From Enterobacteriaceae endosymbiont of Donacia vulgaris (GTDB lineage Bacteria; Pseudomonadota; Gammaproteobacteria; Enterobacterales; Enterobacteriaceae): a stretch of DNA of 64,000 bases. The notes under the pieces were generated by a model. It did no database searches, was not told the DNA's origin, and saw nothing but the letters and a program-made list of their open reading frames with translations. The first letter of the stretch is position 1, and each line of letters begins with the position of its first letter. The stretch covers positions 250,293 through 314,292 of the forward strand of contig NZ_CP046190.1 of the NCBI RefSeq assembly GCF_012568445.1. The letters run 5' to 3'. Positions 1-64,000 of this stretch are shown here, in pieces. The position numbers were made by a program, and so were the translations under genes.

Positions 1-601
1 TATTATAAAAAACATCATAAAAATTATTATTTTTTTTATCTACTTTTAAAATACCTAATTTTTCATGTAAAATTTTTATAGTTTTAATATTATTTAAAAT
101 ATTATTTACCCAAAATAAAGGAGAAAAACCAATAGAAAAATATTTTATAATATATAAATTAAATCCTCTCTTTAATAAATATTTATAAGTTTTTTCACCT
201 GAAATACTAAATAAAGAATTTTTATAAAAAAAACTTAAATTTAAAATTATTTTATAATAAATATTATTTTTTTTATATATTTTTTTAAAATTATTTGATT
301 TATTATCTGGAATAGGTATACTAAATATGTTCGATAATGATTCTATACTTTCAAGAAAAGATAAATTTTCATAATACATAATAAAATCAATAATATTACC
401 ATGCACACCACATCCAAAACAATGATATAATTGTTTTTCAGAATTAACTACAAAAGAAGGATTTTTTTCTAAATGAAAAGGACAAATTCCAAAAAAATTT
501 TTTCCTTTTTTTTTTAACTGAATTTTATTTTTAATTAAACATACAATATCTGTTTGATCTAATAAATTGTTAATAAATACACGAGAAACATATTTAATCA
601 T
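1..601 (-). CDS. dnaG: DNA primase DnaG, N-terminal part (cut by window edge)
   Basis: DnaG makes the RNA primers for DNA replication with the DnaB helicase. About 200 residues lie in the window; the rest runs off the left edge. The CHC2 zinc-binding domain is complete, with C40, H43, C61 and C64 in a CPFH and CFGCG context, at the same positions as in E. coli. The catalytic TOPRIM domain is outside the window. The ATG at 601 has no obvious Shine-Dalgarno sequence. The gene follows rpsU on the same strand, as in the rpsU-dnaG-rpoD macromolecular synthesis operon. Identification is certain; completeness cannot be judged. Confidence 0.95.
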   Translation of the reverse strand, partial: MIKYVSRVFINNLLDQTDIVCLIKNKIQLKKKGKNFFGICPFHLEKNPSFVVNSEKQLYHCFGCGVHGNIIDFIMYYENLSFLESIESLSNIFSIPIPDNKSNNFKKIYKKNNIYYKIILNLSFFYKNSLFSISGEKTYKYLLKRGFNLYIIKYFSIGFSPLFWVNNILNNIKTIKILHEKLGILKVDKKNNNFYDVFYN

Positions 602-618
602 AAAAATAATTTTTCATA

Positions 619-641
619 ATTTATTATTTTTTATAATAAAT
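619..641 (-). terminator. AT hairpin between rpsU and dnaG
   Basis: A perfect 9-bp inverted repeat (arms 619-627 and 633-641, 5-base T/A loop) fills the 50-base gap between rpsU and dnaG. In E. coli this gap holds a partial terminator and processing site that lower dnaG output relative to rpsU, so the position is suggestive. There are no G-C pairs and such repeats arise by chance in AT-rich DNA, so the call is weak. Confidence 0.25.
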
Positions 642-651
642 AATAATTTTT

Positions 652-867
652 TTAATATAAACGTATTCTTTTAGCATTTTCTCTAGATATTTTTTTAGCA
701 TGTCTCTTAATTGCAGAAGCTTTAGCTCTTTTCCTCTCTGTTGTTGGTTTTTCATAAAATTCTCTACGTCTTACTTCTGCTAAAATTCCTGCTTTTTCAC
801 ATGCACGTTTAAAACGTCTTAAAGCTAAATCAAACGGTTCATTATCACGTACTTTTATAATAGGCAT
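652..867 (-). CDS. rpsU: 30S ribosomal protein S21
   Basis: Small basic protein of the 30S subunit, near the anti-Shine-Dalgarno end of 16S rRNA. Its 71 residues equal the E. coli length, and the conserved N-terminal motif ([17 protein letters not shown]) and the Lys/Arg-rich tail are present. AGGA lies about 11 bases before the ATG. It heads the rpsU-dnaG unit and is divergent from tsaD, the same arrangement as in E. coli. Confidence 0.97.
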
Positions 868-1001
868 AATATATTTTTTCCTATTGTCATTTATTTATTT
901 TTTAATACTAATTTTTATATTATAATATATAATGAAAAATATATAAATAAATTTTTTTATATCAATTTATATAAAAAATAATTAATTGTTTAAGGTTAAA
1001 T

Positions 1002-2018
1002 ATGTTGTTTATGGGAATAGAAACATCATGTGATGATACTTCAGTAGCAATTTATGATAATAATTTAGGAGTATTATGTAATAATATTTATACTCAAAAA
1101 ATACATTCTAAATATGGAGGAGTAGTACCTGAATTAGCAGCTCGTAATCATTTAAAAAAAATTATTCCTTTAATTAAAAAGTCTTTATTTAAAATAAAAA
1201 AAAAATTAAATGATATTACTGCAATAGCTTATACTTCAGGACCAGGACAGATAAATTCTTTAATAATAGGTGCAATGATTGCACATACATTAGCTTTTTC
1301 TCTAAATATTCCTATTATTCCAGTAAATCATATGGAAGGACATTTATTATCAGTAATGTTACAAAAAAAACAACCTTCTTATCCTTTTATAGGTTTATTA
1401 ATTTCTGGTGGACATACTCAGTTAGTTTATACTTCTAAATTTAGAAAATATAAAATATTAGGAACCAATATAGATGATGCCGTAGGTGAAATTTTAGATA
1501 AAATATCTAAATTATTAGGATTAAATTATCCTGGTGGTAAAAATTTATTTAAATTATCTAAATATGGTACTCCAAAAAAATTTATATTTCCTAGACCTAT
1601 GATATTAAAAAAAAATAATTTAAATTTTAGTTTTTCTGGATTAAAAACTTTTGTAATAAATTTTATAAAAAAACAAGATTTAAAAAATTTTAACATTAAA
1701 GCAGATATTGCATGTGCATTAGAAGATGCAGTTATAGAAACATTATATATTAAAAGTTTAAGAGCTTTAAAAAAATATAATATTAATCAATTAGTAATTG
1801 CAGGAGGAGTGAGTGCTAATATAAAATTAAGGAGATTTTTATACAAAAAATTAAAAAAAAACAATATTCAATTATTTTATAGTAATAAAAAATTATGTAC
1901 TGATAATGCAGCTATGATTGCTTATATTGGATCAAAACACTTTTCTTCAAAAAATAAAAAATATATATTAAAAAATATTTATATAAATTCTAAATTATCC
2001 TTAGAAGATAAAATTTAA
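1002..2018 (+). CDS. tsaD: tRNA N6-adenosine threonylcarbamoyltransferase TsaD
   Basis: TsaD transfers the threonylcarbamoyl group from the TsaC product onto A37 of ANN-decoding tRNAs (t6A), working with TsaB and TsaE. The 338-residue protein is the usual length. It shows the N-terminal GIETSCDDT phosphate-binding motif, the metal-binding H110 and H114 (HMEGH), the SGGHTQL motif near residue 135 and CTDNAAMIAY near 300. AAGG lies just before the ATG. It is divergent from rpsU and followed by uppP; E. coli has plsY and folB in this interval, so they were lost here. TsaC is encoded at 11323-11883; tsaB and tsaE are not in the window. Confidence 0.97.
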   Translation: MLFMGIETSCDDTSVAIYDNNLGVLCNNIYTQKIHSKYGGVVPELAARNHLKKIIPLIKKSLFKIKKKLNDITAIAYTSGPGQINSLIIGAMIAHTLAFSLNIPIIPVNHMEGHLLSVMLQKKQPSYPFIGLLISGGHTQLVYTSKFRKYKILGTNIDDAVGEILDKISKLLGLNYPGGKNLFKLSKYGTPKKFIFPRPMILKKNNLNFSFSGLKTFVINFIKKQDLKNFNIKADIACALEDAVIETLYIKSLRALKKYNINQLVIAGGVSANIKLRRFLYKKLKKNNIQLFYSNKKLCTDNAAMIAYIGSKHFSSKNKKYILKNIYINSKLSLEDKI

Positions 2019-2079
2019 TTTTTTTAAATTTTTATAAAATTTTTTTTAAAATAATTTTAAATTATTGAGATATTAAATA

Positions 2080-2883
2080 ATGTTATTAAATCATTTTTCT
2101 TATATATTATTAAGCGTAATCCAAGGTTTAACTGAATTTTTACCTATATCTTCAAGTGCTCATATTATTATTTTTTCTAAAATACTAAATATTATAAAAA
2201 ATAATAATTTGCAATTTTTTAAAGTAATTATTCAATTAGGATCTACATTAGCAATAATAATATTTTTTAGGAAAAAAATTATAAAAATTATATTTAATAC
2301 AATTAATTATAAGTTTTTTTATCAAAAAAAAATAAATATATTACATATAATAATATCAACATTACCAGTAATATTTGTTGGACTAATTTTTTATCATATA
2401 ATTAACACAATAAATAATATTCAATTTATTATTTACGGACTATTTTTTGGAGGAATATTATTATATTTTTCCGAAATACTTCAACCTAAAAAATATGTTA
2501 TTAATAATATTAATAATATATCATATATTAATATTTTCATTATCGGATGTTTTCAAAGTTTAGCATTATTACCTGGAATTTCAAGATTAGGTGCAACATT
2601 ATCAATTAGTTTATTAATAGGTATTAAACGTGTTATTGCAACTGAATTATGTTTTATAATATCTATACCTGTTATTTTTGGAGCAAATATATTAGAAATA
2701 TATAAAAATTATTCAATAATAACTTCTAATAATATAAAAATATTTTTTATAGGTTTTTTAGTTTCATTTATTATAAGTCTAACTATTATTAAAAAATTTA
2801 TTTCTATTATTAATAATATTTCTTTAAAATGGTTTACTTTATACCGTTTATTAATAATAATATTGTTATTAATTTTTAATTAA
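2080..2883 (+). CDS. uppP: Undecaprenyl-diphosphatase UppP (BacA)
   Basis: Integral membrane enzyme that recycles undecaprenyl diphosphate to the monophosphate lipid carrier for peptidoglycan synthesis. The 267 residues form several hydrophobic segments. The (E/Q)XXXE motif is Q15-E19 (E. coli has E17 and E21), and PISSSAH is at 22-28. The PGXSRSXXT motif reads PGISRLGAT at 165-173, so its second serine is leucine (L170), while S168, R169 and T173 are kept. Together with rodA and mrdA it implies that a peptidoglycan wall is still built. It is convergent with cca, an E. coli neighbour. Confidence 0.95.
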   Translation: MLLNHFSYILLSVIQGLTEFLPISSSAHIIIFSKILNIIKNNNLQFFKVIIQLGSTLAIIIFFRKKIIKIIFNTINYKFFYQKKINILHIIISTLPVIFVGLIFYHIINTINNIQFIIYGLFFGGILLYFSEILQPKKYVINNINNISYINIFIIGCFQSLALLPGISRLGATLSISLLIGIKRVIATELCFIISIPVIFGANILEIYKNYSIITSNNIKIFFIGFLVSFIISLTIIKKFISIINNISLKWFTLYRLLIIILLLIFN

Positions 2884-2906
2884 TAATTTATTATATAAAT
2901 AAAGTT

Positions 2907-4136
2907 TTAATTTTTTAATTTTAAGAAATGTTTTATTAATTTCAATCTTTCATATTGAATTTTTTGAGATATATTATTTCCTTCTAAATTATTAATTTCT
3001 ATAATATTTTTAATATTTAATTTAGAAATATATTTATACATTTCAATAAAATATTTTCCTTGTTTATATTCTATAGTTTCTAATGTTAATCTACCTCTTG
3101 CATCAGCTTCACTAATTAATGCTATTTGGCTTACTCTTTCTGGTTTTCTCCAAGCATCAATAATATTATATATATTTAATATATCTTGTGGTTTTTGATT
3201 ATATATATCATGAATAATATCATGTATTTTTGCAGCTAAAATAGATAATTTTTTTATATTATTAGGAATTTTTAATTTTTTACATAAATTTTTAATTAAA
3301 GGTATACCTAATTCTCCATGTCCAGGATGTCTTGGCCATAATTTACGTGGTGTTAATCCTTTACCAATATCATGACATAATGCTGCAAATCTTGTTGATA
3401 CATTTTTTGTAAGTTTAGATATTATTTTTAATGTAAGCATAGTATGTATTCCTGTATCTTTTTCTGGATGCCATTTTAAAGGAGCTGGTATACCATATAA
3501 TTTATTTATTTCTGGGAAAATAACAGATAAAGCATTACATTTTTTTAAAATTTGAAAAAATACATGAGGATGTGCTGATTGAAGAGCAATATATGTTTCT
3601 TTCCAAATTCTTTCTGGTTTTAAATATAATAATTCTCCAGAATGACTCATAACTTTCATTAATTTTAATGTATTATCATGAATACGAAAATTTAAATACT
3701 TTAATTTAGCCGCAAATCTAGCTACACGTAAAACTCGTAAAGGATCATCTTTAAATGAAGATGATACATGTTTTAATAAACGGTTTTTAATATCTTTTAA
3801 TCCATTATATGGATCATAAAAATTTCCTAATTCGTCTTGTGCAATAGCATTAATAGTAAGATCTCTACGTAATAAATCTTCTTTAAGAGAGATTTGAGGA
3901 GAAGCACAATATTTAAATCCTTTATATCCATGTCCAAACTTATATTCTGTTCTAGCTAATGCATATTCTTCATGTGTTTGAGGGTGTAAAAAAACAGGAA
4001 AATCTTTACCAACTAATTTAAAACCTAATTTTAACATCAAATTAATATTTGATCCTACAACAACCCAGTCTTTATCTGTTACTGTTATATTTAAAAGATA
4101 ATCACGTATAGCTCCACCAACTAAATAAGTTTTCAA
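2907..4136 (-). CDS. cca: CCA-adding tRNA nucleotidyltransferase
   Basis: Adds and repairs the 3' CCA of tRNAs. The 409 residues match the E. coli enzyme (about 412). Visible are the nucleotidyltransferase motif GGAIRD at 7-12, the metal-binding pair D21/D23 (DKDW), the RRDLTINA block near 90 and the C-terminal HD domain (H254, D255 in LCHDIGKG). The start is TTG with GGAG eight bases upstream; the next in-frame ATG would cut into the catalytic domain. None of the eight tRNA genes in this window encodes its CCA, so the activity should be essential here. Confidence 0.96.
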   Translation of the reverse strand: MKTYLVGGAIRDYLLNITVTDKDWVVVGSNINLMLKLGFKLVGKDFPVFLHPQTHEEYALARTEYKFGHGYKGFKYCASPQISLKEDLLRRDLTINAIAQDELGNFYDPYNGLKDIKNRLLKHVSSSFKDDPLRVLRVARFAAKLKYLNFRIHDNTLKLMKVMSHSGELLYLKPERIWKETYIALQSAHPHVFFQILKKCNALSVIFPEINKLYGIPAPLKWHPEKDTGIHTMLTLKIISKLTKNVSTRFAALCHDIGKGLTPRKLWPRHPGHGELGIPLIKNLCKKLKIPNNIKKLSILAAKIHDIIHDIYNQKPQDILNIYNIIDAWRKPERVSQIALISEADARGRLTLETIEYKQGKYFIEMYKYISKLNIKNIIEINNLEGNNISQKIQYERLKLIKHFLKLKN

Positions 4137-4329
4137 ATTTATTACTCCATAAAATTAATAATATATTTATTTTATTTTAATGATAAGTTTTAATAATATT
4201 ATATATTAATATTTTGATATTATTGATTTATAAAACAAATAAATAATTTAAGTATTTTAAAAATTTTACAAAAAATTTTTTTAAATATTAATATATAATA
4301 TTATTAAATTATAATATAAATATTATTTT

Positions 4330-4977
4330 ATGAATATACTTGATATAGAATTTGGTAATTATAAAGTACGTATGGAAAATGCTATTTTTTCTTTACAAAA
4401 GGGATATGGAATTTTAATTCTAGATGATAAAAATAGAGAAAATGAAAGTGATATAGTATTTTCAGCAGAAAAAATTTCTATACCTGATATAGCTTTTTTA
4501 ATTAGATATGGTAGTGGTATTATATGTTTATGTATTACAGAAAATTTACGTAAAAAATTAAAATTACCTATGATGGTAAAAAAAAACACTAGTATTTATA
4601 AAACTGGATTTACAATTACAATTGAAGCAGCTAAGGGAATATCTACTGGAGTATCAGCACAAGATAGATTTACAACAATTAAAACAGCTATTTCAAATAA
4701 TGTTGTTCCTGAAGATTTAAATAAACCAGGACATGTTTTCCCATTAAGAGCAGTTAATGGGGGTGTTTTTAAAAGATCAGGACATACTGAAGCTACAATA
4801 GATTTATTAAAAATTGCAAAAATGAAACCTACTGGAGTATTATGTGAATTAACTAATAAAGATGGATCTATGGCAAAAATATTTGATACGATATCTTTTG
4901 CAAAAAAAAATAAAATGATTGTAATTACTATTAATGATTTAAAAAAATACATTATCAAAAATAATATTAGTATCTAA
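4330..4977 (+). CDS. ribB: 3,4-dihydroxy-2-butanone 4-phosphate synthase (riboflavin)
   Basis: Converts ribulose 5-phosphate to the four-carbon unit of riboflavin. The 215 residues align over the whole E. coli RibB. The acidic metal/substrate motif RENE is at 36-39 in DDKNRENESD, and the PGHVFPLR (H135) and GHTEATID (H152) motifs are intact. There is no GTP cyclohydrolase II domain, so ribA must be separate. No Shine-Dalgarno sequence is visible before the ATG. The upstream spacer shows none of the conserved blocks of the FMN riboswitch that controls ribB in relatives. Confidence 0.96.
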   Translation: MNILDIEFGNYKVRMENAIFSLQKGYGILILDDKNRENESDIVFSAEKISIPDIAFLIRYGSGIICLCITENLRKKLKLPMMVKKNTSIYKTGFTITIEAAKGISTGVSAQDRFTTIKTAISNNVVPEDLNKPGHVFPLRAVNGGVFKRSGHTEATIDLLKIAKMKPTGVLCELTNKDGSMAKIFDTISFAKKNKMIVITINDLKKYIIKNNISI

Positions 4978-5001
4978 TTTTATATAAATTTAAAAATTTT
5001 A

Positions 5002-5075
5002 TCGGCGAGAGAGGATTTGAACCTCCGACCCACTGGTCCCAAACCAGTTGCGCTACCAAACTGCGCTACTCGCCG
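5002..5075 (-). tRNA. proM: tRNA-Pro(TGG)
   Basis: Full cloverleaf of 74 bases with anticodon TGG in the loop TTTGGGA and a 7-bp acceptor stem CGGCGAG/CTCGCCG with discriminator A. The bases after the discriminator are TAA, so CCA is not encoded. It is the last gene of the Arg-His-Pro tRNA operon, equivalent to E. coli argX-hisR-leuT-proM without leuT. Confidence 0.97.
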
Positions 5076-5088
5076 AATAAAATTTATG

Positions 5089-5162
5089 GGTGGTTAATGG
5101 GAATTGAACCCATGACAACTAGAACCACAATCCAGTGCTCTACCAACTGAGCTATAACCACC
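5089..5162 (-). tRNA. hisR: tRNA-His(GTG)
   Basis: Cloverleaf of 74 bases including the extra G at position -1 that pairs with C73, the identity element for histidyl-tRNA synthetase. The anticodon is GTG in loop TTGTGGT. One G-T pair is present in the anticodon stem. The three bases after position 73 are CAT, so CCA is not encoded. It is the middle gene of the Arg-His-Pro operon. Confidence 0.97.
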
Positions 5163-5218
5163 ATTAAAATTAATTATTTTAAAATTATAATAATTTAATA
5201 ATTTTATAATTTTTTATC

Positions 5219-5292
5219 TACACCCGACAGGAATTGAACCTGAGACCTCTGTTTTCGGAAAACAGTACTCTATCCTACTGAGCTACGGGTGT
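5219..5292 (-). tRNA. argX: tRNA-Arg(CCG)
   Basis: Cloverleaf of 74 bases, anticodon CCG in loop TTCCGAA, acceptor ACACCCG/CGGGTGT, discriminator A, no encoded CCA. It is the first gene of the tRNA operon and starts about one base after the predicted transcription start. It reads only CGG, which should be very rare in such an AT-rich genome, so its retention is notable. Confidence 0.97.
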
Positions 5293-5299
5293 AATTAAT

Positions 5300-5328
5300 A
5301 TATTACAAATTCATTTCTTTAATGTCTA
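5300..5328 (-). promoter_or_regulatory. Sigma-70 promoter of the Arg-His-Pro tRNA operon
   Basis: On the minus strand a -35 box TAGACA (5323-5328) and a -10 box TAATAT (5300-5305) are separated by exactly 17 bases. The expected start point is near 5293, immediately before tRNA-Arg, so the operon would have almost no leader. Both boxes are five of six matches to consensus. Confidence 0.55.
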
Positions 5329-5436
5329 GTTTTTTTATAAAAAAATTCTTAATATTTCTTATATTTATAAAAAATAACACATATTAAGTGATCTACTTCA
5401 ATATAATTTTTGATAAAAAATATAAATATAATAATG

Positions 5437-6696
5437 TTAAGATCTTTTCATCATATCAAAAAAATCATTATTAGTCTTTGTCATTGATAATTTATTTATT
5501 AAAAATTCCATTGCATCTATTTCATTCATAGGTTGTATTATTTTTCTTAAAATCCACATTCTTTGAAGTTCTTCTTGTGAACTTAAAAGTTCTTCTTTTC
5601 GTGTCCCAGATCTATTATAATCTATAGCAGGAAAAACTCTTTTTTCAGCTATTTTACGGGATAAGTGTAATTCCATATTTCCAGTACCTTTAAATTCTTC
5701 ATAAATAACATCATCCATTTTCGATCCTGTATCAATTAATGCTGTTGCTATAATAGTTAAACTTCCTCCTTCTTCAACATTTCTAGCTGCTCCAAAAAAA
5801 CGTTTAGGGCGATGTAAGGCATTTGCATCAACACCTCCAGTTAAAACTTTTCCAGATGCAGGAGCAACAGTATTATAGGCTCTAGCTAAACGTGTCATAG
5901 AATCTAATAAAATTATAACATCTTTTTTATGTTCTACTAATCTTTTAGTTTTTTCAATAACCATTTCAGATACTTGTACATGTCTAGACGGAGGTTCATC
6001 AAAAGTAGATGCTATTACTTCTCCTTTTACTAATCTTTGCATTTCAGTAACTTCTTCTGGACGTTCATCAATAAGTAATACTATTAATACACAATCAGGA
6101 TGATTATATGCTATACTTTGTGCTATATTTTGTAATAACATAGTTTTTCCTGCTTTTGGTGGAGCAACTATTAATCCTCTTTGTCCCCTACCTATTGGTG
6201 ACGCTAAATCTAGAACACGAGCTGTTAAATCTTCTGTAGAACCATTTCCTCTTTCCATACTTAATCTAGAATTTGCATGTAATGGTGTTAAATTTTCAAA
6301 AAGAATTTTATTTCTTGCATTTTCTGGTTTATCAAAATTTACTTGATTAACTTTTAATAATGCAAAATATCTTTCTCCTTCTTTTGGAGGACGTATTTTT
6401 CCTGAAATAGTATCTCCTGTACGTAAATTAAAACGTTTAATTTGACTTGGTGATACATATATATCGTCAGGTCCTGCTAAATAAGAACTATCAGAAGAAC
6501 GTAAAAATCCAAATCCATCTTGTAATATTTCTAATACTCCATCACCAAAAATATCTTCTCCACTTTTGGAATGTTGTTTTAATATAGTAAAAATAATATC
6601 TTGCTTACGCATTCTAGCCAAATTTTCGAGATAAATATTTTCACCTAAATCTATAAGTTCTGATATTGGTTTATTTTTTAATTCGGTAAGATTCAT
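5437..6696 (-). CDS. rho: Transcription termination factor Rho
   Basis: Hexameric ATP-dependent RNA helicase that ends transcription at many operons. The 419 residues equal the E. coli length. The N-terminal RNA-binding domain includes the cold-shock-like GFGFLRS segment (61-67). The Walker A motif PPKAGKT is at 179-185, with the Q-loop and R-loop region ([14 protein letters not shown]) intact. It lies between the tRNA operon and trxA, as in E. coli, but without the rhoL leader peptide. Its retention matters because classical C-rich rut sites must be scarce in such AT-rich transcripts. Confidence 0.98.
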
Positions 6697-6766
6697 AATG
6701 GTGAGGTCTTAAACTTTGAATAATTCTTGAATATTTGTATAAAATTTTAAAAAATATAATAATAAT

Positions 6767-6789
6767 CATATTTTTTTAAAAAAAATATG
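6767..6789 (-). terminator. Hairpin terminator after trxA
   Basis: Two 11-base arms (6767-6777 and 6779-6789) form a perfect inverted repeat; sterically about 9-10 pairs can form. It begins about 24 bases after the trxA stop, before rho, and is followed on the minus strand by a stretch rich in T. An intrinsic terminator of trxA is plausible, though only one G-C pair is present. Confidence 0.35.
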
Positions 6790-6812
6790 TAACATTAAAA
6801 TATAAAAATAAA

Positions 6813-7145
6813 TTATTTTAAATTTTTATTTAAAAAATTTTCTAATTGTATTTTATTTATAGAACCAACTATTTTGTCAATGATATTACCATTTTTAAAT
6901 AATAAAATTGTTGGTATACTACGGATATTATATTTTTCTGCAATTACTTTATATTTTTCAATATTCAATTTAGTAAAAATTACATTTTTATATTTATAAC
7001 ATACTTCTTCTAATACTTGAGAAAATATTTTACATGGATTGCACCATTCAGCCCAAAAATCAACTAAAACTAAATTACTTTTTTTTATTGCAGATTGAAA
7101 ATTTTTATCATTTAAATTTATTAGAACATTAGTTTTATGTTGCAT
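6813..7145 (-). CDS. trxA: Thioredoxin with WCNPC active site
   Basis: Small cytoplasmic dithiol-disulphide oxidoreductase that donates electrons to reductases. The 110 residues cover one thioredoxin fold, with W34-C35-N36-P37-C38-K39 and the cis-proline motif SIPT near residue 76. The usual active site is WCGPCK; here the glycine is asparagine, which may change redox potential or partners. The position next to rho is that of E. coli trxA, which supports orthology rather than a paralogue. Confidence 0.93.
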   Translation of the reverse strand: MQHKTNVLINLNDKNFQSAIKKSNLVLVDFWAEWCNPCKIFSQVLEEVCYKYKNVIFTKLNIEKYKVIAEKYNIRSIPTILLFKNGNIIDKIVGSINKIQLENFLNKNLK

Positions 7146-7459
7146 GAATTTAACATTCCTATATGAATATTATTATCTAATTATTTTTTTATAAAAAATT
7201 TATAAATACCTAATTCTTGAATAAACTATTGTGAATATATTAATTTACAAAAATACTTAAATAAAATTTTAATTTTATTATATATTAATAATAATTATAT
7301 TACAAGATAATATATTATGTTTTATTAAAATAAAAAATTTATATAAATAAAATATAATTATTATTAGTATGTTAGTATTAATTATTTATTAAGGAAAATA
7401 ATTTTTATTATTTTATAGTATAATAAATATTTATTAATAACAAATAATTAGGAAAAATA
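7146..7459. other. Spacer between divergent trxA and dksA
   Basis: About 310 bases of very AT-rich DNA with no recognisable gene, RNA or long repeat. It joins two regions that are distant in E. coli (trxA and dksA), so it marks an ancestral rearrangement or deletion. It must hold both promoters. A TATAAT at 7419-7424 upstream of dksA is the best -10 candidate, but no convincing -35 box is at the right distance. Confidence 0.5.
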
Positions 7460-7912
7460 ATGAAAAAAAATAATGATTTTTTATCATCTTTAAATATTTT
7501 ATCTATAGCAGGAGTATCTCCGTATAAAATAAAAATTAATGAAAAATATATGAATAAAAAACAATTATTACATTTTAAAAAAATTTTAGAATCATGGAGA
7601 AATAAAATAAATAGTAAAATCATTAATACATCATCTTATATAAAAGATGAAGCATCTAATTTTCCTGATCTAATTGATAGAGCTTCGCAAGAAGAAGAAT
7701 TTAATTTAGAATTACGTAATCGAGATAGAGAAAGAAAATTAATAAAAAAAATAGAAATAACATTAAATAAAATTAATACAAAAAATTTTGGTTATTGTGA
7801 CTGTTGTGAAATTAAAATTGGCCTAAAAAGATTAGAAGCACATCCAACAGCAAATTTATGTATTGATTGTAAAACTTTAGCAGAAATACGAGCAAAACAA
7901 ATAGCTGAATAA
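7460..7912 (+). CDS. dksA: RNA polymerase-binding regulator DksA
   Basis: Binds the secondary channel of RNA polymerase and, with ppGpp, shifts transcription from rRNA to amino-acid genes. The 150 residues contain the coiled coil with its functional tip FPDLIDRA (D70, D73, A75) and a C-terminal zinc finger (C113, C116, C134, C137). AGGA lies eight bases before the ATG. Retaining DksA in a genome with few regulators suggests some stringent-type control survives; whether RelA or SpoT is present cannot be seen here. Confidence 0.96.
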
Positions 7913-7985
7913 AATATATTTTATAAATATACTATTAATTATTTTTATACACAATATTAATTTATGTTTAAAGTATTTTAGTTTT

Positions 7986-8759
7986 TTATTTACGTATCCC
8001 TATACCTTTTTTAATTAAAATGAAAGTAAATAAATATAAAATTAGAATAAAATAAAATAAAATATTTATAGTTAAAAATAATGAGACTGTTTTTATACCT
8101 AAATAACTATAACGAAATCCAGAAATAATATAATAAATAGGGTTTATTTTTAATATTTTTTGCCAGAATATAGGTAAAACTGATATTGAATAAAATACAC
8201 CACCTAAATATGTTAAAGGTGTTAATATAAATGTAGGTATAAAATTAATATCATCAAAATTCTTAGCAAAAATAGCATTTAATAATCCAGCTAGAGAAAA
8301 TAAAATAGATGTTAATATTACAATAATTATAAAAAATAACCAAGAATATATATGTAAAGAAATAAAAAACATAGAAATTATAGTTAAAATGATACAAATA
8401 ATAAAACTTCTCATTATACCTCCACTAATAAAACCTAATATAATTAAATTAGTTGGTATGGGAGCTATTAATAATTCTTCTATATAATGTTGAAATTTTG
8501 CTCCAAAAAAAGATGAAGCTACATTAGAATATGAATTATTAATAATGCTCATCATAATTAATCCAGGTATAATAAATTGTATGTAACTAAATCCTAATAT
8601 TTTATCAATATGTAAATTAAGTAATTTTCCAAATATCATAAAATATAAAGATATATTCATAATAGGAGGAAGAATCGTTTGTATCCAAATACGCATAAAT
8701 CGATTTATTTCTTTTTTATAGATTGTAAAAAACATAATTAAATATGGATATAATTTCAT
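7986..8759 (-). CDS. yadH: ABC-2 type transport permease YadH
   Basis: Membrane component of the YadGH ABC exporter, whose substrate is not established. The 257-residue protein is mostly hydrophobic, with about six predicted membrane segments of the ABC-2 permease type. It follows yadG by 26 bases on the same strand, and the pair lies near dksA, as it does loosely in E. coli. The family is clear; the transported molecule is unknown. Confidence 0.9.
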   Translation of the reverse strand: MKLYPYLIMFFTIYKKEINRFMRIWIQTILPPIMNISLYFMIFGKLLNLHIDKILGFSYIQFIIPGLIMMSIINNSYSNVASSFFGAKFQHYIEELLIAPIPTNLIILGFISGGIMRSFIICIILTIISMFFISLHIYSWLFFIIIVILTSILFSLAGLLNAIFAKNFDDINFIPTFILTPLTYLGGVFYSISVLPIFWQKILKINPIYYIISGFRYSYLGIKTVSLFLTINILFYFILILYLFTFILIKKGIGIRK

Positions 8760-8785
8760 TTGAATAATCCTTGTTATAAAATAAT

Positions 8786-9700
8786 TTAATTTTTAGTAAA
8801 ATCCATAAATAATTTTTCTAATCTATTGTATTTATTTTTTATGCTAATAATTTTAATATTTTGTTTTATTAATTGTTCGAAAATATTATTTAAATTTTGA
8901 TTTTTCATTACTTTAATTTCTAATTGATAATTATTAAGAATTTTATATTTATAACCATTTATTATTGGAATAATATCTTTCATGTTTATATAATCTAAAA
9001 TAAAAATTTCAAATTTTAATTTACTGAGTAGTTTATTTATAGGATAATTTGCAATTAATATTCCATTATTTATAATTCCAATATGTTGACATAAAAATTC
9101 AGCTTCTTCTAGATAATGAGTTGTTAAAATAATTGTAATTTTTTTTTTAATATTTATTTTTTGGAAAAAAGACCATATGTAATAACGTAATTTAAGATCA
9201 ACACCAGAAGTAGGTTCATCTAAAATTAATAATTTAGGACTATGAATTAGTGCTCTAATTATCATTAAACAACGTTTCATACCTACTGATAAATTTTTTG
9301 CTTTTTGATGTCTTACTTTCCATAATTTTAAGATTTTTAAGTATTTTATAATTTTTGTAATAACTTCTTTTTTTTTTATACCATAATATCCAGCTTGATT
9401 AATTAATATTTGTAGTACAGTTTCAAATGGATTAAAATTAAATTCCTGGGGCACTAATCCTATTTTTTTTTTAGTTTTAAATATATTTTTTTGAACATTT
9501 AATCCAAAAATTTTAATTTTTCCTGAAGATTTATTAATTAAAGAAGTAATTATACCAATAATAGTTGTTTTACCAGCACCATTAGGTCCTAATAAAGCAT
9601 AAAAATCTCCTTTTATAATTTTTAAATTAAAATTTTTTAAAACTTGAAAATTATTAGGATAAATTTTAGATAAATTTATAATTTCTAATGCATAAGACAT
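8786..9700 (-). CDS. yadG: ABC transporter ATP-binding protein YadG
   Basis: Cytoplasmic ATPase that drives YadH. The 304 residues show Walker A GPNGAGKTT (38-46), Walker B LLILDEP (157-163, catalytic E162), the H-loop in TTHYLEEAE and the C-terminal extension typical of YadG. The ABC signature reads LSVGM (137-141) instead of LSGGM, so its first glycine is valine; this might lower ATPase activity. The gene forms an operon with yadH. Transporters are few in such genomes, so retention implies a needed function. Confidence 0.92.
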   Translation of the reverse strand: MSYALEIINLSKIYPNNFQVLKNFNLKIIKGDFYALLGPNGAGKTTIIGIITSLINKSSGKIKIFGLNVQKNIFKTKKKIGLVPQEFNFNPFETVLQILINQAGYYGIKKKEVITKIIKYLKILKLWKVRHQKAKNLSVGMKRCLMIIRALIHSPKLLILDEPTSGVDLKLRYYIWSFFQKINIKKKITIILTTHYLEEAEFLCQHIGIINNGILIANYPINKLLSKLKFEIFILDYINMKDIIPIINGYKYKILNNYQLEIKVMKNQNLNNIFEQLIKQNIKIISIKNKYNRLEKLFMDFTKN

Positions 9701-9808
9701 AATAATATTTTTTTTTTAAAAATTAAAATTATTAAGTATTTTTTAATTTTGTAATATTTAATATTTTATTATATAAATTTTTTAAAAAAAAACAAAATAT
9801 TTTTAAAG

Positions 9809-9842
9809 ATGATGTATTTCATTATAAAATAAAATACATCAT
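9809..9842 (-). terminator. Hairpin terminator after sodA
   Basis: Perfect 11-bp arms (9809-9819 and 9832-9842) with a 12-base loop and two G-C pairs start 7 bases after the sodA stop. Downstream on the minus strand come T-rich bases including a run of nine T. This fits an intrinsic terminator separating sodA from yadG. Confidence 0.5.
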
Positions 9843-9848
9843 AAATAA

Positions 9849-10460
9849 TTATTTATTTAACAATAATTGTGTTACTTTATCCCAATTGATAACATTCCAA
9901 AAAGCTTGAATATATAAATTTTTTTGATTTTGATATTTTAAATAATATGAATGTTCCCATAAATCTAATCCTATTATAGGATAACTAAGTTCTTTATTAT
10001 TCATTAATGGATTGTCTTGATTTATAGTAGTAATTATTTTTAATGTATTTTGTTGTTTAACAACCCAAATCCATCCAGATCCAAAAAAATTTAAAGCTAT
10101 ATTTTCAAACATTATTTTAAAATTTTCTAAATTATCGAATTCTTTTTCAAAAATATTTAAAATAATATTATTAGGTTGAGTATTTTTTTTCAAAATTTTC
10201 CAAAAAAAACTATGATTAGCATGTCCACCTGCGTTATTACGTAAAATAATCTTTTGTGATTTAGAAAGAGATAAATTATTTAAATTAGATATTAATTTAT
10301 TAATTTTAATATCTTTGATATTATTTTTTTGAAGTAACAAATTTGTATTATTAATATAATTTTGATGATGTTTTTGATGATGTATTTTCATTGTTTTTGT
10401 ATCAAAAAAAGGTTCTAAATCAGAATATTTATATAATAAATCCGGTAATGTATAAGTCAT
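9849..10460 (-). CDS. sodA: Superoxide dismutase, manganese type
   Basis: Converts superoxide to peroxide and oxygen in the cytoplasm. The 203-residue protein has the metal ligands H27, H83, D166 and H170. The GGHANH segment (G78, G79) and Q148 in NQDNPL are typical of the manganese rather than the iron form, and the start (MTYTLPDL) resembles E. coli SodA. It lies between aroE and yadG and appears to have its own terminator. Confidence 0.94.
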   Translation of the reverse strand: MTYTLPDLLYKYSDLEPFFDTKTMKIHHQKHHQNYINNTNLLLQKNNIKDIKINKLISNLNNLSLSKSQKIILRNNAGGHANHSFFWKILKKNTQPNNIILNIFEKEFDNLENFKIMFENIALNFFGSGWIWVVKQQNTLKIITTINQDNPLMNNKELSYPIIGLDLWEHSYYLKYQNQKNLYIQAFWNVINWDKVTQLLLNK

Positions 10461-10492
10461 CTAAAATCCTTTAAAAAAAATGATATTAAATA

Positions 10493-11320
10493 TTAATTAT
10501 ATTTTTTATATTTTTTAATTATTTTTTTTGTATGAGGCATGATACCATGCCATAAATAAAAAGAATATGCTGCTTGTTCAATTAACATACCAATACCATC
10601 TGATATTTTTTTAGCTCCATGAATAGTACACCATTTTAAAAATGGAGTAATGGTAAAATTATAATAAAGGTCATAACAAAAAACATCAGGTTGTATAATT
10701 GATACAGGAAGATTAAATGTATTATCTCCCATCAAACTACTAGATGTAGCATTAATAATTAAATGATACTTAATTTGATCATATTTTTGAAATAAATCCT
10801 CTTTTCTAAGACAATTAAGATTTTTTATATTATTAAAATATTTAATAAGATTTTTACCACGTTTATAAGTACGATTAATGATTGTAATATTACAACCAAA
10901 TTTAATTAATGGCATTATAATTCCTTGAGCTGCTCCTCCAGCACCTATTAATAAAATATTACTTGAAGAATTGATAAATTTTAAATTTTTTAAATCTTTT
11001 AATAGACCAATGCCATCTGTATTATCACCTAAAATTTTTTTAGAATTAATAATTTTTATTGTATTTACTACACCAGCTTGTTGTGCCCTTTTTGTTAAAA
11101 TATTACATAATTCATATGCTTCATGTTTAAAAGGAATTGTAATGTTTGCTCCTACACCTCCATTTTTAATAAAATTAAAAAATTTTTTATTAAAATTATT
11201 TTTTTCAACATAAATTTTTGTGTAATTTTGTAATATTCCTGTTTGTTTTGCAAATAATTTATGTATAATTGGAGATTTACTATGTTTTATAGGATTACCA
11301 AATACTGCAAATATTTTCAT
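10493..11320 (-). CDS. aroE: Shikimate dehydrogenase
   Basis: Reduces 3-dehydroshikimate to shikimate with NADPH on the way to chorismate. The 275 residues have the substrate serines S14 and S16 (SKSP), the catalytic pair K65 and D102 (PFKHEAY, DNTDG) and the nucleotide-binding glycine motif GAGGAAQG near 126-133. It is only two bases downstream of tsaC on the same strand, the E. coli order tsaC-aroE. AroA is encoded at 38609-39901. Confidence 0.96.
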   Translation of the reverse strand: MKIFAVFGNPIKHSKSPIIHKLFAKQTGILQNYTKIYVEKNNFNKKFFNFIKNGGVGANITIPFKHEAYELCNILTKRAQQAGVVNTIKIINSKKILGDNTDGIGLLKDLKNLKFINSSSNILLIGAGGAAQGIIMPLIKFGCNITIINRTYKRGKNLIKYFNNIKNLNCLRKEDLFQKYDQIKYHLIINATSSSLMGDNTFNLPVSIIQPDVFCYDLYYNFTITPFLKWCTIHGAKKISDGIGMLIEQAAYSFYLWHGIMPHTKKIIKKYKKYN

Positions 11321-11322
11321 AT

Positions 11323-11883
11323 TTATCCTTTACGAATAACTAAATTAGTAAAACTATCTCTAATTTCTGATGGTTTTAAATATCCTCCTGTTTCCCCATT
11401 TAAAATTAAAATATGTTTTTTTATATGATGAAAATGATATAGTACTTCTTGATAAGTTAAACACGGTTTCATGCCTGAAATATTCGCACTAGTAGAAACA
11501 ATAGGTTTTCCAAAATAATTACATAATTTACTTATTAAGTAATGGTTAGTTACACGAACAGCTATAGAATTAAAATTTCCAGTTAACCAATAAGGAGTAT
11601 TTTTTGAAACAGGCATAGTCCATGTTATCATGCCAGGCCAAGTAGATAAAATTTTTTTTTTTTGTTTTTTAAGAATTTTTTTTTCATTTATATATTTCAA
11701 TAATTGACTATATTGAGAAGCAATTATAATTAATCCTTTTTTTATACTACGTTTTTTTATTGTTAATAATTTATTGACTGCTTTTTTATTATCTGGATCA
11801 CATCCTAAGCCAAATACAGATTCAGTAGGATAAGCTATAATTTTACCCATTTTTAGTGCATTAATAAAAATTTGTATATCCAT
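11323..11883 (-). CDS. tsaC: Threonylcarbamoyl-AMP synthase TsaC
   Basis: Makes threonylcarbamoyl-adenylate from threonine, bicarbonate and ATP, the first step of t6A37 formation; TsaD uses the product. The 186 residues carry the YrdC fold markers YPTESVFGLGCDP (18-30) and PIVSTSANISG. It is a single-domain protein like E. coli TsaC. A run of 12 A on the coding strand (11652-11663) encodes lysines. It is co-directional with aroE and divergent from def. Confidence 0.95.
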   Translation of the reverse strand: MDIQIFINALKMGKIIAYPTESVFGLGCDPDNKKAVNKLLTIKKRSIKKGLIIIASQYSQLLKYINEKKILKKQKKKILSTWPGMITWTMPVSKNTPYWLTGNFNSIAVRVTNHYLISKLCNYFGKPIVSTSANISGMKPCLTYQEVLYHFHHIKKHILILNGETGGYLKPSEIRDSFTNLVIRKG

Positions 11884-12007
11884 AATTTTTTTATAAATAG
11901 TTTGATATAATTATAAATGAATTATATATTAATATATATGAATAATTTAAAGATTAAAAAAAATTCTATTTTATTACAAAAATTGTTTTAAAAAGAAGAT
12001 ATCCATT

Positions 12008-12544
12008 ATGTCTATAATAAAATTATTATATTTTCCTAATAAAAAATTAAGAAATATTGCTAAATCTATTAAAAATATTAATAATGATATTAAATTATTA
12101 GGAAATAATATGCTTGAAATGATGTATTCTTATAATGGTATTGGTTTAGCAGCAACGCAAATAGGAGTAAATAAAAGAATTATTGTTATTGATATAACTG
12201 AAAAAAAAAATAATCCTCTTATTCTTATTAATCCTAAAATAATAAAATTTGATAAATTAAAAATTAATAGTACTGAAGGTTGTCTTTCTATCCCTATTAA
12301 ACAAAAATATATCGTTTTAAGATCTAAAAAAATAAAAATTAAAGCTCAAAATTTAATGAATGAATTTATTGAATTAGAAGCAAAAAATTTATTATCTTTT
12401 TGTATACAACATGAAATTGATCATTTAAACGGGATTTTATTTATTGATTATTTATCAAATTTAAAATATCGAAGAATTTGTGATAAAATAAATAAACTCA
12501 ATCATAAAATAATATTTTTTAAAAAACAGAATTATCTAAAATGA
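12008..12544 (+). CDS. def: Peptide deformylase
   Basis: Removes the formyl group from nascent proteins; acts with Fmt, which adds it to initiator tRNA. The 178 residues hold the three family motifs: GIGLAA (44-49), EGCLS (E90-C92) and QHEIDHLNG with H135, E136 and H139. C92, H135 and H139 bind the metal. It overlaps fmt by four bases (ATGA), indicating translational coupling; def-fmt is also the E. coli order. Confidence 0.97.
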   Translation: MSIIKLLYFPNKKLRNIAKSIKNINNDIKLLGNNMLEMMYSYNGIGLAATQIGVNKRIIVIDITEKKNNPLILINPKIIKFDKLKINSTEGCLSIPIKQKYIVLRSKKIKIKAQNLMNEFIELEAKNLLSFCIQHEIDHLNGILFIDYLSNLKYRRICDKINKLNHKIIFFKKQNYLK

Positions 12545-13518
12545 AAAAAAAAATAAAAATTGTTTTTATGGGTACTTCAAAATTTGCCTCTTATCATTTA
12601 AAAGGTTTAATAAATAATGTTTATAGTACAGTATCTTGTGTTATCACTAAACCAGATACTTATGCTAATAGAGGTTATAAATTAACTTTTAACTCTGTAA
12701 AAAAAATAGCAATAAAATATAAAATAAATGTATTACAACCAGAATCTCTAAATTCTTTAAAATTAATTAAAGATATTATTAACTATCAATGCGATATTAT
12801 TGTAGTTGTTGATTATGGTTTATTGATACCTAACGAAATATTAAATATACCTAAATTATTTTGTATGAATATACATGCTTCATTATTACCTAGATGGAGA
12901 GGATCAGCTCCTATACAAAGAGCTTTATTAGCAAATGATTTAAAAACAGGTATTAGTATTATTAAAATGAATAATTTTTTAGATCAAGGTGATATTATTT
13001 ATCAAATAGAATATAATATTTTATTATATGATACATACGGATCATTATATAAAAAATTAGCTACATTAGGATTAGAAGGTTTATTATTTATAATAAAAAA
13101 AATTTCAAAAGGAGAACAAATAAAATTTCAATCTCAAAATATTAAAATGATAAAACCTACATATGCAAAAAAAATATCTAAAACAGAATGTAAATTAAAT
13201 TGGAATTTACCAGCTAAAAAATTAGAATGTATGGTTCGTGCTTTTAATCCTCGCCCGGGGACTTTCTTTATTATCAAAAATAAAAGATTTAAAGTTTGGC
13301 AAGCAGAAGTCATTAATAATTTTAATAATGACTATGTAACGAAAATACCAGGAACTATTTTATCAATTAATAAATATGGTATACAAATAAATACTATAAA
13401 TGGAATTTTAAATATTCAAATTATTCAACCTAGTGGTAAAAAACAAATGAATATTCAAAATTTTTTAAATTTTAACCAATATAAAAATTTTTTTAAAAAA
13501 AATAATATAATTATTTAA
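12541..13518 (+). CDS. fmt: Methionyl-tRNA formyltransferase
   Basis: Formylates initiator Met-tRNA with 10-formyl-tetrahydrofolate. The 325 residues show the catalytic asparagine and histidine (N110, H112 in MNIHASLLPRWRG) and the SAPIQ loop, followed by the C-terminal tRNA-binding domain. The start codon is followed directly by ten A (12544-12553). The tail overlaps the tail of the convergent rplQ by eight bases. In E. coli rsmB, trkA, mscL, zntR and arfA lie between fmt and rplQ; all are gone here. Confidence 0.96.
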   Translation: MKKKIKIVFMGTSKFASYHLKGLINNVYSTVSCVITKPDTYANRGYKLTFNSVKKIAIKYKINVLQPESLNSLKLIKDIINYQCDIIVVVDYGLLIPNEILNIPKLFCMNIHASLLPRWRGSAPIQRALLANDLKTGISIIKMNNFLDQGDIIYQIEYNILLYDTYGSLYKKLATLGLEGLLFIIKKISKGEQIKFQSQNIKMIKPTYAKKISKTECKLNWNLPAKKLECMVRAFNPRPGTFFIIKNKRFKVWQAEVINNFNNDYVTKIPGTILSINKYGIQINTINGILNIQIIQPSGKKQMNIQNFLNFNQYKNFFKKNNIII

Positions 13519-13897
13519 CTTTCTTCTTTTTTAAAACTATTTTTCGTCCTATTAATTCTATATATGCCATAGGTGCCTTATCTCCATTACGGAAACCACA
13601 TTTTATTATACGTGTATATCCACCTAATCTATTTTGAAATTGAGGGGCAATAACATTAAAAAGTTTTATAATATTATATTTATTATTTAATTTAGATCTT
13701 ATTAATCTTTTGTTAGAAATAGTATTTTTTTTAGCAATAGTAATTATTGGTTCTATTATTTTTCTAAGTTCTTTAGCTTTCATTAAAGTAGTTTTAATAA
13801 TTTCATTATTAATTAATGAATTCATCATATTAAGTAACATTGCGTTACGATGAGTACTATTTTTATTAAAATAACGACCTGTTTTACGATGGCGCAT
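13511..13897 (-). CDS. rplQ: 50S ribosomal protein L17
   Basis: Last gene of the alpha operon. L17 sits near the peptide exit region of the 50S subunit. The 128 residues begin MRHRKTGRYFNKNSTHR, the typical basic start, and end with a short Lys-rich tail; E. coli L17 has 127. It follows rpoA closely and converges on fmt with an eight-base overlap and no visible terminator. Confidence 0.97.
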   Translation of the reverse strand: MRHRKTGRYFNKNSTHRNAMLLNMMNSLINNEIIKTTLMKAKELRKIIEPIITIAKKNTISNKRLIRSKLNNKYNIIKLFNVIAPQFQNRLGGYTRIIKCGFRNGDKAPMAYIELIGRKIVLKKKKVK

Positions 13898-13926
13898 TTT
13901 TTTACCTAATTTTTAAAATTAATTTT

Positions 13927-14940
13927 TTATGATTTTTTTTTATTATTATTTATAAGTGGAGGCCAATTATCTAATCTCATACCTAATGATAACCCTCTTG
14001 AAGCTAATATATCTTTTATCTCTGTTAATGATTTTTTTCCTAAATTTGGGGTTTTTAACAATTCTACTTCAGTTCGTTGTACTAAATCACCTATTAAATG
14101 AATTAATTCAGTTTTTAAACAATTTGCAGAACGTACAGTTAATTCTAAATCATCTACTGAATGTAGTAAAATAGGATCAAATTCTGGTTTTTCCTCTTTA
14201 ATTTCTTCTTCTTGTTTAATATCTTGTAAATTGACAAATGATGCTAATTGTTCAGATAAAATAGTAGCTGCTTTTCTAATAGCTTGCTCTGGATCAATTG
14301 TACCATTTGTTTCCATTTCTATTATTAATTTATCTAAATCGGTTCTTTGTGCAACCCTGGCTGCTTCTACATTATATATAATTCTTTTTATAGGACTGTA
14401 AGATGCATCTAATAATAATCTACCTATTTTATGATCATTTTTAAAATTATTATTATTTATTTTTGTATGTGCAGCTACATATCCTCGACCTAATTCTATT
14501 TTAATTTTCATATTAATTGATGTGTTTATATTTGTAATATGACAAATAATATGTTCTTGATTTATAATTTCTACATCATTACCATGATCAATATCAGAAG
14601 CTTTTACAATTCCAATACCAGTTTTGTTTAAAGTTAAAATTACCTCTTTTTTATTATTTTCTATTTTTATAGCTAATTTTTTTAAATTCAATAATATTTC
14701 AATAATATCTTCTTTAATACCTTCTTTAATACTATATTCATGTAATATCCCTTCTATTTCCACTTCCGTCACTGCATAACCAGGTATTGAAGATAATAAA
14801 ATACGTCTTAATGCATTTCCTAAAGTATGACCAAAACCACGTTCTAAAGGTTCTAAAGTTACCTTTATAGTATGAGTAGTAATATGTTCTATATTTACTA
14901 ATCGAGGTTTTAAAAATTCTGTAATAGAATTTTGATCCAT
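13927..14940 (-). CDS. rpoA: RNA polymerase alpha subunit
   Basis: Assembles RNA polymerase and contacts promoters and activators. The 337 residues hold both the N-terminal dimerisation domain ([10 protein letters not shown] near 45-55) and the C-terminal DNA-binding domain with the HhH-like [13 protein letters not shown] segment and the terminal LDNWPP motif. Keeping the C-terminal domain means UP-element or activator contacts remain possible. It lies between rpsD and rplQ in the alpha operon. Confidence 0.98.
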
Positions 14941-14962
14941 TTATATACTCTCTTATAAAAAA

Positions 14963-15583
14963 TTATTTTGAATATAACTCAATAATTAAATGTTCATTAA
15001 TATCTGCAGGTAAATCAGAACGTTCAGGAAGTTTTTTAAAAATACCTTCCATTTTTTTACTATTTACTTCTAACCAATTTGATTTTTCTCTTTGTGTATA
15101 TAAATCAATTGAAGCATTAATTCTTAATTGTTTTTTAGATTTTTCACATACAGAAATTTTATCATTTAAAGATACTTGATAAGAGGCTATATTTACAATT
15201 AAATTATTAATTTTAATTGATTTATGAGAAATTAATTGTCTAGCTTCTGCTCTTGTAACTCCAAAACCCATTCTATAAACAACATTATCTAATCTTTTTT
15301 CTAATAAACATAATAAATTAAAACCAGTATTACCTTTTATACGTGATGCTTTTTTATAATAATTATGAAATTGACGTTCTAATATACCATATAATCTACG
15401 TATTTTTTGTTTTTCTCTTAACTGAATTCCATAATCTGATAACCTAGATTTTTTTATACCATGTTGTCCTGGTGCTTGTTCTAACTTACATTTTGTATCA
15501 ATAGAACGTACGTTAGATTTTAAAAATAAATCAGTTCCCTCTCTTCGAGATAACTTTAATTTTGGTCCTAAATATTTTGCCAT
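14963..15583 (-). CDS. rpsD: 30S ribosomal protein S4
   Basis: Primary 16S rRNA-binding protein, 206 residues as in E. coli. The S4 RNA-binding domain ([19 protein letters not shown]) and the C-terminal [21 protein letters not shown]-type tail are conserved. In relatives S4 represses the alpha operon through a leader pseudoknot before rpsM; the 51-base rpmJ-rpsM gap here leaves little room for it. Confidence 0.98.
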
Positions 15584-15623
15584 TTATTTAATCCTGAGAT
15601 ATTTAAATTAATAAAAAAATTAT

Positions 15624-16013
15624 TTATACTCTTCTTTTTTTAGGAGGTCTACATCCATTATGAGGAATAGGAGTAATATCAGTAATATTAGTTATTTTAA
15701 AACCGGCATTATTTAATGCTCTAATAGTAGATTCTCTCCCAGGACCTGGACCTTTTACCATAACTTCTAAATTTTTAATACCATAATTTTTAACAATTTC
15801 AGCACATTTTTCTGCAGCTATTTGTGCTGCAAATGGAGTGGATTTTCTTGATCCTCTAAAACCAGAACCTCCTGCTGTTGCACATCCTAAAGAATTACCT
15901 TGTCTATCAGTAATAGTAACTATTGTATTATTAAAAGAAGCATGTATATGAGCAATACCATCTATAATTTGTTTTTTAGGATTTTTTTTAGAATGTAAAG
16001 ATTTTTTTTTCAT
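15624..16013 (-). CDS. rpsK: 30S ribosomal protein S11
   Basis: Platform protein of the 30S subunit near the mRNA exit. The strongly conserved core ([17 protein letters not shown]) and the C-terminal [11 protein letters not shown] are present. An ATG four codons upstream (at 16025) gives 133 residues; I chose the ATG at 16013 because it gives 129, the E. coli length. Neither start has a clear Shine-Dalgarno sequence. A tract of A codes for lysines right after the start. Confidence 0.95.
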
Positions 16014-16042
16014 TATATATACCATTTGCTATAATTAAAATA

Positions 16043-16399
16043 TTATTTTTTAAAATATTTATAGAATTTTTTTCTAGTATGTGCATTAGTTTTGGTTCGT
16101 TGTCCTCTAACAGGTAATCCTTTTTTATGACGTAATCCTCTATAACAACCAAGATCAATTAATCTTTTAATATTTAAATTAATATCTCTTCTTAAATCTC
16201 CTTCTACTTTAAATTTTGATATAATATTTCTTAATAAATCTATTTTTTTTTCTGTAAGTTTATTTATTTTAATATCTTGAGAAATATTAGTTATTTTACA
16301 TATACGAATTGCATGAGATTTACCTATTCCATAAATATATTTTAATGCTATTATTATACGTTTATTATCAGGAATATTAACTCCAGCTATACGAACCAT
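16043..16399 (-). CDS. rpsM: 30S ribosomal protein S13
   Basis: Head protein of the 30S subunit forming intersubunit bridges and contacting P-site tRNA. The 118 residues match E. coli and include [12 protein letters not shown] at the start and the [22 protein letters not shown]-type C-terminal motif. It is the first gene of the alpha operon, 51 bases after rpmJ. Confidence 0.97.
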
Positions 16400-16450
16400 T
16401 TTAAATCCTTTCTTAAATTTTAGAATATGTTTTTGTAATAAATAAAATAA

Positions 16451-16567
16451 TTATCCTTGACGCTGTTTATGTTTAGGATCTGTCTTACAAAATACATATA
16501 TTACTCTATTTCTACGAATAATTTTACAATTACGACATAATTTTTTTATTGAAGTACGAACTTTCAT
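16451..16567 (-). CDS. rpmJ: 50S ribosomal protein L36
   Basis: 38-residue zinc-ribbon protein of the 50S subunit, starting [16 protein letters not shown] and ending KHKQRQG. The C+ zinc ligands C11, C14, C27 and H33 are all kept. It lies between secY and rpsM, its standard place at the end of the spc operon. The size equals E. coli L36 exactly. Confidence 0.95.
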
Positions 16568-16600
16568 TCTATTATATCTCCTAAACATATTTAATAAATA

Positions 16601-17929
16601 TTATCCTTTAAAATTAACTTTTTTAAGTATAGACTCATACTGAGTAGACATAATTAATGTTTGAATTTGTGTAATAAAATCCATAATTACTACTATTACT
16701 ATAAGTAATGATGTACCACTTAAATAAAATGGAACATTAATAATATTACGTAAAAATTCTGGTATAAGACAAATAAAAGTAATATATAAACTACCAGTAA
16801 ATGTTAATCTCATAATTATTTTTTTTATATATTTAGCTGTTTGTTCTCCAGGTCTAATACCTGAAATATATGCACCAGATTTTTTTAAATTATCTGCAGT
16901 TTCTTGAGGATTAAAAACTAAAATAGTATAAAAAAAACAAAAAAATATGATTGCTAAAATATATAATCCAATATATATTGGTTGTCTAGGTTGTAATGAT
17001 ATAGCAACATTTTTAACCCAATTCCAACTAATAATAGTACTTAACCATGAAAATACAGTAGAAATAAATAAAATAATACTAGAAGAAAATATTGCAGGAA
17101 TAACTCCAGCCATATTAACTTTTAATGGTAAATGAGTATTTTGTTGTGTATTATATATTTGTTTTCCATAGTATCTTCTAGCGTATTGAACATTAATTTT
17201 TCTCTGACCTTTTTCAATAAATACAATAAATAAAATTATTAAAAATATAAAAAATAATAAAAGAAAAAAAATAAAGAAATTTAAATCTTCTTGTTTTATT
17301 TTTTCAATAATTTGAACTATATTAAAAGGTAAAGTAGTAATTATACCAATTACTATAATAATAGAAACACCATTACCAATACCTCTTTTTGTAATTTGTC
17401 TACCTAACCACATTAAAAATGTAGTACCTGTGATTAAACTTAAATTAGAAATTATAAAAAAACTAACACCAGGATTCATTACTAAATTAGTCATACCTGG
17501 AAAATTAGGTAATCCAGTAGTTATACCTATAGATTGAATACAGGCCAAAATTAGTGTACTATACTTAGTATATTTATTAAGTTTTTTTTTACCTTCTTCC
17601 CCTTCTTTTTTTAAAGAAATAAAAAATGGATGCACTACGGTTAAAAGCTGCATAATAATAGATGAAGATATATACGGCATAACACCTAATGCAAAAATTG
17701 ACGCTCTACTTAGAGCTCCCCCAGAAAACATATTAAACATATCAATAATAGTACCATGCTGTTTAATAATTAAAGAATGTAAAACACTAATATTAATACC
17801 TGGAATAGGTATAAATGAACCTATACGAAAAATCAAAATAGAAGTTATTAAAAATATAAATCTTTCTTTTAATTCAATAAACCCTTTTTTAGTACTTTGA
17901 AAATTTAATTGTTTAAGTGATTTAATCAT
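16601..17929 (-). CDS. secY: Protein translocase subunit SecY
   Basis: Channel protein of the Sec translocon in the inner membrane, exporting and inserting proteins with SecE and SecA. The 442 residues include ten predicted membrane helices. The plug/TM2 region [20 protein letters not shown] and the late loop ([12 protein letters not shown]) are typical. It sits between rplO and rpmJ. The OmpF-like porin at 34667-35881 and the MrdA periplasmic domain are likely clients. Confidence 0.98.
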
Positions 17930-17936
17930 GTATTAT

Positions 17937-18365
17937 TTATTCCTCAATGATACCACCTAATTTTTTTATAATTACTTTAACACTTTTTGTACAGTTTAAT
18001 TTAATAATTTTTTTTGATGAAATAATATTCCCCTGGTTGATAATTTTAACATATTTAATTTTTTTACCAATTATTTTAGCAGATTTTAAAACATTTATAT
18101 TAATATGATGACTATCTGTTTTTTCTAAATCTCTTAACCTAATTTCTTTAAAAAATTTTTTTTTTTTTGATTTAAATCCAAATTTAGGTAATCTTCTATG
18201 TAAAGGGCTTTGACCACCTTCAAAAGATTTATTTAAATTATAACCAGATCGAGATTTTTGTCCTTTATGACCTCTACCACTTGTTTTTCCTTTTCCAGAA
18301 CCAATTCCTCTACCTAATCTTTTTTTATTTTTTTTAATTTTAGAACACAAATTATTTAAATTCAT
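17937..18365 (-). CDS. rplO: 50S ribosomal protein L15
   Basis: 23S rRNA-binding assembly protein, 142 residues (E. coli 144). The glycine-rich N-terminal half ([22 protein letters not shown]) and [16 protein letters not shown] are conserved. Lysines 67-70 are encoded by a run of 13 A, a possible slippage site. The start lies one base after the rpmD stop, so the two are probably translationally coupled. Confidence 0.97.
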
Positions 18366-18366
18366 A

Positions 18367-18546
18367 TTAGTATATAACCTTTATCATATAAGATATTTTT
18401 TTGATCATTCCTAAAATACTAGGTGTATTTTTTTTAATAACAGTATGTCCAATATGTTTTAGTCCTAAACTAATTAAAATTGCTTTATGTTTAGGTAATC
18501 TACCTATAGAACTTTTAATTTGTGTAATTTTAATATTTTTTAACAC
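18367..18546 (-). CDS. rpmD: 50S ribosomal protein L30, GTG start
   Basis: 59-residue 50S protein, the E. coli length, with the conserved [17 protein letters not shown] and [10 protein letters not shown] segments. No ATG is available at the right place: translation must begin at GTG (18544-18546), which lies 17 bases inside the end of rpsE. The overlap suggests coupled translation with rpsE. The position between rpsE and rplO is the standard spc operon order. Confidence 0.93.
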
Positions 18547-19060
18547 TATTCATATTCCTTTTTATTTCTTCTATAGTTTTACTTCTTTTAGCTGCAATCA
18601 TTTTTAATGAATGAAGATTTAATAATCCTTTTATAGTAGCTTTAACCACATTAATAGGATTAGTAGAACCATAAGCTTTGGCTAAAACATTATATATACC
18701 TATAACTTCTAATACTGCTCTCATAGCTCCGCCTGCAATAATACCTGTCCCTTCATAAGCTGGTTGTATAAATACAAAAGAACCAGTATGATATCCCTTA
18801 ACAGGGTATGGGATTGTATTATTATTAATAATAATGTTTATCATATTTTTTTTAGCTTTTTCCATTGCTTTTTGTATTGCATTTGGAACTTCTTTTGCTT
18901 TACCATATCCAAAACCAATTCTTCCTTTACCATTACCCACTACAGTTAAAGCTGTAAAAGAAAAAATACGTCCTCCTTTAACAGTTTTAGATACTCTATT
19001 AACAGCAATTAATTTTTCTTTTAGTTCATTATTTTGATGTTTATTATTATAAAAATTCAT
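18530..19060 (-). CDS. rpsE: 30S ribosomal protein S5
   Basis: 30S protein that helps maintain decoding accuracy and mRNA unwinding. The 176 residues contain the S5 N-terminal motif ([16 protein letters not shown]) and [11 protein letters not shown], followed by the C-terminal domain ([15 protein letters not shown]). It is some ten residues longer than E. coli S5. The last 17 bases overlap rpmD. Confidence 0.97.
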
Positions 19061-19079
19061 AATTTTCTTTTAAAAAATG

Positions 19080-19433
19080 TTAAAAGTTTAAGCCTGTTTG
19101 ACGTGCAGCATTTGCTAATGCTTGAATGCGTCCATGATATTTAAAACCTGAACGATCAAATGATATATTTGAAATACCTTTTTTAATAGATCTATTAGCT
19201 ATTTTAGTCCCTATAAAAATTGCAGCTTGTATATTTCCAGTATATTTTAATTTTTTTTGTATTTTTTTTTCTAAAGTAGAAGCTGTTGTTAAAATTTTAT
19301 TATTTGCAGAAATTATTTGTGCATATATATGCCGAGAAGTACGATGTACAGATAAACGTACTATTTTAAATTTTTGTAAATTTTTTCGAAATTTAGTTGC
19401 TCTACGTATACGAGCAATTTTTTTTATATTCAT
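19080..19433 (-). CDS. rplR: 50S ribosomal protein L18
   Basis: 5S rRNA-binding protein, 117 residues as in E. coli. The basic N-terminus (RIRRATKFR), the [16 protein letters not shown] strand region and the C-terminal [20 protein letters not shown] motif are conserved. Part of the spc operon between rplF and rpsE. Confidence 0.97.
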
Positions 19434-19462
19434 AATTTCTTTTTTAAACCTTTTATTCTATT

Positions 19463-19996
19463 TTATTTTTTTTTTGTCTCTTTAATTTTAATTATTTCAT
19501 TACTATAACGAATACCTTTACCTTTATATGGTTCAGGAGGACGATAAGATCTTATATTAGCAGCTACTTGCCCTAAAAGTTGTTTATTAGCACTTGTTAA
19601 GATTATTTCATTTTGATTTAAACATTTTCCTATAATATTTTTAGGTAATATAAAATTTATTGGATGAGAAAAACCTAATATTAAATTAAGTATATTATTT
19701 TTAATTGAAGATTTATATCCTACTCCAAATAATATTAATTTTTTTGTGTAACCTATTGTTACTCCAATAATCATAGATTTTATAATAGAGCTAGTAGTAC
19801 CAGCTTGAATCCAACCTTCTTTACTTTTTTTTTTTGGTTCAAATAATAATTTATCTTTTTTTAAAATTATTTTAACTTGTTTATTAACAGTATTCTTTAA
19901 GATTCCATTATTACCTTCAATATTTATTTTTTGTTCCTTAATAGTAATTTTAATGTTATTGGGAATAACAATAAATTTTTTAGCTATTCTAGACAT
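19463..19996 (-). CDS. rplF: 50S ribosomal protein L6
   Basis: 50S protein near the GTPase-associated centre, made of two repeated domains. The 177 residues equal E. coli L6. The C-terminal signature RSYRPPEPYKGKGIRYSNE is intact. Spc operon, between rpsH and rplR. Confidence 0.97.
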   Translation of the reverse strand: MSRIAKKFIVIPNNIKITIKEQKINIEGNNGILKNTVNKQVKIILKKDKLLFEPKKKSKEGWIQAGTTSSIIKSMIIGVTIGYTKKLILFGVGYKSSIKNNILNLILGFSHPINFILPKNIIGKCLNQNEIILTSANKQLLGQVAANIRSYRPPEPYKGKGIRYSNEIIKIKETKKK

Positions 19997-20013
19997 AATT
20001 TATATACCTTTGT

Positions 20014-20406
20014 TTAGGATACATAACATATAATTTCTCCACCTATACCATAATAACGTGCTGTATAATCTGTTATTATTCCTTTAGATGTAGAAATAAT
20101 AGCAATACCTAAACCAGCCATAACTTTTGGTAAAAACTTTTTTTTTTTATAAATTCTTAAGCTAGGTCGACTAACACAATATATTTTTTCGATAACTCCT
20201 TTACCTTTAAAATATTTTAACGTAATTTCTAATAAAATTTTTTTTTCTTTAATAAGATTAAAATTATTAATATATCCTTCATTTTTTAAAATGTGAGCAA
20301 TAGATTTTTTAATTTTTGAATATTGCATTACAACTGTAGATTTATGTGATGATTGTCCATTACGTATACGCGTTAACATATCTGCAATTGGATTTTGTAT
20401 ACTCAT
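20014..20406 (-). CDS. rpsH: 30S ribosomal protein S8
   Basis: 16S rRNA-binding protein and, in E. coli, the translational repressor of the spc operon. The 130 residues equal E. coli, with [12 protein letters not shown] at the start and the C-terminal rRNA-contact motif [13 protein letters not shown]. Spc operon, between rpsN and rplF. Confidence 0.97.
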
Positions 20407-20438
20407 ATTAAAATTTTCCTATATAAATGAATAATAAA

Positions 20439-20744
20439 TTACCAACTAGATTTTTTTAATCCTGGAATATCTCCTTTCATTGCAGCTTCTCTTAATTTAA
20501 TACGACTTAATCCAAATTTTCTTAAAAATGCATGTGGTCTTCCAGTTAATTTACATCTATTTCTTTGTCTTGATAAACTAGAATCTCTTGGTAAAGATTG
20601 TAATTTAAAAACAGCATCCCATTTTAATTTATCGGAAGTATTTCTATCAGAAATAATTTTTTTTAATTTTTGTCTTTTCAAAAAAAATTTTTTTCCTAAT
20701 TTTATTCTTTTTAATTCACGTGCCTTAATAGATTCTTTCGCCAT
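20439..20744 (-). CDS. rpsN: 30S ribosomal protein S14
   Basis: 30S head protein of 101 residues, the long zinc-free form found in E. coli. The motif [18 protein letters not shown] and the [20 protein letters not shown] tail are conserved. Spc operon, between rplE and rpsH. Confidence 0.97.
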
Positions 20745-20758
20745 TGGTACAACCTTTT

Positions 20759-21298
20759 TTATGATTTAAATGGAAATTTAAAAGCTTTAAATAAAGTATA
20801 ACTTTCTTTATTTGATATTCTATTAGTTGTTATTGTAATATCTAATCCTCGAATATGATCTATTTTATCAAAATCAATTTCAGGGAAAATAATTTGTTCT
20901 TTTATTCCTATACTATAATTTCCATTTTTATCAAAAGATTTTTTAGATAAACCTCTAAAATCTCTAATTCTAGGTATTACTATCCATAATAAACGTTCAA
21001 AAAAATTCCACATTTTTTGTTTTCTTAACGTAACTTTACAACCTATTGGATAACCCTTTCTTATTTTAAAAGCAGCTATTGATTTATGTGATTTAGTTAT
21101 TATTGGTTTTTGACCACTAATAAGAGTTAAATCATTTATAGCATTATCTAAATATTTTTTATCAGAAATTACCTTACCTACTCCCATATTTAAAGTAATT
21201 TTTTTAATACAAGGAACTTGCATTATAGAAGTATATTTAAATTTTAACATTAATTTTTTTATTATTTTATTTTTATAAAAATTATATAATTTTGACAT
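20759..21298 (-). CDS. rplE: 50S ribosomal protein L5
   Basis: 5S rRNA-binding protein of the central protuberance, 179 residues as in E. coli. The conserved segments [27 protein letters not shown] and [12 protein letters not shown] are present. Spc operon, between rplX and rpsN. Confidence 0.97.
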
Positions 21299-21318
21299 GT
21301 AATACTATCTCTATTAAT

Positions 21319-21636
21319 TTATTCTATATTTTTACCATTAGATTTAAAAAATCTTTTTTTAATTCCTTTATCATCATATCGTATACCAATACGATCAGAT
21401 TTCCCTGTTTTTTTATTAAAAATAGCAATATTAGAAATATGAATATTTGCTTCTTGTTCTATAATGCCACCTGTATGTGATATTGTGGGATTAGGTTTAC
21501 TATGTTTTTTAACAATATTTATTCCTTTAATGATTACGAAATTTTTTTTTATAAAAGATTTAATTTTTCCTTTTTTACCTTTATCTTTTCCTGTTAAAAC
21601 TATTATTTCATCATTACGATGTAATTTATTTATCAT
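21319..21636 (-). CDS. rplX: 50S ribosomal protein L24
   Basis: Assembly-initiating 23S rRNA-binding protein with a KOW motif near the N-terminus ([18 protein letters not shown]). The 105 residues compare with 104 in E. coli. Spc operon, second gene after rplN. Confidence 0.97.
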
Positions 21637-21653
21637 ATATTTATATCTCTTTA

Positions 21654-22025
21654 TTAAATAACTTCTGAAGCTAATGAAATAATTTTCATAAATTTTTCAT
21701 TTCTTAATTCTCTTGTGATAGGACCGAAAATTCTTGTCCCAATTAGCTGTTCATTAGTATCATTTAATAAAACACATGCATTATGATCAAATCTTATTAT
21801 AGAACCATCAGAACGGCTTATACCTTTTTTAGTTCTAACGATAACAGCTTTTAATACATCACCTTTTTTTACTTTTCCTCGGGGAATAGCATCTTTTACC
21901 GTTATTTTAATAACATCACCAATATTAGCATAACGACGTCTTGAACCACCTAAAACTTTAATACACATAACACTTTTTGCACCAGAATTATCTGCTATAT
22001 TTAATTTTGTATGTTCTTGTATCAT
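21654..22025 (-). CDS. rplN: 50S ribosomal protein L14
   Basis: 50S protein forming bridges to the 30S subunit, 123 residues as in E. coli; starts [17 protein letters not shown]. In E. coli it is the first gene of the spc operon with its own promoter. Here the 83-base gap to rpsQ is the widest inside the ribosomal cluster, consistent with a retained promoter, though I see only weak TTTACT and TATTAAT-like boxes. Confidence 0.97.
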
Positions 22026-22108
22026 AATAATATCTCTATTTATAACAAATATTAATATTTAAATTTTATTTGATAACAGTAAAATTTATTAAATATATAA
22101 TTTTATAA

Positions 22109-22363
22109 TTAAATTATTATTTTTTTGATAATATTAACTAGAGTCCAAGATTTCGTTTTTGATAATGGACGACATTCTTTAATTTCAACAATATCTCCTA
22201 TTCTACATGTATTTTTTTCATCATGAACATGTAGTTTCGTTGTACGATTAATATATTTACCATACATGGGATGTTTTATTAACCTATTAATACTGACAAT
22301 AATTGATTTTTGCATTTTATTACTTATTACTTTACCTTTCAAGAGCTTTGTTTTTTTTTGCAT
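22109..22363 (-). CDS. rpsQ: 30S ribosomal protein S17
   Basis: OB-fold 16S rRNA-binding protein, 84 residues as in E. coli. The signature [18 protein letters not shown] is conserved. It ends the S10 operon portion; the following 83-base gap leads to rplN. Confidence 0.96.
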
Positions 22364-22367
22364 AATT

Positions 22368-22562
22368 TTATGATCTTTTTTTTCTTTGTGATAAAATTGT
22401 TTTTATTCTTGCAATATTTTTTCTAGATTTTTTCAGTAAATGAGTTTGTTTTAAATTTCCTGATTTTAACTGTATTTTTAAATTTAATTGTTCTCGAGAT
22501 AAACTCAATAACTCATTTTTTAAATCTGTATTATTTTTTTTTATAATTTCATTTATTTTCAT
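22368..22562 (-). CDS. rpmC: 50S ribosomal protein L29
   Basis: Small two-helix protein at the tunnel exit, 64 residues (E. coli 63). The LRFQ-like segment is [21 protein letters not shown] and the C-terminal [11 protein letters not shown] is kept. Located between rplP and rpsQ with four bases separating it from rpsQ. Confidence 0.95.
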
Positions 22563-22574
22563 ATAATATTTATT

Positions 22575-22976
22575 TTATTTTTTTAAAAAAATAGTTTTAA
22601 TAGGTAATTTAGCTGCACCTAATTTAAATGCTTTACGAGCTATTAATTCAGAAACTCCATCAATTTCATATAAAATTCTTCCTGGTTGTACTAGAGCAAC
22701 CCAATATTCCACATTACCTTTACCCTTGCCCATTCTAACTTCTAAAGGTTTTTCAGTTATAGGTTTATCTGGAAAAATTCTAATCCATATTTTTCCTTGT
22801 CTTTTAATAAAATGACTAATAGCTCTTCTTGCTGATTCTATTTGTTTTGAAGTAATCCTTCCTCTATCTATTGCTTTTATTCCATAAGTACCAAAATTAA
22901 TTTTCATCCCAATAATAACACCACGATTCCTTCCTTTATGCATTTTTTTAAATTTTGTACGTTTTGGTTGTAACAT
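22575..22976 (-). CDS. rplP: 50S ribosomal protein L16
   Basis: 50S protein near the A-site tRNA, 133 residues (E. coli 136). The start [19 protein letters not shown] and the block [19 protein letters not shown], which contains the arginine hydroxylated in E. coli, are conserved. S10 operon, between rpsC and rpmC. Confidence 0.97.
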
Positions 22977-22995
22977 TATATAAACGCCTCTTTTT

Positions 22996-23706
22996 TTATT
23001 TACGTCCTTTATTACGTTGTAATCTATAAGAATAATGTGTAATAGGTTTAGTAAAAATTAATTTTTTTTTAAAGTTATGTTTTAATATTTCTCCTTTAAA
23101 AATCCATACTTTTACTCCTATTACCCCATATGTAGTATTTGCTTCTGATAAACTAAAATCAATATCTGCCCTTAAAGTATGTAATGGAACTCTGCCTTCT
23201 CTATACCATTCTGTACGTGCAATTTCTGTACCACCTAAACGACCACTTACTTCTACTTTTACTCCTTTAGCACCTAATCTCATTGCATTTTGTACTGCTC
23301 TTTTCATTGCTCTTCTAAACATTATTCTTTTTTCTAATTGTACAGAAATTATATCAGCTACTAATTTTGCTTCTAATTCTGGTCTTCTAACTTCAGTTAT
23401 ATTAACTTGAGCCGGGACTCCTGTCATTTTAGATATTTTTTTTCTAAGTTTTTCGACATCTTCTCCTTTCTTACCTATAACTATACCAGGACGTGATGTG
23501 TGAATATTAACTCTAATACTTTTTGATGGTCTTTCTATTGTTATTTTAGAAACAGAAGCTTTTTTTAATTTTTGATTTAAAAATTTTCTTACTTGAAAAT
23601 CACTATGTAAATAATTTGCATAATTTTTTGTATTTGCAAACCAAATAGAATTCCATATTTTTGTAATTCCTAATCTTAATCCATTGGGATTTGTTTTTTG
23701 ACCCAT
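22996..23706 (-). CDS. rpsC: 30S ribosomal protein S3
   Basis: 30S head protein at the mRNA entry site. The 236 residues include the KH domain ([20 protein letters not shown]) and the C-terminal S3 domain ([18 protein letters not shown]). The ATG overlaps the rplV stop by one base (TAATG), indicating translational coupling. Confidence 0.97.
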
Positions 23707-24056
23707 TAATTTTTCTCCAATTTAATATTATCTGATAATATTATAGTAATATGACTTGTATATTTTAAAATTCGATCAGATCGTCCTTTAGCTCTAGGCA
23801 TAATACGTTTCATATTTGTTCCTAAATCTATAAAAATTTTAAATATAAATAAATTATCTATATCTAATCCATAATTATGTTCAGCATTAGCTATTGCAGC
23901 ATTTAATACTTTTTTAATTAAAAAAGCTGATTTTTTATTAGAAAAATTTAAAACATCTAACGCTTTAGATATATTATAACCTCTAATAATATTAGCTATT
24001 AATCTTAACTTTTGTGCAGAAGAAGGAGCATATTTATGTTTTGCTATAATTTCCAT
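23706..24056 (-). CDS. rplV: 50S ribosomal protein L22
   Basis: Lines the peptide exit tunnel with its beta hairpin; the tip motif [16 protein letters not shown] is intact. The 116 residues compare with 110 in E. coli. S10 operon, between rpsS and rpsC. Confidence 0.97.
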
Positions 24057-24097
24057 TTTTTCTCTTAAGTAAATTTATTATATAAATAAATATATGT

Positions 24098-24385
24098 TTA
24101 TTTTTTTAAAGTTTTTTTAATTTTTTTATCAGCTGTATGTCCTCTATACGTACGTGTTGGAGAAAATTCACCTAATTTATGACCTACCATTTCATCTAAA
24201 ATATATATTGGAATATGTTGTCTCCCATTATGTACAGAAATAGTTAATCCAATCATATTAGGGAAAATAGTTGAACGTCTAGACCAAGTACGTAATGGTT
24301 TTTTATTTTTATTTTTTATTGATTTTTCAATTTTTTTTAATAAATGTTGATCAATAAAAGGACCTTTTTTTAAAGAACGTGGCAT
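24098..24385 (-). CDS. rpsS: 30S ribosomal protein S19
   Basis: 30S head protein contacting the A-site finger. The 95 residues start [18 protein letters not shown] after the initiator and include the C-terminal [22 protein letters not shown] signature region. S10 operon, between rplB and rplV. Confidence 0.97.
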
Positions 24386-24412
24386 ATTTTGTTACCTTTT
24401 ATTAATTAAAAA

Positions 24413-25234
24413 TTACTTATTACGGTGTTTAATAATATATTTCTCTGTTCTTTTATTTTTTCTTGTTTTTTTACCTTTAGTTTGTACTCCCCATGGAGTT
24501 ACAGGATGTTTCCCAAAGTTTTTTCCTTCTCCTCCACCATGAGGATGATCTATAGGATTCATTGCTGTTCCTCTAACTGTTGGTCTAATTCCTTTCCATC
24601 TTTTTGCACCAGCTTTACCAAAAGATTTTAACATATGTTCATTATTTCCTATTTCTCCTAATGTAGCTCTACAATTAGATCGAATTTTACGGATTTCTCC
24701 TGACTTTAATCTTAAAGTTATGTATGATTTTTCTTTGGAAATTAATTGAACATATGTACCAGCGGCTCTAGCTATTTGGCCTCCTTTCCCTGGTTTCATT
24801 TCTATATTATGTAAGACAGTACCAATAGGAATATTATTTAATGGTAATGTATTACCAATTTTTATTGGAACATTAGTTCCTGATTCTACAGTATCACCTA
24901 TCTTTAAATCTTTAGGAGATAAGATATATTTTTTAACTCCATCTTTATATTTTATTAATGCAATATTAGCAGAACGGTTTGGATCATATTCTATTCTTTC
25001 TACTATAGCAGGGATATTATCTTTATTTCTTTTAAAATCTATAATACGATACAATCTTTTATGGCCTCCACCAATATGACGAGTTGTAATACGTCCATAA
25101 TTATTTCTACCTCCTGATTTTTTTTTTTTTTCTATTTTAGAAGACAGAGGTCTACCTTTATATAAAGAATGATTAATAATTTTAATCATATGCCGTCTTC
25201 CTGGAGAAGTTGGATTATACTTTTTAATTATCAT
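24413..25234 (-). CDS. rplB: 50S ribosomal protein L2
   Basis: Primary 23S rRNA-binding protein needed for subunit association and peptidyl transfer. The 273 residues equal E. coli L2, and the C-terminal catalytic-centre motif [14 protein letters not shown] contains the conserved histidine. Residues E35-K39 are encoded across a run of 14 A (plus-strand T14 at 25118-25131), a likely slippage site in an essential gene. Confidence 0.98.
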
Positions 25235-25252
25235 GTTTTATCAATTTAATCC

Positions 25253-25558
25253 TTATAAGTTCTTATTTATATTAAAATCAATTTTTTGATTTTTTTCTAA
25301 AATTATATATGCTTTTTTCCAATCACTACGTTGAAAATTATATTTCTTATTTTTTTTTTTTTTTCCTTTTATAATTAAAGTATTAACATTTTTAACTTTT
25401 ACATTAAAAATTTTTTTTATTGCTTTTTTTATATCTATTTTAGTTGCTTTTTTTAAAACTTTAATAATTAAAGTATTTGTTTTTTCTGCAACAAAAGAAG
25501 ATTTTTCAGAAATATGCGGCCCTTTTATAATTTTAAAATTATACTCTTTTTGAATCAT
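25253..25558 (-). CDS. rplW: 50S ribosomal protein L23
   Basis: Docking site for trigger factor and SRP at the tunnel exit. The 101 residues compare with 100 in E. coli; the N-terminal LL-like GPHISEKS motif is kept. The long hairpin loop at G65-N70 (GKKKKN) is encoded by 15 consecutive A, the longest homopolymer I found in a gene in this window. The ATG overlaps the rplD stop by four bases. Confidence 0.96.
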   Translation of the reverse strand: MIQKEYNFKIIKGPHISEKSSFVAEKTNTLIIKVLKKATKIDIKKAIKKIFNVKVKNVNTLIIKGKKKKNKKYNFQRSDWKKAYIILEKNQKIDFNINKNL

Positions 25559-26160
25559 ATTAAAATCTCTTCTATATGTTTAATAGCATTAACAGTTATA
25601 ATAACTTTATTAGCATTAATTAAATAAATAGGATTTATATTAATTGAATTTTTAATTTTTACGTTATATAAATTTCTAGATGCTAAAAATAAATTTTTAT
25701 CAATAAATGTTGTAATAATCATTATTTTTTTTGATAAATATTTTTTTAATTTTTCAATTAAAATTTTAGTTTTTGGTTTACTAATATTAAATTTTTTAAC
25801 TAAAATTAATCTTTTTTCTTTAATTAGTTGTGAAAAAATACTTTTTAATGCATTACGAAACATTTTTTTATTAATTTTTTTATTATATATTTTATTTTTT
25901 GCAGCAAAAGTAACTCCCCCAGAACGCCAAATTGGACTTTTAAAAGACCCTGCTCTAGCTTTTCCTGTTCCTTTTTGTTTCCATGGTTTTTTACCTGTTC
26001 CTTTTACTTCTCCTCTAGTTTTTTGTGCTTTAGTCCCTTGCCTACCTATTGTTCTATAAGATTCTATTAATTGATGTATTAATGATTTGTTATAATTCCT
26101 ATTAAAAATAATATCTGAAACTATAACTATATCTTTAGTATCTTCTGTTATAATTTCCAT
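25555..26160 (-). CDS. rplD: 50S ribosomal protein L4
   Basis: 23S rRNA-binding protein that lines the exit tunnel; in E. coli it also represses the S10 operon through the leader RNA. The 201 residues equal E. coli. The tunnel-loop segment (KPWKQKGTGKARAGS, near 62-76) is conserved. S10 operon, third gene. Confidence 0.97.
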   Translation of the reverse strand: MEIITEDTKDIVIVSDIIFNRNYNKSLIHQLIESYRTIGRQGTKAQKTRGEVKGTGKKPWKQKGTGKARAGSFKSPIWRSGGVTFAAKNKIYNKKINKKMFRNALKSIFSQLIKEKRLILVKKFNISKPKTKILIEKLKKYLSKKIMIITTFIDKNLFLASRNLYNVKIKNSININPIYLINANKVIITVNAIKHIEEILI

Positions 26161-26200
26161 TTTGATGCCTAATTAATATATTTATTTTTGTTGTATTAGA

Positions 26201-26836
26201 TTAAATTTTTACTGCCGGTTTAACAATTACATTACTTCCAGTATATCCAGGAACAGCTCCTTTTATTAATAATAAATTTTTTATAAAATCTAATTTTATT
26301 ATATGTAAATTTTGAATAGTAATTTTATGATTACCTAATTGCCCAGCCATCTTTTTGCCTTTAAATACTTTTCCTGGAGTTTGGTTTTGTCCAATAGATC
26401 CTGGTGCTCTGTGTGAAAGTGAATTTCCATGGCTAGCATCTTGAGTTTTAAAATTCCATTTTTTTACAGTTCCTGAGAATCCTTTTCCTTTTGATATTCC
26501 TGTTACATCTACCTTAACTATTTGTTTAAAAATATCAATATTTATTTTTTGACCTACATGAAAATTTTCAGGATTATAATTTTTAAGACGATATTCCCAT
26601 AAAATATATCCTCCTTCTGTTTTTGCTTTTTTAAAATGTCCTATTTCGGCTTTATTCATACGACTTGTTTTTTTAAATCCAGTAGTCATTTGAATAGCAT
26701 TATATCCATCATTTAAAATAGTTTTAATTTGAGTAATACGAATAGTATTAAAATGTATAACAGTTATTGGCATGGATATTCCATCTTTAGTAAATATACG
26801 GCTCATACCCATTTTTGTTCCTACTAATCCAATCAT
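26201..26836 (-). CDS. rplC: 50S ribosomal protein L3
   Basis: Early-assembling 50S protein reaching the peptidyl transferase centre. The 211 residues compare with 209 in E. coli. The central loop [21 protein letters not shown] includes the glutamine methylated by PrmB in E. coli (second Q of QNQ). S10 operon, second gene. Confidence 0.97.
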
Positions 26837-26885
26837 ATATTTATATATACTCTATTTAATTATGTTAAAATTATAGTTAATTTTA

Positions 26886-27263
<378 letters not shown>

Positions 27264-27292
27264 TTAATTTTAAGAAAAATAAAAATCATATT

Positions 27293-27322
27293 ATTATGAC
27301 TTATAAAGTATAAATAAAGCAA
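27293..27322 (-). promoter_or_regulatory. Possible sigma-70 promoter of the S10-spc-alpha cluster
   Basis: On the minus strand TTGCTT (27317-27322) and CATAAT (27293-27298) are separated by 18 bases, giving a start near 27286 and a leader of about 90 bases. The leader holds a short inverted repeat (CTCTC and GAGAG arms) before the rpsJ ribosome binding site. Composition makes chance boxes frequent, so confidence is moderate to low. Confidence 0.35.
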
Positions 27323-27433
27323 TATATTTAACATATAAAACTTTAAAAACTATATAATATTAATTATTATAATGAAGTTCAAAATTTTAATTCTTTAAAT
27401 AAAAATTTACTTTTAAATAATTTTATATATTGC

Positions 27434-27883
27434 ATGATAAAAAAAATTAATAATATAACTTTATTAGCTTTTGATTATGGAACTAAAAATATAGGAGTAG
27501 CTATTGGTCAAAGTTTAATAGGTATAGCACATACATTAAGAGTTATTAAAAATAAAAAATCTGGTAATATTAATTGGTTAAAATTTACTAAATTAATTAA
27601 TAAATGGGAACCTAAAAAAATTATAATTGGATTACCACTAAAAATGGATGGTAGTCAACAATACACAACTATTTTAGCTAAAAATTTTGCTTTTCATATA
27701 AAAAAGAAATTTAATATAGAAACAATTTTTCATGATGAAAGATTAAGTACAGTTGAAGCTAAATATATTTTATTTTCACAAGGAGGATGGAGAAAATTAA
27801 AAAAAGGTGATATTAATTCTTTATCTGCATGTATTATTTTACAAAGTTGGTTTGAAAATAATAAATATAATAATTGTAATTAA
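27434..27883 (+). CDS. ruvX: RuvX/YqgF Holliday-junction resolvase-like protein
   Basis: RNase H-fold protein implicated in pre-16S rRNA 5' processing and proposed as a Holliday-junction resolvase. The 149 residues start with the conserved acidic motif LLAFDYGTKNIGVAIG (D14) and include GLPLKMDGS and the DERLST motif. It is divergent from rpsJ and followed by yggT and hemW, the E. coli yqgF-(pilT-like, yggS)-yggT order with two genes removed. Confidence 0.93.
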   Translation: MIKKINNITLLAFDYGTKNIGVAIGQSLIGIAHTLRVIKNKKSGNINWLKFTKLINKWEPKKIIIGLPLKMDGSQQYTTILAKNFAFHIKKKFNIETIFHDERLSTVEAKYILFSQGGWRKLKKGDINSLSACIILQSWFENNKYNNCN

Positions 27884-27885
27884 TT

Positions 27886-27919
27886 AAACATTTTTTAATC
27901 TAATTAAAAAATGTTTTTT
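27886..27919 (+). terminator. Intrinsic terminator after ruvX
   Basis: Perfect 14-bp inverted repeat (arms 27886-27899 and 27903-27916) with a three-base loop CTA, beginning three bases after the ruvX stop and running into a T tract ending at 27919. Stem length, tight loop and T tail make this one of the two best terminators in the window. It separates ruvX from yggT at the place where two E. coli genes have been deleted. Confidence 0.65.
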
Positions 27920-27942
27920 ATATAATTTGAGGCTTGTTTTTT

Positions 27943-28503
27943 ATGATAACAATCATATGTTTTTTAAAACATTTAATAGATATTGTTATTTTATTTTTTT
28001 TATTAAGGTTATGGATATATTTTACTATTAATAATTATTATAATTTTTTCGTAAAATATATTATTTTATTAACAAATGTTTTTTTAAAAAACATTCAAAA
28101 ATTTATTTTTAAAAGTAATAAAAGTGAAATTTTATCATTTATTTTAATATTATTATTAATATTTTTAAAATATCCAATATTAATTTTAATACAAAGTAAA
28201 AATTTATTTTTTCATAGTTTATTATTTTTTATATTTATTAGTATAATAACATTATTAAAATTTCTTGGATATTTATTTTTTTGGTTAATTACAATATATT
28301 TAATATTTAATATTTTTCATATAAAAAATAATGATTTAAATGATATTTTAGATATATTTATTCATCAAATTTTAAAAATTATAAGATTTTTTTTACAAAA
28401 TTTTTATAATATAAACATCCTTTTGTTTATTATTAACATAATTTTATATTTTTTAAATAATTTATTTATGGATTTATTTCCTCAATTTTGGTTTTTAATA
28501 TAA
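27943..28503 (+). CDS. yggT: YggT family integral membrane protein
   Basis: Function unknown; related YGGT proteins are linked to osmotic tolerance and to cell-division loci in other bacteria. The 186-residue protein is almost wholly hydrophobic with about four to six membrane segments. A TTG at 27934 would extend it by three codons, but it is only two bases from GAGG; the ATG at 27943 is about ten bases from it and is preferred. Neighbours ruvX and hemW support the assignment better than the sequence, which is very divergent. Confidence 0.82.
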   Translation: MITIICFLKHLIDIVILFFLLRLWIYFTINNYYNFFVKYIILLTNVFLKNIQKFIFKSNKSEILSFILILLLIFLKYPILILIQSKNLFFHSLLFFIFISIITLLKFLGYLFFWLITIYLIFNIFHIKNNDLNDILDIFIHQILKIIRFFLQNFYNINILLFIINIILYFLNNLFMDLFPQFWFLI

Positions 28504-28515
28504 AAAATACATTAT

Positions 28516-29664
28516 ATGATTAATTTTACTAAATATTATAGTTTATATATTCATATTCCTTGGTGTTTAAAAAAATGTCCTTACTGTGATTTTTATTCAA
28601 CTATTTTTATAAAAAATAATAAACAAATACAGGAAAAATATATACAAAGTTTATTATTAGATTTAGATAAAACTTTATTGATTATTCAAAAAAAAATTTA
28701 TATTAAAAGTATTTTTCTAGGAGGAGGAACTCCAAGTTTAATAGATGAAAAATTAATATCTTTTCTTTTAAATAAAATAAAAAAAAAAATTAATGTTTTA
28801 AAATCTGCTGAAATTACTATTGAAATTAATCCATCTTCTATTACTGAACAAAAAATTAAAAGTTATATAAATAGTGGTATTAATCGTTTTTCAATTGGGA
28901 TTCAAAGTTTTGATGATAAAAATTTAAAAATTTTAGGTAGAGTACATAATTCTGAAGAAGCTGTTAATGCTATTAATATTTTAATTAAACAAAAAATATC
29001 GAATTTTAATTTAGATATAATCTATGGTATACCAGGCCAAACTTTACAAAATTCTTGTAATGATTTATATAAAGCAATTTCATTTAAACCTAATCATATT
29101 TCATGGTATCAATTAACTATTGAAAAAAATACAATATTTGAAAAATTTAAACCAAAAAATTGGTTAAATGATGATTTATTATGGAAAATATTTTTACAAG
29201 GTAAAAAAATATTTTTAAAAAATAAGTATTTACAATATGAAATTTCTTCTTTTGCCCAAAATAAAAAATTTATTTGTAATCATAATTTAAATTATTGGTA
29301 TTTTGGTAATTATTTAGGTATTGGTTGTAATTCTCATAGTAAAATTACTTTATTAAATAATAAAATTATGAGAATTATTAAAAATAATAATATTCAACAG
29401 TATATAAATGGTAATTTTTTTCTTTCTATGAAAATAATTTTATCTAAAGATATAATATTTGAATTTTTTTTAAATCGTTTTAGATTATATAAAAAAATAC
29501 ATAAAAAAGAATTCCAAAAAGTAACGGGTATAAATAAAATAAAAATTATACCTTTAATTAATAAAGCATTAAAAATGGGTTATTTAAAAGAAAATAATGA
29601 TTATTGGATCATAACTAATCAAGGACATTTATATTTAAATAATTTATTAGAAATTTTTATTTAG
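28516..29664 (+). CDS. hemW: HemW, radical SAM haem chaperone-like protein
   Basis: Radical SAM family protein related to coproporphyrinogen oxidase HemN; HemW is thought to deliver haem rather than oxidise it. The 382 residues have the 4Fe-4S motif C17-x3-C21-x2-C24 (WCLKKCPYCDFYS), the glycine motif FLGGGTPSL and the C-terminal HemN-type domain. Only three cysteines are in the HemW pattern, as expected. The last eight bases overlap convergent trmB. Confidence 0.93.
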   Translation: MINFTKYYSLYIHIPWCLKKCPYCDFYSTIFIKNNKQIQEKYIQSLLLDLDKTLLIIQKKIYIKSIFLGGGTPSLIDEKLISFLLNKIKKKINVLKSAEITIEINPSSITEQKIKSYINSGINRFSIGIQSFDDKNLKILGRVHNSEEAVNAINILIKQKISNFNLDIIYGIPGQTLQNSCNDLYKAISFKPNHISWYQLTIEKNTIFEKFKPKNWLNDDLLWKIFLQGKKIFLKNKYLQYEISSFAQNKKFICNHNLNYWYFGNYLGIGCNSHSKITLLNNKIMRIIKNNNIQQYINGNFFLSMKIILSKDIIFEFFLNRFRLYKKIHKKEFQKVTGINKIKIIPLINKALKMGYLKENNDYWIITNQGHLYLNNLLEIFI

Positions 29665-30358
29665 AAATTATAACTTTTTTATATTCTATATAATATATAT
29701 TTTTTTTTTTCAATTTTGCTTTATTAAAAAATTTACTTTTTAATAAATATAAATGTAAATTTTTATAAATATTATTATATTGATTAGATTTTAAAATTAT
29801 GAATTTATTATTCTTATGATTAATATTTTTTATATTTAAAATAATATTATTTCTATAATCTTGACAATCAGTTACTATATATAATAGTCCATTATTAATT
29901 AATTTAAAAAAAATAATTTTTAAAAAATCTTGTTGAAATAATCTCCTTTTCTTATGTTTTCTTTTAGGCCAAGGATCAGGAAAATAAAATTGAATTAATT
30001 TAATTGAACAATTAGGTATCATATTCTTAAAAACAAAAAAAGCATCATAATAAATTAATTTTAAATTTTTAATTTTATTTTCTATTATTTTACGAAGACA
30101 ATTAATAATTCCTGGTAAATATACTTCTATCCCAATAAAATTATATTTTATATTTTGCAGAGCAAAATGAGTAATATTATTATCTATACCAAAACCAATA
30201 TCAATAATTATTGATAGATTATTATTAAAAACATTTAAAAAATTTAAATTTTTCTTTTTATAATTAATATTAAACAAATTAAAATATTTATTAAAAATTA
30301 TTTGTTTAGATATTTTTAATTTTCTATAACGACAAATAAAACTTTTTATATGTTTCAT
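29657..30358 (-). CDS. trmB: tRNA (guanine-N7-)-methyltransferase TrmB
   Basis: Forms m7G46 in the variable loop of many tRNAs using SAM. The 233 residues include the SAM-binding IDIGFGIDNNI motif and the substrate-binding FPDPWPKRKHKKRR motif. It is convergent with hemW and divergent from yggX; in E. coli mutY lies between trmB and yggX and is absent here, so the MutY adenine glycosylase is probably lost. Confidence 0.93.
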   Translation of the reverse strand: MKHIKSFICRYRKLKISKQIIFNKYFNLFNINYKKKNLNFLNVFNNNLSIIIDIGFGIDNNITHFALQNIKYNFIGIEVYLPGIINCLRKIIENKIKNLKLIYYDAFFVFKNMIPNCSIKLIQFYFPDPWPKRKHKKRRLFQQDFLKIIFFKLINNGLLYIVTDCQDYRNNIILNIKNINHKNNKFIILKSNQYNNIYKNLHLYLLKSKFFNKAKLKKKNIYYIEYKKVIISK

Positions 30359-30438
30359 ATTTTATAACTATATAGTAAATAATTTTTAAAATAATATCTG
30401 TATATTATATAATTAAAATCAAAATATAGAAGAAATTT

Positions 30439-30696
30439 ATGTCAAAAAAAATTTTTTGTATTTATTTTCAATGCAAAATGAATAAATTAAATTATAAAGT
30501 ATATCCAGGTAATATAGGAGACATTATTTATAATCACATTTCTCAAAATGCATGGCTAAAATGGTTAATTTATCAAACTAAATTAATTAATGAAAAACAA
30601 TTGAATATGACAAAAGAAAAACATATACGTTTTTTAGAAAAAGAAATGATTAATTTTTTATTCAAAAATGATAAAACTTTGTTTTTAAAAAAATAA
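30439..30696 (+). CDS. yggX: YggX, iron-trafficking/oxidative protection protein
   Basis: Small cytoplasmic protein that protects iron-sulphur clusters against superoxide and is linked to iron trafficking. The 85 residues match E. coli YggX (91) through the start MSKKIFCIYFQ, the YPGNIGDIIYNHIS segment and LINEKQLNMTKEKH, with a slightly shortened tail. With sodA and fldA it suggests oxygen exposure of the symbiont. It ends five bases before the tRNA-Ala 3' end on the other strand. Confidence 0.92.
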   Translation: MSKKIFCIYFQCKMNKLNYKVYPGNIGDIIYNHISQNAWLKWLIYQTKLINEKQLNMTKEKHIRFLEKEMINFLFKNDKTLFLKK

Positions 30697-30700
30697 ATTA

Positions 30701-30773
30701 TGGAGCTAAGCGGAATTGAACCGCTGACCCTCTGCGTGCAAAGCAGATGCTCTACCAACTGAGCTATAGCCCC
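30701..30773 (-). tRNA. alaT: tRNA-Ala(TGC)
   Basis: Cloverleaf of 73 bases with anticodon TGC (loop TTTGCAC) and acceptor GGGGCTA/TAGCTCC with the G3-T70 wobble that is the alanine identity element; discriminator A. No CCA is encoded. It lies 11 bases downstream of tRNA-Ile in the same transcript, the order seen in 16S-23S spacers, but no rRNA gene is adjacent. Confidence 0.97.
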
Positions 30774-30784
30774 TTAAAATTTTA

Positions 30785-30858
30785 TAGGCTTGAGTGGATT
30801 TGAACCACCGACCTCACCCTTATCAGGGGTGTGCTCTAACCATCTGAGCTACAAGCCT
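30785..30858 (-). tRNA. ileT: tRNA-Ile(GAT)
   Basis: Cloverleaf of 74 bases, anticodon GAT in loop CTGATAA, acceptor AGGCTTG/CAAGCCT, discriminator A, no encoded CCA. Normally found with tRNA-Ala in the rRNA operon spacer; here it heads a free-standing pair with its own promoter. Confidence 0.97.
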
Positions 30859-30883
30859 TCTATATAATAAAAAGTATATTTCA

Positions 30884-30912
30884 ATTAATTCATATTTTAG
30901 AATAAATGTCAA
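30884..30912 (-). promoter_or_regulatory. Sigma-70 promoter of the Ile-Ala tRNA pair
   Basis: A perfect -35 hexamer TTGACA (minus strand, 30907-30912), a 17-base spacer and ATTAAT (30884-30889) preceded by TGA, an extended -10 element. The start point would lie about 20 bases upstream of tRNA-Ile. The perfect -35 box stands out in this composition. Confidence 0.5.
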
Positions 30913-30988
30913 CTATAATATATTATATATTAAAAATATAATTTTTTTTTAAATCATAATTTTAATTTTTTAAAAGGTTATAAATATA

Positions 30989-32326
30989 ATGTTTTTTTAC
31001 AAAAAATTTTTTTATTTTTTTATACAATTTTTATTAATTATTATTATATTTTTTTATTACAAAAAAAAAAAAATTAAAAAATGTTTAATAAAAAAAATAA
31101 AAAAAAATAAACAATTAGAAATTGAATTAATAAAAAAAATAGAACAAATAGAATTTTTACACAATTTAAAAATAAAGAATAAAAATTTAAATAAAATAAT
31201 ATCTAATCAAATGGAAACAATTATAAATTTAAAAATAAAAAATAAAGAAATACAAACAAAACTAAATGATAATATTATTTTTTTTAATGAAAAAAAAAAA
31301 TTAATTATAAACAATAATCATTATTTAAATACAGAATTTCAAAATTTAGCTAATAAAGTATTAGAAAAAAGTGAACAAAGAATAAATCAATATAATAATC
31401 AAAACATAAAAAATATTATTTCTCCTTTAAATTTTAAATTGGAATCATTAAAAGAACAATTACAAAGAAATTTAAATCAAGAGTCATTAGAACGTAATAT
31501 ATTAACTAATGAAATTAAAAATTTAAAAAAATTAAATATACATATTTCTCAAGATGCTATAAATCTTACTAATGCTTTAAAAGGAAATAATAAAATTCAA
31601 GGTATTTGGGGAGAATTAGTATTAAATAAAATTTTAGAATCTTCTGGATTAAGAAATGGGTATGAATATGAAACACAAAAAAAAATTGAATTAAAAAATG
31701 AAAAAAAAATACAACCAGATGTTATTATTAATTTACCTTATAATAAAAAAATAATTATAGATTCAAAAATGACTTTAATAGCATATGAACGTTATTTCAA
31801 TACTAATAATAAAAATACACAAAAAAAAGCATTAAATGATCATATATTAGCTATTCGTAATCATTTACGAATATTAAGTAATAAAAAATATCAATGTGCA
31901 TTTAAATTAAAATTATTAGATTATATTATAATGTTTATCCCAATTGAATCGGCTTTTTCATTAGCAATAAATTTTAAGCCTTCTTTATTATATGAAGCTT
32001 TAAAACTAAATATTATGTTAGTTAGCCCTACAACTTTAATGATTTCTTTAAGAACTATAGAAAATTTATGGCGTTTTGATAAACAAAATAAAAATTCTTT
32101 AGTTATTGCTAATAAAGCAACAGCATTATATAATAAAATTCGATTATTTGTAGAAGATATATATATTTTAGAAAAAAATCTTAATAAACTTCAAAGTAGT
32201 TATGATTCAGCTATTAAAAAATTATTTAAAGGGAAGGGTAATATAATTTCCCAAGCTGAAAATTTTCGTAATTTAGGTATAGACGTAGTAAATAAAATTA
32301 ATAAAGATATTATAAAAAAAAATTAA
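30989..32326 (+). CDS. rmuC: DNA recombination protein RmuC
   Basis: RmuC limits recombination at inverted repeats in E. coli; its biochemical activity is not well defined, but the core is nuclease-like. The 445 residues start with one membrane anchor (about 8-24), then a long Lys/Asn-rich coiled coil, then the RmuC domain with GIWGELVLNKILE and the PD-(D/E)XK-like elements QPDV and IIDSKM, and YERYF. Lysines 25-28 are encoded by a run of 13 A (31061-31073). AAAGG precedes the ATG. Confidence 0.93.
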   Translation: MFFYKKFFYFFIQFLLIIIIFFYYKKKKIKKCLIKKIKKNKQLEIELIKKIEQIEFLHNLKIKNKNLNKIISNQMETIINLKIKNKEIQTKLNDNIIFFNEKKKLIINNNHYLNTEFQNLANKVLEKSEQRINQYNNQNIKNIISPLNFKLESLKEQLQRNLNQESLERNILTNEIKNLKKLNIHISQDAINLTNALKGNNKIQGIWGELVLNKILESSGLRNGYEYETQKKIELKNEKKIQPDVIINLPYNKKIIIDSKMTLIAYERYFNTNNKNTQKKALNDHILAIRNHLRILSNKKYQCAFKLKLLDYIIMFIPIESAFSLAINFKPSLLYEALKLNIMLVSPTTLMISLRTIENLWRFDKQNKNSLVIANKATALYNKIRLFVEDIYILEKNLNKLQSSYDSAIKKLFKGKGNIISQAENFRNLGIDVVNKINKDIIKKN

Positions 32327-33169
32327 AGTTAATTTTTATACAAAAGATATAAAGAATTCATTCTTTATATTTAATAAAAGTATTAATTTAACAAATAAAA
32401 AATTAAAAAAAAATATACTAATATTATTAGTAGTAAAAGTTATTTATAAAATATAATATTTAAAATATTTTAATATTTATAAAGTAACTAAAATATAAAA
32501 ATTATTACTGATTTAATATAAGTTGTAGTGTACATTATATTATACTAATTTATATAATAACCATATTTATTATAAATTAAAATATTATTAAAAAAATTAT
32601 TATAGTAATAAGAGAATATAAATTAAACTTTTATATTAGTTATTTATATAAAAAATAATTAATTACTTTAAATTTATAACTTTAACTACTATGTTATAAT
32701 AATGTTTTTAAAAATATTAAAAATTTAAAACTCTAAGATTTTTAAAACTAAAATACATAATTTTGCTAAATAATCAGTATGATTGAAAGAAATATTAAGA
32801 TAAAAATATATTAATAAGTTTAACAAATATTTTTTAATAAAAAACATAGAACAAATTCTATAAAAAATATGATTAATTAAAATTGATTTTTTATTTTCAC
32901 TTTTTTAAGTAATGCATAAAATATGCGAAGAATTAAAAAACAAAAATTATTTTTCATTATTACCTAATTTTTTTAAAAATTATATTTTTAAGAAAAAATA
33001 TTTTTTTAAATATTCAAGTAGAAAAAATTTGTTTAATATTTTGAATTTAAATAAAATAATTGAAATTATTATTTTTATAAATTAAAATAAACTTTATTTA
33101 TTATTAAATAAATATTAATTCTAAAATTTAAAATAATATTTTTGTAATTTTAATGAAGAGAAAATAATA
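32327..33169. other. Gene-free stretch between rmuC and asnS
   Basis: About 840 bases, the longest stretch without a recognisable gene. Both strands are rich in stop codons. The longest open frame I see is 57 codons on the plus strand (32912-33085, starting MHKICEELKN), which I do not recognise and which may be chance or the end of a decayed gene; in E. coli pncB precedes asnS. No tRNA, tmRNA, RNase P RNA or SRP RNA motif was seen. Confidence 0.5.
32347..32370 (+). terminator. Possible terminator after rmuC
   Basis: Perfect 11-base arms (32347-32357 and 32360-32370) around two central bases, starting 21 bases after the rmuC stop and followed by TTAATAAAAG. Realistically about 10 pairs with a four-base loop. 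Each arm contains one G or C. Weak T tail. Confidence 0.35.
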
Positions 33170-34570
33170 ATGTATTTAGTTTCGAGTATATCTCAATTAA
33201 TGAAAGGAAAAATAAAAATTAATAGTAAAATATCTATTGGAGGATGGGTACGTAACAGAAGACATTCTAAGTTAGGTATTTCTTTTATTAATTTATATGA
33301 TGGTTCATGTATACATGATATACAAATTATTGCAAATAATAAATTAAATAATTATAAAAAAGAAATTTTATCAATTACTAGTGGATGTTCCTTAAAAGTA
33401 AAAGGAATATTTAAATATTCACCTAAAAATTTACAAATTTATGAAATTTATGCATTAAAAATAAAAATTTTAGGTTGGGTAAATAATCCAGGGAAATATC
33501 CTATTTCTCCTAAAAAACATAGTTTAAAATATTTAAGAGAAGTTTCTCATTTAAGATCTAGAACAAAAATAATTAGTTGTATTACAAGAATTAAGCATAA
33601 TGTAGCTTTATATATACATAATTTTTTAAATAAAAAAAATTTTTTTTGGATAAATACACCTTTAATTACAACATTAGATACTGAAGGATCAGGAAAAATG
33701 TTTAGAGTATCTACTCTAGATTTATCAAAATTTAAGTATCAAAAAGATAAAAATATTTTTAAAAAAGATTTTTTTGGTAAAGAAGCATTTTTAACTGTTT
33801 CTGGACAACTAAATTTAGAAACATATGCTTGTTCTATGTCTAGAGTTTATACATTTGGTCCTACTTTTAGAGCTGAAAATTCAAATACTAATCGTCATTT
33901 AGCAGAATTTTGGATGTTAGAAATAGAAATAGCTTTTTCTAATTTAGAATATATTATTATTTTTATAGAAAAAATGTTAAAAAAAATTTTTCAATATGTT
34001 TTAAATTTTCATGAAAATGAAATTTCTTTTTTGTCTGAAAGAACAGATAATAATTTATATAATAAAATATATAAAATTGTATCAAAAAAATTTAATTTAA
34101 TTGAATATACTGAAGCTATAAATATTTTAAAAAACTGTAAAGAAAAATTTTCTCATTTAATTATATGGGGGGAAGATCTCTCAATAGAACATGAAAAATA
34201 TTTAACAAATAAATATTTTAATAATATAGTAATAATATATAATTATCCTAAAAATATAAAAGCATTCTATATGTATTTAAATGATGATAAAAATACTGTT
34301 GCATCTATAGATGTTTTATTACCTGATATTGGTGAAATTATAGGAGGGTCACAAAGAGAAAATAGAATAAATATATTAGATGAAAGATTAAAAGAATTTA
34401 AACTTAATAAAAATGATTATTGGTGGTATCGTGATTTAAGAAAATATGGTACTATTCCTCATTCTGGATTTGGTTTGGGTTTTGAAAGATTAATATCTTA
34501 TATTACTGGGATATATAATATTAAGGATATAATTCCATTTCCGAGAACACCTTATAATGCAAAGTTTTAA
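33170..34570 (+). CDS. asnS: Asparaginyl-tRNA synthetase
   Basis: Class II enzyme charging tRNA-Asn. The 466 residues equal E. coli AsnS. The N-terminal OB-fold anticodon-binding domain (GGWVRNRRHSK) is followed by motif 2 (FRAENSNTNRHLAEFWMLE) and motif 3 (GFGLGFERL). AAGAG lies upstream of the ATG. It is followed by an ompF-type porin, the E. coli order asnS-ompF. Confidence 0.97.
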   Translation: MYLVSSISQLMKGKIKINSKISIGGWVRNRRHSKLGISFINLYDGSCIHDIQIIANNKLNNYKKEILSITSGCSLKVKGIFKYSPKNLQIYEIYALKIKILGWVNNPGKYPISPKKHSLKYLREVSHLRSRTKIISCITRIKHNVALYIHNFLNKKNFFWINTPLITTLDTEGSGKMFRVSTLDLSKFKYQKDKNIFKKDFFGKEAFLTVSGQLNLETYACSMSRVYTFGPTFRAENSNTNRHLAEFWMLEIEIAFSNLEYIIIFIEKMLKKIFQYVLNFHENEISFLSERTDNNLYNKIYKIVSKKFNLIEYTEAINILKNCKEKFSHLIIWGEDLSIEHEKYLTNKYFNNIVIIYNYPKNIKAFYMYLNDDKNTVASIDVLLPDIGEIIGGSQRENRINILDERLKEFKLNKNDYWWYRDLRKYGTIPHSGFGLGFERLISYITGIYNIKDIIPFPRTPYNAKF

Positions 34571-34601
34571 AAATTTTTTATAAATGAAAAAAAATAATTT
34601 T

Positions 34602-34630
34602 TTGATAAACTTTATTATATATTTTATATC
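34602..34630 (+). promoter_or_regulatory. Possible sigma-70 promoter of the porin gene
   Basis: TTGATA (34602-34607), a 17-base spacer and TATATC (34625-34630) lie between asnS and the porin gene; the start point would be near 34637, about 30 bases before the ATG. AGGA precedes the ATG by about nine bases. Confidence 0.35.
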
Positions 34631-34666
34631 AATAAATAATAATCATTATAGTCAGGATAAAAAATT

Positions 34667-35881
34667 ATGAAATATAATATATTAAAATTTTTAATACCTT
34701 TTTTACTAATAATTAATAGTATTAATATTGTTTGTGCTAGTGAAATTTATAACAAAGATCAACAAAAGATAGATTTATATGGATTTTTAGATATTAAAAA
34801 AGCATATTCTAAAGATAGAGAAGAAATGCCAAGAAAATATGAAAATATTATATCTAATATGGTTATTGGACTTAAAGGCCAAACTAATATTTTTAATGAT
34901 ATCTATGGTTATACTCAATTTGAATTTAGCTTACCAATAAATCAAAATACTGAAATAGAAAAAAATGTTTTTCCATCTATACGTTTAGGTTTAATAGGAT
35001 TAAATTTTAATCATGGTAATAGTTCTTTAGATTTTGGAAGAAATTATGGAATATTATATGATACTACTTCTTATATTAAAACAGATTCTTTTTTTACAGA
35101 TGATTTAATGTATAGTTATAATGATAAATTTATGTTTGGAAGAACAAATAATCTTTTAACATATAGAAATAGAAATTTTTTTGGTTTAATTAAAGGATTA
35201 GAAATAGCATTACAATATAAAAGTCCTCATTTTTATATTGAAGATAATGTATTTTATGATGAAAATAATAATAATGAACATCGTGACATTTTTGTAGAAA
35301 AAGAAAAAAATAAAAAAGGATGGGGTGCTTCCATTGGATATAAAATAGGAAATTCAGGAGTAAGTATTATAGGATCATATTTTAATACCTCTAAAATAAT
35401 CGATAAAAATGATGAATTAAAAAAAGTTTTTTCTATAAAAAATCAAAATTTAAAAAATGATGATAATATAAATGCTTTTTCAATTGGTGCTAAATATAAC
35501 AAGAATAATATTTATTTAGCAACAGTATTTAGTCGAGCAAAAAATTCATTAACATATTTAGATAGAAATAGTTATTCTTTTGCTTATAAAATTAAAAAAT
35601 TAGAAATTATTGGACAATATAAATTTGATAAAAATTTAAAAGCTAGTATTTCTTATGTTCAAACAGAAGGGAATAATATTCCTGCAGGATATTATTATCC
35701 TGGTGGAAATATAAATTTTGGGAAATATATATCAATTAATACAATTTATAAATTTAGTAAAAATTTATCTGCATATTTTGATTATCGTATTAATTTATTA
35801 AATAAAAAAGATAAATATATAAAAACAAATCATCTGTTTACAGATAATCTTTTTGGTATAGGTATAATTTATAAGTTTTAA
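34667..35881 (+). CDS. ompF: Outer-membrane porin, OmpF/OmpC family
   Basis: General diffusion pore of the outer membrane. The 404 residues begin with a signal peptide (hydrophobic 5-22, cleavage probably after A24), then SEIYNKD matching the mature start of OmpF, alternating beta strands and a terminal phenylalanine (IYKF), the signal for the BAM complex. It is longer than E. coli OmpF (362), with long Asn/Lys/Asp-rich loops. The constriction-loop motif PEFGG of L3 is missing; the aligned stretch is KTDSFFTDDLM. The position after asnS supports OmpF. Confidence 0.92.
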   Translation: MKYNILKFLIPFLLIINSINIVCASEIYNKDQQKIDLYGFLDIKKAYSKDREEMPRKYENIISNMVIGLKGQTNIFNDIYGYTQFEFSLPINQNTEIEKNVFPSIRLGLIGLNFNHGNSSLDFGRNYGILYDTTSYIKTDSFFTDDLMYSYNDKFMFGRTNNLLTYRNRNFFGLIKGLEIALQYKSPHFYIEDNVFYDENNNNEHRDIFVEKEKNKKGWGASIGYKIGNSGVSIIGSYFNTSKIIDKNDELKKVFSIKNQNLKNDDNINAFSIGAKYNKNNIYLATVFSRAKNSLTYLDRNSYSFAYKIKKLEIIGQYKFDKNLKASISYVQTEGNNIPAGYYYPGGNINFGKYISINTIYKFSKNLSAYFDYRINLLNKKDKYIKTNHLFTDNLFGIGIIYKF

Positions 35882-35898
35882 ATCTTAAATCATTATTT

Positions 35899-35957
35899 AC
35901 TAGCTATTTCTTAAATTTAATAATTTTATAAAAAAATAAATCCTAGAAATAGTTAGT
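35899..35957. terminator. Possible bidirectional terminator between porin and gloC
   Basis: Arms at 35899-35911 and 35945-35957 (13 positions, one G-T pair, several G-C pairs) enclose a loop of about 33 AT-rich bases between two converging genes. It includes the gloC stop codon. The long loop makes it weaker than the other candidates. Confidence 0.3.
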
Positions 35958-36588
35958 TTCTTTTTTGTAACCAAGGATTATTTATTATTTCATAATTAAT
36001 ACTAGTTTTTTCTCCATGACCTGGTAAAATAATAGTTCTTTTATCTAAAGAAAAAATTTTTTTTTTTATAGAATGAATTAAAAGGTTAAAATTACTTTTT
36101 GGTAAATCTGTTCGACCAATACTATTTTTAAAAATAGTATCCCCTGATATTAAATAATTATTTAATTTATTAAAAAAAATTATATGACCTGGAGTATGAC
36201 CAGGACAATGATATGTTTGTAATATAATTTTCCCTATACAAATATTTTGATTATTTTTTAACCATATATTATTTTTAAAAACACAATATGGTAATTGAAA
36301 TATTTTATTTTGTAATTTTATATTTTTAATCCAAAAAATATCTTTTTTATGTGGACCTAATATAGGAATATTTAAAATTTTAGATAAAGTATAAGCCCCA
36401 CCAATATGATCTAAATGTCCATGAGTTATTAATATTTTTGTTATATTAAATTTATATTTATTTAAAATTTTAAAAATTTTTAAATCTTCTCCTCCAGGAT
36501 CAATAATAGCTGCATCTAATGTTTTTTGACACCATATAATATAACAATTTTGATTAAAATTTGTTACAGGAATAGTTATGTAATTCAT
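35953..36588 (-). CDS. gloC: Type II hydroxyacylglutathione hydrolase-like protein GloC (YcbL)
   Basis: Metallo-beta-lactamase fold hydrolase; YcbL/GloC hydrolyses S-lactoylglutathione in methylglyoxal detoxification. The 211 residues carry the metal motif H56-x-H58-x-D60-H61 (THGHLDH), later CPGHTPGH, the acidic ligand in ISGDTIF and a C-terminal LPGHGEKT histidine. E. coli ycbL lies near asnS-ompF-aspC, which supports this over GloB. Confidence 0.88.
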   Translation of the reverse strand: MNYITIPVTNFNQNCYIIWCQKTLDAAIIDPGGEDLKIFKILNKYKFNITKILITHGHLDHIGGAYTLSKILNIPILGPHKKDIFWIKNIKLQNKIFQLPYCVFKNNIWLKNNQNICIGKIILQTYHCPGHTPGHIIFFNKLNNYLISGDTIFKNSIGRTDLPKSNFNLLIHSIKKKIFSLDKRTIILPGHGEKTSINYEIINNPWLQKRN

Positions 36589-36677
36589 AATTATGATATT
36601 AACTTAATTTATATATTTATCAATTATTTTTAAAAGTTTATTAATTAATAATATTTATGATTTAAAGAAAATATATG

Positions 36678-38333
36678 TTATTCACATTTTGCTGCTTTAA
36701 AAGCTTCTGTCATTATATTGGAAAAATTATTTTTTTTATTTTTTTTAATAATTTTATCTTCTATAATATTTAAATTAATAATTATATATACTATTCTAGT
36801 TTTACGATCAATATTATTAATTTTACCTTCTATATTTTGTCCTTTTTTAAAATATTTTAAAATATTGTCAATTTTATGATTTTTATATTCAGATAATTTT
36901 ACATTTCCTAATATACCATCTTTAAATTTTAATTTAATATTTTTATTATCTATGTCAGTAATAGTACCTATTACTATATTATTTTTTTTCTGTTCTATAA
37001 AATATTGATTTAATGGGTCTTCTGTTAATTGTTTAATACCTAAAGAAATTCTTTCTCTCTCAGGATCTACTTGTAAAACAATAGTTGTAATATCATTACC
37101 CTTTTTATATTTATTAACTTCATCTTCCCCTTTATTTATCCAGGATAAATCAGATAAATGAACTAATCCATCTATTCCTCCAGTTAAACCAATAAAAATA
37201 CCAAAATCTGTTATGGATTTTATTTTACCTTGTACATGATCACCCTTATTATAATTTTTAGAAAATTCTAACCAAGGATTATTTGTACATTGTTTAATAC
37301 CTAAAGAAATTCTTCTTCTTTCTTCATCAATATCTAAAACCATAACTTCCACTTTATCATTAACATTTACTATTTTAGTAGGATGTATATTTTTATTGGT
37401 CCAATCCATTTCTGATACATGGACTAAACCTTCAACTCCTTCTTCAATTTCAACAAAACATCCATAATCTGTTAAATTTGTTACTCTTCCTAATAATTTG
37501 CTATTTTCAGGATAACGTGTTGATATAGATTTCCACGGATCTTCACCTAATTGTTTTAATCCTAATGAAACACGAGTTTTATCTTTATCAAATTTTAATA
37601 TTTTAATTTTAATTTCTTCACCAATATTAACAATTTCACTTGGATGTTTAACTCTTTTCCAAGCCATATCGGTTATATGTAATAATCCATCAACACCACC
37701 TAAATCAACAAATGCCCCATAATCAGTTAAATTTTTTACTAATCCTTTAATCTCCATACCTTCATATATAGTATTAAGTAAATGATTTCTTTCAGCACTA
37801 TTTTCTAATTCTATGACTGCTTTTCTTGATACAACAACATTATTTCGTTTTTTATCTAACTTTATAACTTTAAAATCTAATTCTTTTCCTTCTAAATGAG
37901 CAGTATCTCTAATTGGACGAATATCTACCAAAGATCCTGGTAAAAAAGCTCTAATACTATTAAGTTCAACAGTAAATCCTCCTTTTACTTTACCAGTAAT
38001 AATTCCTTTAATATTATTATTATTTAAATTAGCTTTTTCTAAAATTAACCAAGATTCATGTCTTTTAGCTTTTTCTCTAGATAAAATAGTTTCTCCAAAT
38101 CCATCTTCTATTGAATCTAATGATACATCTACAATATCTCCTACCTTAATTTCAAGATTTCCTTGAGAATTTTTAAATTGTGAAATAGGAATACAAGATT
38201 CTGATTTTAATCCAGCATCTACTAGCACAATATCTTTTTTGATAGAAATAATAGTTCCAGATATTATAGAACCTAAATTAACAATTTTATTTTTTAATGA
38301 TTTTTCAAATAATTCTGCAAAACATTCACTCAT
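36678..38333 (-). CDS. rpsA: 30S ribosomal protein S1
   Basis: mRNA-binding protein needed to start translation on weak or structured leaders. The 551 residues (E. coli 557) contain six S1 repeats, the third to fifth nearly identical to E. coli ([35 protein letters not shown]), and the last two more diverged. Many genes here lack a clear Shine-Dalgarno sequence, so S1 should be central. In E. coli cmk precedes rpsA; it is absent between aroA and rpsA here. Confidence 0.97.
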
Positions 38334-38550
38334 ATTAGTAACTTTAAAATATTTTATAATAAATATCCACTTAAATCATATTAAGTATTATTTTTTTAAA
38401 AAACTCATATATTCCTTTTTATGAGAGAAATTTAAATATAATTTATAATTATGTATTATATAATCTATATATATCTATCGATATGCATATAAAGTTAACA
38501 TTAATAAGTTTTTTCTGCAACTATATATATTATAAGTATTAATTTATTTA

Positions 38551-38574
38551 ATTTTATTATTTTAATAATAAAAT
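38551..38574 (-). terminator. Possible terminator after serC-aroA
   Basis: Perfect 11-base arms (38551-38561 and 38564-38574) around two bases, about 35 bases after the aroA stop on the minus strand. All pairs are A-T. The position fits the end of serC-aroA before the rpsA promoter region, but composition makes chance likely. Confidence 0.3.
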
Positions 38575-38608
38575 ACTTTCATTATATAATTAAATAATTA
38601 TAATTAAT

Positions 38609-39901
38609 TTAATTATAAAAACTAATTTTTTTAAAATCTTTAAAAAAATTTGGATATGTTTTACTAGTACAATTAGGATTAATAATACTTACTGAATTAT
38701 TAGATAATGCTAATAATGAAAAACACATAGCTATACGATGATCATTATATGTTTCAATTATAACTTTTTTTATATGTTTAGGAGGAGAAATAATGATATA
38801 ATCATAACCAGTAATAATTTTTGCACCAGTTTTTTTTAATTCATTAGACATTGCTGTTAATCTATCAGTTTCTTTAACCCTCCAATTATATATATTTTTT
38901 ATAGTTGTAATTCCTTTTGAAAATAAACTAGTAACAGCTATAGTCATAGCCACATCTGGAATATCATTAAAATCCATATTTATTGAGTTTAAACTATTTT
39001 TTGTACAACTAATATAATTTTTACCATAATTTATTCTTGCACCCATCTTTTGTAAAATATTAACATATTTAATATCACCTTGAATACTATTTTTATTTAT
39101 ATTATTTATTTTAACTGTACCTCCTTTAATCGCTGCTGCAGATAAAAAATATGATGCAGAAGAAGCATCTCCTTCTATAATATATTCTCCAGGAGAAATA
39201 TAATTTTGTTGTCCAGAAATTTTAAATTGCTGATAATTATAATTATCTACATGAATACCAAATATTTTCATTAATTTAATAGTTATATCAATATATGGTT
39301 TTGATACTAAATTATTCGTAATATTAATTAAAGTATCTTGTTTTATTAAAGGACTTATAATTAATAATGACGTTAAAAACTGGCTAGAAATAGAACCTTT
39401 TATTTCAAGAATATTAGTACCTTGAAATCCTCCTTTTATCTGTATAGGAGGAAAATTTTGTTTTTCTAAATAATTTATAATAGCACCACCAGCTCTTAAT
39501 GAATCTACAAGATGTTTTATAGGCCTTTCTTTCATCCTTGGTTCACCAGTTAAAATAATATCACATTTATTATTTAATGATAGTACTGCTGTTAATGGTC
39601 TAATTACAGTTCCTGCGTTACCAAGAAATAATTTTATTTTTTTTTTAGATTTTAAAATTCCATTATTTCCTATAATTAAACATTCTGTTTTATTTTTTGA
39701 TAAAATAAATTTAATATTTAATTTTTTTAATGCGTTTAACATATGATAAATATCATCACTATTAAGTAAATTACTTAATTTAGTATTGCCTTTAGCTAAT
39801 GCTGATAACAAAAGTACTCTATTAGAAATACTTTTAGATCCAGGTAAAGATATAGAACCTTTAATTTTATGAATAGGTTTTAGAGTTAAAATATTTTTCA
39901 T
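38609..39901 (-). CDS. aroA: 3-phosphoshikimate 1-carboxyvinyltransferase (EPSP synthase)
   Basis: Sixth step of the shikimate pathway, joining phosphoenolpyruvate to shikimate 3-phosphate. The 430 residues align over the whole family; [18 protein letters not shown] near 20-37, the PEP-site [13 protein letters not shown] and the RVKETDRL motif are conserved. It forms an operon with serC, as in E. coli. With aroE it shows that chorismate synthesis is at least partly retained. Confidence 0.97.
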
Positions 39902-39947
39902 ATATATTATTGATATTTGAAATTAAATCTTAAAATGATCATATCAT

Positions 39948-41042
39948 TTATGAATAGTTTTTTTCAAAATCATTCATAAAATTTATTAATTTTTTAATAC
40001 CTTCTAGAGGCATAGCGTTATATATAGATGCCCTTATACCCCCTATTATTTTATGTCCTTTTAGATAAAATAATCCATTTTCTTGAGATTTTTGTAAAAA
40101 CAAATTTTCTTTTTCTGGTTTTTTTAAATGAAAAACAACATTTGTTATAGATCGATTACAATGTTTAATTGTATTTATATAAAATTCACTTTTATCTATA
40201 GTAGAATAGAGTAATTTTGCTTTTTGTTTATTTATTTTACTAATATATTTTATCCCCCCCTTTTTTTTTAACCATTTTAAAACTAATCCTGATAAATATA
40301 AAGAAAAGGTAGGAGGTGTGTTAAACATTGAATTATGTTTCCATATTATTTCATAATCTAATACTGAAGGTAATTCTTTTCTTTTTTTATTTTTATTTAA
40401 AATTAAATCTTTTTTTATAATTAAAATAGTTAATCCTGCTGGACCAATATTTTTTTGTGCACTTGCATATATCATCCCATAATTTTTAATATTAATTTCT
40501 TTTGCAAGAATAGAAGATGATAAATCTGCAATAACAGTTTTATTTTGGAATATAGGTTCTTCATTTATTGCAATACCTTCTATTGTTTCATTAGGGCAAT
40601 AATGTATATATTTTGAATTATTTTTTATTTTCCAATATTTCATTTTTTGAATATAATAAAGTCCATTCTTTTTTTTTACCGGATTAATTATATTAGGTTT
40701 ACAATATTTTGTAGCTTCTTGTATAGCTTTATAAGACCAATGACCTAGATTTGCATAGTCAGCTGTTTCATTATAAGATAATAAATTCATCGGTATAGCT
40801 GAAAATTGTGTTCTTGCACCTCCTTGACAAAATAATATTTCATATTGTAATGGTATATGCATTAATTCACGTAAATCTTTTTTTATATCTTGTATTAAAT
40901 TCATAAAATCATTACTACGATGACTAATTTCCATAACAGAAACATTTAAATTATTCCAATTTATTAATTCATTTTGTGCTTTTTTTAATACTTCACGAGG
41001 TAAGGAGGCAGGGCCAGGACTAAAATTAAATATGTTTTGCAT
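39948..41042 (-). CDS. serC: Phosphoserine aminotransferase
   Basis: PLP enzyme of serine synthesis that also acts in pyridoxal phosphate synthesis. The 364 residues start with the typical FNFSPGPA and carry the PLP lysine K197 (ASAQKNIGPAG), the E. coli position being 198. Residues L258-G263 are encoded by TTA followed by an A9G7 tract (40254-40269), very unusual here and containing a dnaX-type A AAA AAG heptamer. The frame stays open through it. Operon with aroA. Confidence 0.96.
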   Translation of the reverse strand: MQNIFNFSPGPASLPREVLKKAQNELINWNNLNVSVMEISHRSNDFMNLIQDIKKDLRELMHIPLQYEILFCQGGARTQFSAIPMNLLSYNETADYANLGHWSYKAIQEATKYCKPNIINPVKKKNGLYYIQKMKYWKIKNNSKYIHYCPNETIEGIAINEEPIFQNKTVIADLSSSILAKEINIKNYGMIYASAQKNIGPAGLTILIIKKDLILNKNKKRKELPSVLDYEIIWKHNSMFNTPPTFSLYLSGLVLKWLKKKGGIKYISKINKQKAKLLYSTIDKSEFYINTIKHCNRSITNVVFHLKKPEKENLFLQKSQENGLFYLKGHKIIGGIRASIYNAMPLEGIKKLINFMNDFEKNYS

Positions 41043-41083
41043 GATTATATAATCCTAAAACATTAAGTTAAAAAATAATAATT

Positions 41084-42190
41084 TTATTTCAGTTTTGTAT
41101 TATTAGTATACATAGACATTATAATACCAAAATTAGCCATAATAACGACTAGAGATGTACCTCCATAACTTATTAAGGGTAATGGAATTCCAACAATAGG
41201 TAATAAACCACTTACCATACTCATATTAATAAATGTACATAAAAAAAATAATGTTATTATACCTCCAATTATTATTTTATTAAAAAGGTCATGACATTTT
41301 ACTGATAAGAAAAAACTTCTCCCTATTAATAATATATATAAAATAATTAATAATAATACTCCAATAAAACCAAATTCTTCTGCAAATATAGAAAAAATAA
41401 AATCAGTATGTTTTTCTGGTAAAAAATTTAGTTTAGATTGTGTACCATGTTGCCATCCTTTACCAAATAAACCTCCAGAACCTATTGCTATTTTAGATTG
41501 TAAAATATGATATCCTTTTCCTAATAAATCATAATGTGTTTTTAATAACATTAACATTCTCTCTCTTTGATAATCATGTAATAAAAAAATCCATGCAAAG
41601 GGAAGAAATATAATAAATAATATAATGCTATTCAAAATTTTTTTCCAAGATAATCCGGCTAAAAATAATATAATAGAACCAGATAAACCAATTAAAATAG
41701 CAGTACCTAAATCTGGTTGTTTTGCAACTAAAATAGTAGGGATTAAAATCAAAATCATTGTTTTTAAAAAAATTTTTGTAGTAATATAATATTCTGCTCT
41801 ATCTACAATACTAGCAACAACTAAAGGAACTGATATTTTAGCTATTTCAGATGGCTGAAATGTAAAAGAATTAATATTCAACCATCTTTTAGCTCCTTTT
41901 GTAGTATAACCAGCAAATTCTACAGCAATTAATAAAAACACAGAGAATAAATAAAATAAAAAAGAATATTTTTTATAAATTTCTGGAGGAATTTGTACTG
42001 CTATTAACATAATTATACAACCTATACAAATTTGTATTAATTTATGTTTAAAAAAAAAATGATTGTTTAATCCAGTTACACTCCATGTTATAAATAAACT
42101 AACTATTAAAATTAATATAATTAATAATAGTAAAATTAAATCTATATGTAATACAGAATGAATAAAATAACTTAAATTTTTTTTTTTCAT
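41084..42190 (-). CDS. rodA: Peptidoglycan glycosyltransferase RodA
   Basis: SEDS-family membrane polymerase that elongates glycan strands with PBP2 in the elongasome. The 368 residues (E. coli 370) have about ten membrane segments and the conserved WLNINSFTFQPSEIAKI, KQPDLGTA and GGTSLV motifs; the catalytic aspartate is probably that of QPDLGTA or the later loop. Follows mrdA by 25 bases on the same strand. Confidence 0.95.
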   Translation of the reverse strand: MKKKNLSYFIHSVLHIDLILLLLIILILIVSLFITWSVTGLNNHFFFKHKLIQICIGCIIMLIAVQIPPEIYKKYSFLFYLFSVFLLIAVEFAGYTTKGAKRWLNINSFTFQPSEIAKISVPLVVASIVDRAEYYITTKIFLKTMILILIPTILVAKQPDLGTAILIGLSGSIILFLAGLSWKKILNSIILFIIFLPFAWIFLLHDYQRERMLMLLKTHYDLLGKGYHILQSKIAIGSGGLFGKGWQHGTQSKLNFLPEKHTDFIFSIFAEEFGFIGVLLLIILYILLIGRSFFLSVKCHDLFNKIIIGGIITLFFLCTFINMSMVSGLLPIVGIPLPLISYGGTSLVVIMANFGIIMSMYTNNTKLK

Positions 42191-42214
42191 AATAAAATCA
42201 CATAATTAAATATT

Positions 42215-44089
42215 TTATATTAAAAAATTTTTTTGGTTTTCAAAAATATAATCTAAAATTTTTCTTAAAATTTTCCCGATTGATATATTTTTATCACTAT
42301 TTTCTATAATAATAGTAATAGCTATTTTAGGATTATTAAAGGGAGCAAAAGCTATTACCAGTTTATGATCTCTTAATTTTTCTTCTATTGTATTTATATT
42401 ATATTGTTTTGTATTTTTAAGATTAAAAACTTGTGCAGTTCCAGTTTTCGCTGCTACATTATAATTTTTTACATTAGAAAAATACTTATATAAAGTACCA
42501 TTTTTTTTATTTACTACATTAAACATTCCCTTTTTTACTATATTCCAATACTGTAAAGGTAAATCTACTATTTTTTTATATTTTGGTGAAACATAATATT
42601 TAAAAATATTATTTAATTTTTCCATCTTATAAAGATGAAGATGTTTTATAAAACCGTTATTAATTAATATAGTTAAAGCATTATGTATTTGTATAGGAGT
42701 AGCATTCCAATAACTTTGCCCTATACCAACAGAAATAGTATCTCCTATATACCAAGGATTTTCTATATTTTGTAATTTCCATTTTTTTGTAGGTAAATTA
42801 CCTAATTGTTCATTAAAAAGATCAATATTTGTTAATTTTCCATAACCAAATTTATGCATCCATTTATGGATTTTATTAATACCTATATTATAGGCTAACT
42901 GATAAAAAAAAGAATCTGAAGATTCTTGTAATGCTTTATTAATATTAAGATAACCATGACCATTTTTTTTCCAATCTTTATAAATTTGATTAAATTTAGG
43001 AATTTTCCACCATCCAGGATCAAATAATATTGTATTTTCACTTATTAAATTTAAATTTAAAGCTAATAAAGCTATATATGGTTTAATAGTAGAAGCAGGT
43101 GGATAAATTCCTTGAATAGCTCGATTTATTAAAGGCTTATTACTATTTTTGAGTAAAAAATTTAATTTTTTTTTTTCATTATTATTAATAAATAAATTAG
43201 GATTAAAACTAGGGGTAGAAACCATAGCTAAAATTTCTCCATTTTTAGGATTACTAATAATAACAGTTCCTTTTTTATTTTTCATTAATAAATAAATGTA
43301 TTTTTGTAAATTATAATCAATTGTTAAATAAATATCACTCCCTGTATATGCTTCTTTTTTGCAAATATTATATTTATAAAAACCTTTATTATTTATAGCT
43401 ATTTTTTGATAACCAGGAATACCATATATTTTTTTTTGATAATATTTTTCAATACCATTCATTCCAATTGAAGAGTTATCAGTATAATTTTTTACAGAAT
43501 TTTTATTTCTAAAAATAATTTTTTTTTTTATATTATGAGAATTGATATATCCAATAACATGAGCAAAAATTTTTCTCTGTGGATAAAAACGTTTTTGATA
43601 TATTTTTAAGTATATTCCAGAAAATTTATATTTATTTACTAAAAATTTCGATACTTGTACATTATTTAAATCTATTTTTAATAAAATAGTTCTTAATGGA
43701 TTATCTTTTATTTTTTGATTTATTATATTTATTAGATTATATATATCAATTTTTAATTTTAATATTTTTTTTAAGTTTACAATTTTTTTTAAAACATTAC
43801 TATTATTATTTAATTTAATTTTAACTTGATAAAAATTTTTATTTTTAGCTAAAATTATACCATTCCTATCGTAAATTAATCCTCTATTAGGTTTTAAAAA
43901 AAAAAAACTGGAATAATTTTTTTCAGATTGTAATTTATATTTTTTATAAGATTTTATTTGCAAATAATATAAATTATATATTAGAATAAATAATAGTATT
44001 GAAAATACTTTAATTAAAAGTTTTATTCTCTGTAAAAAAATTTTTGATTTTATTGTATAATTTTGTAAAAAATTATATTTTATACTCAT
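42215..44089 (-). CDS. mrdA: Penicillin-binding protein 2
   Basis: Transpeptidase partner of RodA. The 624 residues consist of one membrane anchor (about 27-46), the pedestal domain and the transpeptidase domain with SxxK S333-K336 (PASTIKPY), the SSD variant of the SxN motif (ESSDSFFYQ) and KTGTAQ near 550. E. coli PBP2 also has SxD, so this is not decay. The region around 60-66 includes a T12 tract. Operon with rodA; E. coli nadD, rsfS and rlmH are missing between it and holA. Confidence 0.96.
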   Translation of the reverse strand: MSIKYNFLQNYTIKSKIFLQRIKLLIKVFSILLFILIYNLYYLQIKSYKKYKLQSEKNYSSFFFLKPNRGLIYDRNGIILAKNKNFYQVKIKLNNNSNVLKKIVNLKKILKLKIDIYNLINIINQKIKDNPLRTILLKIDLNNVQVSKFLVNKYKFSGIYLKIYQKRFYPQRKIFAHVIGYINSHNIKKKIIFRNKNSVKNYTDNSSIGMNGIEKYYQKKIYGIPGYQKIAINNKGFYKYNICKKEAYTGSDIYLTIDYNLQKYIYLLMKNKKGTVIISNPKNGEILAMVSTPSFNPNLFINNNEKKKLNFLLKNSNKPLINRAIQGIYPPASTIKPYIALLALNLNLISENTILFDPGWWKIPKFNQIYKDWKKNGHGYLNINKALQESSDSFFYQLAYNIGINKIHKWMHKFGYGKLTNIDLFNEQLGNLPTKKWKLQNIENPWYIGDTISVGIGQSYWNATPIQIHNALTILINNGFIKHLHLYKMEKLNNIFKYYVSPKYKKIVDLPLQYWNIVKKGMFNVVNKKNGTLYKYFSNVKNYNVAAKTGTAQVFNLKNTKQYNINTIEEKLRDHKLVIAFAPFNNPKIAITIIIENSDKNISIGKILRKILDYIFENQKNFLI

Positions 44090-44121
44090 TATTATTTTAT
44101 ACCTATATGATTAAAAATTTT

Positions 44122-45114
44122 TTATGAAATTAAAAAAATTAATTTTTCTAAATCAATCCAAAAATATTTTTCTGTATAGTTATTTATTATAAAACTTTTA
44201 ATATTTATTTCAATTTCTAATAATAATTTAAATATTAAATGGAATTTTTGATTATTCATTCTCTTTAATATTTTTTTATAAAAATATGATTTTGATAAAG
44301 ATATTAAAAAATTTTTAAAAATTATATTTAAAGGATATTTTTTTAAATTTCTATATATTTTAAAAATTAAAAAAAAAGTTTTCTGTAATTTATTAAAAAT
44401 TAAAAAAATATTTTGTTTATTTTTTTTCATTTGTCTAATAATTTCAAAACTATTTTTTATATCACCTTCTAAAATAGAAGTAATTAAATTACTATTTTTT
44501 AGATAAAAAACATTATCTAGATAATTTTGATTGTTTTTATTTATATAAATATTTTTTATAATTTGATTTAATAACATTAAATTTTTTGAATATAAATTTT
44601 TTAATAAATTACAATTTTTTTTATTTATATATAAATTAAATTTACTAAAACGATAATAAATCCAATTAATTAATTTTTTACCATTTAATTTATTATATAT
44701 ATAAAACACTAAATATTTATTATTTATAAAATTTTTTATAATTTTTTCTATATATAAATTTATATAATCATGAATTTCTAAAATTAAAATATTATTAATA
44801 TCGATATATTTAATTATATTAATAATATTATTTTTAAATTTAAAAAAAATTTTTTTATTTAAAAAAATTAAATGTATTATTTGTTTTTTACAAAAAAAAT
44901 CAATTATAATAAATTTAGAAAAAATATCATTCCAAATAGTATTATCATCAATAATTATTATTTGATTTTTAAGATAGTCTAATGTTAATAATTTTTTAAA
45001 TAATAAATTTATTTTTCTTTTAATAAAAAAAATTTCATCTCCAGCTATAATATAACAAAAATATTTTTTATTATAAATATTTTTATCAAAATTATATAAC
45101 AATATTTTATTCAT
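44122..45114 (-). CDS. holA: DNA polymerase III delta subunit HolA
   Basis: Clamp-loader subunit that opens the beta clamp. The 330 residues (E. coli 343) are highly diverged and Lys/Asn/Ile-rich, with the weakly conserved N-terminal YIIAGDEIFFIKRKI and a helical C-terminal collar. Assignment rests on this and on order: E. coli has leuS-lptE-holA-nadD-rsfS-rlmH-mrdA-rodA, and here leuS-holA-mrdA-rodA remains. Confidence 0.85.
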   Translation of the reverse strand: MNKILLYNFDKNIYNKKYFCYIIAGDEIFFIKRKINLLFKKLLTLDYLKNQIIIIDDNTIWNDIFSKFIIIDFFCKKQIIHLIFLNKKIFFKFKNNIINIIKYIDINNILILEIHDYINLYIEKIIKNFINNKYLVFYIYNKLNGKKLINWIYYRFSKFNLYINKKNCNLLKNLYSKNLMLLNQIIKNIYINKNNQNYLDNVFYLKNSNLITSILEGDIKNSFEIIRQMKKNKQNIFLIFNKLQKTFFLIFKIYRNLKKYPLNIIFKNFLISLSKSYFYKKILKRMNNQKFHLIFKLLLEIEINIKSFIINNYTEKYFWIDLEKLIFLIS

Positions 45115-45171
45115 TTTTTATTTAAAATTACTTATTTAATTAGATATTTAAATTTATAAATACGATTATTA

Positions 45172-47724
45172 TCACGTTTTAATTGTGGTTACTATATTAA
45201 ATATTTTTTGTGGTATATATATTATTTTTATTATTTCAACATTTATTAAAAGTTTAGATATTTTATTATGTGATAATACATATTTTTTAATATAATTCTG
45301 TTGATCTTTATATTTATCAAGTATAGATAAAATATATTTTTTTTTTCCATTTATTTGAATTACAATATTAAATTTATTATTTATTTTTTTAGTATCAATT
45401 TTTATAATTAAAGGCCATGACTCATAATCTATATCATTTTTATTTCCCATATATTTCCATAATACAAAACAAATATGTGGAGTAAACGGATAAAGCATTT
45501 TTAATATAGATAATATACCATTAAAAATAATGGTATGATCAATATCATTAAATATTTTATATTTTCTAATTTTATTAAATAAAATCATTATTGATGATAT
45601 GGCCGTATTAAATGATTGATTATGTTCAAAAATATTTGTTACTTTAGTAATAGTTTTATTTATATAATCTTGTATTACTAATTGTTTTGTATTATGAAAA
45701 AAAAGTTTATTATTTTTAAGTTTTTGATAATTATCAAATAATTTTTTATACTCATAAATAAATATCCATAATTTGTTTAAAAACCTATACATTCCTTTAA
45801 TTCCTGTTTCTTGCCATTCTAAGTCTATTGTTGGGGGAGCTGCAAACATAATAAAAAGACGTAAAGAATCTGCTCCATATTTTTCAATAATTTTTTGCGG
45901 ATTAATACCATTATTTTTCGACTTAGACATTTTAATCATACCATTATTAATTAATTTTCTTCCTTTTTTATCAATAAAAATATTATTTTTTTTATCAAAA
46001 AAAACGTTTTTTTCTTTTACCCAATGATATTTTTTTTTTTTATCTATATAATAATAAGAATTAGCTAATACCATTCCTTGACATAATAAGTTTTTAACTG
46101 GTTCATTAGTATTTAATAATCCTATATCTCTCATTAATTTATGAAAAAAACGGAAATATATTAAATGCATTGTAGCATGTTCTATCCCCCCAATATATTG
46201 GTCTATAGGTAACCAATATTGAGCTTGTTTTTTATTTATCATTCTATTTTTTTCATTAGTACAAGTATATCTAGCATAATACCATGAAGATTCAATAAAA
46301 GTATCAAATGTATCCGTTTCAAGTTGACCTATTACTCCATTATTATTATATTTAAACCAATCTAAATTATTTTTAATTTTTTCACTATAATTATCTTTTA
46401 TATTTGTATTAAAAAATTTTTCTGGAAATACAAAAGGTAAATTTTTTTGTTTTAATGGTATATACTGTTTATCTTTTGTAATAATTATAGGAATTGGTGT
46501 TCCCCATATACGTTGTCTTGAAATACTCCAATCTTTTAAATTAAAAAATTTTTTATAAAATGCTTTTTTTTTTAAAATTAAAGATTTAATAATTAATTCA
46601 TGATTATTTTTAATATTATTAGATAAATTTAATATTTTATTTTTTGATATAATGGACATATTATATTCATGGATAAAATCACAGTCTTTTTTATTATATT
46701 GGGGATTACTAATAGTAGCTTTAATATTACTGTAATTAGATAAATAGTTTACAATTATGATTGGAATTTTTTTTTTAAGGAAAGTATTATATGCAAATAA
46801 TTCACTATTAATATATTTTATCTTGTTAAATTGAAAATTATTATTTTCTAAATACAAAGCAGATGAATATTTATTAATAAATTTTTTAATTTTTTGATTA
46901 TTTATAAATTTTTTACATATTGAATGACTATATAAAATTTTAATAAAAGAAATATTATTAATAATATAATAATCTTTTTTTTCTATAAATACACTAAATT
47001 TATAATTAATATTATAAATTTTAAAAATTACTTCTATTCCTTTTATTTGACCAATCCAATTTTTTTGCATATTTTTTACTTTTTTTGGCCAACCATGTAA
47101 AAATTTTAAATTATTTAGTAATTCTTCTGCATAATTAGTAATTTTTAAAAACCATTGTTGAACTTGTTTTTTAGTAACAATACTATTACATCTCCAACAA
47201 CATTTATTAATTACTTGCTCATTAGCTAATATAGTTTTGTCAGTATTACACCAATTAACTATATCATTTTTTTTATATGCTAATCCTAATTTATATAATT
47301 TTAAAAAAAACCATTGTTCCCAACGATAATAATTAGGATCACATGTTGTAATTTCTCTATCCCAATTAAAACTAAATCCTAATAGTTGGAGTTGTTTTTT
47401 CATATATAAAATATTATTTTTAGTCCATATATTGGGAGATATATTATGATTATGAGCTGCAATTTCAGCTGGTAACCCAAAAGCATCCCACCCAATTGGA
47501 TGTAAAACATTTTTTCCTAACATTCGTTGATATCTTGCAATAACATCTCCTATAGTATAATTACGTACATGTCCCATATGTAATTTACCAGAAGGATATG
47601 GTAACATTGAAAGACAGTAAAATTTTTTTTTATTGTAATTTTCAATAACATCAAAAGTTTTTTCATGTTCCCATTTTTTTTGTACATAAAATTCTATTTC
47701 TTTAGGAAAGTATTCTTTTTTCAT
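45172..47724 (-). CDS. leuS: Leucyl-tRNA synthetase with degenerate editing domain
   Basis: Class I enzyme charging tRNA-Leu. The 850 residues (E. coli 860) keep the synthetic core: HMGH at 49-52 (LPYPSGKLHMGHVRNYTIGD), zinc-type CCWRC near 175-179, ETDTFDTFIESSWYYARYT and KMSKS at 598-602. The CP1 insertion (about 228-395) keeps its length but not its motifs: the Thr-rich TTRPDT stretch and the GTGAVMAVPxHDxRD block are not recognisable, the latter replaced by NPQYNKKDCDF at 340-350. Aminoacylation is probably intact and hydrolytic editing probably lost. Confidence 0.95.
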   Translation of the reverse strand: MKKEYFPKEIEFYVQKKWEHEKTFDVIENYNKKKFYCLSMLPYPSGKLHMGHVRNYTIGDVIARYQRMLGKNVLHPIGWDAFGLPAEIAAHNHNISPNIWTKNNILYMKKQLQLLGFSFNWDREITTCDPNYYRWEQWFFLKLYKLGLAYKKNDIVNWCNTDKTILANEQVINKCCWRCNSIVTKKQVQQWFLKITNYAEELLNNLKFLHGWPKKVKNMQKNWIGQIKGIEVIFKIYNINYKFSVFIEKKDYYIINNISFIKILYSHSICKKFINNQKIKKFINKYSSALYLENNNFQFNKIKYINSELFAYNTFLKKKIPIIIVNYLSNYSNIKATISNPQYNKKDCDFIHEYNMSIISKNKILNLSNNIKNNHELIIKSLILKKKAFYKKFFNLKDWSISRQRIWGTPIPIIITKDKQYIPLKQKNLPFVFPEKFFNTNIKDNYSEKIKNNLDWFKYNNNGVIGQLETDTFDTFIESSWYYARYTCTNEKNRMINKKQAQYWLPIDQYIGGIEHATMHLIYFRFFHKLMRDIGLLNTNEPVKNLLCQGMVLANSYYYIDKKKKYHWVKEKNVFFDKKNNIFIDKKGRKLINNGMIKMSKSKNNGINPQKIIEKYGADSLRLFIMFAAPPTIDLEWQETGIKGMYRFLNKLWIFIYEYKKLFDNYQKLKNNKLFFHNTKQLVIQDYINKTITKVTNIFEHNQSFNTAISSIMILFNKIRKYKIFNDIDHTIIFNGILSILKMLYPFTPHICFVLWKYMGNKNDIDYESWPLIIKIDTKKINNKFNIVIQINGKKKYILSILDKYKDQQNYIKKYVLSHNKISKLLINVEIIKIIYIPQKIFNIVTTIKT

Positions 47725-47828
47725 ACAAAAATAATTCCTGAATATATTATTAAATATTTCGTATATTAAAATAAAATAATTATTTTATAAAAAATCTTTT
47801 ATTAATTTTAATTAAATATAAATTTAAC

Positions 47829-48287
47829 TTAAAAATATGGATTTTTATACCCAAGTAATTTAAGTATTTTTATTTCTTTTAATTGCATTATACATGTTTC
47901 TTTAACGTTTTTATGATTATATGCTAATAAATGTAAACATGCATGTATAATAATATGTGCCCAATGAGATTTTAATGATTTTTTTTGTAAACAAGATTCA
48001 TACTCTATAATTTCTTTACATAGGATAATATCTCCTAATAATGTTTTTTTTAAAATATTTTTTTCTAATAAAAAAGATAAAACATTAGTTGGTTTAGAAA
48101 TATTTAAATATTTTTTATTTAGTTTTAAAATAAATTTTTTCTCTACAATAGAAATATTTAATTCAATTTTTTGAATATTTTTTTTAAAAAAAATTTTATA
48201 TAACCAATAAAAAATATCATTTTTTAAAGGTAAATTATTGTTATTTTTACAAAAATTATAATAATTTAAAACTATATTTAATTTCAT
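47829..48287 (-). CDS. ybeY: Endoribonuclease YbeY
   Basis: Zinc endoribonuclease in 16S rRNA 3'-end maturation and ribosome quality control. The 152 residues carry the metal motif HxxxHxxxxxH (IIHACLHLLAYNHK) and the upstream LNKKYLNISKPTNVLSF segment. In E. coli the order is miaB-ybeZ-ybeY-ybeX-lnt; ybeZ is absent between miaB and ybeY here. Confidence 0.93.
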   Translation of the reverse strand: MKLNIVLNYYNFCKNNNNLPLKNDIFYWLYKIFFKKNIQKIELNISIVEKKFILKLNKKYLNISKPTNVLSFLLEKNILKKTLLGDIILCKEIIEYESCLQKKSLKSHWAHIIIHACLHLLAYNHKNVKETCIMQLKEIKILKLLGYKNPYF

Positions 48288-48305
48288 AAAATCCTAAAAT
48301 AAAAA

Positions 48306-49646
48306 TTAATTTTTATAAAGAGAGATAAATTTTCCATATAAAGAATATATATAAGAATCAATAATTTTTACATTAATAAATTCACCAATATAATTTTTAT
48401 CGCTTATAAAAAAAACTATTCTATTATTTTCTGTTTTTCCAAAATATTTATTCTTTTGAATTGAGATGCCTTCTACTAAAATAACTTGAATTGTATTTAA
48501 CATTTTTTCACTAAATTTTTTAGTTTGTTGTTTTATATAATATTGTAATAGATATAATCTTCGTTTTTTTTCTAAAATATTTATATTATCTAACATTTTA
48601 CTAGCAGGTGTTTTTGGTCTAGGAGAATAAATAAAACTAAAACCCATATCTAAATCTAGATCTAAAATTAAAGAAAGAGTATCTTCAAAATCTTTTTTTG
48701 TTTCTCCTGGAAAACCAACTATAAAATCAGAACTAATTTGAATATTAGGTCTAACGATCCTAAGTTTATTTATAATTTTAATATATTCAGAAATATTATA
48801 TCTTCTTTTCATTAAAGATAAAATTTTATTAGAACCACTTTGTACTGGTAAATGTAAAAAATTTACTAATTTAGGGATTTTCTTGTATATATTAATTAAA
48901 TCATCAGAAAAATCTTTTGGATGACTTGTAGTAAATCTAATTCTTTTTATATTCTCTATTTTAGAAATTAATAGTAATAGTTTTGAAAAGTTATAATATT
49001 GTTTATTTTTATTATCAAAATAATTATAAGAATTAACATTTTGTCCTAATAAATGTATTTCTTTAACTCCTTGAATAGATAAATTTTTAATTTCTAAAAG
49101 TATATCTTGATAAGGTCTACTAAATTCTTTTCCTCTAGTATGAGGTACTATACAATAAGTACAATATTTATTACAACCTTCTATAATTGAAATAAAAGAA
49201 CTTACACTCTTTGTTTTTGTTACAGGAAAAAACTGAAACTTTTCAATTTGAGGAAAACTAATATCAATTAAATATTTTTTAAATTTACGTATTTTATATA
49301 CCATTTGAGGTAATCTATGAAGAGTTTGGGGACCAAAAATAATATCTACATAATTTGCTCTATTTAATATTTTTTTACCTTCTTGTGTAGCAACACATCC
49401 TCCTACTCCAATAATAATAGATGGATTATTTTTTTTTAAAATTTTCCATCTTCCTAACTGATGAAATAATTTTTCTTGCGCTTTTTCTCTAATAGAACAT
49501 GTATTTAATATTAAAATATTGGCGTTTTTTATAGATTTAGTAATTTTACAATTTAACCTGTTTTCCATAAGATCAGCTATCTTAGAAGAATCATATTCAT
49601 TCATTTGACAGCCCCAAGTTTTGATATATAATTTATCACTTAACAT
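48306..49646 (-). CDS. miaB: tRNA-2-methylthio-N6-dimethylallyladenosine synthase MiaB
   Basis: Radical SAM methylthiotransferase that converts i6A37 to ms2i6A37 in tRNAs reading UNN codons; needs MiaA and an electron donor such as flavodoxin, encoded at 51765-52277. The N-terminal cluster cysteines are C13, C50 and C84; the radical SAM motif is C158-x3-C162-x2-C165; a C-terminal TRAM domain is present. An upstream in-frame ATG at 49736 would put 30 extra residues across the tRNA-Gln gene, so I start at the ATG at 49646, giving 446 residues that begin [20 protein letters not shown]. Confidence 0.96.
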
Positions 49647-49697
49647 AATTAAATAATTAACAGTTTGTATTTCATAAAATTGTATAAAAAAATAGAA

Positions 49698-49769
49698 CTG
49701 GGGTACCTGGATTTGAACCAGGGATGCCGGTATCAAAAACCGGTGCCTTAACCACTTGGCTATACCCCA
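49698..49769 (-). tRNA. glnU: tRNA-Gln(TTG)
   Basis: Cloverleaf of 72 bases, anticodon TTG, acceptor TGGGGTA/TACCCCA, discriminator G, no encoded CCA. It is the last gene of a Met-Leu-Gln tRNA operon that matches E. coli metT-leuW-glnU, reduced from seven genes to three. Confidence 0.97.
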
Positions 49770-49782
49770 TATTATTATACTT

Positions 49783-49868
49783 TGCGGAAGACGAGATTTG
49801 AACTCGTATTATAAATAAAATAACCAGAACCTAAATCTGGTGCGTCTACCAAATTCCGCCACTCCCGC
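49783..49868 (-). tRNA. leuW: tRNA-Leu(TAG)
   Basis: 86-base tRNA with a long, AT-only variable arm and anticodon TAG in loop TTTAGGT. The acceptor stem is GCGGGAG/CTTCCGC with one G-T wobble, discriminator A, no encoded CCA. It reads CUN codons; the CAG tRNA (leuT) of the Arg-His-Pro operon has been lost, so this one probably covers CUG as well. Confidence 0.96.
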
Positions 49869-49882
49869 AAATTATTTTGTTT

Positions 49883-49958
49883 TAGCTACGATGGGAATTG
49901 AACCCATGACCTCAGCGTTATGAGTGCTGTGCTCTAACCAAGACTGAGCTACGTAGCC
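49883..49958 (-). tRNA. metT: tRNA-Met(CAT), elongator, with structural drift
   Basis: 76-base tRNA with anticodon CAT, closest to E. coli elongator metT rather than ileX by stem sequence. It shows three departures: a G1-T72 wobble, an A31-C39 mismatch closing the anticodon loop, and a D loop two bases longer than usual. No encoded CCA. It heads the Met-Leu-Gln operon about eight bases after the predicted transcription start. Confidence 0.92.
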
Positions 49959-49972
49959 AATAACTAATTTAT

Positions 49973-50001
49973 ATTATGTAAATAATAAAGTATCACGTCA
50001 A
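49973..50001 (-). promoter_or_regulatory. Sigma-70 promoter of the Met-Leu-Gln tRNA operon
   Basis: TTGACG (minus strand, 49996-50001), a 17-base spacer and CATAAT (49973-49978), each five of six consensus matches. The start point would be near 49966, eight bases before tRNA-Met. Confidence 0.55.
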
Positions 50002-50058
50002 CTAATTTATTTATTTAATTTTAAATTAAAATGAAATTTGTGAAAAGAGTAAAAAAAT

Positions 50059-51720
50059 ATGTATAAATATAATAATTTTTATAAAAAAAATTTTGTTTTT
50101 AAAATTATTGAAAATGATATAAAAAATAAAAAATATAATTTAATATGTACTAGATTTCCTCCAGAACCTAATGGTTATTTACATATAGGTCATATCAAAT
50201 CTATTTGTTTAAATTTTTCAATTGCTAAATTTTATAATGGAAAATGTTTTTTAAGAATTGATGATACTAATCCTTCGACAGAAAATATAAAATATATTAA
50301 ATCTATAAAAAAAGATTTAGTATGGTTAGGTTTTAAATGGGATCAAAATATAAAATATACATCTAATTACTTTAATATAATGTATAAATATGCTCTTGAA
50401 TTAATTAATAAAGGTTTAGCTTATATTGATGAATTAAATACAGCAGATATACGAAATTATAGAGGTACATTATTAACACCAGGGATAAATAGTCCATATA
50501 GAAATCGATCAATAAAAGAAAATTTGAAATTATTTGAAAAAATGCGTTTAGGAAAATTTTCCGAAGGTAGTTTATCCTTACGTGCTAAAATAGATATGAA
50601 GTCAAAAATAATTATCATGAGAGATCCCGTTTTATATAGGATCAAATTTCAAAAACATCATCAAACTAATCAAAAATGGTGTATATATCCAACTTATGAT
50701 TTTAGCCATTGTATATCTGATGCAATTGAAGGAATTACGCATTCTTTATGTACATTAGAATTTCAAGATAATAAAATATTATATAATTGGATTCTTGATA
50801 ATATTAGTATAAAACATCATCCTAAGCAATATGAATTTTCCAAACTAAATATAGAATATGGAATAACTTCTAAAAGAAATATTAATATTTTAATAAAAAA
50901 AAAGATCGTAAGTGGATGGGATGATCCACGCTTATTAACTATTTCTGGATTACGAAGAAAAGGATATACAGCTTTATCTTTAAAAAATTTTTGTTATCAA
51001 ATAGGAGTAACTAAACAAAATAATATAATAGAAATGTCTTTTTTAGAATCTTGTATAAAATCAGAATTAAATAAATTAGCTCCTAGAGCAATGGCGATAT
51101 TAAGACCTTTAAAAATTATTATTGACAATTTTCCTTTAGAAAAAAAAATCAAATTAACAGTTCCTAATCATCCTAAAAATAAAGAAATGGGATATAAAAA
51201 TATTTATTTTACTAAAGAAATATATATAGATATTTTAGATTTTTCTGAATTTAAAAAAAAAGATTTTAAAAGACTTATTTTAGGAGGTAAAGTAAAATTA
51301 AGATATGCTTTTATAATTGAAGCAAAAAAAATTATAAAAGACAAAAATAATAATATTCTTTGTGTACATTGTATTTATTATAATAATACATTAGGAAATA
51401 AAATAAATATAAAAGAAAATAAAATAAAAGGTATAATTCATTGGATATCTTGTTTATATACTAAATCTGTTAAATTTTATTTATATAATAATTTATTTTT
51501 AAAAAAAAATATTAATAATAATGAAAATATTTTAAATTTTTTAAATCCAAAATCATTATTAATATATAATGGGTTTATAGAAAAGAATTTATTAAAAAAT
51601 AATAAAAATAAATATTTTCAATTTGAAAGAGAAGGATATTTTTATTTTGATAAAAAATATTCAAGTAAAAATAAAACAATTTTTAATAGGATTGTATCAT
51701 TAAAAACAAAAAAAAAATAA
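50059..51720 (+). CDS. glnS: Glutaminyl-tRNA synthetase
   Basis: Class I enzyme charging tRNA-Gln directly. The 553 residues (E. coli 554) carry PEPNGYLHIGH (35-45), the RIDDTNP motif near 66-72 and the second signature as ITSKR (T270-R273 region; VMSKR in E. coli, so Met is Thr). The C-terminal anticodon-binding beta barrels are diverged but full length. Located beside the tRNA-Gln operon. Confidence 0.97.
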   Translation: MYKYNNFYKKNFVFKIIENDIKNKKYNLICTRFPPEPNGYLHIGHIKSICLNFSIAKFYNGKCFLRIDDTNPSTENIKYIKSIKKDLVWLGFKWDQNIKYTSNYFNIMYKYALELINKGLAYIDELNTADIRNYRGTLLTPGINSPYRNRSIKENLKLFEKMRLGKFSEGSLSLRAKIDMKSKIIIMRDPVLYRIKFQKHHQTNQKWCIYPTYDFSHCISDAIEGITHSLCTLEFQDNKILYNWILDNISIKHHPKQYEFSKLNIEYGITSKRNINILIKKKIVSGWDDPRLLTISGLRRKGYTALSLKNFCYQIGVTKQNNIIEMSFLESCIKSELNKLAPRAMAILRPLKIIIDNFPLEKKIKLTVPNHPKNKEMGYKNIYFTKEIYIDILDFSEFKKKDFKRLILGGKVKLRYAFIIEAKKIIKDKNNNILCVHCIYYNNTLGNKINIKENKIKGIIHWISCLYTKSVKFYLYNNLFLKKNINNNENILNFLNPKSLLIYNGFIEKNLLKNNKNKYFQFEREGYFYFDKKYSSKNKTIFNRIVSLKTKKK

Positions 51721-51723
51721 ACA

Positions 51724-51760
51724 TATAAAATCAATTATATTAAATATAATTGATTTTATA
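51724..51760. terminator. Bidirectional intrinsic terminator between glnS and fldA
   Basis: A perfect 17-bp inverted repeat (arms 51724-51740 and 51744-51760) with a three-base loop TAA occupies nearly the whole gap between converging glnS (stop at 51720) and fldA (stop at 51765). Each arm has one G-C pair. Arm length makes chance unlikely even in AT-rich DNA, and the symmetric placement fits termination in both directions. Confidence 0.7.
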
Positions 51761-51764
51761 AATA

Positions 51765-52277
51765 TTAAATTTTTAATTTTTTAGATATTTGTTGAGTCCA
51801 TGCATTAATACGTAAATCAGTCAATTCTGGTTGTCTATCTTCATCAATAGTTAATCCTAAAAAATATTTTTTATTTTTTAAACTTTTAGTGTCATGAAAA
51901 TGATATCCTTTAGTCGGCCAATATCCTATTACTTGAGCTTTATTAGTTTTAACAATATCATAAATTACTTTTATAGCATCACAAAAATATTCTCCATAAT
52001 CTTCTTGATCACCACAACCAAATAAACCTAAATATTTATTTTGAAAATTTATTTTTTGTAAAATAGGTAGAAAATTTTCCCAATCACATTGTACTTCTCC
52101 ATAATACCATGTAGGTACTCCTAATAAGAGGATATTATATTTTATAATATCTTCTTTTTCTACTTCAGAAATATTAAACACTGAAGAATTTTTTTTACTT
52201 AAATTTTTTTGTATTTTAAAAGCAACATTTTCAGTATTACCTGTATCACTACCAAAAAAAATACCAATTTTTGACAT
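51765..52277 (-). CDS. fldA: Flavodoxin 1
   Basis: FMN electron carrier for radical SAM and isoprenoid iron-sulphur enzymes. The 170 residues start with the phosphate-binding loop SDTGNTEN (10-17) and include PTWYYGEVQCDW and GCGDQEDYGEYFCDA, the FMN-stacking regions of long-chain flavodoxins. Likely donor for MiaB. Followed by ybfF, as in E. coli fldA-ybfE-ybfF without ybfE. Confidence 0.96.
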   Translation of the reverse strand: MSKIGIFFGSDTGNTENVAFKIQKNLSKKNSSVFNISEVEKEDIIKYNILLLGVPTWYYGEVQCDWENFLPILQKINFQNKYLGLFGCGDQEDYGEYFCDAIKVIYDIVKTNKAQVIGYWPTKGYHFHDTKSLKNKKYFLGLTIDEDRQPELTDLRINAWTQQISKKLKI

Positions 52278-52290
52278 TATTATTGTTTCT

Positions 52291-53079
52291 CTAAAAATAT
52301 TGTTTATAACATATTTTTAATATTAAATTAAATACTAATTTTGTATTTTCAAGATGTAATAAATGACCAGCATTTTTAATATTATATATTTTAGCATTAG
52401 GAAATTGAGAAAAAATACTTTTATAATAATTTATATTTATATAATTAGATTTTTCTCCTTTTAAGAAAAAAATGTTTCCATACCATTTAGGGATTACACT
52501 CCAATCTAAGATTTTTTGGTATTCATTTTTTAATATTGAAAAATTAAATTCCCATTTACCATTTATTAATGTTTTTAATAATGTATTTATTATATATTCG
52601 TTTTTAATATATAATTTCATTATATAAAAAGCAGTTTTTCTTGTTAAATTTTTTTTTTTATAAATTTTTTCTAATGCAAAAAATATATTTTTATTAAAAA
52701 ATTGATATTTTACTGGAGCAATATCTAAAACAATAATAGTTTTAATATTATTTAATAATTTAAATTGCGTGATATTCATCACTATTTTACCGCCCATAGA
52801 ATGTCCTATAAAAATAATATTTTCTTTTATATTTAAAAAATTTAATGTATCTAATACATCTTTTGATAAAGACATATAATCCATTCTATTGTTCTGTGGG
52901 GATAAACCATGATTTCTAATATCTAATAATATAATTTTATACTTTAAATTTTTATTTAGAAATATACCCATTGAATATAAACTTTTTTTATTTCCAAATA
53001 ATCCATGTAATATAATAATTGTATATTTCTTTTTAATAAGAAAATCATTATTTGGGATAATTAAATAATTAAGAATCAT
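52291..53079 (-). CDS. ybfF: Alpha/beta-hydrolase esterase YbfF
   Basis: Esterase of the alpha/beta-hydrolase fold, active on short acyl and acyl-CoA-like substrates in E. coli; physiological role unclear. The 262 residues show the oxyanion HGLFGN (25-30), the nucleophile S94 in GHSMGG (92-97), the acidic residue probably in the D-rich region near 120-210 and the histidine in NAGHLLHLEN near 242. It is upstream of fldA with a 13-base gap. Confidence 0.88.
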   Translation of the reverse strand: MILNYLIIPNNDFLIKKKYTIIILHGLFGNKKSLYSMGIFLNKNLKYKIILLDIRNHGLSPQNNRMDYMSLSKDVLDTLNFLNIKENIIFIGHSMGGKIVMNITQFKLLNNIKTIIVLDIAPVKYQFFNKNIFFALEKIYKKKNLTRKTAFYIMKLYIKNEYIINTLLKTLINGKWEFNFSILKNEYQKILDWSVIPKWYGNIFFLKGEKSNYININYYKSIFSQFPNAKIYNIKNAGHLLHLENTKLVFNLILKICYKQYF

Positions 53080-53157
53080 ATAAAAATAAATTTATTTAAA
53101 AAAAATATTTTAGCATATAAAATAAAAAATTGAGTTTCTTAATATAATTTAAAATTA

Positions 53158-53166
53158 TGATATAAT
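53158..53166 (+). promoter_or_regulatory. Extended -10 promoter upstream of pgi
   Basis: TGATATAAT: a perfect TATAAT at 53161-53166 with an upstream TGn element. The -35 region (CTTAAT at 17 bases) is weak, which is acceptable for extended -10 promoters. The start point would be near 53173, about 65 bases before the pgi ATG. Confidence 0.4.
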
Positions 53167-53238
53167 CTATCCTAGATAATATATTTTATTTAAAATATTT
53201 TAAAATTTTAATTATTAAATCTTAATTAGTGACATTAT

Positions 53239-54855
53239 ATGAAAAATATAGATCCTACAAAAACAACTTCATGGAAATATTTAGAAAATCATTTACAAGA
53301 AATGAAAAAAACAACTATTAATAATTTATTTAAAATAGATAAAAATAGATTTAAAAATTTTTCAATTAATTTTGAGAATAAAATTCTATTTGATTATTCA
53401 AAAAATTTTATTAATAAAACAACTCTATATTATTTAATAAATTTAGTTAAAGAAACTAAATGTATAGATGCTATTAATTCAATGTTTTATGGTAAAAAAA
53501 TTAACGTTACAGAACAAAAAGCCGTGTTACATACAGCATTAAGATATAATTATAATAATTGTTTTTTACAAAATCAAAAAATTTATAATAATATAGATAA
53601 AATTTTAAAAAAAATTGAAAATATTTCTAATAATATTATTTTAGGAATATGGAAAGGTTATACAAATAAAAAAATTAAAAATATAATAAATATAGGAATA
53701 GGAGGATCTCATTTAGGTCCCTTAATGGTTACAGAATCATTAAAAACATATAAAAATAAATTAAATTTATTTTTTTTATCAAATATTGATCCAAATAAAT
53801 TAGTTGATATTCTTAATAAAATAAAATTAGAAGAAAGTTTATTTATTATTGCATCAAAAACTTTTAGTACTCAAGAAACAATGACTAATGCTTTAAGTAT
53901 AAAAAAATGGTTTATAAAAAATATAAATATAAGTTTTAATAAAGATATTTTTTCAAAACATTTTATTGCAGTTACAAATAATATTAATTCTGCAATTAAT
54001 TTTGGTATAAATAAAAGTAATATTTTGCCATTATTATCCGAAATAGGAGGACGTTTTTCTTTATGGTCTTCTATTGGATTAGTTATATCTTTATCTATTG
54101 GATTTAATAATTTTAAAAAATTATTACAAGGAGCAAATAAAATGGATTATCATTTTTTTACTACTCCTATAAATAAAAATATTCCTATTATTATGGCTTT
54201 AATTAGTATCTGGTATAATAATTTTTGGAAGGCGGAAACAGAAGCCATAATTCCTTATTATGATAATATGCGTTTTTTACCATCATATTTACAACAATTA
54301 AATATGGAATCTAATGGTAAATCTATAGATAGAAATGGTAAAAAAATAAAGTATCAAACTAGTCCTATTATATGGGGAGATGTAGGTACTAATGGACAAC
54401 ATTCTTTTTTTCAAATGTTACATCAAGGAACTAAATTAATACCATGTGATTTTATAGCTGCTGCAATATCTAATGACAAAAACTACATCGATCATCATAC
54501 ACAACTTATTTCAAATTATATTGCACAAACAAAAGCATTAGCTTTTGGTAATATGAATAGTTTTTCTTGTAAAAAAAATTTATATCAGTGTTGTTTTGGA
54601 AATAATCCCAGTAATTCTATTTTTTTAAAAAAAATCACTCCTTATAATTTAGGATTATTAATTTCATCTTATGAACATAAAATTTTTATACAAGGAGTAA
54701 TTTTAAATATATTTTCTTTTGACCAATGGGGAGTCGAATTAGGAAAAAAAATAGCTAATAATTTATATAAAGATATAAATAAAAATATTCAAAATATGAA
54801 TCAATATGATTACTCATCTCAAGGATTAATTAATTTTTATAAATATTTTAATTAA
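53239..54855 (+). CDS. pgi: Glucose-6-phosphate isomerase
   Basis: Interconverts glucose 6-phosphate and fructose 6-phosphate. The 538 residues (E. coli 549) contain NIGIGGSHLGPLM, the catalytic-site GGRFSLWSSIGL and the C-terminal signature FDQWGVELGKKIA. It stands alone between divergent ybfF and convergent deaD. Confidence 0.97.
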   Translation: MKNIDPTKTTSWKYLENHLQEMKKTTINNLFKIDKNRFKNFSINFENKILFDYSKNFINKTTLYYLINLVKETKCIDAINSMFYGKKINVTEQKAVLHTALRYNYNNCFLQNQKIYNNIDKILKKIENISNNIILGIWKGYTNKKIKNIINIGIGGSHLGPLMVTESLKTYKNKLNLFFLSNIDPNKLVDILNKIKLEESLFIIASKTFSTQETMTNALSIKKWFIKNINISFNKDIFSKHFIAVTNNINSAINFGINKSNILPLLSEIGGRFSLWSSIGLVISLSIGFNNFKKLLQGANKMDYHFFTTPINKNIPIIMALISIWYNNFWKAETEAIIPYYDNMRFLPSYLQQLNMESNGKSIDRNGKKIKYQTSPIIWGDVGTNGQHSFFQMLHQGTKLIPCDFIAAAISNDKNYIDHHTQLISNYIAQTKALAFGNMNSFSCKKNLYQCCFGNNPSNSIFLKKITPYNLGLLISSYEHKIFIQGVILNIFSFDQWGVELGKKIANNLYKDINKNIQNMNQYDYSSQGLINFYKYFN

Positions 54856-54883
54856 AATCAATTTTTGATATTAAAAAATTTAA

Positions 54884-56575
54884 TTATTTATAATTTTTTT
54901 TTTGTAATTTTAAATAAGAGTTTTTGTAAGATTTTTGGTATTTTAAAATTAATTCAAAACTAATATTTTTATTTAAAATTCTGATATTTTTAGAATATTT
55001 TGTAATAATTTTTTTTATGATTGGAGATAATTCAATAGTAGAATACTTAGTAAATAATTTTACATTTCCTATATTATTACTATTTATTTTAAATTCATTA
55101 ATAATAGCTCCTACAATATGACGTACCTCTACTTTATCATTTTTACCTATATTAATACGATATGTATCCATATATTTTTGTATTTTTTTATTTTTTTTAA
55201 AATACTTATTTTTATAAAAATTTAATTTTTTATTAAATAATTTTTTTTTAACTGGCTCAGGAGATAAAATTAAAGGTCTTTTGTTTTGAGATAATTTTAA
55301 TAAAATTATTATTAATTTTTCTTCATTAATATTATTTTGAATAATAAGTGTTGATATAATTTTTTTATATTTAATTAACTCTGTATCCCTTATTAAGGAT
55401 AATTCTTTTTTTATTTTTTTTATTAAATTTTCTAATCTTTTTTGACATAAAATTTTATGATTAGGTAATAATATTTCTTGAATATTACATTTTATCCTAC
55501 GTTCAATATTTTTTAATAATCTTTTTTCTCTATATTCAATAAATGATAAAGATTTACCTTGTCTTCCTGCTCTTCCGGTCCTTCCAATACGATGAATATA
55601 TGACTCTATATCCATAGGTAAATCATAATTTATAACTAAATTTATTCTATTAACATCTAGTCCTCTTGCAGCAATATCAGTAGCAATTAAAATATCTAAT
55701 TTCCCATTTCTAAATTTTTCTAATGTTTTTTCTCTATTATTTTGATTCATATCTCCATTTAATGCTGCACTATTATAATTAAATTTTTTTAAAATGTCAG
55801 ATATTTCTACAGTTGTAGTTTTAGTTTTTACAAAAATTAAAACTGCATCAAAATTTTCAGTTTCTAAAAATTTCATTAAAGCATTTATTTTTTTACCATG
55901 TATTAACCAATAATTTTGATTAATATCAGGAATAGTTTTAATATCTGTTTTAATAAAAATTTCATATGGATGAATCATAAATTTTTTAGTTATATTTTTA
56001 ATTCTTTTTGGCATAGTTGCAGAAAATAATGAAGTTTGATGTTTTTTAGGTATTGTAGATAATATTTTTTCTACATCTTCAATAAATCCCATTCTTAACA
56101 TTTCATCTGCTTCATCTATTACTAAACTATTTAATTTAGATAAATTCACAGTTTTTCTTTGAATATGATCTAATAAACGTCCTGGAGTTGCTATAATAAT
56201 TTGAACTCCTAAATGTAAACGTTTAAATTGTATGTTGTAAGACTGTCCTCCATATAATGCTAAAATACTAATTTCATTTATATATTTTGCAAATATTGAA
56301 GTAGCTTTAGTAACCTGAATTGCTAATTCTCTAGTAGGTGTTAAAACTAGGATTTGAGTTTTTTTAATAGATAAATTGAGATTATTTAACAATGGTAACA
56401 TAAATGCAGCAGTTTTCCCGCTACCTGTTTGGGCTATACCTAATACATCTTTTCCAGATAATAAATATGGAATACACTTTTTTTGTATAGGAGAGGGTTT
56501 TATATATCCTATATCATTTAATGCTTTTAAAAGTAATTTATTTAAACCAAATTTAGCGAAAGTAATATTTATCAT
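54884..56575 (-). CDS. deaD: DEAD-box RNA helicase DeaD (CsdA)
   Basis: Helicase for 50S assembly and mRNA decay at low temperature. The 563 residues (E. coli 629) carry Q motif, motif I AQTGSGKT (48-55), DEAD (VIDEADEML), SAT and HRIGRTGRAG, plus the C-terminal RNA-binding domain typical of DeaD (VEVRHIVGAI) but a shortened tail. It follows pnp on the same strand; nlpI, which lies between them in E. coli, is gone. Confidence 0.95.
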   Translation of the reverse strand: MINITFAKFGLNKLLLKALNDIGYIKPSPIQKKCIPYLLSGKDVLGIAQTGSGKTAAFMLPLLNNLNLSIKKTQILVLTPTRELAIQVTKATSIFAKYINEISILALYGGQSYNIQFKRLHLGVQIIIATPGRLLDHIQRKTVNLSKLNSLVIDEADEMLRMGFIEDVEKILSTIPKKHQTSLFSATMPKRIKNITKKFMIHPYEIFIKTDIKTIPDINQNYWLIHGKKINALMKFLETENFDAVLIFVKTKTTTVEISDILKKFNYNSAALNGDMNQNNREKTLEKFRNGKLDILIATDIAARGLDVNRINLVINYDLPMDIESYIHRIGRTGRAGRQGKSLSFIEYREKRLLKNIERRIKCNIQEILLPNHKILCQKRLENLIKKIKKELSLIRDTELIKYKKIISTLIIQNNINEEKLIIILLKLSQNKRPLILSPEPVKKKLFNKKLNFYKNKYFKKNKKIQKYMDTYRINIGKNDKVEVRHIVGAIINEFKINSNNIGNVKLFTKYSTIELSPIIKKIITKYSKNIRILNKNISFELILKYQKSYKNSYLKLQKKNYK

Positions 56576-56676
56576 ATAATATATATGCCTATTTAAAATT
56601 TAAAATATAATTATTAAAAAAATTAATATACTTAATTAATGATCTAATAATTATTAGATGGGATTATAAAATTAAA

Positions 56677-56710
56677 TTGTAATTATGTTTGAATATAAAC
56701 ATAATTACAA
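56677..56710 (-). terminator. Intrinsic terminator downstream of pnp
   Basis: Perfect 14-bp inverted repeat (arms 56677-56690 and 56697-56710) with a six-base loop, about 150 bases after the pnp stop. On the minus strand it is followed by TTTAATTTTAT. Two G-C pairs are in the stem. It would end the nusA-infB-rbfA-truB-rpsO-pnp transcript. A second perfect 18-base palindrome lies just beyond, at 56642-56659. Confidence 0.5.
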
Positions 56711-56861
56711 ATCATAAAAATTATTTAATACAAATAACAATTTTACAAGTAATTATTATAACTACTATATTAGTAAATATATATTTTCTTAAAAATATTA
56801 TTTATTAAAATAATTTATATAATTATTTTTAAATAATGTTTTATAAAAAAATTTTGATAAA

Positions 56862-58958
56862 TTAATTTTTTTCAATAGCAGCTTTTATACTTAATCTTAT
56901 TCTTCCTTGTTTATCAATTTCCATTACTTTAACAAGTACATTTTGTAATAATTGTAAATAATCACTTACTTTACTTACATGTTTATGTGTAATTTGAGAA
57001 ATATGTACTAATCCTTCTTTACCATTTCCTATAGAAATAAAAGCTCCAAAATCAACAATACGTATAACTTTACCATTATATATTTGTCCTACGATAATAT
57101 CTGCAGTAATTTCTTTTATACGTCTAATTGCAAATCTAATTTTTTCATTATTTTTAGCTGCAATTTTTACAATTCCATTATCTTCTATTTCAATAATTGT
57201 ATCAGTTTCTTCAGTTAAAGCTCTGATAACAGATCCTCCTTTACCTATCATATCTTTAATTTTTTCTGGATTAATTTTTATTGTATGAATTCTTGGAGCA
57301 AATTCTGAAATATTTCTTCTAGGGAAAGAAATTGCTTGTTTCATTACTTTTAAAACATGTAATCTAGCTAATTTTGCTTGAAATAAAGCTAATTTTATTA
57401 TTTTAAATGTAATTCCTTCTATTTTCATATCCATTTGTAATGCAGTAATACCATTTTTAGTTCCTGCTACTTTAAAATCCATATCACCCAAATGATCTTC
57501 ATCACTTAAAATATCAGATAAGACTATAAAATTATTATTTTCTTTAATTAATCCCATTGCTATACCTGCTACAGCATTTTTAATAGGAATACCTGCATCC
57601 ATCATTGCTAAAGATGCACCACAAACTGAAGCCATAGACGATGAACCATTAGATTCTGTAATTTCAGATACGATACGAATCGTATATGGGAAAGTATCTA
57701 AATTAGGCATTACTGGTATTAAAGATTTTTTAGCTAAATTACCATGCCCAATTTCACGTCTTTTAGGAGAACCAATTATTCCGGTTTCACCAACAGAATA
57801 AGGAGGAAAATTATAATGAAATAAAAAATTATCTGTTTTATTATTAATTAAATCATCTAATAATTGAGCATCTCTTGTTGTTCCTAATGTAGCAGTTACT
57901 AAAGATTGTGTTTCTCCTCTTGTAAATAAAGCAGAACCATGAGTTCTTGGTAAAATACCTATACGTACATCTAAATTACGTATCATATCATGTTCACGTC
58001 CATCAATTCTAAGATTTTTTTCTATAATCTTTTTACGTACTATTTTTTTTCCTAACTCATAAAAAATTTCATTTAAATAATAAATTGAAAGATTTTCATA
58101 TTCTTTTTCTTCTTTAATTACTTCAAGAGTTTTTAATTTTATAGAATCAATTATTTGAACTCTCTCTTGTTTTTCTTTTATATTATATGCATTTATTAAT
58201 TTTTTATATGATAAACAAATTACTTTTTCTTTAAGCTTCTCATTTAAAGGATATAAAATCCATTGACGAGATTTTTGTTTTACTTTATCTGATAATTGAA
58301 TAATATTATTAATTAAAATTTGTTGTTGATTATGTCCATATTTTATTGCATCTAAAATTTGTTCTTCAGTTAATAAATTAGATTTGGCTTCTACCATTAG
58401 TATAGCTTTTTTAGTACTAGTAACAATTAAATCTAATTTACTATTTTCCATTTCTTTTATACTAGGATTTAGTATATATTGATTATTAATATATCCAACA
58501 CGTGCAGTTCCAAAGGGTCCATTACAAGGAATACCGGATAAATTTAAAACAGTAGAAGCTCCAATAATAGCTACAATATCTGGATTTATTTCAGGGTTAA
58601 GAGACATTACAGTTGCAATAATTTGAGTTTCATTTAAAAAACCTTTTTGAAATAAAGGTCTTATAGGACGATCGATTAAACGAGAAGTTAATATTTCACT
58701 TTCACTAGGACGTCCTTCTCTCCGAAAAAAATTTCCAGGAATACGACCAGTAGCATATAATTTTTCTTGATAATGTACTGATAAAGGAAAAAAATTTTGT
58801 TCTAATTTTACTTCATTATTTACTACGAGAGTTACAAAAACAGCTGTATCATCAATACTAACCATTACAGAAGATGTTGCTTGTCTAGCTATCATCCCTG
58901 TTTCAATAGTTACAGTATTATTACCATAACAAAATCTATGAATAATCGGGTTTAACAA
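56862..58958 (-). CDS. pnp: Polynucleotide phosphorylase
   Basis: 3'-5' phosphorolytic exoribonuclease of mRNA decay. The 698 residues contain two RNase PH domains, KH ([16 protein letters not shown]) and S1 ([28 protein letters not shown]) domains, and end shortly after S1. The start is TTG (58956-58958) with AAGGA eight bases upstream; it gives the same first residues (MLNPI) as E. coli PNPase. Downstream of rpsO. Confidence 0.96.
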
Positions 58959-59049
58959 AATAAATATCCTTTAAATAAAAATTTTTTTATATTAAAAAAA
59001 TAAATTTATTTTAAAATCTCTAACGAATAGAAATTATATTAAAATATTT

Positions 59050-59319
59050 TTATTTTCTTAACCCTAAATTTTCAATTAATATATTATAATCATGTAATTT
59101 TTTTCTTTTTAAATAATTTAATAATTTTCTACGCTGTGATATCATATAGAGTAATCCTCGACGACTATGATAATCTTTTTTATGAATAGTAAAATGTTTA
59201 TGTAAATAATTAATTTTAAATGTTAGTAGAGCTATTTGTACTCTTGTTGATCCTTTATCTTTAGGACTAATTTCATACTGTTTTATAATTTTTGCTTTTT
59301 TTTCTGTATTTAAATACAT
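59050..59319 (-). CDS. rpsO: 30S ribosomal protein S15
   Basis: Early 16S rRNA-binding protein, 89 residues as in E. coli. The [17 protein letters not shown] and [26 protein letters not shown] segments are conserved. The gap to truB is only 21 bases, so the E. coli promoter and S15 operator pseudoknot before rpsO cannot be present in the spacer. Confidence 0.97.
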
Positions 59320-59340
59320 AACTTAACTCCATTAAATTAT

Positions 59341-60288
59341 TTATAAATCAATAAAATTTACTAATTTACATTTAATTATATAACCTTTGTTGTTAATATG
59401 ACAAACTCCTATAAAATTATGAAATATTTTTTCAAATATACGGAATATTTTTGTATCTATTATAGATGTTATTTTTATTTTTTCACCATTTATTATTTTT
59501 TTTATTAAAAAATTAGATAAATATAATTTAGGAAAATTATTTATAATGTAACCAATGGGTAATAATAACTTTTTAATTAAAAAAATATTTAGTTGATTAT
59601 TTCGATAATTTGTAATTAATGTTTGTAATTGTTCAATAGTTATTACATTTTTATGTAAAATAGAAATATGTGATATTTGTGTTCTACGTAATTTAATTAC
59701 ATGAGCGCCACAATTTAATTTATCTCCTAATTCATCAATAATACTACGAATATATGTACCTTTAGAACAATTAATTTTTAATTTAATTTTATTTTCATAA
59801 AATTTTAATAATTTAATTTGATAAACTATAATTTTTCTCTTTTTTAAATGAGGCAATATTATACCTGATCTAGCATATTTATAAAGAGGTATTCCTTTAT
59901 ATTTAATTGCAGAATACATAGGAGGACTTTGTTTAATTTTCCCTTTAAATAAATTTATTACTTTAAGAAGATCTTTGATGGATATATTAACATTTTTTTT
60001 TTTAATAAGAAAACCATATTTATCTGCAGTATTCGTTTTTTCACCTAAAATAGCAGTAACTAAATAAACTTTATTTGAATTTATTAAATATTGACTAAAT
60101 TTAGTACATTTTCCTAAACATATAGGTAATAGACCACTAGCTAAAGGGTCTAAAGTACCTGTATGTCCCGCTTTTTTTACATTAAAAATATTTTTAATAT
60201 TTTGAAGAATTTGATTAGATGTAAATCCTACAGATTTATCAAGTAATAACAAACCGTGTGTTTCTTGTTTTATTTTTATTTTTAACAT
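59341..60288 (-). CDS. truB: tRNA pseudouridine-55 synthase TruB
   Basis: Makes pseudouridine 55 in the T loop of tRNAs. The 315 residues contain the catalytic D47 in GHTGTLDPLASGLLP and the KGTYIRSIIDELG motif; the C-terminal PUA-like part is diverged. It lies between rbfA and rpsO in the nusA operon order of E. coli. Confidence 0.96.
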   Translation of the reverse strand: MLKIKIKQETHGLLLLDKSVGFTSNQILQNIKNIFNVKKAGHTGTLDPLASGLLPICLGKCTKFSQYLINSNKVYLVTAILGEKTNTADKYGFLIKKKNVNISIKDLLKVINLFKGKIKQSPPMYSAIKYKGIPLYKYARSGIILPHLKKRKIIVYQIKLLKFYENKIKLKINCSKGTYIRSIIDELGDKLNCGAHVIKLRRTQISHISILHKNVITIEQLQTLITNYRNNQLNIFLIKKLLLPIGYIINNFPKLYLSNFLIKKIINGEKIKITSIIDTKIFRIFEKIFHNFIGVCHINNKGYIIKCKLVNFIDL

Positions 60289-60316
60289 TTTTTAAAAATT
60301 ATAATTTAAATTATAA

Positions 60317-60673
60317 TTATTTTTTTTTAATTTTTAAATTATTTAAAATATCACTAATATATTTACCTTCTTTAAAAGAAGAATCTAAAAAAAATTTTAT
60401 TTTTGGTATTTTACGTAAATTTATTTTTTTTCTTAGAACATATCTAATATATTCTGTGGTTTTATTTAAATAAAAAAGTGAATTATTTTTATTTTTTGAT
60501 TTTTCTTCTTTATATGATAGGATAATAAAAATTTTTGCATATGAAAAATCTTTTGATATTACTATGTCCGTAATATTACTAAATTTATTTATTCTTGTAT
60601 CATGAATATCATTTTGTAATATTTTTGCTATTTGTTTTTTTAATTCATATGAAATACGTAGATCTCGATACAA
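60317..60673 (-). CDS. rbfA: 30S ribosome-binding factor RbfA
   Basis: Assembly factor for the 30S subunit that binds helix 1 of 16S rRNA. The 118 residues (E. coli 133) form a KH-like domain with the conserved DFSYAKIFI segment and a shortened C-terminus. The start is TTG (60671-60673) with AAGGAG seven bases upstream, strong support for this unusual initiator. Between infB and truB. Confidence 0.92.
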   Translation of the reverse strand: MYRDLRISYELKKQIAKILQNDIHDTRINKFSNITDIVISKDFSYAKIFIILSYKEEKSKNKNNSLFYLNKTTEYIRYVLRKKINLRKIPKIKFFLDSSFKEGKYISDILNNLKIKKK

Positions 60674-60737
60674 TAAAATACTCCTTTTTCTTATATTTTA
60701 AAATACTATGATTAATATAAAAATTATTTTTAAACAA

Positions 60738-63092
60738 TTATTTTTTTTTAAGTTCATTTGTTTCAAAAATTTCTATTTTATCTCCTATATGAATATCATT
60801 AAAATTTTTAATACTAATACCACATTCTATACCATTCCGTACTTCATTAACACTTTCTTTAAATCTTCTTAAAGAATCTATAATACCTTTATAAAAAATT
60901 TTATTATTTCGAAATAATTTAATTAAATTATTACGTTTAATTATTCCATATGTTACTATACATCCTGCTATTACACCAATTTTAGGAATAGTAAAGATAC
61001 TTCTAACTTCTGCAAGTCCTAAAATTAATTCTTTGTATTTAGGAACTAAAATTTTTTGTATGTGTTTTTTAACATAATTAATTAAATCATAAATAATTAT
61101 AAAAAATTTAATTTTTATATTTTCTATTTTTATTATATTTTTTACATTTTTACTTGCTTTAACGTTAAAACCAATAATAATCACATATTTTGCAGAATTA
61201 GCCATAGCCATTGAAATATCTGTTTCAGTAATATCTCCAACACCGGCATAAATAATTTTAATATTTATTTTATCATTAGATAAATTAATTAATGTTGTTG
61301 TAATTGCTTCTAAAGAACCTTGTACATCAGCTTTTAATAAAATATTTATTTCATAAATATTTGTATTATTTAAATTTAAAAACACTTTTTTAAATTGTTT
61401 TTGTTTATTAAATAATTGCATTTCTCGATATTTATTTTTTCTATATGCTGCTATTTCTTTAGCTTGTTTTTCATTATTTACTACTATTAAATTATCACCA
61501 GCATGTGGAATTTCAGATAAACCTATTATTTTAATAGGAGTAGATGGTCCAGCTTGTAAAATATTTAAATCTCTATAATTTATTAACCCTTTAATTTTTC
61601 CATAAGTATATCCACAGAGTGCTATATTACCTTTTTTTAACATTCCTTCTTTAATTAAAACACTAGCTATAGGTCCTTTACCTTTATCTAAATAAGATTC
61701 AATAACAATTCCTTTTGCATTACCTTTATTAATAGCTTTTAATTCTAATATTTCAGCTTGTAATAAAATTGCATTTAATAAATTATTTATTCCTTCTCCT
61801 GTTTTAGCAGAAATTTTTACAAAAATACTATCTCCTCCCCATTCTTCAGAAATAATATCATATCTACTTAATTCATTTTTTATTTGTTCAAAATTTGAAA
61901 TTTTTTTATCAATTTTATTTATTGCAACTATTATTGGTAATTTATTTTTTTTAGCATGTTTAATTACTTCTATAGTTTGTGGCATAACTCCATCATCAAT
62001 TGCAATAACTAATATTATTATATCTGTAACTTGGACTCCTCTTAATCTCATTGAAGTAAAAGACTCATGTCCTGGAGTATCAAGAAATGTAATATTTTTA
62101 TTATTAAATTCTATTTGATATGCATTAATATATTGAGTAATACCTCCAGATTCTTTTGAAGTTATATTACTTGAAAAAATATAATCTAATAATGAAGTCT
62201 TACCATGATCTACATGACCCATAACAGTTACTATTGGAGGTCTTATTATAATAGATTTTTTATTAACTTGATTTTCATTATTAATTAATGATTTTTCTAT
62301 ATCATTTTCGCAACGTAATGTAACTTTATGACCCATTTCTTCTGCAATTAATTGTGCTGTTTCCTGATGTAAAAGTTGATTAATATTAGTAAATTTTTCT
62401 CCCATATTAATAATTATTTTGATAAGTTCTGAACTTTTAACAGCCATTTTATTAGATAGTTCAGTGATACTAATAGTATCATTAATAATGATATTACGAT
62501 TAATATTTTTAACTGGTTTATTAAAATTTTGATATAATTTAGAAAAATTTTTTTTGTATTTATTATTAATAATTTTTTTCTTATTTTCTTTATTATGTTT
62601 ATATTTTTTTTTGTTATATATTTTATTGTTAAAAATATCACTATTTTGATTTTTATTATTTATTTTTTTCTTATAATATTTTTTATTTTTATTAATTTTT
62701 TTTTTATTTAATTCTATATTTTTTTTATAATCTATATTATATATTTTTTGATCACTATTTTTAACAAATGTTTTAAATTTCTTCAATTTTTTTTTTTTAG
62801 ATAAAGAATAATTATTAATTTTTAATGATGTTTTTTTTAATAAATTTTTTTTATCATTAGATAAAAATTTTTTCTTATTGTTTAATAATATATTAAATTT
62901 ATTATGTAATAATTTAAAATTTTTTATTTTTTTATTTTTTAAATATATTAAAAATTTTTTCTTTTCTTCTTTATTCACTATATCATTTTCTAATTTAGTG
63001 ATACCTATATCAGAAAAATATTGAATTGTTTTTTTTACTGAAATTTGAATTTTACTAGCTAATAATTTTATAGTTATAACAGCATCTATCAT
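60738..63092 (-). CDS. infB: Translation initiation factor IF-2
   Basis: GTPase that brings fMet-tRNA to the 30S subunit. I start at the ATG at 63092, because AGGAG lies eight bases upstream and MIDAVITIKLLAS matches the E. coli start; the ATG at 63122 would add ten unrelated residues and overlaps the nusA stop. This gives 784 residues (E. coli 890). After the N-domain comes a Lys/Asn/Ile-rich linker (about 50-205) and then the G domain (GHVDHGKTSLLD, DTPGHE, NKIDK) and the C1-C2 domains. A12 tract at 62787-62798. Confidence 0.96.
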   Translation of the reverse strand: MIDAVITIKLLASKIQISVKKTIQYFSDIGITKLENDIVNKEEKKKFLIYLKNKKIKNFKLLHNKFNILLNNKKKFLSNDKKNLLKKTSLKINNYSLSKKKKLKKFKTFVKNSDQKIYNIDYKKNIELNKKKINKNKKYYKKKINNKNQNSDIFNNKIYNKKKYKHNKENKKKIINNKYKKNFSKLYQNFNKPVKNINRNIIINDTISITELSNKMAVKSSELIKIIINMGEKFTNINQLLHQETAQLIAEEMGHKVTLRCENDIEKSLINNENQVNKKSIIIRPPIVTVMGHVDHGKTSLLDYIFSSNITSKESGGITQYINAYQIEFNNKNITFLDTPGHESFTSMRLRGVQVTDIIILVIAIDDGVMPQTIEVIKHAKKNKLPIIVAINKIDKKISNFEQIKNELSRYDIISEEWGGDSIFVKISAKTGEGINNLLNAILLQAEILELKAINKGNAKGIVIESYLDKGKGPIASVLIKEGMLKKGNIALCGYTYGKIKGLINYRDLNILQAGPSTPIKIIGLSEIPHAGDNLIVVNNEKQAKEIAAYRKNKYREMQLFNKQKQFKKVFLNLNNTNIYEINILLKADVQGSLEAITTTLINLSNDKINIKIIYAGVGDITETDISMAMANSAKYVIIIGFNVKASKNVKNIIKIENIKIKFFIIIYDLINYVKKHIQKILVPKYKELILGLAEVRSIFTIPKIGVIAGCIVTYGIIKRNNLIKLFRNNKIFYKGIIDSLRRFKESVNEVRNGIECGISIKNFNDIHIGDKIEIFETNELKKK

Positions 63093-63121
63093 GCTGTCTA
63101 CTCCTCTATTGTCAAAACTCA

Positions 63122-64000
63122 TTAATTATCATTTTTTTTATTAAACCAACAAATATTACGTGCAGACATAATTATTTTTCCGGCTCTTATTTTATTTAGA
63201 TTATCTATATCGGATAAATCTTCAATACTTTGTTCTGCTAATTTTTCAATAGTTAAAATTCCTTTATTTATTAAAGATTCAGATAATTCATTATTCATTC
63301 CTTTTAATTTTAACAGTTTTTTTTTAAATTTATTATTAATATTATTTATCTTTTTCATAGATAAATTTTTATAGATATTTGCTGCTAATTTTTTTATTTT
63401 TTTTAAATCATTAATTTTTATATTTAAAGTATTAGTTATTTTATTTAACTTTTCAACTGGTACTGATATTAATTCTTTAAAAGAAAATATTTTTCCATCT
63501 TCAACAATTTTTTTAGATAATTCATATTTTATATTTAAATGTTTTACAAACATATTTATCATATTATTTGTTTCTTTTTTATGTTTAAAATGTAGATCAT
63601 GTTTAGTCATAACATTTAATTCCCAGCCACTTAATTGTGAAGCTAAACGAATATTTTGACCATTTCTCCCAATAGCTTGAGCTAAATTATTTTCTTCAAC
63701 AGCAATATCTATAATATGTTTTTTTTTATTTAAAATAATTGCTGATATATCAGCAGGTGACATAGCATTAATAACAAATTTTTCAGGATTTTCATGCCAC
63801 AAGACAATATCAATCCTTTCTCCATTTAATTCATTAGAAATAGCTTGTACTCTAGCTCCTCTCATACCTACACAAGCACCTACTGGATCAATTCGTTTAT
63901 CATTTGTTTTAACAGCAATTTTTGATCTAGATCCTGGATCTCGTGCAACTCCTTTAATTTCAATTAATCCTTCTCCTATTTCAGGTACTTCAATATGAAA
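63122..64000 (-). CDS. nusA: Transcription factor NusA, C-terminal part (cut by window edge)
   Basis: RNA polymerase-associated factor for pausing, termination and antitermination. 292 residues lie in the window; the N-terminal domain and part of S1 are beyond the right edge, and the frame stays open to the last base. Visible are the KH1 region ([17 protein letters not shown]), KH2 ([25 protein letters not shown]) and two acidic C-terminal repeats ending ARNICWF. Followed by infB, as in E. coli. Confidence 0.96.

Follow-up and report, generated by a model that had tools for sequence, protein, structure and literature searches.

Leucyl-tRNA synthetase of reed beetle endosymbionts very probably lost its editing by relaxed selection and kept the CP1 shell

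The leucyl-tRNA synthetase (LeuRS) encoded in the endosymbiont DNA analysed here very probably lost its editing function by relaxed selection, with the shell of the editing domain being kept. The gene, leuS (45172–47724, minus strand), was located in a window of 64,000 nucleotides from contig NZ_CP046190.1 and encoded a protein of 850 residues, of which residues 1–845 matched Escherichia coli LeuRS with an E value of 3.8e-242 in a phmmer search against solved structures. The gene was flanked by two frames that we take to be holA-like and ybeY-like. In a protein search of named genomes, the window LeuRS shared 69% identity with that of the Donacia piscatrix endosymbiont (NZ_CP046200.1). The genome of the window was composed of 465,742 bases in two contigs, a reduced size, and the association of reed beetle symbionts with their hosts is obligate (abstract of PMC12508126). 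The genus referred to below comprised the endosymbionts of reed beetles (Donaciinae), represented by 24 genomes including that of the window.

The synthetic site of the enzyme was well preserved. The HMGH motif (residues 49–52; 47569–47580, minus strand), the KMSKS motif (residues 598–602; 45919–45933, minus strand), and the ETDTFDTF motif were all located in the window LeuRS, as the earlier note had stated. When 32 synthetic-site residues were checked, using leucine-pocket residue numbers that we assume to be correct, 31 were invariant in the genus and identical to those of E. coli. The varying residue, at position 572, was Asp in 16 genomes and Asn in 8. A compensating change was sought among these 32 positions and none was seen. 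The full-length match, the HMGH and KMSKS motifs, and the leucine-pocket residues identified the protein as a bacterial LeuRS. The joint reading, that this LeuRS would charge leucine normally and would have lost post-transfer editing, is one that we hold with strong confidence.

The CP1 editing domain, hinges included (residues 222–404; 46513–47061, minus strand), was degenerate in sequence and was identified by PF13603, the Pfam model of the LeuRS editing domain, and by profile matches to solved LeuRS and CP1 chains. PF13603 was matched in LeuRS of all 24 genus members, and the domain with its hinges contained 183 residues, compared with 204 in E. coli, in agreement with the earlier description of a CP1 domain kept near full length. 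The former Thr-rich loop, SVFIEKKDYYI (residues 244–254; 46963–46995, minus strand), corresponded to TVYTTRPDTFM of E. coli in the pairwise and MAFFT alignments. The segment VFIEKKDYY was aligned without gaps to VYTTRPDTF, the residue numbering being identical in both proteins at this motif, and TTRPDT of E. coli (residues 247–252) was replaced by IEKKDY through the changes T247I, T248E, R249K, P250K, and T252Y, with D251 unchanged. The CP1 stretch of 183 residues contained two Thr residues, neither of them within the former loop. The TTRPDT motif was therefore unrecognisable, as claimed before.

The second motif of the domain was altered in a different manner. The VPGHDQRD block of E. coli was now NPQYNKKD (residues 340–347; 46684–46707, minus strand), and in a slightly longer stretch VPGHDQRDYEF was replaced by NPQYNKKDCDF. 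Residue Asn344 of the window LeuRS corresponded to D342 of E. coli, whereas Asp347, whose codon was located at 46684–46686 (minus strand), corresponded to D345 and was kept, as in all 24 genus genomes. The pairwise HMMER alignment, the MAFFT alignment of 49 genomes and E. coli K-12, and the alignment of a genus profile to solved chains were mutually consistent at this block. The earlier note had described the key aspartate as aligned to Asn and had thereby named the wrong residue, since Asn replaced D342 and the catalytic D345 was retained. The alignment with E. coli and other endosymbionts that it had proposed thus upheld the loss of the Thr motif but not the loss of the catalytic aspartate. 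In E. coli LeuRS, the only negative determinant protecting Leu-tRNA from hydrolysis is T252 and D345 promotes catalysis (passages of PMC9023258), the D345A enzyme is a published editing-deficient mutant (passages of PMC4932531), and editing is disrupted by T252Y (passages of PMC4695839).

The same pattern was found throughout the genus. Residues T247, T248, and T252 (E. coli numbering) were all lost from LeuRS in 24 of 24 genomes. Position 247 was occupied by Ile (22 genomes), Leu (1), or Lys (1), position 248 by Glu (15), Lys (6), Gln (2), or His (1), position 252 by Tyr (9), Phe (6), Ile (5), Gln (2), or Lys (2), and position 342 by Asn (20), Asp (3), or Ser (1). Of the residues expected in a competent editing site, the Thr motif (T247/T248 and T252) was therefore lacking and D345 was present in every genome, the sole position kept in all 24 among 15 tabulated motif positions. 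No small residue was found at position 252 among the 24 genomes. A large residue at this position in every genome is consistent with a blocked pocket, although the assignment of position 252 is less secure in part of the genus, because a two-residue insertion was placed by MAFFT directly after the former Thr loop there. The genus formed a single clade with a support of 100/100 in a LeuRS tree built without CP1. Since the Thr residues were kept by no genus member, the loss would most simply date to the ancestor shared by the reed beetle symbionts or earlier.

The pocket and the domain were compared with those of IleRS and ValRS of the genus, using pocket columns and CP1 limits that were picked by hand for all three enzymes. 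The mean pairwise difference in LeuRS was 0.44 at 15 pocket columns and 0.49 in the rest of CP1, and 1157 of 5000 random column sets were equally low. The corresponding values were 0.09 and 0.35 in IleRS and 0.05 and 0.32 in ValRS, with no random set of 5000 being as low in either enzyme. The LeuRS pocket was thus not more conserved than the remainder of its domain, whereas the IleRS and ValRS pockets showed strong conservation. The ratio of CP1 distance to body distance was 1.79, 1.30, and 0.97 in LeuRS, IleRS, and ValRS, and CP1 had diverged further than the body in 276, 274, and 112 of 276 genus pairs, respectively. In seven close pairs, omega was 0.45 (bootstrap 0.36–0.58) for LeuRS CP1 and 0.22 (0.19–0.25) for the LeuRS body, and it was 0.36 (0.28–0.47) for IleRS CP1 and 0.21 (0.16–0.29) for ValRS CP1; these values are rough, because they were obtained by simple codon counting in AT-rich genes, and the intervals of LeuRS CP1 and IleRS CP1 overlap. 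Since CP1 of IleRS also evolved faster than its body, some of the CP1 acceleration is not peculiar to a loss of editing. The pocket differences, which were near those of the rest of CP1, together with the CP1 omega indicate that the pocket is free and the domain loosely held, and such loose purifying selection would account for the retained scaffold. The proposal of the earlier note, a synthetase that retained the scaffold without post-transfer editing, finds good support in this pattern of sequence evolution.

The retention of D345 bears on an alternative in which CP1 has residual or altered activity anchored by this residue through the alpha-amino group, either as slow hydrolysis or as non-hydrolytic binding that aids product release. 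Residue D345 was the sole invariant column of E. coli residues 228–412 across the whole set of 37 symbionts with small genomes (24 of the genus and 13 others), and the CP1 omega of 0.45 agrees with some constraint on the domain. The replacements of T252 were all large, and because T252 shields Leu-tRNA from hydrolysis (passages of PMC9023258), an occupied pocket would prevent futile hydrolysis. However, the remaining pocket residues were as variable as the rest of CP1, and 13 of 146 columns, D345 among them, showed no difference within the genus, so the constancy of this residue alone is not rare. Furthermore, D345 was replaced by His in relative G031 and by Glu, Ser, and Asn in Buchnera of Chaitophorus, PSpyr, and PC38, respectively, whose rows were added to the existing alignment. 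D345 as a sign of retained function was weakened by these four cases, and we consider residual activity improbable in comparison with the loss of editing from a retained shell.

The LeuRS set was taken from 49 of 119 relatives searched, comprising the 24 genus members, 13 others no larger than 0.8 Mb, and 12 with larger genomes; the 13 were all other relatives listed at that size, the 12 were hand-picked, and L055 was excluded because it duplicated G036 (L036). The IleRS and ValRS sequences came from 43 and 40 of the 119, with the same 24 and 13 genomes plus 6 and 3 larger ones, respectively. Among the 13 small relatives, all four residues were kept in 4 for LeuRS, 8 for IleRS, and 12 for ValRS. 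When G031 (2.0 Mb) was included, having been joined to the 13 only after its LeuRS looked degraded, the counts were 4, 9, and 13 of 14, respectively. These counts of residue identities, as distinct from activities, suggest a tendency for LeuRS to be the first affected among small symbionts. Small genome size alone was no predictor of loss, because the 4 relatives that kept all four LeuRS residues included G056, a single contig of 352,837 bases (~0.35 Mb). Among the 12 larger relatives (at least 1.0 Mb, not all free-living), T252 was kept in 10 and D345 in 11, the exceptions being G031, without T252 and D345, and G038 (1.0 Mb), with T252I. The editing site was thus mutated in the genus and kept in most relatives with larger genomes. 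In G031, the LeuRS pocket read ISCPHI and D345H was present, the corresponding residues of IleRS and ValRS being kept, and this genome perhaps represents an early stage of loss. Changes around the editing motifs were also observed in IleRS (L157) and ValRS (L145) of G044, a small symbiont.

The other editing enzymes of the same genomes presented a mosaic of kept and altered sites. The TTTPW[TS] motif was retained in IleRS and the TTRPET motif in ValRS; residues T242, T243, T246, and D342 of IleRS were all kept in 20 of 24 genomes, with T246S in G011, G013, G014, and G015, and residues T221, T222, T226, and D286 of ValRS were kept in all 24. AlaRS, ThrRS, PheRS, and ProRS were compared within the 24 genus genomes. 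The HxxxH and CxGTH sites of AlaRS, labels that we take to be the standard ones, were kept in all of them. The ThrRS frame was just 417–457 residues long in 24 of 24 genomes, with the E. coli match beginning at residue 212–240, and lacked the TGS and editing domains. In the genome of the window, thrS (L190:1447-2718; G000:C1 around 95604-96791, outside the window) encoded 423 residues without these N-terminal domains. The frame directly upstream of it was methyltransferase-like, presumably prmC/hemK, and not an editing domain. No free-standing gene for the lost ThrRS domain was found in the 24 genomes at E values up to 1, and a separate replacement was rejected, since the matches in 2 of 24 genomes were both inside the alaS stretch.

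In the PheRS beta subunit (L210, G000:C1:99061-101514 in the genome of the window, outside the window), Gln was located at the position of E. coli G318. This Gln was present in all 24 genomes, A356 was lost in 24 and T354 in 23, E334 was kept in 24, and R244 was kept in one, that of the window; the subunit was 30–37% identical to that of E. coli, and the position labels apart from G318 are assumed. Changes at G318 obstruct access to the site and lower editing more than 70-fold, and E. coli with PheT G318W grows normally except with m-Tyr (passages of PMC4066437). By analogy, Gln318 probably occludes the PheRS editing pocket. The insertion domain of ProRS contained 179–186 residues in 22 genomes, compared with only 28 residues in G018 and G019, whose ProRS frames (L246, 435 residues, and L247, 429 residues, respectively) were without the insertion editing domain. 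The change in LeuRS therefore looks like one of a set of apparent losses, with the ThrRS domain deleted, the PheRS pocket probably occluded, and the ProRS domain deleted in two genomes.

Adaptive mistranslation, in which selection would have promoted the loss for the advantage of a statistical proteome to the symbiont, is very unlikely. A mutualist of insects does not have to evade the adaptive immunity of a vertebrate, the pocket residues are spread over many states, as expected of decay, and the Ile, Val, and Ala editing motifs were retained. Such mistranslation has been proposed for parasites (passages of PMC7373986 and PMC10057733), and the apparent loss of three editing functions across the genus would fit it. 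Least probable of all is that the pattern was produced by misalignment or by an AT-rich codon bias turning ACN into ATN and AAN, for although CP1 of the genus was on average 18% identical to that of E. coli and the GC content was 0.164 over 44001–48000, the three kinds of alignment concurred, a Thr-rich stretch was sought elsewhere in CP1 and none was found, and AT bias was ruled out by the IleRS and ValRS motifs kept in the same genomes.

According to the explanation that we favour, decay of the editing site under relaxed selection, the hydrolytic pocket of CP1 would have been released from selection inside the sheltered host, and T247, T248, and T252 would have been replaced, the last by a large residue (Tyr, Phe, Ile, Gln, or Lys) in all 24 genomes. 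The CP1 domain would have been retained, probably because two hinges build it into the protein and because it aids folding of the enzyme and guiding of the tRNA 3′ end. Mischarged tRNA-Leu would then be left unhydrolysed. The main error is likely to be norvaline at Leu codons and not isoleucine, since the errors of E. coli D345A LeuRS at Leu sites were almost only norvaline, reaching ~10% under microaerobic growth, and isoleucine was negligible (passages of PMC4932531). The expectation in the earlier note of Ile/Val or norvaline misincorporation is thereby narrowed to norvaline, with Ile and Val set aside.

The supply of norvaline was considered as a reason for the loss, namely that a symbiont without ilvA would face no norvaline threat and would have no need of editing. 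No ilvA match over the family cut-off was found in the 24 genus genomes, with weak matches in 9, and ilvE was matched in 22, in 21 of them over the family cut-off. This idea is not decisive, because synthesis of Leu, Ile, and Val is kept in reed beetle symbionts and the ilvA step has been proposed to come from the host (passages of PMC7289800), so that, with the ilvE matches, 2-oxobutyrate would still be needed. In G018 (G018:C1:192694-193585), ilvE was split between two matches that fell short of the family cut-off, and a TAA lay inside one of them; the gene may be decaying, or the assembly may be in error there.

A wider reading is put forward only tentatively, as a possibility on which we would not rely. 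A fidelity floor may exist, in which proofreading of Ala-, Ile-, and Val-tRNA would be indispensable and that of Leu-, Thr-, and Phe-tRNA (and Pro-tRNA in two species) dispensable, with norvaline present at a measurable fraction of Leu codons and the Asp-bearing CP1 shell serving as a non-hydrolytic docking site. The retained editing activities would then be those mattering most to a cell. Reed beetle larvae live submerged. Together with the rise of norvaline misincorporation under microaerobic growth in E. coli without LeuRS editing (passages of PMC4932531), this habitat would lead to norvaline at a measurable share of the Leu codons of the symbiont. If true, the genus would provide a replicated and ranked loss of proofreading in 24 genomes, with the kept editing enzymes as controls in the same cell. 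One could then test which editing activities are dispensable to a cell and whether a natural proteome takes up norvaline after the loss of LeuRS editing.

No paper on editing loss in reed beetle symbionts was found in literature searches that took reed beetles and editing as separate subjects and covered article texts without supplements. In the two papers on reed beetle symbionts that were examined, PMC7289800 and PMC12508126, the term tRNA synthetase was absent, and the term editing was absent from the former and confined to the author contributions in the latter (four matches). PMC6321566 contained none of the LeuRS-editing terms looked for.

When compared with the engineered E. coli enzymes, the window LeuRS shared Tyr at position 252 with the T252Y mutant; it differed from T252Y and D345A in being natural, in having lost T247 and T248 as well, and in keeping D345. 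The engineered PheT G318W carries Trp at position 318, whereas the genus carries Gln, the effect of which is inferred. The LeuRS editing motifs of Buchnera of Chaitophorus, PSpyr, and PC38 were eroded as in the genus, but D345 was lost there, unlike in the genus. In Mycoplasma mobile LeuRS, the only comparison drawn in the earlier note, CP1 is deleted, whereas it was kept in the genus. In Mycoplasma, editing by LeuRS, PheRS, and ThrRS was lost by mutation or deletion (Li et al. 2011, as cited in passages of PMC4014445, PMC7373986, and PMC10057733), and both the three enzymes and the combination of mutation and deletion are the same as in the genus. According to a review, no Mycoplasma genome was known with at least three of these editing functions lost (passages of PMC7373986), whereas three look lost in each of the 24 genus genomes, plus that of ProRS in two, and these genomes therefore appear to exceed the Mycoplasma limit. 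The contrast is lessened by ProRS of Mollicutes, which is of the type without a cis-editing domain (passages of PMC4014445). Degeneration of aminoacyl-tRNA synthetase editing sites in host-restricted bacteria was described by Melnikov et al. 2018 (as cited in passages of PMC7373986, PMC10057733, and PMC11020763), in a survey that predates the 2020 genome paper on reed beetle symbionts. Those bacteria resemble the genus in host restriction, small genomes, and mutated editing residues with synthesis kept. The genus differs in that the change was followed in 24 genomes of one lineage, with the Ile, Val, and Ala motifs as internal controls, and in that D345 was kept. Editing loss in host-restricted bacteria is thus already in print, and the present case is made more useful by its 24-genome resolution and its internal controls.
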